A DNA stretch of 27,037 nucleotides from a virus: positions 1 to 27,037 of IMG/VR virus record IMGVR_UViG_3300010399_000074; one strand, written 5' to 3'. Numbering within the stretch: position 1 is the first letter of the stretch; each line of letters opens with the position of its first letter. Shown here one piece after another: positions 1-27,037 of this stretch. The notes under the pieces were generated by a model. The model worked only from the letters and a program-made list of their open reading frames with translations. It was not told where the DNA came from and made no database searches. The translations under genes and the position numbers were made by a program.

Positions 1-1005
1 AGACTCAGATGCAGCAGTACGTGCAGCCTCAGCCGCCGCCATATCCGCATCCGTGCCTGCAATCCGCTGCAACTGTTCCACTCGGGCTGCATTGTTCTGA
101 AGGTCGATAGGGTCGAATGCTCCACGCTGCTGTGCGCGCAGGGTGTTCTCCAACGCCATCAGACCCGGATCGTTACTTGCTTCGCCCAAGGTGCGTTGCA
201 CACCCGGAACAGCGGACTCCGTAATGGTCACGTCAGGATTGGTCGCCTCTCGGGCCAGAACGTTAGCCGCCCGGCGATCCGTGGACGTCAGGCCACCACG
301 AGCGAGAACGTTACGCGCGCCACGAATCAGCGCTCCAGCACCGTTGACCAGCCCGGCACCCGCGCCACCTAGTGCGCCACCAAGGGCGATGTTCTGCCCG
401 CGCTGACCTTCCTCGGTCGTCGGCTGGAGAGCGCCAAGGTAGGCTCCCTGAAGGGCGTTGCCACGAATGGTAGTGGGCAGGATTGCAGATGAAGCCGTAG
501 TTCCTCGCGCAGCAATGCCGGGGCCAAGGATCTGAGCCAGCGAGCCAGTAATATTGCCTGCCAGACCTGCACCCGTTTCCATCAGAGGAGCATCGCGCTC
601 AGCAGCCTCACGGGCGAACTGGTCTATTTCCTCACGCGCACCACGACGCCCAAGCTCTCGGGTCACCAAGCCGGGGATACCGTAGAGGTACGGAGCGATC
701 TCAGATGAAAGCACCTGACCGGCACCAATGGCGCTGTCCGCAACCGACTTACCAACACCAACGGTGAATCGTTCCGCATTGGACATGTCCTTGACCAATG
801 CCTCCTGAGCCGCCTTGCGGTTAGCAGGGGTATCGACAATTTCGATATCCAGGCCTTCATCGGTCGGCGTAGCGTCAACGCGGGTGCTGGGCGTATCTGG
901 CTCCAATTCAAACCCGGCAGGCAACGGAGGAATTGCCGACTGAGCCACCGGCTCGTCAGATTCAAGCTCAAACCCTGCGGGCAGCGGGGGAATGGTGTCA
1001 GCCAT
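1..1005 (-). CDS. Large internal virion (ejection) protein, C-terminus off the left edge
   Basis: The frame is open from an ATG at 1005 to base 1 (335 codons) and continues beyond the window. The ATG overlaps the stop of the preceding gene as TAATG. The first 40 residues hold two near-identical copies of PPLPAGFELE. The rest is Ala/Gly-rich with amphipathic stretches (for example residues 165-220) and no recognised enzyme domain in the visible part. Position as the third gene after the gp4/gp10-like tail genes is that of the P22 gp16/gp20-type proteins ejected with DNA into the host envelope. The function is inferred from position and composition. The missing part could hold a transglycosylase or other domain. 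Confidence 0.75.
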   Translation of the reverse strand, partial: MADTIPPLPAGFELESDEPVAQSAIPPLPAGFELEPDTPSTRVDATPTDEGLDIEIVDTPANRKAAQEALVKDMSNAERFTVGVGKSVADSAIGAGQVLSSEIAPYLYGIPGLVTRELGRRGAREEIDQFAREAAERDAPLMETGAGLAGNITGSLAQILGPGIAARGTTASSAILPTTIRGNALQGAYLGALQPTTEEGQRGQNIALGGALGGAGAGLVNGAGALIRGARNVLARGGLTSTDRRAANVLAREATNPDVTITESAVPGVQRTLGEASNDPGLMALENTLRAQQRGAFDPIDLQNNAARVEQLQRIAGTDADMAAAEAARTAASES

Positions 1006-2384
1006 TATTCGGGCACCCACTGTCCGTTAACGAGGATGAGAGTTTGGCCGGTCTGCGGGTTACGCGCCCTACGGACCGTCGCCGAGCCGCGCGGGCTATC
1101 CACAACCTGCTGAGTGGTCTGTAGGGCGTTGCGGTCGCTCGCATCCGCCTGCTGAGCGGTACGGCTCAGGTCGCTCACAAAGCTCTTCAGGTCTTGCAGG
1201 GTTCGACGGTTGACCCCTTCCTCCCGGTCAAGCTGCGGGAAGCGCATCCCAGCAATACGGGCTTCAAGATCGGACTGAGCGCCCATGCCTGGGACACGGG
1301 TAAGCGCCAACATGGAGTTATTCATGGCGTTCACAGCCGTCTCCAATTCTTGTCCTGCCGGGAGGTACTGCTGGGCCGTCCGGGCGATAGGACCAGTACC
1401 CACGCGACTCTGATCCAGCGCGTTCAATGCTGCCTCCACGCGCTGCACGCCACGCTGCACATCAGCCAACTGCGCCTGACGAGTGTTGATGGCCTGTTGC
1501 GCCTGCTGGGCCTTCTGCTGTGCGGCGATCTGGCGCGCCTCTGCGGCCTGACTGCGAGCATCCTGAGCAGCCATGGCAGAGATATCGGCGCGCGCGTCTG
1601 AGCGATCCTGACGGGCTAGCTGAGCCTGTTGGTACGGAGTGATGATCTGTGAACTGTCCGGGCGAGCAGCCACAACGCCGTTGAATTCAGTACCCGCCGA
1701 CTCCGCCGCACGGATCTGCGCCTGAACCTCCGGAGGCAGGCTAGGATCAATGGTATAGGCACCGTTTGCTCCCTGCTGCTGGATAGGTCCAGCCTGAAGA
1801 GGAGTAGCCTGGGCGGTTCGGAGGTCAACAATGGAAGGTGCGACCCCCGCCTGATCCCGAAGCTGCGTGCGAGAATCCGCCTGACCTAGTACCTGCTGAC
1901 TGCCATCGCGCATGACCGCTATGCGCTCACCAGCACGATTGATATAGGTGGACTGGACTCCCGCCCCGCCGCCACCGTAAGCGCTAGCAATGGAGTTTGC
2001 AGCCTGATCGATGATCGGGGCGGTTTGGGCGTTGTACTCCTGCGGCAACTCGGACATGCCGAACTGACTCAGGGTCGGCAACATGCGCTGATACAGACCC
2101 GGGCGAGCCTGCTCAGGAGCGGTCGTCAGGATGCGGGCCATGTTGGCAAGCGTGGTATTACGTCGCTCGTCCGTGTTGGCGAATGCCTGTTCCTGCTGCT
2201 GGGCAGCGCGCGCGTCTACCTGGGCAATCTGACCCAATAGGCCCTGCCGCTGGTCCTCCGGAGCGGAATAGCCCTGAGAGGCCAGTTCGTTGATCCGGCG
2301 CTGGTCTTGGACGCCCTTCACCCGCTGGCCGAAATTGAAGCCTGAGTTGATCGCGTTGAATGCGTCTTGCTGGAAGTCTGCCAT
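1005..2384 (-). CDS. Probable ejection/internal virion protein (P22 gp20 or gp16 position)
   Basis: The protein has 459 residues and starts with MADFQQDAFNAINSGF. It is rich in Gln and Ala. A long segment at about residues 260-325 is dominated by A, Q, R and D and should form a coiled coil (for example AQQKAQQAQQAINTRQAQL). The C-terminal 30 residues are a compact Gly/Asn motif ending GQWVPE. It starts 4 nt after the gp7-like gene and its stop overlaps the start of the next ejection protein, so the three are translated together. No catalytic motif is seen. Assignment as an ejected internal protein rests on gene order and the helical, Gln-rich composition. Confidence 0.7.
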   Translation of the reverse strand: MADFQQDAFNAINSGFNFGQRVKGVQDQRRINELASQGYSAPEDQRQGLLGQIAQVDARAAQQQEQAFANTDERRNTTLANMARILTTAPEQARPGLYQRMLPTLSQFGMSELPQEYNAQTAPIIDQAANSIASAYGGGGAGVQSTYINRAGERIAVMRDGSQQVLGQADSRTQLRDQAGVAPSIVDLRTAQATPLQAGPIQQQGANGAYTIDPSLPPEVQAQIRAAESAGTEFNGVVAARPDSSQIITPYQQAQLARQDRSDARADISAMAAQDARSQAAEARQIAAQQKAQQAQQAINTRQAQLADVQRGVQRVEAALNALDQSRVGTGPIARTAQQYLPAGQELETAVNAMNNSMLALTRVPGMGAQSDLEARIAGMRFPQLDREEGVNRRTLQDLKSFVSDLSRTAQQADASDRNALQTTQQVVDSPRGSATVRRARNPQTGQTLILVNGQWVPE

Positions 2385-2387
2385 GTC

Positions 2388-3125
2388 TTAGCCGCCCCAA
2401 CTGGAAGTGCGGAAGTTACCCATATTGTTCCCGAAGTTATACAGGCTCCCTTGTTCGTAGCCAGTGGTATTGCCGCCGCCACCACTGCCGAACATGCCCA
2501 TGAAGCCACCACCGCCACCGCCACCGCCCCCAGCCCCCATATAGGTACTAATGCCGGAGGCGATGGCGTTCCCGTAACCGGCCTGAGTCATCGGGCCAGC
2601 AGCGGCGATCTGAGCGTTGGCGTTACCCTTGATGCCCATCGCGTTGCCGAACTGGTTGCCATAGTTCTGGCCCAACTGCCCCAAATACTGCTGGGTGTTG
2701 GAACCAAGGTTGACCATGTTCTGGAGACGGTTGGTGTAGTTTCCGAGATTCTGAGTGGCAAGTCCGGAACTGAAGGCAATCCGGTCAGCGTCAGCACCAC
2801 CCGAATACAGGCTCCCTCGCGCAGCAGCACCACGATCCAAGCCCTGGATGCCAATGTCTCGGGCATAGAGGTAGTCCGGCGAGTTCTCAAACCCGGAATA
2901 GTCCCCAGCATTGACCGCGTTCAACTGGTTAAGCGCGGTTGTGCCTGCCTGCGCATACGGCTGAGCGCCCTCTACGGAGTTGTTGTAGAGTCGGGACTGT
3001 TCGTCAATCGTCTGCTGGGCTGCACTCGCCTGGGCGCGACCAGCCTTCTTAGCCGCAGCACCCTGACGGTTCGCTGCATAAGCGGCGGTGCCAGCTACGA
3101 CTACTGCTGCGGTAATAGCGGCCAT
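2388..3125 (-). CDS. DNA transfer/ejection protein, P22 gp7-like
   Basis: The protein has 245 residues. It opens with a hydrophobic segment (residues 2-17) and an Ala/Gln-rich helix. It then has the block GLDRGAAARGSLYSGG near residues 95-110, which is typical of phage proteins annotated as DNA transfer or injection protein (P22 gp7 group). A run of nine glycines lies near residue 200, followed by an Asn/Gly-rich tail. It is the first of three consecutive internal virion proteins. The gp7 group is released into the periplasm or outer membrane during genome delivery. The glycine runs explain the tandem GGTGGC-like DNA at about 2500-2530. Confidence 0.8.
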   Translation of the reverse strand: MAAITAAVVVAGTAAYAANRQGAAAKKAGRAQASAAQQTIDEQSRLYNNSVEGAQPYAQAGTTALNQLNAVNAGDYSGFENSPDYLYARDIGIQGLDRGAAARGSLYSGGADADRIAFSSGLATQNLGNYTNRLQNMVNLGSNTQQYLGQLGQNYGNQFGNAMGIKGNANAQIAAAGPMTQAGYGNAIASGISTYMGAGGGGGGGGGFMGMFGSGGGGNTTGYEQGSLYNFGNNMGNFRTSSWGG

Positions 3126-3575
3126 TTAAATATCCTTCGTATAGCTGATTTCGGATTTGCAGTAACCCAGCTTCTCGTACAGCGCAGTAGCTTGGGGCGG
3201 ACTATTGGGCATGTGGACCATCTGGATTCGATCAGCCCCAGCAGCGCGCGCAGGCTCTTCCACAGCGCGCAGCAGGGACGCCGCCGTATGGGAGCCGCGC
3301 ACAGCCGGATCTACCCACCACACGACCTCCACAGCGAATTTAACGTTGGCATTGAACAGGAATGGGGCCACGAACAGGCCCACCATCCCTACCAACCCTT
3401 CCTCATCCTCAGCGACAAAGAAGATATGGTTCTTGATGAGGTTTTCAGTCAGGTCAGCAACCGTATCCTCATCCATATCGCACCAGTCGGCGTAATGGGT
3501 CGTCGGGTAGAACAGGGCTGACATACGGACAACTTCCGAGACGTCCGAAAGCTGACCCTGGCGAATGTTAATCAT
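3126..3575 (-). CDS. GNAT-family N-acetyltransferase
   Basis: The protein has 149 residues, the length of a single GNAT domain. The N-terminus INIRQGQLSDVSEVVRM is the usual beta1-alpha1. Strand 4 is AVEVVWWVDPAVRG, followed by a degenerate acetyl-CoA loop RGSHTAASLL (family pattern Q/R-x-x-G-x-G/A). The C-terminal ATALYEKLGYCKSE is the standard last helix and strand. The fold uses acetyl-CoA to acetylate an amine; the substrate cannot be told. Its ATG overlaps the oxygenase stop (ATGA) and its stop abuts the gp7-like start, so it is expressed as part of the virion operon. Similar enzymes occur in other phage structural operons. Confidence 0.88.
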   Translation of the reverse strand: MINIRQGQLSDVSEVVRMSALFYPTTHYADWCDMDEDTVADLTENLIKNHIFFVAEDEEGLVGMVGLFVAPFLFNANVKFAVEVVWWVDPAVRGSHTAASLLRAVEEPARAAGADRIQMVHMPNSPPQATALYEKLGYCKSEISYTKDI

Positions 3576-4117
3576 GCTTCCCTCGGGGTAAAGAATGCGA
3601 CAGCGATCAAGCGTCCAGACTCGAAATCAGTCCCGAACGCCTCAAACGGCCAGCGGCTATGGAACAGGGAGGAATCGTAGATCAGCAGGCGACCCAGCTT
3701 CATTTTAGCCAAGGCTACCTGCTCCCACTTATCGACCGAATTCCAGTCGCCTTCGATCTTGTGGAACAGATCCATATCGCCCGGCTCAATGCGGTCAGCC
3801 TGAGTTTCCTTGTGCTTCCAGAAGGCCGTTCCACCCTCTCCTTCACTTAGGTACAGGACCGCAGCATGGGTGCCCCAGCCCATATCCGAGTGGATGGCAG
3901 CGTTAGGCAGCTCGTCGTTGAAGTTGAGCCGGTAGCCCATCCCAAGCATGTTGACTGGACCCATCTTCGCCTCAATGGCCTCCTGAAGGCCGGGAACGTC
4001 AGCCAGACAGATGCGCTTATAGACCTCGCCGTCGAAGCCTTCCCAATCGATATAGTGCGCCTCTAGGCCCATCTGGCGGACCTGAGCGGCGTTGGGGAAG
4101 TCGTCTACGATAACCAT
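3572..4117 (-). CDS. 2OG-Fe(II) oxygenase-like protein (DUF6445-type)
   Basis: The protein has 181 residues with a double-stranded beta-helix pattern. The metal motif H-x-D is IHSDMG (His76, Asp78). The distal ligand is in LIYDSSLFHSRWP (His153). The presumed 2-oxoglutarate arginine is Arg169 in ESGRLIAVAFF. All expected ligands are present, so an active dioxygenase is plausible. Members of this group hydroxylate protein or small-molecule substrates; the target here is unknown. The gene overlaps its upstream neighbour (TGATG) and its downstream neighbour (ATGA), so it is firmly within the tail operon rather than a separate cargo unit. Confidence 0.88.
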   Translation of the reverse strand: MVIVDDFPNAAQVRQMGLEAHYIDWEGFDGEVYKRICLADVPGLQEAIEAKMGPVNMLGMGYRLNFNDELPNAAIHSDMGWGTHAAVLYLSEGEGGTAFWKHKETQADRIEPGDMDLFHKIEGDWNSVDKWEQVALAKMKLGRLLIYDSSLFHSRWPFEAFGTDFESGRLIAVAFFTPREA

Positions 4118-4356
4118 CAGTCGTCCGTCAGTTCAGGGGTGACTACCGCGCCTAGCAGATCGCGTATCCGAGGTGAGGATACTTTGATATCGAAGATCCA
4201 CGTGCGTCCTACCCCCATTCTATTGAGTTTTACGCGCTGTTGATACTCGCCGATCTTCCCGATAGACCGGCGCTTCCAGTTGGACCAGTTATGGCCCCCG
4301 TCCTTGCTGTATCTGACTTCCACATAGTGATCGGTATCAGCCATTAGGTGATTCAC
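4117..4356 (-). CDS. Detached C-terminal segment of the gp10-like tail hub protein
   Basis: The ORF has 79 residues from a GTG at 4356, or 75 from an ATG at 4344. The core HYVEVRYSKDGGHNWSNWK followed by GKIGEYQQRVKLNRMG is the pattern that normally forms the extreme C-terminus of P22 gp10-type packaged-DNA stabilisation proteins. Here it is a separate ORF in the same frame as the larger gp10-like gene. It is separated by the codons TAA CAA TGC GAC TGA, i.e. two in-frame stops. The GTG immediately follows the TGA, and no strong Shine-Dalgarno is visible, so expression probably depends on re-initiation. It could supply the missing domain in trans or be a decaying remnant. Confidence 0.8.
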   Translation of the reverse strand: MNHLMADTDHYVEVRYSKDGGHNWSNWKRRSIGKIGEYQQRVKLNRMGVGRTWIFDIKVSSPRIRDLLGAVVTPELTDD

Positions 4357-4368
4357 TCAGTCGCATTG

Positions 4369-6804
4369 TTAAGATTCATCCTGAGTCCACCTGACGCCGT
4401 TTACGGTGGATTCCGTTGTAAAAGGCTGGATTGCCTCTCTCACCAGTGATGCGCCAACTACACGATAAATTTGAACGCCATCGTGGGTAAGGCCCCCCCC
4501 GCTAGCGCCGACAGCAACATATGTGCCGTTGGAATTGATGCTAATGTCAACGCCGCCCCCTATAGGCTGGCTTGGCGCAAGCACACCATTAGATATAGAC
4601 GAACCACTAAACGCGTATATCCGAAGCTGACCGTTAGACCTTAGTGTGTAAATATAGTTTCCGTCTTTAGACCAAACAGCACCAGCGTTTACCAATCCAA
4701 GCCCATCCGGATTGATTGCAACAGTTGTAGCCGCAGAGCCATTGTCCAGCATAACTACAAGCTGATTTGACGAACCTGAAACAATGTAATTTCCGCGCCA
4801 CATCAAACTGATTGGAGTCGTCCCATTGGTGTACGACTGACCATATCGGGGCGTCCCGAGAATACCTAGGGTTACATTGAAGATCGCTACTGAGCCAGTA
4901 GCCCCGGCGTACTCCTTTGATGCGACGATCTTTGTTCCGTCCTCATTCCAGGCAATAGCAAAACCGCCTGCAAGCATGTTGGCTTGTGATCTGAACGTAA
5001 ACACCCCGGCAATAATTTCATAGACCATAACCCTGGGAGTTGCACCACCCTGAAGAAGGGCAAAGTACTTGCCGTCAGGACTGAATGCGGTTGAATTTAC
5101 AAGAGTCGTCGGTGGAGTGGACGGCGTTGGAAGTGCATCGTAGCCGGTAGCATCGGCCTTCTTCTTCCTAAGAGCGATGAAAGGCGATCCTACAATGCCT
5201 GCTGCAATGTATAGCGTATTGGGTGACACTGACAGGCTTCGAGAAACAGAACTCGAAATACCAATCGGGGTGCTTTCTTGAATATTTGAGGGCGCTCCAG
5301 TGAATAGGTAGAGCGTAGTAGCAAGCGCCATTAACGAAGACTGCACATTTATCTGCACAGCAATCTCGTCCCACATGCCACCCGCATCCGTGGCACGGAC
5401 GTACACAGCAAATGTGCCAGATTCCTCTGGTGTTCCTGAGATCACCCCGGCGCTATTCATGCTCAAGCCGAGAGGCAATGCGCCGTCCACGATTGCCGCA
5501 GTTACAGGCGGAGTGCCTCCCGTAATGGAGAAACTGAATGTGTAGGGGACACCACGAATAGCAACCGGGGGAGTTCCGGAAATAGTAGGCGACGGCGGCT
5601 GTCCAGGGAACGGTACAGGTACCGTCTCCGGACCTTGGCCAGTATCAAAGATCAGCTCTGCCTTATTGATTCCGATCAGGCTTTGATTGTTGGACATAAC
5701 GGGGCTGACGCGGCGAGATATGAATTCATCTACGCCTTCCAGTACGTATTCCCAATTCAACTCCCACAGACGGCCATTCTGAAAGTCACCGCCATACCAG
5801 TTGCGTCCCCACTTGACCGTATTCGCCAACCGCCAGCGGTCCAGCCCGTAGGACTCACGGCGGGTCCAAAGGCCGGAAACCACGTCATATCCCCAGGTCT
5901 GCCCGTCAGGGAAGGTGAGGTAATAGACCTTGAAGCCCTCGTCCTCCCAGGTAAAGGCAAATGCCTCCGCCCAATTTAGATTGGCAAATGCACGAGCCAT
6001 TGGCCCTGTAGACACAGGAATAGCCGAGTATCCATTCATTCGGTACACAACACCATCATCGCCCAGCCAGAACAGGGTGTTATCCAGCTTTGCGATAGTG
6101 TGCCGGGACGAACAGCCACGGGTAATCGTCTGCCTGCGGTTCTGGAAGGTGCCAGTGGTGCCGCCTGCGTTGTAGAAGAACTCAATAGTCCTTTCGCCGA
6201 AAACCACAACCTCAAACTGGCTCACGGCCAGCCCTACGATGCGATCAGGTGATGCCTCCGCTTCGTACCGGTCAAGGGTGTTGTAGTCGGTGGCGTCTGC
6301 CAAATTGGAGTGGAACCAAAACCTGCCAAGAGGCTCTACGCCCAACAGGTAGGAATCCAGATAGTCAGACGAGATGGAACCCGGATACCCCTCGTCGGTG
6401 ATCTTTGCAAAAGTGCCGGTGCTGGTTGTGAACACATACCCCCCGCCGCCTTGCCCATTCTCCACAAGGAGCTGGTTGCCGGTCTGGAACTGGTTGTGCG
6501 TCATCTGCACTCGACCCAGCCCAGGAATAACGCCAATCGGAATCCCTACGCCCGCTGAGTCTATGCGGTATAGGACGGTTCCGGAGACAACGAAACGCCC
6601 ACCCTCAAGGTCATGGATGCCACGGATAGGGCCTGCACCGACTTGGATATAGGGCTTCAGACCTGGGGGCGTCTTCAGGTATTTAGGCGTCAGCGTACCG
6701 GCTACTTCCGCCATGACGGGGAGCCAGTTCACCGTATCCTGCGCGCCCCACGGGAGCGTGTCATCCTTGTAGAACCCGCCGATCAGGTCAACAGCAGTTG
6801 CCAT
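4369..6804 (-). CDS. gp10-like tail hub protein with added Ig-like and beta-propeller domains
   Basis: The protein has 811 residues. Residues 1-390 look like P22 gp10 (packaged DNA stabilisation, tail hub), starting GGFYKDDTLPWGAQDTVNWL and including ERTIEFFYNAGG and RDG-like beta-rich repeats. The gp10 pattern stops at FDTGQGPE. It is followed by a proline linker and an Ig-like domain of the He_PIG/cadherin-like type (about 400-490, with GALPLGLSMNSAGVISGTP). Residues 495-811 hold WD40-like propeller repeats (STAFSPDGKYFALL, AIAWNEDGTKIVAS, AVWSKDGNYIYTL, VRWTQDES). The propeller DNA (about 4370-5330) looks lower in GC than its flanks. The start overlaps the gp4-like stop (TGATG). The extra domains suggest a surface-exposed binding role. 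Confidence 0.88.
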   Translation of the reverse strand: MATAVDLIGGFYKDDTLPWGAQDTVNWLPVMAEVAGTLTPKYLKTPPGLKPYIQVGAGPIRGIHDLEGGRFVVSGTVLYRIDSAGVGIPIGVIPGLGRVQMTHNQFQTGNQLLVENGQGGGGYVFTTSTGTFAKITDEGYPGSISSDYLDSYLLGVEPLGRFWFHSNLADATDYNTLDRYEAEASPDRIVGLAVSQFEVVVFGERTIEFFYNAGGTTGTFQNRRQTITRGCSSRHTIAKLDNTLFWLGDDGVVYRMNGYSAIPVSTGPMARAFANLNWAEAFAFTWEDEGFKVYYLTFPDGQTWGYDVVSGLWTRRESYGLDRWRLANTVKWGRNWYGGDFQNGRLWELNWEYVLEGVDEFISRRVSPVMSNNQSLIGINKAELIFDTGQGPETVPVPFPGQPPSPTISGTPPVAIRGVPYTFSFSITGGTPPVTAAIVDGALPLGLSMNSAGVISGTPEESGTFAVYVRATDAGGMWDEIAVQINVQSSLMALATTLYLFTGAPSNIQESTPIGISSSVSRSLSVSPNTLYIAAGIVGSPFIALRKKKADATGYDALPTPSTPPTTLVNSTAFSPDGKYFALLQGGATPRVMVYEIIAGVFTFRSQANMLAGGFAIAWNEDGTKIVASKEYAGATGSVAIFNVTLGILGTPRYGQSYTNGTTPISLMWRGNYIVSGSSNQLVVMLDNGSAATTVAINPDGLGLVNAGAVWSKDGNYIYTLRSNGQLRIYAFSGSSISNGVLAPSQPIGGGVDISINSNGTYVAVGASGGGLTHDGVQIYRVVGASLVREAIQPFTTESTVNGVRWTQDES

Positions 6805-7211
6805 CAGTAGCGCCTCGGCCCAAAGGTGTCAGTGTAGATATCCCACATTCCACCGCGCATACTCACGGACAGGGACAGGGGATTAGCGGCCAGGACGTCA
6901 CGCAGCAGAACCTTATAGCTCTGATTGGCTACCTGCTCCATCTTGCCATCGATAGCGATGCCGTATTCCAGACGCAATTCGGATGCAAGGTTATAGGTGA
7001 TCGCCCGGATGGACTCAAACGGCACGGTCATTTCCTGACTTACGTCCGTAAGCTCGCTCCAGCCCAGGGCAACCCCGTCAGCTTCCCAGCGCACCATCAA
7101 CTGATTCAGAGCCTCCAGCGCGGTTTCAGCGTCTTCCGCTTCCGGAGCCTCGTTGGCGTCTACCACCCTCAGCAGGCGGAGTGAGCGGGTAATTAGCTTG
7201 ATGGCCTGCAT
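6804..7211 (-). CDS. P22 gp4-like tail accessory/adaptor protein
   Basis: The protein has 135 residues, close to P22 gp4-family size. The pattern LITRSLRLLRVVDANEAPEA, then ALEALNQLMVRWEADG, then a C-terminal part with NLASELRLEYG, is characteristic of the family that binds below the portal and closes the head after packaging. A GGAG lies about 8 nt before the ATG. The neighbours fit: coat genes upstream and the gp10-like hub directly downstream with a TGATG overlap. No peptidoglycan hydrolase motif is evident. Confidence 0.88.
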   Translation of the reverse strand: MQAIKLITRSLRLLRVVDANEAPEAEDAETALEALNQLMVRWEADGVALGWSELTDVSQEMTVPFESIRAITYNLASELRLEYGIAIDGKMEQVANQSYKVLLRDVLAANPLSLSVSMRGGMWDIYTDTFGPRRY

Positions 7212-7229
7212 GGGAAGACTCCATTAAGA

Positions 7230-7252
7230 AGGGGGAGGATTGCCCTCCCCCT
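7230..7252 (-). terminator. GC-rich hairpin between head and tail genes
   Basis: A perfect 9-bp stem (AGGGGGAGG / CCTCCCCCT) with a 5-nt loop lies between the last small head gene and the gp4-like gene. On the minus strand it is followed by TTCTTAAT, a weak U-tract. It may be a partial terminator or an mRNA-processing or stability hairpin that lowers tail-gene expression relative to coat. Confidence 0.6.
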
Positions 7253-7258
7253 CTAAGT

Positions 7259-7552
7259 TTACTTCTTTGCGGCCTTCTCGGCATCGGAACGGGACTTCTC
7301 CAGCTCCTTTGCTTCCTCTGCCGCCTTCTTGGCGTCCTCTTCGGAACGCTGCTTGGCAAACTCAGCGGCAATATCCTGCTGAGCCATATCCTCTTCCTTG
7401 TTCCATTCTTCGCCGTTGGCCTTCGGGCTTTCCGGCTTGGACCAGCCATCGGCCATATGCTGCTCAACATCGTCAGCATGGACCAGCACAATACGGTCTT
7501 CGTCCGGACTCAGAAGGTACAGGGCGTGCTTCTTCTCTTTCTTGTCAGCCAT
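7259..7552 (-). CDS. Small charged head-module protein, function unknown
   Basis: The protein has 97 residues from the ATG at 7552, chosen because AAGGAG lies 7 nt upstream. A longer frame to 7612 has no such site. The first half is a compact KKHALYLLSPDEDRIVLVHADDVEQHMADGWSKP block. The second half is a highly charged Ala/Glu/Lys helix (AKQRSEEDAKKAAEEAKE) likely to be a coiled coil. It lies directly downstream of the coat gene group and upstream of the hairpin at 7230-7252. It could be a head accessory protein; no homology-based function is recognised. Confidence 0.8.
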   Translation of the reverse strand: MADKKEKKHALYLLSPDEDRIVLVHADDVEQHMADGWSKPESPKANGEEWNKEEDMAQQDIAAEFAKQRSEEDAKKAAEEAKELEKSRSDAEKAAKK

Positions 7553-7614
7553 TTCAATACTCCTTACGTGATGATCGGAGATAAGGGGCCGAAGCCCCAT
7601 ATCCCAATTCACAA

Positions 7615-7827
7615 TTACGGGATCTGGCGAGCCAGTCCAAGCGCCACAAGAACCGCACCCGCAGTACCAGCACCCGAATTAGCCACGGTGATGGTCGGCT
7701 GGGCAATCGGCGTAGTGCCGAAGAAGCCCACCAGCTCGGTGTTGTCCTTGCCCAGCACTGCGCCAGCGCCGGTGCCAGGAGCCGCAGCCCACAGGCTCGG
7801 GGTCGAATCAGCCTTCAAAGTTGCCAT
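7615..7827 (-). CDS. Small head-associated protein with GFFGTTPIAQP motif
   Basis: The protein has 70 residues with AAGGAG 7 nt before the ATG. The segment ELVGFFGTTPIAQPTIT is a short block that recurs in small phage head-decoration or head-fibre-like proteins next to coat genes. The remainder is Ala/Gly/Thr-rich. Placement immediately after the coat gene suggests a capsid-associated product made in quantity. The role is inferred from motif and position only. Confidence 0.75.
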   Translation of the reverse strand: MATLKADSTPSLWAAAPGTGAGAVLGKDNTELVGFFGTTPIAQPTITVANSGAGTAGAVLVALGLARQIP

Positions 7828-7838
7828 TTCATATCTCC

Positions 7839-9047
7839 TTACGCAATGCCAGTGATGGTGGCCGGGACGCGAACCGCCAGTTCCGGGCGCAGAATTCCCG
7901 AGCCATATGCAATATCAAAACGGCTGATATACATATCGTTGACCTGATCGTAGCCGTTCTGGAAGCGCAGGGTCACGCCATTCCAAGTACGGGAAGCGGA
8001 GTCAACGCCATAGCTCTTCGGCGGGTTCGGCAGATCGGCGGTTACCATGTAGAACGCGTCACGCGAGAAAGCCACGTTCTGCGCATAGGTGGTGCCAGCA
8101 ACGCCCTTGATGGTGATGGCCGCATTGTCAGCCGGGAGGGCCGAAATGTTCTTATACGGGCCAGTCAAGGTCATCGCCGGGATGATGTTCAGGGTGCCAG
8201 CGCCACCAGCGAAGGTGGAAGTGACAGTGAACTGCTTCAGGCTCGGCAGGGTTTCCTTAGTCTGCGGGTGAACGTCATACACACCCGCAATGGTGAAGCT
8301 ATCGCCCGGAACGATGGTGCCAGTACCGGTATCGACCGCCAGAGTGGACGCGCCGTCGCCCGGAACGCCGTTGACGAGGTAGCCAGCGCCAGTACCACGG
8401 GTGACGTTGGCGGTCAGGTTGGACGAGAACCAATCGAAGCCCAGGGTGTCGGTATACATCGCACCCTTACGGTACTGGCGATCAATCTTCGACTGCGAGT
8501 TGAAATAGCCCTGAAGCGCGGTGACGATATCAACCTGCGACCACGTGTTGACCATGAAGTTACGGTCAGCCTTCGGGGCCAACTGCGAGTCAAGGAACGC
8601 ACCGGCCAGCAGGACAGTCTTTGCGTCATCCAGCGGGCCAAAGTCGCCCACCGAAGCCGGAACCTGCTTCACAACGCGGTTGATGATGTCCTGTTCCACG
8701 GCAGTAACGAGGCCGGGAATCTTGGTATCGATGAACTGCTCTTGGAAGTCATCAATCTGGAGGGCCATTTCCAGCGAGGTAGCGCCAGTATCAACGCCCT
8801 TCTGCTGGTCAATCGCCACCGGGACAACACGATCCACCTGCGGCTGGATATCCATGATGCGACCATTACGGATGACTGCCGGCTGCGGAACACGCACCGA
8901 CACAGTATCACCCACCTTGACGCCACGACCACGGAAGGCCGAATCGTACTGCTTGTTGATGAGGTTCAAGAACGACGGAGTTTCGGTCAGAACCGCAAGT
9001 GCGCGGTCCACAATGACCTGACTGGTGAGAAGCTGATTGGAAGGCAT
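7839..9047 (-). CDS. Major coat protein, P22 gp5-like
   Basis: The protein has 402 residues (P22 coat 430). The N-terminus NQLLTSQVIVDRALAVLTET and then GDTVSVRVPQPAVIRNG match the P22-type coat family. A Gly/Thr/Ala-rich stretch at about residues 215-260 (GDGASTLAVDTGTGTIVPGD) corresponds to the inserted (I-) domain region. The C-terminal part ends SRFDIAYGSGILRPELAVRV, which is typical. The Shine-Dalgarno is AAGGA about 8 nt upstream. It sits between scaffold and small head genes as expected. Confidence 0.93.
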   Translation of the reverse strand: MPSNQLLTSQVIVDRALAVLTETPSFLNLINKQYDSAFRGRGVKVGDTVSVRVPQPAVIRNGRIMDIQPQVDRVVPVAIDQQKGVDTGATSLEMALQIDDFQEQFIDTKIPGLVTAVEQDIINRVVKQVPASVGDFGPLDDAKTVLLAGAFLDSQLAPKADRNFMVNTWSQVDIVTALQGYFNSQSKIDRQYRKGAMYTDTLGFDWFSSNLTANVTRGTGAGYLVNGVPGDGASTLAVDTGTGTIVPGDSFTIAGVYDVHPQTKETLPSLKQFTVTSTFAGGAGTLNIIPAMTLTGPYKNISALPADNAAITIKGVAGTTYAQNVAFSRDAFYMVTADLPNPPKSYGVDSASRTWNGVTLRFQNGYDQVNDMYISRFDIAYGSGILRPELAVRVPATITGIA

Positions 9048-9059
9048 TGGATTTAGTCC

Positions 9060-9920
9060 TTATCGGCGGGATTTAGACCGTACCGCTTCCATGTGCTGAC
9101 TCATATCCCACTTGTCTACAGGGAGCGTAGCGGGAGCGCGTGCAGCGATGGACGGCGGTGGCGGCGGAGGGGTTGCAGGAACAGGCGGAGCCGGTCGGGA
9201 CGGGGTTGCAGTAGGAGCAGCCGGGGTGTCACTCAGCTTTGCAGCCAGTCGGCCAATAGCCAGGATTTGACCTTTCGGCGTCTTCTTGGCGATTTCCTCT
9301 GCTTCCGATGGGTTGTTGGCAAGGTGGTAGGCAATCAGCGGCTCTACATCGGTTTCCAGAATCGCATCCTGCATGAACTGCGTAATCATCAGGGAGTCGA
9401 TCTTTTCCTGATAATCGGGATGCTCGTCCGCAAACTCGTCTGCTCGCTTCTGATACTCGGACCACCTTTTCTGCTGGGAGTCCTGTTCAGCCTTCTTCTT
9501 TGCCGCCTCGTCCCGTTGCTTCAGCTTCCAGTCCACCAGGGCATCTGCATGCGCCTCAGTGTCCCAATTGAAATCCGCCAAAGTGGGACGTCCATCCGAC
9601 ACTGGAGCTTCTGCCGCAGGCTTAGGCGCACTCTGGCGAATCTCTGCCAGTAGTTTTTCTGCCTCTGCCGCACGACGTTCTGCCTCGTGTCGCTGTCGCG
9701 TCAACTCATTGATGCGCTTACCTACGCCCTTGTTAGAGCGCGCGGGGGCATCCTCCCCGTCTACGGGTGCCGAGTCCGTAGTTTGTTCCTGGCCTTCGCC
9801 AACGGCTTCCACCACTTCAGGCGCTTCGACCGGAGTCTCCACAACCTCTACTACAGGTTCCGCCACAACGTCCTTGGACGCCATAGCCGATTCGATGTTC
9901 TTGATTGCTTCAGTACTCAC
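9060..9920 (-). CDS. Capsid scaffolding protein
   Basis: The protein has 286 residues, starting at GTG 9920 with GAGG about 8 nt upstream. It is highly charged and mostly helical: acidic N-terminus, a coiled coil at about 70-100 (RINELTRQRHEAERRAAEAE), a middle domain, a proline-rich linker (VPATPPPPPPS), and a basic C-terminus MEAVRSKSRR. The basic C-terminal helix is the coat-binding feature of P22-type scaffolds. The position between portal and coat genes is diagnostic. Sequence similarity to P22 gp8 is not asserted. Confidence 0.88.
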   Translation of the reverse strand: MSTEAIKNIESAMASKDVVAEPVVEVVETPVEAPEVVEAVGEGQEQTTDSAPVDGEDAPARSNKGVGKRINELTRQRHEAERRAAEAEKLLAEIRQSAPKPAAEAPVSDGRPTLADFNWDTEAHADALVDWKLKQRDEAAKKKAEQDSQQKRWSEYQKRADEFADEHPDYQEKIDSLMITQFMQDAILETDVEPLIAYHLANNPSEAEEIAKKTPKGQILAIGRLAAKLSDTPAAPTATPSRPAPPVPATPPPPPPSIAARAPATLPVDKWDMSQHMEAVRSKSRR

Positions 9921-9953
9921 GCGTCATTACCTCAACGATTAGCCCAGTGAGCC

Positions 9954-12008
9954 TCACTGGTAAGGTCTAAACTGGTCAGGAAACACCGTAGGGGACTGCA
10001 ACTGACGTTGCACCAACCCCATCACCGTCTCCTGAGCCTGAAGCTCTAGTGCACTGGCGGCATTATCAATCTGTTTGCCTTGATTATCTAGTGCCTGCCC
10101 TTCTGCCTCTACGGCGTACTTCTGAGCCTGGGCTGCATCCTTCTGCGCCTTGGCGACCTGATCCGGGCTAGGCTGCTGCGGCTGAGGCGGTTCGTCGCCC
10201 TCTTCCTGCGCCAGCGGAATACCCTGGGAAATAAGAATCTTGCGGGCAATATCGGCGAACTCGGAGATACCGGGAGTATCCATATACTTGAGGATGCCGT
10301 AGGCAAACACTGCACCCATCGGCCCCTGAATCTGTGCCAGATCGGTAAGCGCTGCAAGGGTTTCCATGCGCTGAGTGGTAAAGCTCGGCCCCACAGTCAC
10401 AGTCACATCGTACTTACCCTTGGACAGGTCGTTTACCTTCTCCCACCGCTGAGCAGCCTCATCCCATACTGGGCGATTCACCCGAATATACCTTTCCTCA
10501 TTAGCCTCACCAAGAATGCGGATCTCGCGCTCAGTGGTGTAAATCTTGTCGATCAGGTCATTGATGATGACGCCGGTATATTGGATCGCCTTAGCGATGT
10601 TATCGCTATAGTTGAAATTGGCGACGTCACCTTCATGTTGGCGAGCAAGGATGGCCCGGCCACTGGTTTCGTTGGATCGGTTACCCAGACTCGCATCATG
10701 GACGCCCGAAGTCGCTTTCAAGTTCTCCACGTTCTGACGGTTGAGGTCGAACCAGCCAGCAGGCAGGGCGGGCGGCTGCAACCGTGCAGGGCCGCCAGGG
10801 GAATCCGGATCAGGGTTGTAGGGAAGCACAGGCGGGTTATCCACCGCCATGTTCTGCCACTCATTCTCATAGCCCTGAATCATGGTCGCGGTGACCATGT
10901 ATGGAGCCTTCGGCTGGGAGGCCACAACCTCAACCATGTTGGACTGGCTGAAGTTAATCATGATCTGCGAGTCACGGGACGGGCGAACCATGCCATTCCA
11001 GAAGAACTCGCCGTCAATATTGACCGTATCGCCCCACACAGGGACCAGCGGAATGTACTTTCCCGCCCACTCTGTCGGGCCTTCCAGGGTTTCATCCCCG
11101 GACAGAAGCTCCACCGTAATGCGGTCGTATTCCACCACGCGCTTCGCCACCACAGTGACAGGCGGATAGGCTGGCTGGCCCGTCATCGGGTCTACAGGCG
11201 GGTTAGCGGCCTGATCCCTGACGAGATCGAAGGATTCAGCGTCCACCACTCGCCCATCGGACAGGCGGTAGATCGTCTTTTCCTCGCGATGCTTGGCCCA
11301 GTACCGGCAGACACGGACATTCTCTTTGCTATACCAGCCGTCGTAGTAAAGACCGCTTGGCAGGCCCGAATCGAAACTCTTGATTTCCTTGTCCGGGTAC
11401 TTCTGGCGGAACTCCTGCCGGGACATGGAGTCAACCTCAAACGCATAGCGTGCGTCCGAACGGTCAATCTCTCGGGAACAGGGATCGAAGAAGACGGAGA
11501 ACGGATTCTCGATCCGCTTGATATAGATATCCTGATCGAACGTGTCATCGTCCGAGTAGCGCGTACCTACCGCCCAGCAGCCAAAACCGCCTGCGATGGC
11601 GTACATCGAACCCCAGTCATAGGCTACGTCGGCGTTCGACTGCATTTCGATATTGCGGATAAGCCCCTGGCGCAGTTCTGCACCTTCCTTATCGCTATTT
11701 TCCACCGGACTGACGCGGATGGTCGGCGTGTTACGGCGGTTATCGTTCAATACCTGCTTGATCGTCTGACGGAGGTAGTTGAACTCATAGCGAGGGCGTC
11801 CACCACGCAGGGAAGACATATGCGTGTCCCACTGGTTCCCCGGCACAAAGGCGAAGCGCACATCGTCCTGCGCCTGCTGATACATGGAGACGACGGCGCT
11901 CTCAGCGTCCTTGAACCGCTGGCGGATCTCATAGAACCGGTCCTCGCTGGGCTTCTCAGAGTCCAGCAACTTGTCCCGGCGTGCGCCTTCCTCGTCGATT
12001 ACGGTCAT
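9954..12008 (-). CDS. Portal protein, P22 gp1-like
   Basis: The protein has 684 residues (P22 portal 725). The N-terminal core contains DVRFAFVPGNQWD, then RPRYEFNYLRQTIKQVLND and RRNTPTIRVSP, the hallmark of the P22-type portal family. The C-terminal 80 residues (from about 600) are Gln/Ala-rich, as expected for the barrel helix inside the head. It forms the dodecameric DNA-packaging vertex and docks the terminase and gp4-like protein. The ATG overlaps the terminase stop as TAATG, so translation is coupled. Confidence 0.95.
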   Translation of the reverse strand: MTVIDEEGARRDKLLDSEKPSEDRFYEIRQRFKDAESAVVSMYQQAQDDVRFAFVPGNQWDTHMSSLRGGRPRYEFNYLRQTIKQVLNDNRRNTPTIRVSPVENSDKEGAELRQGLIRNIEMQSNADVAYDWGSMYAIAGGFGCWAVGTRYSDDDTFDQDIYIKRIENPFSVFFDPCSREIDRSDARYAFEVDSMSRQEFRQKYPDKEIKSFDSGLPSGLYYDGWYSKENVRVCRYWAKHREEKTIYRLSDGRVVDAESFDLVRDQAANPPVDPMTGQPAYPPVTVVAKRVVEYDRITVELLSGDETLEGPTEWAGKYIPLVPVWGDTVNIDGEFFWNGMVRPSRDSQIMINFSQSNMVEVVASQPKAPYMVTATMIQGYENEWQNMAVDNPPVLPYNPDPDSPGGPARLQPPALPAGWFDLNRQNVENLKATSGVHDASLGNRSNETSGRAILARQHEGDVANFNYSDNIAKAIQYTGVIINDLIDKIYTTEREIRILGEANEERYIRVNRPVWDEAAQRWEKVNDLSKGKYDVTVTVGPSFTTQRMETLAALTDLAQIQGPMGAVFAYGILKYMDTPGISEFADIARKILISQGIPLAQEEGDEPPQPQQPSPDQVAKAQKDAAQAQKYAVEAEGQALDNQGKQIDNAASALELQAQETVMGLVQRQLQSPTVFPDQFRPYQ

Positions 12009-13531
12009 TATGCGAATTCCGATCTAAATTTAAGGCGGACGGGAGCTTTCGGGGGAGCAACAGGTTCCGCAAAGGTCAGCGCCAGGGCATCCCATGCGTC
12101 AGGACTGGCAACGCCTCGTGCGCGCATCTGCTCTTTACTCTCAAGGATTACTCGGCTGCTGGAATCATAACGGTATCCGGGGCCACATGCATCCGCCTGC
12201 AATCTATCCTCATCGGGGATATCTGCGCCCGTCTCACTTTCCAGCCATTCCTTAGAGGCCATCCACATTTCGGCTCGACGATTAACTGGCCCGCCGCCAA
12301 TCTCATTACCCTTGTCATCGTATCTGGCAGGCTGGATTGCGGCTGAGCCAAAGTTAACGGCTACCGCGATTCCCTTACCCCTGGGAGCTGGACCATAGCC
12401 TTGCTCTACCAGTCGGTCATAGACGCCCGCACCCAATCCGCCCACGTCGATAAACATGCGGGCCGGTGATTCCTTGTCTATGACGTTCTTAGCCCAGCCT
12501 GCAACCTGCATGGTGTCCCACTTGGTCTTGCGGTCGATCACCCACGCCTTCTGACCCCTGCGGGCCATCATCACGCTACTGTCATCGCCGAATCGCGCCG
12601 GGTCCAAGCCAATAATGAGCGGGCCAACAGGCTCGCGCTCCATCTTGCGGGCAGCTACCACCAACTCAGGCTTGATATAGCTGTCGTGGCCGGACATTTG
12701 GAACGCCTCAGCCGCAGTGGCCGGGTATTCCTGTTTGAACAGGTTGGCGTCCTTTAGCTGGACAATCTTCAGCCTGCGCCAATAGATCTGCTCCCAATCC
12801 AGACTATAGGCATTGGCATATGCCTGCTCTTCCTCGTTCAGGGTGAACTGAGGGGGCAGCTCCTTCCTATACTCTTCCTGCCAGTACCAAGGCACAAAGA
12901 TGGCGATGAAGCCGCTGATGCCTGCCTCAGCCTCTTGCCATGACTGGTGGTAGTAGTTGCCCACACCATTGGCCGTGGACTCAAGGATGACCTCAGTCCC
13001 AGGCTCATCAGGGACAGCCTGAAGCACACCCGCAGCATGCGCCTCGGCATTTGGCCAAAACGCGACCTCAGAGCCGTGGAAGCGCTGAGCGGTCATGGAT
13101 CGGCCTACACCTTTGTTGCCAGCCGTACCCACCCGATAGCCAGAGTCGATCTTGTCGAATACCAGCTCCTTGGCGTTCGCAGCACCAGTGCTGGGCTTGA
13201 CGAACGGAGGGCAGTTCTCATGGTATCGGTTGACCATCTCAAACAGGTTCTGCGTCGCCTTGTCCTCATGGGTGAGGATGAAGGTGCGGATACCCTTATG
13301 CCAAGTCGTCTGATGGTAGAAACGGGCTGCCACGTAAGATGAACAGCCCTGCTGGCGACCTTTGAGGATTAGCGCACGGACGCGGCCTGTCTCGGCTCTC
13401 TGCTCTTCCAGCTTCTCATGGATATAGCGCTGGGCCTTATTGAGCCTCAGCGCCTGGATCGCCCCGCCCTTAGAGCGAATGACCATGCAATTGGCGGCGT
13501 AGAAGGGGAAATCCTCCTTGAGCCGCCGCAT
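12008..13531 (-). CDS. terL: Terminase large subunit
   Basis: The protein has 507 residues from ATG 13531, 4 nt after the small-subunit stop. The frame is open to 13582, but that start would lie inside terS. The ATPase motifs are the Walker A-like KGRQQGCSS (57-65), the Walker B-like FHGSEVAFWP (151-160) and the coupling motif LESTANG (183-189). Cys replaces the usual Lys of Walker A, as in the RQQG-type adenine motif of this group. The nuclease domain begins at IGLDPARFGDD (about 307-317) and has further Asp residues in FIDVGGLG and DAWDALAL. It powers DNA translocation and cuts the concatemer. Confidence 0.95.
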   Translation of the reverse strand: MRRLKEDFPFYAANCMVIRSKGGAIQALRLNKAQRYIHEKLEEQRAETGRVRALILKGRQQGCSSYVAARFYHQTTWHKGIRTFILTHEDKATQNLFEMVNRYHENCPPFVKPSTGAANAKELVFDKIDSGYRVGTAGNKGVGRSMTAQRFHGSEVAFWPNAEAHAAGVLQAVPDEPGTEVILESTANGVGNYYHQSWQEAEAGISGFIAIFVPWYWQEEYRKELPPQFTLNEEEQAYANAYSLDWEQIYWRRLKIVQLKDANLFKQEYPATAAEAFQMSGHDSYIKPELVVAARKMEREPVGPLIIGLDPARFGDDSSVMMARRGQKAWVIDRKTKWDTMQVAGWAKNVIDKESPARMFIDVGGLGAGVYDRLVEQGYGPAPRGKGIAVAVNFGSAAIQPARYDDKGNEIGGGPVNRRAEMWMASKEWLESETGADIPDEDRLQADACGPGYRYDSSSRVILESKEQMRARGVASPDAWDALALTFAEPVAPPKAPVRLKFRSEFA

Positions 13532-13535
13532 CTTG

Positions 13536-13994
13536 TCAGTCGTTGAGGGAGTCAAGCCATTCCTCATGGGTGATTTCCACATTCACCGTATGGCGCTCAG
13601 TCTTGTCCCGCCACAAATCGGGGCGTCGGTTCTTCAGCCAGAAGATTGCAGCCGTGGTGTCAGGCGCTACCTTTGCCCGGAAAGGCGCATATACAGGAGC
13701 CTCAGCATTGGCAGGCATGAAGATCTTTACCTCGTCCTGCTCATAGCCGGTAGCCTTTTGGAACAGGGATCTCTCCACCCGTTCGTCTGCTACCTCCTTG
13801 CCAGCCTTTAAGGACTGACAAAAAGCATCATTGTCAGCCTTCCACCTATAGATAGTCCTGACCTCTACGTCGAAGAAGTCGGCAATCTCGATATCGGTTG
13901 CGCCCAATTGGCAAAGCTTCCTGGCCTGCTCAATAAATTCCTCTCGGAACTTAGTTGGCCGGCCAATTCGCTTCTCAGTCCCTTCCTCACTCAT
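13536..13994 (-). CDS. terS: Terminase small subunit
   Basis: The protein has 152 residues. The N-terminal helix-turn-helix RKLCQLGATDIEIADFFDVEVRTIYRW (about 26-52) is the pac/cos DNA-binding element typical of small terminases. It is followed by a helical oligomerisation region and AAIFWLKNRRPDLWRDK (about 118-134), a common small-terminase motif. It is directly upstream of terL. The Shine-Dalgarno is weak (GAAAAG close to the ATG). Confidence 0.92.
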   Translation of the reverse strand: MSEEGTEKRIGRPTKFREEFIEQARKLCQLGATDIEIADFFDVEVRTIYRWKADNDAFCQSLKAGKEVADERVERSLFQKATGYEQDEVKIFMPANAEAPVYAPFRAKVAPDTTAAIFWLKNRRPDLWRDKTERHTVNVEITHEEWLDSLND

Positions 13995-14032
13995 ATCTTT
14001 TCTATCTATCTACCCTGCCTGTGGTCAATATA

Positions 14033-14209
14033 CTACAGCTTGCCTAACACTGTTAGCCACATCAGATATCCCGCCACACAGATAAGTCCGCCAGCCAGGA
14101 ACAGGAATCTATATCCCAGCGCCACGTTACCCCGCTCCTGATGCACATCTGCCACCATCCAGCAGATGATCCCTAGTAGGAATAGGGTTACTGAGATTAG
14201 GAAGGTCAT
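14033..14209 (-). CDS. Small two-helix membrane protein
   Basis: The ORF has 58 residues from the ATG at 14209, which overlaps the stop of the upstream gene as ATGA. Two hydrophobic segments (LISVTLFLLGIICWMVADV and YRFLFLAGGLICVAGYLMWL) predict a double-spanning inner-membrane protein. No family is recognised. The lysis cassette just upstream already has a holin candidate, so an antiholin-like or accessory membrane role is possible but unsupported. Confidence 0.65.
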   Translation of the reverse strand: MTFLISVTLFLLGIICWMVADVHQERGNVALGYRFLFLAGGLICVAGYLMWLTVLGKL

Positions 14210-14370
14210 TGGCGAGTCAAAACTAAAGGAATAGCAGCCAGAACAATGGCTATCGCTATAAGCGACCATGCATTCCTATTTCGCGCACAGGCGAACTCCG
14301 CAACAGCCGCGAAGATCAAAAAAACTGCCGCGAGTAGGAGGATAGGGCTAACTTGGATGAGCGCACTCAT
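14206..14370 (-). CDS. Small two-helix membrane protein
   Basis: The ORF has 54 residues from the ATG at 14370, coupled at both ends by 4-nt ATGA overlaps. Two hydrophobic stretches (SPILLLAAVFLIFAAVAEFA and WSLIAIAIVLAAIPLVL) are separated by the short basic loop RNRN. It is probably an inner-membrane protein, paired with the similarly built product of the next gene. Function is unknown. Confidence 0.65.
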   Translation of the reverse strand: MSALIQVSPILLLAAVFLIFAAVAEFACARNRNAWSLIAIAIVLAAIPLVLTRQ

Positions 14371-14591
14371 GGACTCTTCTCCAGCTCGGCCAGGAGGGCG
14401 TCGGCAATATCGACCGACCAAGCAACGACGGAATTGATGCCACCATGGTTTCCGCGTGCCAAAACGCCCTGCATCGCCAGCCCAGCAAAGTATTGCCGCT
14501 TGCTAAGACCGCTGGTTACGACAAACTGACTATCTCCATCGAACGCTGTCATCGCCGTTCCACCGAACGCCGGCTCATTCCCCTTACTCAT
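14367..14591 (-). CDS. Conserved small phage protein (GLSKRQYFAGLAMQG motif)
   Basis: The protein has 74 residues from the ATG at 14591, with AGGAG 6 nt upstream. The block SGLSKRQYFAGLAMQGVLA is a signature common to many short phage proteins of unknown function, followed by an acidic helix IADALLAELEKSP. It is the first of three ATGA-coupled genes (14591-14033). Confidence 0.75.
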   Translation of the reverse strand: MSKGNEPAFGGTAMTAFDGDSQFVVTSGLSKRQYFAGLAMQGVLARGNHGGINSVVAWSVDIADALLAELEKSP

Positions 14592-14600
14592 CACCCTCTC

Positions 14601-14747
14601 CTAACTAAACACGGCAACCCTGCCGCAGGTCTTGTTCCGCCTAGCAAACCGCTCTGCCTTCCTCCGACGCTCTTCTACCACGTCAATCCGAAGGTCCATC
14701 ACACTGACAGTACGGCTGAAACGGTTGAGGATCATTTTGAAAGACAT
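14601..14747 (-). CDS. Small basic protein, unknown
   Basis: The ORF has 48 residues from the ATG at 14747, supported by an AAGGAG Shine-Dalgarno 7 nt upstream. It is rich in Arg/Lys with a helical centre (VVEERRRKAERFARRNK). No family is recognised. It is the first gene after the 171-nt non-coding stretch. Confidence 0.55.
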   Translation of the reverse strand: MSFKMILNRFSRTVSVMDLRIDVVEERRRKAERFARRNKTCGRVAVFS

Positions 14748-14918
14748 AGCGCTCTCCTTGGCTTGATTAGGTGGTTCGCGGAGGGCTTGGAAGTTCGCCA
14801 TCCCAACCAACTACTCTTTGCGTGAGCAGCTCCAGGCCACTGGATAGCTACAGATTCGCATATCTGCAAAATAGATCAACACTACCAGTGGAACAGTAGC
14901 TCTACACTGGTGGGACGA
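14748..14918. other. Non-coding stretch with two inverted repeats
   Basis: No gene is seen here. It contains a 7-bp inverted repeat ACCAGTG/CACTGGT at 14884-14911 (14-nt loop), just downstream of the gene ending at 14919. On the minus strand that repeat is followed by TGTTGATCTATTTTG, so it may be a weak terminator. A second palindrome CAGAT-N6-ATCTG at 14851-14866 looks operator-like. No convincing -35/-10 pair was found. Confidence 0.45.
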
Positions 14919-15317
14919 TCAGGTTGGTTCCAGTGGAAGGATTACCACTTCCAAATGCTGCGGGCCAGTCACCCAGCCGTTATTGGTGAAGTACGGTGCG
15001 CCTTGGACCCGAATGGAGTGCCAAGCTGAATATACGTCACCGCTGGGGGTCGTAACGTCTACCCGGATTCGGGTTCGGCCTGCGTACTGAGCCCTGATCC
15101 GGACCTTGACTGCCGTCCCGTCGATCTCAGGATCGGACATAGCCGCAAACACTGTGTCGTAGGTATCCCACGTTGCCCGGACGATAGGGTTATCCCCAGG
15201 CTCCAGCACCCCGCTGAACTCCGTTACAAGCTCCCGAGACTCGTTAGCGTACAGAGACGAGGCAAATACCCTGTCTCGCTGGTAGGCAGATACGATGTTT
15301 TTGGTTGCTCGGGTCAT
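14919..15317 (-). CDS. Predicted beta-sandwich phage protein, unknown
   Basis: The protein has 132 residues. The second half alternates hydrophobic and polar residues (GTAVKVRIRAQYAGRTRIRV, then VTTPSGDVYSAWHSIRV), consistent with an Ig-like beta-sandwich of the kind seen in small head-tail or tail-associated phage proteins. It is located between the spanin genes and the small genes before the terminase, starting 4 nt after the spanin gene's end. The role is not established. Confidence 0.7.
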   Translation of the reverse strand: MTRATKNIVSAYQRDRVFASSLYANESRELVTEFSGVLEPGDNPIVRATWDTYDTVFAAMSDPEIDGTAVKVRIRAQYAGRTRIRVDVTTPSGDVYSAWHSIRVQGAPYFTNNGWVTGPQHLEVVILPLEPT

Positions 15318-15320
15318 GGC

Positions 15321-15872
15321 CTAGTCGCTCTTCGGGATCATGCACTTACTATATAGCTCACGGGTGGCGATTAGTTCGGATTGGAGCCACTGGACTTGGA
15401 CGTCTGCGAGGTCGGCGTTTCCAATAAGAGCTGACGCGCCTTCTGCCCGTAGCTCGGCGTCTGCATCCGGTCCTTGGGCAGTGGTGGGAGTGGGTCCACT
15501 TTGACGTACTCCACTACAGCCCCGCCATTCGTTGCGCAGCCTGACAATGCCATTACGCAGATCACCCACAAGAGTGGCCTGAGCCTGGATAGCTGAGTCC
15601 CTACCCGCCTGATATGCATTCTCTGCCTCTCCTGATTTCCAGTAGTACGCCTCTCGGGCGACGTAGGACGTGTCTCGGGCCTCTGCTGCCGCCTTAGCGG
15701 CATTAGCCGTGGCGGCGATCATCTTGTCCCTGTAGCCGTCGTAGGACGCCTGAGTGGACGATAGGCGCACCGTCTGAATGCCTGCTGCCGCTACCGCCAG
15801 GACAGCCAAGGACAGCCACACGGTCGCCCGTACACCGCCTATAGCCGAAATGACGGTAGCGGCGGGGATCAC
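15321..15872 (-). CDS. Rz: i-spanin (Rz-like)
   Basis: The protein has 183 residues from a GTG at 15872, chosen because it overlaps the holin stop as GTGA and has AAGG upstream. A single N-terminal membrane anchor (about residues 14-33, WLSLAVLAVAAAGIQTV) precedes a long periplasmic helical region (ANAAKAAAEARD and onward). The o-spanin is encoded inside it in another frame. It is the inner-membrane partner that with Rz1 fuses inner and outer membranes in the last step of lysis. Confidence 0.88.
   Translation of the reverse strand: MIPAATVISAIGGVRATVWLSLAVLAVAAAGIQTVRLSSTQASYDGYRDKMIAATANAAKAAAEARDTSYVAREAYYWKSGEAENAYQAGRDSAIQAQATLVGDLRNGIVRLRNEWRGCSGVRQSGPTPTTAQGPDADAELRAEGASALIGNADLADVQVQWLQSELIATRELYSKCMIPKSD
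15371..15619 (-). CDS. Rz1: o-spanin (Rz1-like lipoprotein), embedded in Rz
   Basis: The protein has 82 residues from the ATG at 15619, with AGGAGAG about 7 nt upstream inside the Rz coding sequence. A signal peptide (LLWVICVMALSGC) ends at a clear lipobox LSGC, so it should be an outer-membrane lipoprotein. The mature part has the Pro-rich DPLPPLP expected for o-spanins. It lies wholly within Rz in a different frame, the classical lambda-type arrangement. Confidence 0.9.
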   Translation of the reverse strand: MHIRRVGTQLSRLRPLLWVICVMALSGCATNGGAVVEYVKVDPLPPLPKDRMQTPSYGQKARQLLLETPTSQTSKSSGSNPN

Positions 15873-16171
15873 GGGTCTACCTTTCGGACCTGCTTTATGC
15901 TGGTTGCTGCCGGGATAAGGACGGATGCCAACACAGCTCCGCCCAGGGCGATAAGCGACCATTGAGGGAATGCCTCTTGGATGCGCTCAGGCAGAAGGGC
16001 GAAGGTAGCCACAAGCGTGGTGGCATTCAGCGTTGCCAGATGGGTGGACCACTTCTTCCACCATTTCACGTTGACCTGCTGGACGGTCACGGGCGGATCA
16101 AGGGTATCGTTCTCGGCGACCCTATTTTCCTTGGTCGGCGGCTTCGTAATAATTGGCGTCGGAGTACTCAT
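15869..16171 (-). CDS. Putative holin
   Basis: The protein has 100 residues from the ATG at 16171 with AAGGG 6 nt upstream. The pattern is a proline-rich N-terminus, an aromatic/basic WWKKWSTHL, and then two hydrophobic helices (THLATLNATTLVATFALLP and SLIALGGAVLASVLIPAA). This resembles phage holins of the WWKxWS type found next to Rz genes. It would permeabilise the inner membrane to release the GH19 endolysin, which lacks a signal peptide. Confidence 0.78.
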   Translation of the reverse strand: MSTPTPIITKPPTKENRVAENDTLDPPVTVQQVNVKWWKKWSTHLATLNATTLVATFALLPERIQEAFPQWSLIALGGAVLASVLIPAATSIKQVRKVDP

Positions 16172-16173
16172 GG

Positions 16174-16248
16174 TCAACCCTTCTTCTTGGTCGGCGGCTT
16201 GGGCTTGATGCTAGCCACCTGTTTGGGCTTCTTGGGTGGCGTAATCAC
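16174..16248 (-). CDS. Possible 24-residue basic peptide
   Basis: A GTG-initiated frame encodes a Pro/Lys-rich peptide (PPKKPKQVASIKPKPPTKKK). It fills the gap between two lysis genes and ends just before the holin ATG, so it could couple holin translation. There is no good Shine-Dalgarno. It may be only a spacer containing the holin ribosome binding site. Confidence 0.3.
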   Translation of the reverse strand: MITPPKKPKQVASIKPKPPTKKKG

Positions 16249-16261
16249 GGGGGGCTGGTCA

Positions 16262-16573
16262 TTACTTTTCCTTGCTGCGATCTAGTTCTTTGTCGATTTC
16301 TTCTGCAAACCTTGGGGCCAGCATGTATACGGCTTTGGAATACGCCTCAGACTGCTGAGCGATCATCTCTAGCCGCTGCTGGGTGCTGATGATCCAAGCT
16401 CCCCCAATGATGACAGCCCCTAGAGCGATTCCTACTGCCAGACCGTGCCAGATGCTCCCCGCCCCCTCGATCTTGATAGTGTTGGTATTGCTGGTTCCGG
16501 ATGCAGATCCCCGCTTCTTGAGCGCATCCCTGATTTCGTTGACCGTCTGTTCCATCCCCTGGAGCTTATCCAT
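16262..16573 (-). CDS. Small membrane protein of the lysis cassette
   Basis: The protein has 103 residues. An N-terminal amphipathic segment (EQTVNEIRDALKKRG) and a Ser/Asn/Thr-rich linker precede one strong transmembrane helix (LAVGIALGAVIIGGAWII, about 47-64). A helical, charged C-terminus follows. Its ATG overlaps the upstream stop (TAATG). The topology resembles accessory holin/antiholin or XhlA-like proteins; the exact role is unknown. Confidence 0.72.
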   Translation of the reverse strand: MDKLQGMEQTVNEIRDALKKRGSASGTSNTNTIKIEGAGSIWHGLAVGIALGAVIIGGAWIISTQQRLEMIAQQSEAYSKAVYMLAPRFAEEIDKELDRSKEK

Positions 16574-16851
16574 TACCTCTTATCCTCTCTGGCTTCCATG
16601 CGGATCACCATATCGCGGACCTCAGATAGGGTGGCCGCAATAGATTCGATTCGTTGGGATTGTTCCTTGAAGTCCTCTCGGCTGGGCATTTCTGCCGCCA
16701 CCTTCATTTCCAGACGGGCTAGACGGTCTTCTGCCGTCCGCATACGGGTATCGGCCTTGTCGGCCTCTTTGTCAGCCTTAGCGGCCATCCTCTGGACCCA
16801 GAAGACGGCAAAGGAGGCAATCAGGGTTGAGGCAAGCATCCACCAGTTCAT
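16573..16851 (-). CDS. Membrane-anchored coiled-coil protein (DUF2730-like)
   Basis: The protein has 92 residues: an N-terminal membrane helix (NWWMLASTLIASFAVFWV) followed by a charged coiled coil (KADKEADKADTRMRTAEDRL). This is the build of DUF2730-type phage proteins that often lie beside endolysin and holin genes. It is coupled to the endolysin by an ATGA overlap and to the next gene by TAATG. The function within lysis is unknown. Confidence 0.7.
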   Translation of the reverse strand: MNWWMLASTLIASFAVFWVQRMAAKADKEADKADTRMRTAEDRLARLEMKVAAEMPSREDFKEQSQRIESIAATLSEVRDMVIRMEAREDKR

Positions 16852-17369
16852 GAGCTGATCCCGAATAGCGCCTTGGCCTGGGCTAGCCTCTCCTTTCTGT
16901 CTTCCAGCCCATTATTACCGCCGTTGACCTTCTTGGTCACCCCGACGATATCATCAGCTTTGGCAAGAGGACGTACAGAGGGACGGCGGATGCACCAGTA
17001 CCATGCGGCTACTTCTACGGCGTCTGGCAGCTCGGCCAGCATTTCGGGATTCTTGACTGCGCGGTCATCACCATACTTCCACGTACTGTAGGCGGAATAG
17101 TTGGATCTTCCAGTATTCTGGATAAGCCCGCGCCCCTTGAATCGGACGCCATCACCCGGCTGGGTGTTCCCTAGGTCTTTTCGGCCTTCGTAGGCTTTCC
17201 CGCTGGCGTATTCGGTTGCCGTATTGAACCCATCGGATTCATGAGCTACCTGGGCGAGGAAATGGCATTTTTCCAGAGTCTCGACAATGCCAAACTGGAT
17301 GCAGGCCCGCTCTAGCGGCTCCGCATATTTCCCCGCACCCATTTTGGCGGCAACCGTCTCTGTACTCAT
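16848..17369 (-). CDS. Endolysin, glycoside hydrolase family 19-like
   Basis: The protein has 173 residues from the ATG at 17369. Longer starts would run into the tRNA-Trp-like gene. The conserved core HFLAQVAHESDGF...TEYASG...YEGR contains the two catalytic Glu expected for GH19 (Glu44 in AHES and Glu53 in TEYAS), followed by FKGRGLIQNTGRSNYS. It cleaves the glycan strands of peptidoglycan. No signal peptide or cell-wall-binding domain is present, so release depends on a holin. It is the first protein gene of the leftward late transcript after the tRNA-like genes. Confidence 0.9.
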   Translation of the reverse strand: MSTETVAAKMGAGKYAEPLERACIQFGIVETLEKCHFLAQVAHESDGFNTATEYASGKAYEGRKDLGNTQPGDGVRFKGRGLIQNTGRSNYSAYSTWKYGDDRAVKNPEMLAELPDAVEVAAWYWCIRRPSVRPLAKADDIVGVTKKVNGGNNGLEDRKERLAQAKALFGISS

Positions 17370-17429
17370 GCGGGGCGAAACCTGTTCTGGATGCTCGCAT
17401 GATACCCATATGGGCCAAGGGTGCAAGTT

Positions 17430-17504
17430 TGGCGAATGGGGAGGGACTCGAACCCCCACTTCCGGTTTTGGAGACCGGCGCTCTGCCAGTTGAGCTACCC
17501 AGAC
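17430..17504 (-). tRNA. tRNA-Trp (CCA anticodon) with a defective acceptor stem
   Basis: A cloverleaf is visible on the minus strand. The D arm is GCTC/GAGC. The anticodon stem CCGGT/ACCGG has loop CTCCAAA, giving anticodon CCA at 17471-17469. The T arm is GGGGG/CCCTC with loop TTCGAGT, and the 3' CCA is encoded at 17432-17430. The acceptor strands GTCTGGG and CCCATTC pair at five of seven positions; 2:71 (U-U) and 3:70 (C-U) do not pair. It is therefore either a tRNA that tolerates mismatches, a recombinant, or a decaying or mimic tRNA. Confidence 0.75.
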
Positions 17505-17610
17505 GTTTGGCGGAGAGTGCCGGAGCTGATCTCGGCTTAGTGCATTTGGATGGCGGATTTGCCTGACCCATCTGCCGCACCTTTTAACCCGTCAGCCCGG
17601 GGTTTCCTCT

Positions 17611-17722
17611 CCATAGCGGTGAAGCCTGACGGGATTCGAACCCGCGACCCCCAATGGCTCCGGCATTTCTGCCCAGCGGAACGGTGTTCTAACCAACTGA
17701 ACTACAAGCCTCACCGCTATGA
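17611..17722 (-). ncRNA. tRNA-like structure with extended acceptor helix and abnormal anticodon arm
   Basis: Minus-strand folding gives a canonical D arm (GTTC/GAAC, loop AGTTGGTTA), a canonical T arm (GCGGG/CCCGT, loop TTCGAAT, 17645-17629) and a 7-bp acceptor (AGGCTTG/CAGGCTT). The acceptor helix continues outward to about 18 bp (17705-17722 with 17611-17628, three G-U pairs). The nucleotides after the acceptor are CACC, so no normal CCA end is encoded. In place of a 7-nt anticodon loop there are 24 nt between weak stem strands CCGTT and ATTGG; they contain the hairpin GGCA-GAAA-TGCC. No standard anticodon can be assigned. Confidence 0.65.
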
Positions 17723-17896
17723 ATCCTGCTATCGGGACGCGGCAGGAACTACGCTCAACGTGACCGGGAATCCCCGATCCAATGCCCGACTCATCGTTGA
17801 ATAGGTGCCACGGTCCCAGCGGGGAGACTGAGCCGTGGCGGACGCTGCTAGACGGGAGGGGTTTCGTCGAACAGCGCCCGGGGAAACCATGCTGTC
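17723..17896. other. Structured non-coding leader upstream of the tRNA-like genes
   Basis: No protein gene is supported. The stretch holds several inverted repeats: GCCACGG/CCGTGGC at 17807-17839, enclosing TCCC-AGCG-GGGA at 17814-17825; GGTTTC/GAAACC at about 17859-17887; and a CGGG-GATT-CCCG hairpin near 17764-17776. It would be the 5' part of the transcript from the promoter at 17897-17924 and may be processed to release the tRNA-like RNAs. Confidence 0.5.
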
Positions 17897-17924
17897 ATCC
17901 TACCAATCCCCGTATTGCTGTCAA
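17897..17924 (-). promoter_or_regulatory. Sigma70-type promoter for the tRNA/lysis/virion transcript
   Basis: A perfect -35 TTGACA (17924-17919) and a -10 TAGGAT (17902-17897, 4 of 6) are separated by 16 nt on the minus strand. The -35 overlaps the TGA stop of the HTH gene. It points at the tRNA-like genes and everything downstream, so it is a candidate late or constitutive promoter. Confidence 0.55.
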
Positions 17925-18160
17925 GCGGCGGAAACGGGCTGACTGAAGAACACAGATACACCCAGCTTCTCCGCCAACGTCAGCAGGTACTCCAAGCGGA
18001 AGTTGGCCGCAGGACGACGCACGATCTCCGACACCTTCGGCTGACCGATACCCAGCTCCTGCGCAATGTCCTTCTGCGACCTCCCCGACGACTTGATGGC
18101 CTCTACTACGTCAGCGTGAACCTCTGTTCGCCACTGCTTTACCTTCTCGCTCTGAATCAT
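17921..18160 (-). CDS. XRE/HigA-type helix-turn-helix protein
   Basis: The protein has 79 residues. The HTH is GRSQKDIAQELGIGQPKVSEIVR (about 26-48), followed by FRLEYLLTLAEKLGVSV, the typical end of small XRE antitoxin-like regulators. The ATG overlaps the stop of the nuclease-like gene (ATGA), so the two are made together. It is the last gene of the early operon, and the late promoter begins at its stop codon, so it may act on that promoter. The target is inferred. Confidence 0.82.
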   Translation of the reverse strand: MIQSEKVKQWRTEVHADVVEAIKSSGRSQKDIAQELGIGQPKVSEIVRRPAANFRLEYLLTLAEKLGVSVFFSQPVSAA

Positions 18161-18474
18161 GACAAATCTACCTCCCTGACTTCCCAGCGTTTAGTTTTAG
18201 GATTCTTCCGCCATCCGTGGACGACGACCCGAATCCCTGCCTCTCGGATAGCGCCGATATGCTCACTATCCGCGATCTTCTTTACTCGATGTGCAATATG
18301 GTCAGCACTAGTTGTCTGCACCCCTAGAACCTCATCCCTGCGGATTGCCAGGATATCGATAATCCCCCACAGGTCTTTCCGGGTTTTGGTAAAGCTGTTG
18401 AATTTTTCGACTACTTCTGCAACATAGCCGTCCTTGCGCAGCTTGGTTAGGCTTCTTACGGTGGGACTACTCAT
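18157..18474 (-). CDS. PD-(D/E)XK nuclease-like protein
   Basis: The protein has 105 residues from the ATG at 18474 (TGATG overlap with the upstream gene). The segment DLWGIIDILAIRRDEVLGVQTTS fits a small PD-(D/E)XK fold: Asp in IDIL, then Glu and Gln-x-Thr in the following strand (E-x-x-G-V-Q-T-T). It is followed by AHRVKKIADSEHIGAIREAGIRVVVHGW. The motif lacks the usual Lys (Gln/Thr instead), as in several phage resolvase-like relatives. It could be a Holliday-junction or other structure-specific nuclease; the exact activity is unproven. Confidence 0.72.
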   Translation of the reverse strand: MSSPTVRSLTKLRKDGYVAEVVEKFNSFTKTRKDLWGIIDILAIRRDEVLGVQTTSADHIAHRVKKIADSEHIGAIREAGIRVVVHGWRKNPKTKRWEVREVDLS

Positions 18475-18794
18475 CACCGGCTAACCACTACTTCAGCATC
18501 AGGATACTGATTGCACGCTATTGCATAAGCGATGGCGAACTCCAGCAAATCTTTATATTCACCCCACCCATTCTCCGCATTGAACTTCTCAAGGCTTCTC
18601 TTATTTCTAAGCATTGAGATAATTCCAACCTCAAGGAAAAATGAAAGCTGCTTTGCCTTAGATAGGCCTGCCTCTTCAGGACACCATGCGGCAAAATAAA
18701 ACCCAGCCTCTTTAGCCATTTTCCCAAGATTATGGGTGATGTTTCTCTCGAAAACCTCCTCTCCATCAACTACGAGTGATACATCAAGGCTCAT
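18474..18794 (-). CDS. Conserved phage protein (NITHNLGKMA motif), unknown function
   Basis: The protein has 106 residues. MSLDVSLVVDGEEVFERNITHNLGKMAKEAGFYFAAW followed by ENGWGEYKDLLEFA is a pattern that recurs in many phage early regions, without a known role. DNA over this gene looks more AT-rich than its neighbours, suggesting separate acquisition. Both ends overlap their neighbours, so it is embedded in the operon. Confidence 0.8.
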   Translation of the reverse strand: MSLDVSLVVDGEEVFERNITHNLGKMAKEAGFYFAAWCPEEAGLSKAKQLSFFLEVGIISMLRNKRSLEKFNAENGWGEYKDLLEFAIAYAIACNQYPDAEVVVSR

Positions 18795-18961
18795 TTCTTT
18801 CCTCCCAGCTCCACGTCCCTAGACTTCCAACCCTTGCGCCAGTATTGGCGAAGCTCGCGTGCCTCTGAAATGATCCCATACAGCGGATTGTCGTACTCCC
18901 CGGCTCCACGCTCCCTGGCGTTACGGCCAGCTTGGTAGGCTTGGGATTGCTCAGTGTTCAC
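18791..18961 (-). CDS. Rmf/CrpP-like small protein
   Basis: The protein has 56 residues from the GTG at 18961, supported by GGAGG 5 nt upstream. The pattern AYQAGRNARERGAG...NPL...LRQYWRKGW is that of ribosome modulation factor and CrpP-like peptides (G-x-x-A-R, NPY, W-x-x-G-W). Rmf drives 100S ribosome hibernation; CrpP-type relatives have been linked to other activities. Which applies here is unknown. The reading frame is open upstream to GTG 19048, but that start lacks a ribosome binding site. Confidence 0.7.
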   Translation of the reverse strand: MNTEQSQAYQAGRNARERGAGEYDNPLYGIISEARELRQYWRKGWKSRDVELGGKK

Positions 18962-19093
18962 GGCCACCTCCAGCGGAGACGAATCTTCCCATTTCCGGAT
19001 TGGTGCCAGCCATGGAACTGCCAGTGCGTGTTGAATGTGACAGACCACATGTGCGTATACAGGCGGCTGGCCGCGTTCGGTTTTTGATTCCCG

Positions 19094-19441
19094 CTAAATG
19101 TCAGCATCGCCAGCCCCCAGGTACTCATTCTGCATACTTAACAGGTGTTCGTTTGATCCGAACATTGCGTGGAACGGCTTTGAACCCTCGGCCAAGCTCG
19201 GGCCGAACTCCACTCGCAGCTCAGCCAGTGACTTATCGAACATAGGACGCGCTTGGTGGTGCCAGAAACACAACCCGCAAGTGAGGTCATGGCGCTTCTT
19301 GCCCGCCGTGTGATGCCACTGCACGTACCCGCTGGCGGTCATGTCTATCCCTATCTGGAGGCACGCCATACATGGACCAGCGTGGATCATCCTGCGGCGG
19401 CGCTCGTCGGCCTTGGTCAGGGACTTGCCGGAGAAGGTCAT
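19094..19441 (-). CDS. Ref-like RecA-dependent HNH nuclease
   Basis: The protein has 115 residues with a strong AAGGAGG upstream. The Cys pair CMAC, then VQWHHTAGKKRHDLTCGLCFWHH, is the zinc-binding HNH arrangement of the phage P1 Ref (recombination enhancement function) family, which nicks or cuts at RecA-formed D-loops. The N-terminal basic stretch SLTKADERRRRMI fits DNA binding. It lies in the same operon as NinB, consistent with a recombination module. Confidence 0.82.
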   Translation of the reverse strand: MTFSGKSLTKADERRRRMIHAGPCMACLQIGIDMTASGYVQWHHTAGKKRHDLTCGLCFWHHQARPMFDKSLAELRVEFGPSLAEGSKPFHAMFGSNEHLLSMQNEYLGAGDADI

Positions 19442-19484
19442 TTCCGATCCTCCTTGGTCGGCGTCCCCGTAGACCTTCCCCGTT

Positions 19485-19700
19485 TCATCGCTGCCCGCTC
19501 ACGTGGCGCTGTGCTTCCTGAAACCCACGGTTCCAGGCTTCTACATCACCTGCATCCGTGAACTGACAGGCCGTAATGCCAGCAAGGTTGGCGTCGTAGC
19601 CAGCCTCAAAGATCATCAGGTGCGAGCTATAGCCGGAATTCCATGGGTAGGAATACTTTGCCATCGTCGGAATGTGCCTATAGTTTATCTCTGATCGCAT
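19485..19700 (-). CDS. Small protein, possibly Rmf-like
   Basis: The protein has 71 residues from the ATG at 19700 (GGAG 7-8 nt upstream, 16-nt overlap with the preceding gene). A 59-residue form from ATG 19664 is possible. The segment FEAGYDANLAGITACQF...VEAWNRGFQEAQ has the G-x-x-A and W-x-x-G-F spacing seen in Rmf-like peptides. The similarity is weaker than for the gene at 18791-18961. Confidence 0.6.
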   Translation of the reverse strand: MRSEINYRHIPTMAKYSYPWNSGYSSHLMIFEAGYDANLAGITACQFTDAGDVEAWNRGFQEAQRHVSGQR

Positions 19701-19870
19701 AGCCCTCTCCACCGCTCCACCTCTTTCTCGTAATGGTTGACCCGATCCTGGCGGACTACGCCCCAAAACTGCGGGTCCATCTTGGCTGTCTCTAGCGCTT
19801 CCTCAGCCGCCTTTAGCATTCTGGCTGGCGCGTGTTCGAATATGTCTAGGTTACGCCCCTGAGAGCGCAT
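19685..19870 (-). CDS. Small helical protein, unknown
   Basis: The protein has 61 residues from the ATG at 19870, chosen for the AGGAGG about 6 nt upstream. It is mostly one or two charged helices (ARMLKAAEEALETAK, then RQDRVNHYEKEVERWRGL). No family is recognised. It lies within the coupled early operon. Confidence 0.65.
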   Translation of the reverse strand: MRSQGRNLDIFEHAPARMLKAAEEALETAKMDPQFWGVVRQDRVNHYEKEVERWRGLCDQR

Positions 19871-19881
19871 ATCGCCTCCTG

Positions 19882-20091
19882 CTATCCCGGAGTTCTGCAA
19901 TAGCTACAGATCCGAATGTCTTCCCTTTTCCGATACTCATGAGATCCGCAGCAAGGACATTTATTTGAAGGCACTTTTGGCTTTCTAATCGACTTCATGC
20001 CTGTGTACGGCGTAATTGATGAAAGACTCTCTCTTAGCCTCATCATGGCCATATCGGCAATCATGTCTGTAGTAAGTATCTTGTTAGCCAT
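19882..20091 (-). CDS. Small zinc-ribbon protein
   Basis: The protein has 69 residues. Two Cys pairs (CPCCG and CSYC) in the C-terminal half should bind one zinc. The N-terminus MANKILTTDMIADMAMMRLRE is helical and oddly resembles the start of P22-type coat proteins, possibly by chance. The ATG overlaps the ninB-like stop by 8 nt. Function is unknown. Confidence 0.7.
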   Translation of the reverse strand: MANKILTTDMIADMAMMRLRESLSSITPYTGMKSIRKPKVPSNKCPCCGSHEYRKREDIRICSYCRTPG

Positions 20092-20470
20092 CCATATCTC
20101 TCGGATTAAACCCTAAGCCGATTAGTACAGTATCCGACCACCGGATTGGCTTTGCCTCCAACCCCTGCTCATCCGGGTGATCGCCTATCTGTACCGCCAT
20201 CGTGATCGCCTCTGACGCCTGAGACTTGGTTAGATCCTTGCTGCTACCACCTAGGTAGATGAATCCCGGTGCGCCTTGGCCTCTGTCGATACCTGGGAGC
20301 AACCGCCATCCTTTTACTGTTCCCGAAAGGATATGCCTAAAGTCATCCTTGGTTAGTCGCTGTCCGTGCCACCTGATATGCCTAGCCAGATCCCCGCAAA
20401 TTGCGTTGAGTAGGCGCTGCTGCTCGGGAGTCATCTTGGACTCGCCTTCCTGTTTCCAATCAGCGGTCAT
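20084..20470 (-). CDS. ninB: NinB-like recombination protein
   Basis: The protein has 128 residues from the ATG at 20470 (GGAAGG about 8 nt upstream); a start at 20434 is also possible. The block TKDDFRHILSGTVKGWRLLPG followed by DLTKSQASEAITMAVQIGDHPDEQG matches the NinB (lambda Orf) family. These proteins bind single-stranded DNA and help load recombinases in phage recombination. It overlaps the upstream gene by 11 nt. Confidence 0.88.
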   Translation of the reverse strand: MTADWKQEGESKMTPEQQRLLNAICGDLARHIRWHGQRLTKDDFRHILSGTVKGWRLLPGIDRGQGAPGFIYLGGSSKDLTKSQASEAITMAVQIGDHPDEQGLEAKPIRWSDTVLIGLGFNPRDMDG

Positions 20471-20876
20471 CCAAATCCCTTCCAAACACCCTGTAATGAC
20501 GCTTGTTAGCCAGAAATGCTTTTTGGCGGCACAGTTCGCAGCAATCTTTAGCGTTCAATGGGTTAACCAAGGCCTTTGACCTCCTAGTTACGTAGTAGCC
20601 GCACAAACACCGACATACATAACTACAGCCCTTTGCTCCACTTTTAGAGCCGATCACCTTTCCCAATACCGTTAAAGCACCCTGTTTCATACCCGCTTTG
20701 ATTGGTGAAAACGGGCTAACCGGATCATATGGGATTGGGTTCTTTGAATCGTCAGTCTGGATATGCTTGCTCGTAATCCAGAAGATGCCGGGCCTCACAA
20801 CCCGAGCCGCTACCCGATCAACTGGCGACCTGATTCCATCTAGAACCGTGTCGGTAGGTGAGGGATAGTCGCTCAT
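20460..20876 (-). CDS. Putative zinc-binding phage protein, unknown
   Basis: The protein has 138 residues from the ATG at 20876 (ATGA overlap). The C-terminal half has CSYVCRCLCGYYVTRRSKAL and then CCELCRQ, a Cys-rich element likely to bind zinc. This C-terminal pattern recurs in phage early proteins of unknown function. The first half is proline-rich with FWITSKHI. Confidence 0.78.
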   Translation of the reverse strand: MSDYPSPTDTVLDGIRSPVDRVAARVVRPGIFWITSKHIQTDDSKNPIPYDPVSPFSPIKAGMKQGALTVLGKVIGSKSGAKGCSYVCRCLCGYYVTRRSKALVNPLNAKDCCELCRQKAFLANKRHYRVFGRDLDDR

Positions 20877-21073
20877 GCCGTAACCACGTAGAATAGCTTT
20901 GCCGCAATACACACAGCCCCGATAGCAGCCACGAACTTGAACATCAGAACCTTCTTCCGGTCACTGGCCGCGCGCTGTTCAGCCTTTCGCTGAGCCACAC
21001 GGCAGTTCACAAGATACGTATCCGTATACTTCCCGGTCTTCAGATACTCGTTTGCGGCATGTTCGCTTCGCAT
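20873..21073 (-). CDS. Small C-terminally membrane-anchored protein
   Basis: The protein has 66 residues from the ATG at 21073 with GGGAG about 7 nt upstream. A charged helical N-terminus (CRVAQRKAEQRAASDRKK) is followed by one C-terminal membrane helix (FKFVAAIGAVCIAAKLFYVV). No function is recognised. Confidence 0.65.
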   Translation of the reverse strand: MRSEHAANEYLKTGKYTDTYLVNCRVAQRKAEQRAASDRKKVLMFKFVAAIGAVCIAAKLFYVVTA

Positions 21074-21164
21074 GACTGTCTCCCGTTGATGGGGTGATAT
21101 TGCGCTTATCCGGATAGTCCGTAAATAGCTTTGGTGGAACACTATGGCTGCACCGATAGAACAA

Positions 21165-21362
21165 TCAGAGGCTCACCACGCGGTCGCTGATCTTGGTCCC
21201 TCGCCAGCCCCGGAAGGCCCAGGGGATGCGCTGCTCAGCCAATGGCCTAGGCTTGGCTAGGCGAAGCTTGGTGATCCGTTCGCTATAGCCTACTGCTAGG
21301 GCTATCTCGGCTACTGAGCAGCGCTCAGCGTGGAGTAGGCGGATTGTCTCGGCCTTGGTCAC
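21165..21362 (-). CDS. Small helix-turn-helix protein
   Basis: The protein has 65 residues from the GTG at 21362, with AGGAGG 5-6 nt upstream. TKAETIRLLHAERCSVAEIALAVGYSERIT reads as a homeodomain-like HTH, followed by an Arg-rich tail. It overlaps the upstream gene by 38 nt. It could be a local regulator or a DNA-binding accessory protein. Confidence 0.68.
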   Translation of the reverse strand: MTKAETIRLLHAERCSVAEIALAVGYSERITKLRLAKPRPLAEQRIPWAFRGWRGTKISDRVVSL

Positions 21363-21579
21363 TTGGCCTCCTGTCGATCACGTATTGGTAGTAGGAGTTG
21401 GAAATCTTCCGGACCCCAGGGCCAGAAAAATCCGTCCAGCACAGGCAGTCGTTGTGTTCCGCATCAGGCTGCTTTGAGATGGAAGCGAAATCCGAAATGC
21501 CCAGAGCTTCCGCCAACTCACCCAGCGTCTCGCAATCTACTTCGTCGTTGTCGGTGATTACTCGGACTACGGTGCACAT
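21325..21579 (-). CDS. Hypothetical early protein
   Basis: The protein has 84 residues from the ATG at 21579 (TGATG overlap). The N-terminal part has the acidic helix DNDEVDCETLGELAEALG, followed by CLCWTDFSGPGVRKISNSYYQYVID. It is not recognised. The C-terminus overlaps the start region of the next gene. Confidence 0.7.
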   Translation of the reverse strand: MCTVVRVITDNDEVDCETLGELAEALGISDFASISKQPDAEHNDCLCWTDFSGPGVRKISNSYYQYVIDRRPSDQGRDNPPTPR

Positions 21580-21899
21580 CACTCATCCCTCCCAGCGAGG
21601 TCGGCGCGGATGTAGCGCAGGTGCTTCACTCCCGCAACATCCCAGCTTGGCTCGCTAGGAGACGTGCATTGCAGCGCCCCGCTGTCTGCGTACGTCAGCC
21701 ATACCTCATCCGGCCCAACCGGTTCGGCGATGACTCCATACTGAGTACGAAACCAGTCCCATACTGGATGATCCAATTCAACCCAGCGAGCCATTGGCTG
21801 GGTTGGCATGAGCGCCGACACCTTCCGCCCCTCCGCAGCCAACTGCATGACCCTGGCCTTACCTGCCGTCGTGCTTGTGTCGATAGGTTCTAGGTTCAT
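21579..21899 (-). CDS. Hypothetical early protein
   Basis: The protein has 106 residues with AAGGAG 7 nt before the ATG. It has several Trp residues (HPVWDWFRTQYG, DEVWLTYADSG) and an acidic C-terminus. Both ends overlap neighbours (ATGA/TGATG). No family is recognised. Confidence 0.75.
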   Translation of the reverse strand: MNLEPIDTSTTAGKARVMQLAAEGRKVSALMPTQPMARWVELDHPVWDWFRTQYGVIAEPVGPDEVWLTYADSGALQCTSPSEPSWDVAGVKHLRYIRADLAGRDE

Positions 21900-22150
21900 T
21901 GGGATTCTCCTTTTACTCGGGCGAGGGCGGCGTGCAAGCGCTTCACGTCCTCAGTTCGGACTTCGATACGGATTCGTTCAAGGCTGCTGTTGAAAGTGGC
22001 AAACGGCTGGCTCGCTTCAATCAGTTCGGCGACTGCCTTAATGGCGAACCCGAGTGCCTCAGCGGTCGGGTCCACGGGCCACTTGCTCTCAACCGATAGT
22101 ATTCGTGCGGCGTCTCCCATTGCCTCCAGCACCTCCACCGGCCCGCTCAT
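21896..22150 (-). CDS. Hypothetical early protein
   Basis: The protein has 84 residues, helical, with ATGA overlaps at both ends. It contains EALGFAIKAVAELIEASQPF and LERIRIEVRTEDVKRLHAAL. It is not recognised. Confidence 0.72.
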   Translation of the reverse strand: MSGPVEVLEAMGDAARILSVESKWPVDPTAEALGFAIKAVAELIEASQPFATFNSSLERIRIEVRTEDVKRLHAALARVKGESQ

Positions 22151-22428
22151 TCCAGAACCTCGCGATAGCGGACGGTTGACCAGTTTCTGTCCAGATCTTC
22201 TCCAGCCTCTGCCTCAGATGGATACGCAAAAGTTCCTTCAACACCATCGTCTCTTCGCCTCACCCAAATCTCCCGAGGCTCGGGCTTGATGCGGTAGCTG
22301 CTGGCTCGGAGGTTGAAGATAGGGTTTTCCAAATCCTCAAAACCGAACCCCTCGTCACACTGAATCACCTTGCCATCTGCCAACGCCTGCACCAGGGGCA
22401 GGTAGTCTTTTGCCGTTTCGCGGTTCAC
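22147..22428 (-). CDS. Conserved small phage protein (RIKPEPREIWV motif)
   Basis: The protein has 93 residues. The first half (VQALADGKVIQC...FNLRASSYRIKPEPREIWV) is a pattern common in short phage early proteins of unknown role. It is coupled by ATGA overlaps on both sides. Confidence 0.78.
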   Translation of the reverse strand: MNRETAKDYLPLVQALADGKVIQCDEGFGFEDLENPIFNLRASSYRIKPEPREIWVRRRDDGVEGTFAYPSEAEAGEDLDRNWSTVRYREVLE

Positions 22429-22622
22429 AGTTCCACCTCATCCCGAATGAAAGGGTAGTCAGGCTCGTCACCATCTTCGGTGTACGCTTCATGCATGCGC
22501 TCTCCAACTGCCGTCGTTCCCATCTTGTTGCGGAATCCGTAATGGGCAGTATCCGCATCGTCGGCGTCGTTTGTGATATATCCCTCGGTCCGCTCCTTGT
22601 TCCATATGATGATGTACTTCAT
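22425..22622 (-). CDS. Small acidic protein, first gene of the downstream early operon
   Basis: The protein has 65 residues from the ATG at 22622, with AAGGAG 8 nt upstream. It is strongly acidic overall (ITNDADDADTA, YTEDGDEPDYP). It is the first gene after the intergenic inverted repeats at 22663-22729 and couples (ATGA) into the following run of small genes. No family is recognised. Small acidic phage proteins sometimes mimic DNA, but there is no direct support here. Confidence 0.72.
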   Translation of the reverse strand: MKYIIIWNKERTEGYITNDADDADTAHYGFRNKMGTTAVGERMHEAYTEDGDEPDYPFIRDEVEL

Positions 22623-22662
22623 ATCTTTAACTCCTTGCACCTGTGGATTTGTCTACACAGTA

Positions 22663-22729
22663 CTAAAGCTATCGTTCCAGTTATAGGTAGGCTGGTAGAA
22701 CGGATTGTTCTATTTCAGGATAGCTTTAG
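22663..22729. repeat. Nested inverted repeats between two early operons
   Basis: A perfect 11-bp inverted repeat CTAAAGCTATC (22663-22673) / GATAGCTTTAG (22719-22729) encloses a second one, TAGAAC-GGATT-GTTCTA (22696-22712). The right outer arm lies in the last codons of the gene ending at 22715. The minus strand also shows TATAAC near 22680, a possible -10 without a clear -35. It may be an operator or terminator. Confidence 0.6.
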
Positions 22730-23056
22730 CTCTTTTGCCAGTTTCTCGATCATCGCCTTTGCCCGCTCAGGGTCAGGAGCTTTGGCGGGGAGCGCCTTCA
22801 GCTCAGGACGCGGCGGCATAGCCTCCAGAAGGTCTTTAGGCGCAGGCCAGCTCGTCCTAGTCCCCATCATGGTCAAGAATGCGGCCCTGAAGCGCGGCGC
22901 GTCCAACCCCTGATCCCATACCCGGTTGTGCGCCAGTGCCGTTACCCAAGCCATGACCGTTCCACCCATCAGGTCCATTGCTGGCTGGCGCTCTAGTCCA
23001 AGGCAGATTAGCTGCTGGAACCCCGTCTCGATTTCCGTTTGCATCCAGTCGTTCAC
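22715..23056 (-). CDS. Small phage protein associated with the replication gene
   Basis: The protein has 113 residues from the GTG at 23056 (GGAGG about 9 nt upstream). The pattern LICLGLERQPAMDLMGGTVMAWV and TSWPAPKDLLEAMPPR is typical of short phage proteins lying just after a replication initiator. Its role, perhaps as a helicase-loading accessory, is unproven. Its first 200 nt overlap the end of the DUF1376 gene in another frame. Confidence 0.75.
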   Translation of the reverse strand: MNDWMQTEIETGFQQLICLGLERQPAMDLMGGTVMAWVTALAHNRVWDQGLDAPRFRAAFLTMMGTRTSWPAPKDLLEAMPPRPELKALPAKAPDPERAKAMIEKLAKELKLS

Positions 23057-23798
23057 GCTTGCTGGCCTCCAGGCCGATGATGGTTTGCATAGCCTTGCTG
23101 GGAGCCTGATGAGGCTGGCTTGCGCGAGGCGCTGCTTGTGGTTCGTCCGTCCAGCGGGCTTGGTTTAGGTAGGTTGACCCCATTGGGGCGTACCCACGCT
23201 GCCAGCCATCGTCCTTAGCCTTCATCATCTCGACGTGGGAGATGATGCTGTCAGCCATCAGTTCAAGCCGATCTTTTATCCACCGCTTCTCGGCGTCCTG
23301 CTTGCCTTTCTTGTTCGGGTACACCACCCAGAAGTCATCGAACCGGCTGCGTGCTGCCAACGGCTGCACAGAGTCTTTTTGCTTCTCTGTGTTAATGGTT
23401 AATGGTTTATGGTTATTGGTTAAGGTTTGCTTTGGCATCCCAGACGTAACCACTTGGGTTTCCGTATCAATGGAATCAACAGCTTGCGCATCCTTTGCAG
23501 GACGACCACCCTTAGCACCGTTGACCCTGTTCCGCTCTGCCTTAGCATGGTATTCGGCGATAACACGGTCAGCGTAGGAGTGAATCCACCCCTCTGGAGT
23601 CTCCTTAAAGAACTCAGACAAAACCACTTGGGTTTCATCTGGGTTCCCACGGCTAACCCTGATCGCCTCCTTCATAGTGATAGGCCGCTCATTCAGGTAG
23701 TACCAATCGATCAGGAGGTTGTAGACGCCATGCTCAAGTGCGGACAGATGGCCGGTGTCTCGGCCATAGTCTCCGATGTTCTTTTGGTAGTAGTGCAT
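22857..23798 (-). CDS. DUF1376 replication protein
   Basis: The protein has 313 residues. The N-terminus MHYYQKNIGDYGRDTGHLS followed by LEHGVYNLLIDWYYLNERPI is the DUF1376 domain (about 1-90) found in phage replication initiators. Then come RNRVNGAKGGRPAK, a linker, and a second domain FDDFWVVYPNKKGKQDAEKRW (about 155-215) often seen in phage O-type proteins. The last 65 residues (GNGTGAQPGMGSGVGRA) are Gly-rich and coincide with the overlap with the next gene. The start overlaps the HD gene stop (TAATG). Confidence 0.88.
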   Translation of the reverse strand: MHYYQKNIGDYGRDTGHLSALEHGVYNLLIDWYYLNERPITMKEAIRVSRGNPDETQVVLSEFFKETPEGWIHSYADRVIAEYHAKAERNRVNGAKGGRPAKDAQAVDSIDTETQVVTSGMPKQTLTNNHKPLTINTEKQKDSVQPLAARSRFDDFWVVYPNKKGKQDAEKRWIKDRLELMADSIISHVEMMKAKDDGWQRGYAPMGSTYLNQARWTDEPQAAPRASQPHQAPSKAMQTIIGLEASKRERLDANGNRDGVPAANLPWTRAPASNGPDGWNGHGLGNGTGAQPGMGSGVGRAALQGRILDHDGD

Positions 23799-24235
23799 TA
23801 CTGACCACCAGTCAATGCCGCCAGGGCCTTAGCGTATTTGCGGCGCAGGCGGTTGGCAGTCTTGGGGTCAAGGAGCGCCAAGCGTTCCTCATCGGCGTTG
23901 TCGGCAATGTCTGCCAGCTTCACGCGCTTAGTTAGCAAGTCCCAGCGAATGCTGTAGTAGTAATCTTCATCGGCAACAATGGGATCACGCGTCAGGGTAT
24001 AGACGGCTGAATAAATGTAATCCGGGAACTCCATGAAAATTTCATGGATGTAGTGTTCATCACAATCCTCGATCACGTCATGAAGCCACGCGACAGCCTC
24101 AGCCTCCGGATCATCGGAGACCGCTGCTGCCACTCGGGCGACGTGTTCGATATAGGGGCGACCGGCCTTGTCTACCTGGCCTGCGTGAGCGCGATGGGCG
24201 AGTGCCTTGGCGCGTGAAACCATGTCTTCTGACAT
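23798..24235 (-). CDS. RelA/SpoT-type HD hydrolase (MESH1-like)
   Basis: The protein has 145 residues, a single HD domain. The HAGQVDKAGRPYIEHVARVA block (His31), then AWLHDVIED (His52-Asp53, Glu56-Asp57), and VKLADIADN (Asp109, Asn113) reproduce the metal and catalytic residues of the (p)ppGpp hydrolase domain. There is no synthetase or TGS domain. The predicted activity is hydrolysis of guanosine tetra/pentaphosphate to GDP/GTP and pyrophosphate. It is the first gene after a regulated promoter and a structured leader. The Shine-Dalgarno AAAGGG lies in one arm of the leader hairpin. Confidence 0.85.
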   Translation of the reverse strand: MSEDMVSRAKALAHRAHAGQVDKAGRPYIEHVARVAAAVSDDPEAEAVAWLHDVIEDCDEHYIHEIFMEFPDYIYSAVYTLTRDPIVADEDYYYSIRWDLLTKRVKLADIADNADEERLALLDPKTANRLRRKYAKALAALTGGQ

Positions 24236-24240
24236 AGAAA

Positions 24241-24345
24241 TACCCTTTAGTGTTCGATGGACCGCATGGATAGCGATCCCCGAGACGGTAGGGTCATTGC
24301 GACCAAGTTAAGGGTCCACAACAGCCCACCGAACACTAAAGGGTA
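24241..24345 (-). promoter_or_regulatory. Structured 5' leader sequestering the HD gene ribosome binding site
   Basis: A perfect 16-bp inverted repeat (24241-24256 with 24330-24345) forms a closing stem whose 3' arm holds the Shine-Dalgarno AAAGGG. Inside are a second stem TGGACC/GGTCCA (24258-24263 with 24313-24318) and two hairpins: GGAT-AGCG-ATCC (24268-24279) and GGTC-ATTGC-GACC (24292-24304). A third strand AAGGGT (24310-24315, minus-strand ACCCTT) could pair with the Shine-Dalgarno instead. The layout resembles a cis-regulatory RNA that controls translation. Confidence 0.6.
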
Positions 24346-24393
24346 CTCGCTACCATCTCTTTTTATCCGGCCGCTAAACCGGGCCAACCTAAG

Positions 24394-24432
24394 CTGGCGT
24401 CTGTATTTTACCACAGACGCCAGTGGTGGCAA
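24394..24432 (-). promoter_or_regulatory. Promoter with LexA-like operator upstream of the HD gene
   Basis: On the minus strand -35 TTGCCA (24432-24427) and -10 TAAAAT (24410-24405) are 16 nt apart. The -10 is the centre of an 11-bp inverted repeat CTGGCGTCTGT/ACAGACGCCAG (24423-24413 and 24404-24394) with 8-nt spacing. Its inner bases are CTGT-GGTAAAAT-ACAG, which fits the gammaproteobacterial LexA box CTGT-N8-ACAG. A repressor bound there would block the promoter. Confidence 0.65.
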
Positions 24433-24436
24433 TAGG

Positions 24437-24730
24437 TCAGCCGCAAAGGGCTGCCAGGTAATCCAGATCTTTCACCGGACGGAACTTGTCCCATACGGGC
24501 TTTACGGCCCTATTTGAGGACTTCGCCCGACCGAAACCGTAGTGGTAGATCACCTTGTCAGCGTGAAGTCGACGAATTACATGCCCCCAGGCTCGGCGGT
24601 CGGCAGGCTCGTCTACGTACTTCAACACCTTCTTCAGCAGATCCTCCCCGAGGAACGGACCTTTCACATACCGAAGGGCCTTGGTTGCAGCCCAATACGC
24701 TTGGTCTGCCCATTCAGATTTGCAGCTCAT
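24437..24730 (-). CDS. Conserved phage early protein, unknown
   Basis: The protein has 97 residues. It is helical with WADQAYWAATKALRYVK and RRAWGHVIRRLHADKVIYHYG, which reads like a winged-helix segment. The arrangement recurs in phage early proteins near replication genes, without assigned function. It is the last gene before the promoter/leader region, and its ATG overlaps the zinc-finger gene stop (ATGA). Confidence 0.75.
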   Translation of the reverse strand: MSCKSEWADQAYWAATKALRYVKGPFLGEDLLKKVLKYVDEPADRRAWGHVIRRLHADKVIYHYGFGRAKSSNRAVKPVWDKFRPVKDLDYLAALCG

Positions 24731-24933
24731 TTCTTACCCTCCATCATTAGTTCGGTTCGGCAATCCAGGCAATATCGGCACTTGGCCCCGTTGGTCAGGA
24801 TATAAACCTCAGACTCTTCACAATGGGCGCACAGTGGCAGCGGCTCCGGCCTCTGGCAGCGCTGGGCGTGCTGGCGGATTGCGAGGTCTAGGAACAGCAT
24901 TTCTGTGTCGGATGCGGTGTCGGCAAAGTCCAT
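24727..24933 (-). CDS. TraR/DksA-like zinc-finger protein
   Basis: The protein has 68 residues from the ATG at 24933, one nt after the upstream stop. An acidic N-terminus (MDFADTASDTEM) leads into a helix, then CAHCEESEVYI...CRYCLDC, the C4 zinc finger of TraR/DksA proteins. Short phage and plasmid TraR-like proteins bind RNA polymerase through the secondary channel and mimic the DksA-ppGpp effect. The DTASDTE segment would be the tip acidic motif (inference). Confidence 0.82.
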   Translation of the reverse strand: MDFADTASDTEMLFLDLAIRQHAQRCQRPEPLPLCAHCEESEVYILTNGAKCRYCLDCRTELMMEGKK

Positions 24934-24934
24934 A

Positions 24935-25150
24935 TCATTTGCGCTCCTGTGCATTCCCCTGAGCTACGCACATTGCTCGGATCGTTCCCCGGGTACGCGC
25001 TTCTCGTTGCTGATTCAGCCACGCATTTCCAGCGTCTAAACATTGCCTCTCGGTAGAAAACCCAGGGATATGCTCGATGCTACTGGAAGCTGCTCCCGCT
25101 TTGTAACCGCTAAAGAACAGGCTCATAGTCAAAATAAGTGTGTACGTCAT
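24935..25150 (-). CDS. Small exported phage protein
   Basis: The protein has 71 residues. The N-terminus MTYTLILTMSLFFSGYKAGA looks like a signal peptide or anchor. The mature part has two Cys (ERQCLDAG and AMCVAQG) that could form a disulphide in the periplasm. This layout is frequent in small phage early proteins of unknown role. It is coupled by ATGA to the upstream gene. Confidence 0.7.
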   Translation of the reverse strand: MTYTLILTMSLFFSGYKAGAASSSIEHIPGFSTERQCLDAGNAWLNQQREARTRGTIRAMCVAQGNAQERK

Positions 25151-25314
25151 GCGACCTCTCCCAACTTCCTAGCCATTTCCGAGATATCCACAATCTTCGG
25201 CAGCGGCGGAACCTTCCCGTTAACCGTCATCCGAGACTGCCAGAACTTGCGGATATCCAGCTCGCATAGCGCCCTGCCGTCTGCGCCTTCACGCTTGTAG
25301 CGGTTCCAGCTCAT
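25147..25314 (-). CDS. Small early protein, unknown (55 residues)
   Basis: The frame runs from ATG 25314 to TGA 25147. It overlaps the upstream stop (ATGA) and the downstream start (ATGA), exactly tiling the gap, which supports its being real. The product MSWNRYKREGADGR...KIVDISEMARKLGEVA is basic and helical. No family is recognised. Confidence 0.7.
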   Translation of the reverse strand: MSWNRYKREGADGRALCELDIRKFWQSRMTVNGKVPPLPKIVDISEMARKLGEVA

Positions 25315-25580
25315 TCGGATTCTCCAGTAGCCTTGGCAATGGCTGCTCGGGCTGCGAGGAGGGCAGGATTATTCATGCTGGCCTCATGCTCGTAGGAGAC
25401 GACCATTCGCTTCAGGGCCGCCAGTAGTTCCGGAGCGGCGGCGATCAGCTCGGTATCCGCATCAAGGTTCTCCTCGTCGCTTTCAATGAAGGCGACCATG
25501 GAGCCGTTGTCAGAGGCCACATAAATTCTGCCTTGGCCGTTATCAAAGGAACTCCATTTGCCCGGCGTATGCTTATTCAT
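25311..25580 (-). CDS. Conserved small phage protein (LIAAAPELLAAL motif)
   Basis: The protein has 89 residues. KHTPGKWSSFDNGQGRIYVAS, then ADTELIAAAPELLAALKRMV, is a signature seen in very many phage early regions; the role is unknown. It overlaps the upstream gene by 8 nt. Confidence 0.82.
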   Translation of the reverse strand: MNKHTPGKWSSFDNGQGRIYVASDNGSMVAFIESDEENLDADTELIAAAPELLAALKRMVVSYEHEASMNNPALLAARAAIAKATGESE

Positions 25581-25809
25581 CTCCCTGCCCCTTCACTAGT
25601 GTCAATTTAGGCCGCTTAGGCCGATCCAGCGGACTTTTCAGGCAATGCAGCCTGTATCCCGTCCTCGTTTCCTCTGTCTCTATCGTGTACCCCTGCTCAG
25701 CCATCACCCCCAGGTAATAATCGATACGATGAAAGGCGATCTTGGTGTTGAGTAGATCGCCGCCGTGAAGCGCTAGCCATGCGGCTGGTGGTTTTCGTGC
25801 CTTGTTCAT
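25573..25809 (-). CDS. Small early protein, first gene of the leftward operon
   Basis: The protein has 78 residues. NTKIAFHRIDYYLGVMAEQGYTIETEETRTGYRLHCL resembles a small winged-helix-like fold, with a basic C-terminus (RPKRPKLTLVKG). It is the first minus-strand gene beside the divergent control region. A regulatory role is possible but not shown. Confidence 0.65.
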   Translation of the reverse strand: MNKARKPPAAWLALHGGDLLNTKIAFHRIDYYLGVMAEQGYTIETEETRTGYRLHCLKSPLDRPKRPKLTLVKGQGDE

Positions 25810-25947
25810 GGGGCTAATCTAGCACCGGATATGGCCGTTTATCGTTCTGCAAATGGAACGATGTGTGTCACTGGCGATGTCGATCCAGACTCCGGAAGAT
25901 GCCAATATGGCTCATCGAAACGGGCTTAGGCCCTAGGGAGAGAGGGA
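25810..25947. promoter_or_regulatory. Divergent early control region with operator-like palindrome
   Basis: Genes diverge from this 138-nt gap. It contains ATCGTTC-N8-GAACGAT (25841-25862), a perfect 7-bp-arm palindrome typical of a dimeric repressor site, and GGGC-TTA-GGCCC-like symmetry near 25922-25933. No convincing -35/-10 pair was identified by eye on either strand. The plus-strand gene has a strong AGGGAGAGAGGGA ribosome binding region. Confidence 0.55.
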
Positions 25948-26274
25948 ATGGGAACTAAGAATAAGGCTGTCGCATGGACCGTTATCGGACCCGATGGGGA
26001 GACGAGCATCGGAGGTTGGCTTGGAATGCACACCTATGAAGCGTCCTTGAAGTGGGCAACATTGCGCGATGGGCATAGCTACGCTTTTGCTTACGCCGAG
26101 GACGAGGAATTGCATAAAGACGCTGAGCGGTGGCGACACGCCCGCAAGCTGCTTACGGTTGACGACATTTTCACTCGTCAGCGCGAGCTTGAATCATGGA
26201 ATAAATTGGCTAGCGAAGATGAGTGCTTGAGAGCTGACAAAGCTATTGACATGTTAATTGGGTATAAGTCATGA
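25948..26274 (+). CDS. Hypothetical early protein
   Basis: The protein has 108 residues and is the first gene rightward of the control region. It has an N-terminal beta-rich part (AVAWTVIGPDGETSIGGW) and a charged helical C-terminal half. No family is recognised. Its TGA overlaps the next ATG. Confidence 0.72.
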   Translation: MGTKNKAVAWTVIGPDGETSIGGWLGMHTYEASLKWATLRDGHSYAFAYAEDEELHKDAERWRHARKLLTVDDIFTRQRELESWNKLASEDECLRADKAIDMLIGYKS

Positions 26275-26576
26275 CCGCCTACGACCACTGGAAGACCACT
26301 GAGCCATCTCCGCGATTCTCGGACGAGGATTGGGAGCAGGCATGTGCGGAAGTGTCTACAGCCGCCATTGAGCGCGGTTCTGAGGTAGATGAAATGGTGT
26401 CGGTTCTGGCAAATGCCGATGACGCTCTGAACTACCTTCTGCTGCGCGTGGATATGACTCAGATGCCGAGGGACTGGCTTCACGGGATGCGGGATTTGGT
26501 CGCGCTGGTGGCTAAGACCCGGAACGCTGTAGAGGCTGCTGCAAAGAGTAACGAGAGGGCTTACCGTGAAGATTGA
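26271..26576 (+). CDS. Hypothetical early protein
   Basis: The protein has 101 residues, helical and acidic (EDWEQACAEVSTAAIERGSEVDEM). It is coupled to the upstream gene by ATGA. It is not recognised. Confidence 0.72.
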   Translation: MTAYDHWKTTEPSPRFSDEDWEQACAEVSTAAIERGSEVDEMVSVLANADDALNYLLLRVDMTQMPRDWLHGMRDLVALVAKTRNAVEAAAKSNERAYRED

Positions 26577-26688
26577 TTGGGAAACGATGCGCTATGAGGC
26601 TGGGAACGTAGCCCTGATGGTGGGGATGGCTGTCCTGGGGCTTGCGCTGATCTTTGATGTTTGGCTGATGCTTGGGGGTGAGATGTGA
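26566..26688 (+). CDS. Small membrane peptide (40 residues)
   Basis: A GTG at 26566 with GAGAGGG upstream opens a frame to TGA 26688. It has one hydrophobic segment (ALMVGMAVLGLALIFDVWLM). The TGA overlaps the GTG of the next gene (GTGA), which supports it. Function is unknown. Confidence 0.55.
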   Translation: MKIDWETMRYEAGNVALMVGMAVLGLALIFDVWLMLGGEM

Positions 26689-26879
26689 ATAAGCCGAAGT
26701 GGAGTGATCTTCCTGAGTGGGTGAAATTCATCGCTCAGGATTATGACGGTGAGTGGTGGATGTATGAGCAGGAACCGATTGCAAGGGGCCTGTTATGGTC
26801 TGCAGGAGGTCGATGCGACCGCGCGCCGGTAGTCTCAGTGAACCACTACTGGACCGACACCTTGGAACGCCGCCCGTGA
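26685..26879 (+). CDS. Conserved small phage protein (KPKWSDLPEW motif)
   Basis: The protein has 64 residues from GTG 26685. NKPKWSDLPEWVKFIAQD followed by GEWWMYEQEP is a recurrent pattern of small phage early proteins, with no assigned role. It is coupled on both sides by GTGA overlaps. Confidence 0.75.
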   Translation: MNKPKWSDLPEWVKFIAQDYDGEWWMYEQEPIARGLLWSAGGRCDRAPVVSVNHYWTDTLERRP

Positions 26880-26989
26880 CCCCGACAACAGAGCTAGACC
26901 GGTTGATGATGGCTATTGCTGAGAAAGTCGCGGCCACTGAGACACCGGGGAAGTACGATCAAGGGGAACAGGAGAAGGGAAATGAATGA
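26876..26989 (+). CDS. Small peptide, unknown (37 residues)
   Basis: A GTG at 26876 overlaps the preceding TGA, and the frame ends at 26989. The product has a short helix (LDRLMMAIAEKVAA) and a charged tail. It is supported mainly by the overlap tiling. Confidence 0.5.
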   Translation: MTPTTELDRLMMAIAEKVAATETPGKYDQGEQEKGNE

Positions 26990-27037
26990 AGTAGTCGAAC
27001 AAGATAAGCAGCTAGCACCCTGGCAATCAGCAATTCG
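26982..27037 (+). CDS. Gene truncated by the right edge
   Basis: An ATG at 26982 with AAGGGA close upstream opens a frame that runs off the window (MNEVVEQDKQLAPWQSAI). The place in the series suggests an early recombination or replication gene, but 18 residues are too few to name it. Confidence 0.5.
   Translation, partial: MNEVVEQDKQLAPWQSAI

Follow-up and report, generated by a model that had tools for sequence, protein, structure and literature searches.

One group of short-tailed phages of Stenotrophomonas and relatives encodes a head–tail ring protein, the tail hub of the P22 gp10 type, as two proteins that probably join. The genome described here is a 27,037-base virus record (IMGVR_UViG_3300010399_000074), the whole of which is referred to as the window and which is probably a fragment. 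It very probably contains a two-gene hub in which the platform domain, by predicted docking, is completed in trans by a small second polypeptide, here named T, and in which the loop where the domain is split acts as a port for cargo. The fold of the cargo is predicted, and its function and the assembly of the two chains in the virion are inferred. The gene anatomy, its conservation across the clade, the retention of T under selection, the swapping of cassettes and the fusion of T to tail proteins were all observed directly. Hubs are regarded as conserved tail components made of one chain; in these phages nature has repeatedly cut in two the domain by which the hub is anchored to the adaptor ring.

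Gene anatomy of the hub locus

The minus strand of the window carries a P22-like module of terminase, portal, scaffold, coat, gp4-like adaptor and hub, followed by ejection-type genes. The hub lies directly after the gp4-type adaptor in this head module, with portal, scaffold and coat upstream. The adaptor (6804-7211, minus strand; Pfam P22_Tail-4, PF11650, E 6e-6; phrog_637 Ad3, E 1.3e-19) is the expected partner of the platform domain. The hub ORF (4369-6804, minus strand) encodes 811 residues, of which 4-394 match phrog_578 (‘head closure Hc3’, the P22 gp10 family) with E 2.5e-102 over profile positions 5-403 of 486. The Pfam family Phage_stabilise (PF11134) reaches 24.3 bits on the same protein, against a gathering cut-off of 25. 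Past residue ~391-394 the ORF leaves the gp10 family, and the remaining profile positions, 402-468, match the next ORF downstream, T (E 8.7e-10). The profile is complete across the two ORFs, but on two polypeptides.

The hub body (residues 1-395; 5620-6804, minus strand) comprises the N-terminal platform strands, a β-propeller and the first C-terminal platform strands (362-366 and 377-387), as judged from the phrog_578 match and the AF2 model. An insert of ~420 residues follows. Its first part, residues 412-486 (5347-5571, minus strand), is an Ig-like He_PIG domain (Pfam PF05345, E 2.9e-10, 40.9 bits against a cut-off of 24). Its second part, residues 490-811 (4372-5337, minus strand), is predicted to be a seven-bladed propeller of the WD40/YVTN/lactonase type. 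Matches to WD40-like sequence families are weak here and fall below the Pfam cut-off; the propeller is called from the predicted structure (model mbde2c0af1174), which gives Z 28-32 to solved seven-bladed propellers, with VIA Z 31.3 to 1l0q and 32.4 to 7bid.

The hub stop, TAA (4369-4371), and a 24-nt spacer (together 4345-4371, minus strand) precede T, where relatives have an overlap of stop and start at the homologous position. T itself (4117-4344, minus strand) has 75 residues (MADTDHY...) and is assigned from its profile match, alignment A1 and the strands of the AF2 model. Its start is better placed at the ATG at 4342-4344 than at the GTG at 4354-4356, which would give 79 residues, as indicated by relatives that begin MADTDH.

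The first-pass annotation had read the large ORF as gp10 to about residue 390, followed by an Ig-like domain and a propeller up to the stop, and both the family match and the domain assignments bear this out. It had also placed a foreign module in the loop just before the last segment of gp10, with that segment left as a separate gene, as the profile matches to both ORFs now confirm. Its description of the gp10 end as a 79-residue ORF in the same frame is correct as to a separate downstream ORF and its frame, but not as to the start and the length.

A nine-codon ORF (4337-4366, minus strand) begins with an ATG (4364-4366) just after the hub stop, and its TGA overlaps the start of T (ATGGCTGA); it could be a relay for re-initiation, or chance. 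T is followed by a DUF6445/2-oxoglutarate-oxygenase-like gene (3572-4117; phrog_1644, ‘minor coat protein’) and then by a GNAT acetyltransferase (3126-3575), the two forming unusual cargo between the hub and the ejection genes. A gene similar to the former also lies right after T in three relatives (L031, L040 and L057). The window was found to contain hub, insert and T once each, with neither repeats nor spare cassettes. No intact hub paralogue was found elsewhere in the window or in the records of two longer relatives, L002 and L007, each of which has one hub and one T.

Distribution and retention of T among relatives

Relatives, with hubs 43-81% identical, were gathered by searching viral and genome contigs, and their loci were classified with a hub profile (A2) and a T profile (A1), giving 140 distinct loci. 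Where the nearest relatives have a named host, it is Stenotrophomonas or Pseudoxanthomonas. T is a separate gene in 70 of the 140 loci, either as its own ORF adjacent to the hub (59) or separated from the hub by whole genes (11). Hub and T form a single ORF in 63 loci, five are split at another site near residue ~55, and in the remaining two an insert of ~155 residues occupies the same site while hub and T are still one ORF. The linker at the split site is mostly 3-36 nt in unsplit hubs, as against 91-482 residues of cargo in adjacent splits; in Vibrio and Shewanella phages both phrog_578 matches lie within one gene, ~20 nt apart. Homologues that end near residue 390 beside an unrelated neighbour, which would have refuted the first-pass reading, did not appear: unsplit homologues carry T in frame.

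Mapped on the hub tree, T switches between cis and separate seven times, and at least six of these changes are forced by well-supported branches; the direction of change was not inferred. L178, a one-chain locus that lies beside split relatives on this tree, is 90% identical in the hub and 80% identical in T to L040, which is split and has a 236-residue SPRY-domain gene between hub and T. As far as can be judged from sequence, the cis and trans states of T are interchangeable. The split is clade-wide and not a single event in the genome of the window, so that of the domain insertion first proposed for this one hub gene the position stands and the single event does not.

The two loci with an in-ORF insert, L211 and L214 (5968-7827), represent a cis intermediate. 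The five loci split near residue ~55 (L036, L037, L038, L098 and L101) form one well-supported clade and are a second, independent split. Hub residues 1-50 and an insert (with a He_PIG match in L038) make up one ORF; the next ORF runs from hub residue 57 to the end, T included, and the two overlap at stop and start (e.g. L038, 4553-5989 and 5986-7221). A frameshift in the metagenome contig L030 (near 6795-6813) breaks the hub ORF around residue 270; the likely cause is an error in sequencing or assembly, or else decay of this copy.

T is present with 197 of 204 complete hubs (a redundant count), and the other seven contigs end less than 1 kb past the hub. T without a hub was never found, and a search for T on plasmids gave no match. 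The median dN/dS of T is 0.25, compared with 0.15 for the hub, indicating purifying selection. Distances between hubs and between T sequences correlate with r=0.77 (0 of 1000 permutations as high), which is in part due to shared ancestry. The conserved residues of T are D4, S12, DGG 14-16, W19, G28, G31, Y33 and G43.

Predicted fold, translation of T and exchange of the insert

The AF2 alignments were limited to N-only, T-only and unsplit rows, because in rows covering the full hub plus insert the insert was aligned wrongly, either with T or with the hub propeller. For the fold with T (alignment A8) the two stops of the window were read as glycine (TAA=G, TGA=G) solely to tether T, and this is not claimed as biological decoding. 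In the resulting model pLDDT is mostly >90 for the hub body, 86-92 for T and 86-90 for hub residues 359-391, where strands 362-366 and 377-387 are formed; the insert is disordered. The predicted propeller-plus-platform fold resembles that of solved gp10, and superimposes end to end on P22 gp10 (8eap_D) over 438 of 471 residues at 2.3 Å (Z 39.5). As the hub body supplies at most 390 of the 438 superposed residues and the insert is disordered, at least ~48 T residues are expected in the native frame. The model predicts that T sits where the C-terminus of P22 gp10 lies, a placement that follows partly from the unsplit homologues in the alignment.

Folding without T (alignment A7) lowers hub residues 359-391 to pLDDT 31-37 with loss of their strands. 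Residues 1-23 also lose confidence and strands (31-41 for both regions together), and only 361 residues superimpose on 8eap_D, at 3.2 Å (Z 33.5). The two runs used different alignments, and the drop at 359-391 is therefore suggestive only and not a clean control. Within that limit, the comparison with and without the small product that was put forward as a check in the first-pass annotation placed T natively and left hub residues 359-391 disordered in its absence.

It might be supposed that the hub and insert fold and work without T, the insert having replaced the terminal strands and T being a relic or having another job, since in nearly all split genomes hub and insert share a long, well-formed ORF, and T is short and in 11 loci lies at a distance. 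We consider this unlikely. T is kept in all complete loci with its conserved residues and a dN/dS of ~0.25, which argues against a relic, the predicted order of hub strands 362-387 is lost without it, and inserts of several unrelated kinds could not all provide the same strands.

The start of T lies -7 to +4 nt from the hub stop in 57 of the 59 adjacent splits (ATGA, TGATG and similar), and in 55 T is in a frame other than that of the hub (41 in one frame, 14 in the other). Such overlaps are the usual anatomy of translational coupling, and simple read-through is thereby excluded as the common mechanism. Separate translation of T, by coupling or by the re-initiation that had been suggested at first, is strongly indicated by these overlaps in relatives. 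The window shows the loosest coupling, with TAA, 24 nt, ATG and T in the hub frame, and its in-frame TAA CAA TGC GAC TGA spacing is peculiar to this genome. This shared frame, like the in-frame cis insert of L211 and L214 at the same site, could be taken to mean that T is joined to the hub after all by stop read-through or a programmed frameshift, the product being one chain that contains the insert in cis. Such joining is very unlikely, as two in-frame stops separate hub and T in the window and whole genes lie between them in 11 loci. Moreover, T occurs in either of the other two frames with its start overlapping the hub stop, and one recoding signal cannot serve both.

Pairs of closely related loci differ in the insert. 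L024 and L026 are 99% identical in the hub and 97% in T, but 28% in the insert; the corresponding values are 96%, 96% and 3% for L013 and L015, and 96%, 100% and 19% for L049 and L050. Going by these identities, the insert is swapped wholesale as a cassette between near-identical hubs. He_PIG is found in 39 of 72 inserts, and other inserts contain WD40- or BNR-type propellers, Laminin_G_3 or DUF7483.

T can also be joined to other proteins. In L027, L034 and L179 the hub ends near the split point, a separate gene is next, and T is found behind a proline linker at the C-terminal end of a different protein. The intervening gene encodes ~210 residues (7200-7838 in L027, 7200-7829 in L034 and in L179), and in L034 it is a GT2-type glycosyltransferase by Pfam. 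T ends a 595-residue GTA_TIM tail protein in L181 (7617-9404) that matches phrog_19101, of unknown function, over 1-595. A phrog_4950 tail-fibre protein ends in T in L180 and L198; in L031 a free T is immediately preceded by a separate phrog_4950 gene, and phrog_4950 was not found in the records of L002, L007, L178 and L181. This pattern of gene fusion suggests that T is a docking tag, the docking step itself being inferred. The fusions to tail-fibre and GTA_TIM domains could reflect a T that binds to the surface of the hub as a free-standing tail adaptor, such as a fibre dock, and does not complete the platform. That role is highly doubtful, as T aligns with the C-terminus of unsplit gp10 proteins and is placed by the model at gp10's own C-terminal position. 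An assembly or sequencing artefact, including an error that merged two frames, might be suspected in a 27-kb record that is probably a fragment, but is refuted by the same split in 70 distinct loci, among them the bacterial assemblies Pseudoxanthomonas sp. CF125 (L075) and P. koreensis (L076).

Proposed assembly and comparison with known systems

The reading that we prefer is a gp10-type hub (nozzle) made from two genes. The platform domain of homologues is a β-sandwich to which both ends of the chain contribute, and it binds the adaptor ring. In the split hub this domain would be cut in the loop between the N-side strands, which end at ~387, and the last strands. The first polypeptide would consist of the hub body and a swappable C-terminal cargo, in the window the Ig domain and the predicted propeller. 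The second, T, would be produced by translational coupling or re-initiation just downstream and would dock non-covalently on the first to complete the platform. The cargo would then project from a surface loop of the hub without threading back into the fold. That T docks, and how the insert folds, are model predictions. Assembly in trans in virions, envisaged from the outset, is inferred, with indirect support from the retention of T under purifying selection, the similarity of one- and two-chain forms, the intervening genes and the native placement of T in the model. Experimental evidence for both polypeptides in the virion is lacking, and the start of T 24 nt past the hub stop in the window, a looser coupling than in relatives, counts against the proposal.

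A role of the cargo as an accessory adhesion or decoration element is likewise inferred; the Ig-plus-propeller architecture, the swapping and the exposure on the tail fit it. Receptor binding by the insert is plausible from fold and variability only. Of the two longer relatives, L007 encodes downstream a product that matches families of tail fibres and tailspikes and carries a Peptidase_S74 chaperone domain, and downstream in L002 there is a gene for a tail-fibre assembly chaperone. Given these separate tail genes, the insert is probably not the sole adhesin and is more likely accessory.

There is perhaps an even chance that the split platform is a general plug-and-socket. T would then be a portable docking tag for interchangeable cargo through non-covalent completion of a fold. 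This cargo would be Ig or propeller modules where the hub carries it and tail-fibre, GTA_TIM or other domains where T does, with repeated gain, loss and exchange; the second independent split near residue 55 lies in the same platform domain. The cut as a port for swappable surface modules offers a testable route for the diversification of podovirus tails that leaves the spike genes untouched. It also explains phrog_19101 and some small ORFs after gp10, and hub and T offer a natural split-protein pair. Annotation of these hubs as single genes misses T, an essential-looking piece.

The hubs of P22 and Sf6 (gp10; 8eap, 8u10, 7sg7) and the needle-head/stabilization proteins of Pam1 and Pan3 (7eeq, 9vyg) have a fold in common with the window model over 427-438 residues, including the C-terminal part, and their genes likewise follow that of a gp4-type adaptor. 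Each consists of one chain of 442-472 residues and lacks an insert, whereas the window has two chains and a ~420-residue cargo. Hubs of the gp10/Hc3 family form a hexamer in the virion, where they close the head and bind the adaptor ring. Organisation as one polypeptide is typical of gp10/Hc3 but not defining; the window departs from it, as do the 70 of 140 relatives with a separate T. The T domain is shared with phrog_19101 (595 residues), where it is C-terminal; unlike the T of the window, the rest of that protein is a GTA_TIM tail-protein domain, making it the second polypeptide of a split hub with cargo on the N-terminus of T.

Hub-type tail proteins have been shown to bind a host receptor (PMC7241545), with no split or swappable insert described in the abstract of that paper. 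A two-chain hub was not found in the literature, a search of open-licence papers only and so weak evidence, and insertions in cis were found in SU10 and phi-crAss001. The SU10 nozzle protein gp17 has a platform that is a sandwich of N- and C-terminal parts of the chain, bound to the adaptor (PMC9509320). Like the window hub it contains inserted Ig-like domains, and it also has a fibre dock on the hub; unlike it, it is one chain, with the Ig-like domains between propeller blades 2 and 3 and not in the platform loop (PMC9509320). The muzzle protein gp44 of phi-crAss001 is similar in having Ig domains inserted in its hub propeller and, distally, a large variable domain, but is one chain of ~1,360 residues with inserts in or between blades 2 and 3 and no split (PMC10172136). 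Docking here is predicted, and virion assembly and cargo function are inferred; set against the Ig insertions already known in hubs in cis (PMC9509320, PMC10172136), what appears to be new is the proposed completion of an adaptor-binding domain in trans, with the cut loop as a cargo port.

Follow-up and report, generated by a model that had tools for sequence, protein, structure and literature searches.

A phage tRNA-like RNA element with a 19-bp closing helix and no anticodon arm

Phage tRNA genes are usually regarded as codon helpers or as substitutes for cleaved host tRNAs, and the acceptor stem of an ordinary tRNA comprises 7 bp. Among the closest described counterparts of the element presented here is YrlA (RF02553), a bacterial Y RNA found with Ro60/Rsr in which, as in our element, a long stem closes a tRNA-like head that does not decode. 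YrlA has been proposed as a decoy for tRNA-acting enzymes (PMC7790460). Bacterial and phage tRNA-Asp resemble the element in the sequence of the D arm, variable loop, and T arm. A pseudo-tRNA of Bacillus cereus, tRNAOther, is likewise a tRNA-like RNA without a role in translation as far as its published description goes (PMC3399842), although, unlike the element, it is chromosomal and island-linked. The Xanthomonas sRNA sX13 (RF02232), which works via C-rich loops (PMC3771888), finds a likeness in the C-rich hairpin loops just upstream of our element but does not include the tRNA-like element itself.

We analyzed a fragmentary virus record of 27,037 bases (the window), in which nearly all genes lie on the minus strand. 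On that strand, which an earlier note on this DNA had left unstated, lies a tRNA-like element (Table 1) that belongs neither to the decoding tRNAs nor to YrlA and is best classed as a putative tRNA-mimicking non-coding RNA. Its score against the YrlA model is 17.1 bits, far under the cut-off of 69, and a TROVE gene was found in none of 10 records, among them the window (a fragment) and two relatives, L253 and L400; on these grounds we rejected its identification as a Y RNA. From tRNA-Asp it differs in the missing anticodon arm, in a closing helix of 19 bp instead of 7 bp, and in a CCA that is not in place. No description of such an RNA was found in the papers searched, which cover part of the literature.

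Table 1. Positions of the element, its parts, and neighboring features in the window
Feature	Position	Strand	Basis or remark
Sigma-70-like promoter TTGACA-16-TAGGAT, TG before the -10, pointing into the element	17897..17924	(-)	Motif search
C-rich-loop hairpin GCCACGG-CTCAGTCTCCCCGCTGGGA-CCGTGGC, in the promoter-to-element interval	17807..17839	(-)	Read from sequence
Whole element	17610..17723	(-)	19-bp closing helix and tRNA-like head; covariance, helix, and fold results
P1 5' strand TTCATAGCGGTGAGGCTTG	17705..17723	(-)	Helix search; inner 17 nt same in L400
D arm GUUC-AGUUGGUUA-GAAC	17686..17702	(-)	Rfam tRNA alignment; absent from minimum-energy fold
Irregular hairpin region in place of anticodon arm and variable loop, 40 nt	17646..17685	(-)	Identical in L253
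GGCA-GAAA-UGCC hairpin	17662..17673	(-)	Pair probability 0.88-0.95
T arm GCGGG-UUCGAAU-CCCGU, stacked directly on P1	17629..17645	(-)	Rfam tRNA alignment, fold
P1 3' strand CAGGCTTCACCGCTATGGA	17610..17628	(-)	Helix search; inner 17 nt same in L400
tRNA-Trp(CCA), encoded CCA, downstream of element	17430..17504	(-)	ARAGORN, Rfam
Endolysin gene, opening the downstream lysis block	16848..17423	(-)	PHROG endolysin, E 3.8e-47

Fold and parts of the element

The closing helix, P1, runs for 19 bp with zero mismatches and includes three G-U pairs, in good agreement with the acceptor helix of about 18 bp with three G-U pairs described in the earlier note. Positions 17711-17621(-) score 43.3 bits with the Rfam tRNA model (cut-off 29; E 2.9e-6), and the likeness of the D arm, variable loop, and T arm to tRNA-Asp comes from alignment with an annotated phage tRNA-Asp. 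ARAGORN reports "tRNA-???" at 17618-17712 with an "anticodon" of two bases, gc; even with its intron option, it yields no anticodon arm having a 7-nt loop and a defined anticodon, and no C-loop intron was found when introns of 0-40 nt were permitted. An anticodon-loop intron, whether group I or short, was discarded on this result, as was a class II tRNA with a long variable arm, for which the ARAGORN version requires a loop of 6 nt and an anticodon of only two bases. The note had the hairpin replacing the anticodon loop, where we likewise find it within the 40-nt irregular region, and had the CCA absent from its proper place; past the T arm the sequence indeed goes on pairing, with no free 3' NCCA. 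Its view that this cannot be an ordinary decoding tRNA is supported, given that the anticodon arm and 3' CCA are missing, the ends are locked in the helix, and no intron solution exists. The suggestion of a tRNA carrying an insert finds no support: taking out the extra nucleotides does not restore an ordinary anticodon arm, and L253 carries the body at 96% identity.

Folding of 112 nt gives -53.5 kcal/mol (z -4.7), a value equaled by none of 200 shuffles. Predicted pair probabilities are 0.99-1.0 in P1, except for 0.31 at the outermost U-G of the folded stretch, and 0.84-0.92 in the T stem. The D stem reaches only 0.06, with an alternative hairpin favored by the folding model; by the Rfam tRNA score, however, D and T arms have the canonical form. 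A fold constrained to contain the D stem lies 2.8 kcal/mol higher in the window and 4.3 in L253, and the resulting cloverleaf has at the anticodon position an irregular arm of ACC/GGU, UU/GG, GCU/AGC, and GGCA/UGCC with the loop GAAA. Because the ordinary tRNA-Trp next door likewise forms no cloverleaf at minimum energy in the same calculation, the low D-stem probability is not strong evidence against a D arm.

By its score alone, the helix is near chance for 27 kb (17.5, against a best of 17.0 in 12 one-strand shuffles). Two things lie beyond chance: P1 is conserved, and it prolongs the acceptor stem without a shift of register; from base composition, we infer p ~6e-5 per tRNA for ten more unbroken pairs. 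Helix scores of at least 12 occur in 8 of 628 distinct ARAGORN tRNAs, a biased sample drawn from fetched loci. The element, its L253 copy, and the tRNA-like RNAs of L247 and L285 are among these eight, and so is a tRNA-Pro from the tRNA-rich phage L363, whose anticodon is normal and whose leader and trailer pair over 22 bp. Long pairing of leader and trailer is therefore rare, yet not confined to non-decoding RNAs.

Relatives and genomic setting

Three members of the element family were found, in the window, L253, and L400. The L253 copy, recovered with a pattern for a tRNA carrying a long insert, is 95.7% identical over 17610-17726, with no identity elsewhere near the element; the terminase of L253 is 91% identical to those of the Xanthomonas phages Olaya and CP2 and only 30% to that of the window, which makes L253 another kind of phage. 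L400 came to light when the RecA-dependent nuclease gene was used as query. It carries TCCATAGCGGTGAGGCTTG...CAGGCTTCACCGCTATGGA, with the inner 17+17 positions the same as in the window (34/34), and 47 nt replace the tRNA-like body and fold into two hairpins, one GGGC-GAAA-GCCC and the other of 5 bp, which stacks on the stem (fold z -6.3). The head thus takes two forms: two hairpins in L400, and in L253 and the window a body derived from tRNA-Asp that lacks an anticodon arm. Between L253 and L400, the 5' flank and both stem arms align whereas the head does not, and the 3' flank GGATGGAA is common to both.

Since the stem is identical in L400 under another head, while the DNA of the shared RecA-dependent nuclease gene is 74-76% identical to that of the window, we take the stem to be the constant part. 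Judging from the sequences, its identity could instead come from recent exchange between phages rather than from selection. In the search of relatives that the earlier note had proposed, the helix is conserved in L253 and L400, one L253 pair is broken (C-G to U-C), and no compensatory change occurs in the stem among the three members. The RecA-dependent nuclease is the sole protein common to the three element phages, so a partner, if any, is probably host-encoded; the nuclease itself was rejected as a partner by shared gene content, given that element-free phages also have one.

Outside this family, a pattern scan of 84,980 bacterial species genomes returned three hits, all unrelated, phage and plasmid records gave no match at 1e-8, and a search of IMG/VR for further stem copies beyond L253 and L400 gave only chance matches (L407, L408). 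A 92-nt "tRNA-Phe" in L084 was discarded, its surrounding stretch being devoid of tRNA features.

The order in the window is promoter-like site, C-rich hairpins, element, tRNA-Trp, endolysin, and spanin. In 17350-18250, one promoter-like site was found on both strands of the 901 nt against 0.3 expected, and no intrinsic terminator was found. C-rich hairpins lie 5' of the element in L253 and L400 too; the sX13 model scores 28.0 bits in L253 and 27.7 in CP2, with a cut-off of 50. The element adjoins RusA in both L253 and L400, and in L253 it comes after RusA at the end of a recombination operon, with a convergent gene next. The operon position of the element site differs among phages, and L002, L004, and L007, relatives by structural genes, have no tRNA at the corresponding place.

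In the group of L253 and the Olaya/CP2 phages, the site that follows the recombination genes varies in content: it holds the element in L253 and, in other phages, Y RNAs with Ro60 or nothing. The matching interval (RusA to lysozyme) of Olaya and 10KY502B contains several YrlA-like Y RNAs, which score 25-56 bits with the YrlA model, below its cut-off of 69, and their array adjoins a protein with a TROVE domain and a Ro60 vWA domain; that of CP2 and SAC contains neither Y RNA or element nor a Ro60 gene. As read from the sequence, the T arm precedes the D arm in the Olaya Y RNAs, whereas the D arm comes first in the element. Their stem pair GGTTACTTC/GTTCCC is missing from the element, the stem sequences differ, and by eye their conserved motif is not present in the element stem. 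By analogy, the element is best read as built like Y RNAs, yet not as a Y RNA, and those phages whose matching site carries Y RNAs offer a natural comparison.

Several further features were seen at these loci. The Y RNA array spans 4370-4960 in L403 (Olaya) and 4370-4940 in L404 (10KY502B), where its RNAs are unannotated apart from one called tRNA-Thr in 10KY502B; the 439-aa TROVE/vWA (Ro60) protein right after it is annotated as hypothetical. In the window, the tRNA-Trp has acceptor pairs 2 and 3 mismatched (U-U and C-U). A long hairpin at window positions 24236-24351(-), with 20 positions, one mismatch, and more pairs further in, has a 3' arm, AACACTAAAGGGTAT, that stops a few bases short of the start codon, ATG (24235), of a gene for an HD-domain phosphohydrolase; control of translation or by RNase III is possible there, and an Rfam mir-6536 match to the same stretch (35 bits, cut-off 100) was set aside as chance. 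On the 3' side of the L253 element, 4750-4835 holds a remnant resembling a tRNA 3' end, GGTTCGAATCCGGAGTAGCACGCACCA, followed by a direct repeat, ATCCATAG, and a GC-rich hairpin then TTTT. The L253 phage also has, at 9038-9136 of L410, another long inverted repeat, ATCCATCC...GGATGGAT (23 positions, one mismatch), whose ends resemble those of the element.

Possible roles of the element

Our leading reading, which we hold tentatively, is that the element is a phage non-coding RNA module and not a decoding tRNA, in which a conserved stem of 17-19 bp and an exchangeable head share the work in the manner of Y RNAs. The Y-RNA-style combination of a conserved stem with a variable, sometimes tRNA-like head is seen, as an analogy based on three members, in the window and L253 compared with L400, and it suggests a viral RNA part that can be exchanged, not a tRNA gene that has broken down. 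The promoter-like site at a fitting position and the four other phage RNAs of like design, in L247, L254, L285, and L310, also favor this reading. In the window, the element would be transcribed from the promoter at 17924-17897 and released from a longer transcript by cutting, for which RNase P acting at the following tRNA-Trp may be one route. The stem would set the 3' end, stopping exonucleases and blocking RNase P, CCA addition, and charging; RNase P is known to be hindered when the leader pairs with the 3' end (PMC10731613). A host protein might bind the stem specifically, and the head could serve as a docking surface, which would be the tRNA elbow in the window phage. A kept elbow, lost decoding, and a conserved stem point to a non-translational use of the tRNA shape.

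The alternative that survives best, although we consider it unlikely, is an element that acts in cis on the processing or stability of the transcript: P1 and the coaxial T stem (the 5-bp hairpin in L400) would together form two helical turns, 22-25 bp in all, that RNase III cuts or that act as a barrier, and would so set the ends of the lysis mRNA or of upstream RNA. It would account for the unbroken helix of 19-20 bp with a 5-bp hairpin stacked directly on it in both the window and L400, a length that may suit an RNase III site of about two turns. It also draws on the lack of an intrinsic terminator and the downstream lysis genes in the window, on the second long hairpin right before the HD gene, and on the long leader-trailer helices that flank some phage tRNAs with normal anticodons (22 bp in the L363 tRNA-Pro). 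However, RNase III does not need stem sequence identity and would have no use for a tRNA body whose D and T loops are intact. A processing signal for the late transcript, as the earlier note had proposed, is possible from the position in the window, between a promoter-like site and tRNA-Trp with the lysis genes, but the L253 copy ends an operon and does not precede lysis genes.

Less probable again is a decoy or inhibitor of tRNA-acting host enzymes (anticodon nucleases, maturation, modification) that keeps the elbow and has shed the cleavable loop. Intact D and T arms beside a missing anticodon loop would suit this role, phages do encode tRNAs that escape tRNA-cleaving defenses (PMC10264068), and anticodon arms are replaced in several unrelated phage tRNA-like RNAs; a decoy, however, has no need for a conserved 19-bp stem, and L400 retains the stem but drops the tRNA-like body, which argues that selection acts on more than tRNA mimicry. 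A decaying tRNA-Asp with chance leader-trailer pairing, or a DNA inverted repeat (a mobile cassette) holding a tRNA gene, is improbable: the body is clearly tRNA-Asp-like, the helix score by itself is near chance in 27 kb, and a near-identical copy in the unrelated phage L253 suits horizontal movement, but that copy is 96% identical, the stem is retained under a different head in L400, the 3' flank shared by L253 and L400 speaks against independent insertions, and phage and plasmid records hold no copy.

Other phage tRNA-like RNAs

Two insert-pattern scans recovered four further RNAs, in L247, L254, L285, and L310, that score above the tRNA cut-off and lack a normal anticodon arm; their closing helices have 15-24 positions with one or two mismatches. 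In L247 and L254, which are related phages, genes for an HNH nuclease, TerS, and TerL follow downstream of the RNA. The two RNAs have the same outer nine pairs, while inner acceptor pairs change on both sides, which directly supports the extended helix in this pair. Bcep176, PHB09, and MT835699, isolated relatives by the L254 terminase, have no such RNA upstream. A broader proposal, that the window element represents an undescribed phage small RNA with a conserved stem of about 19 bp and exchangeable heads, including a tRNA mimic without an anticodon arm, which arose repeatedly (L247/L254, L285, L310) and independently of Ro60, we regard as doubtful. Annotation programs label such genes as undetermined or pseudo-tRNA or give them a false anticodon (L247 is called tRNA-Pro), and the genes are consequently overlooked. 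The GGCA-GAAA-TGCC hairpin also appears in tRNA-like contexts of L270, L272, and L273, where the hairpin was the search criterion, so that we do not read it as a signature.

Different replacements of the anticodon arm were encountered as well. In tRNA-like RNAs of L325, L335, L350, L357, L315, L362, and others, a conserved domain takes the place of the anticodon arm. In this family, with at least 10 members in one scan and most acceptors of about normal length, the domain centers on CTCAUGGY-RAAGG-RCCAAA and covaries from TGGT/ACCA to TGGC/GCCA. The tRNA-like RNAs of L246 and L263 have a conserved loop, UUGCCAUUGC, instead of an anticodon loop, on a compensated stem (CCCTGC/GCAGGG versus ACACGC/GCGTGT). 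Long helices also close two tRNAs of L363, both within a cluster of 26 tRNAs: tRNA-Pro(UGG) at 10199-10274(-), whose 22-bp leader-trailer helix is perfect, and tRNA-Met at 12277-12350(-), with a helix of about 24 positions.
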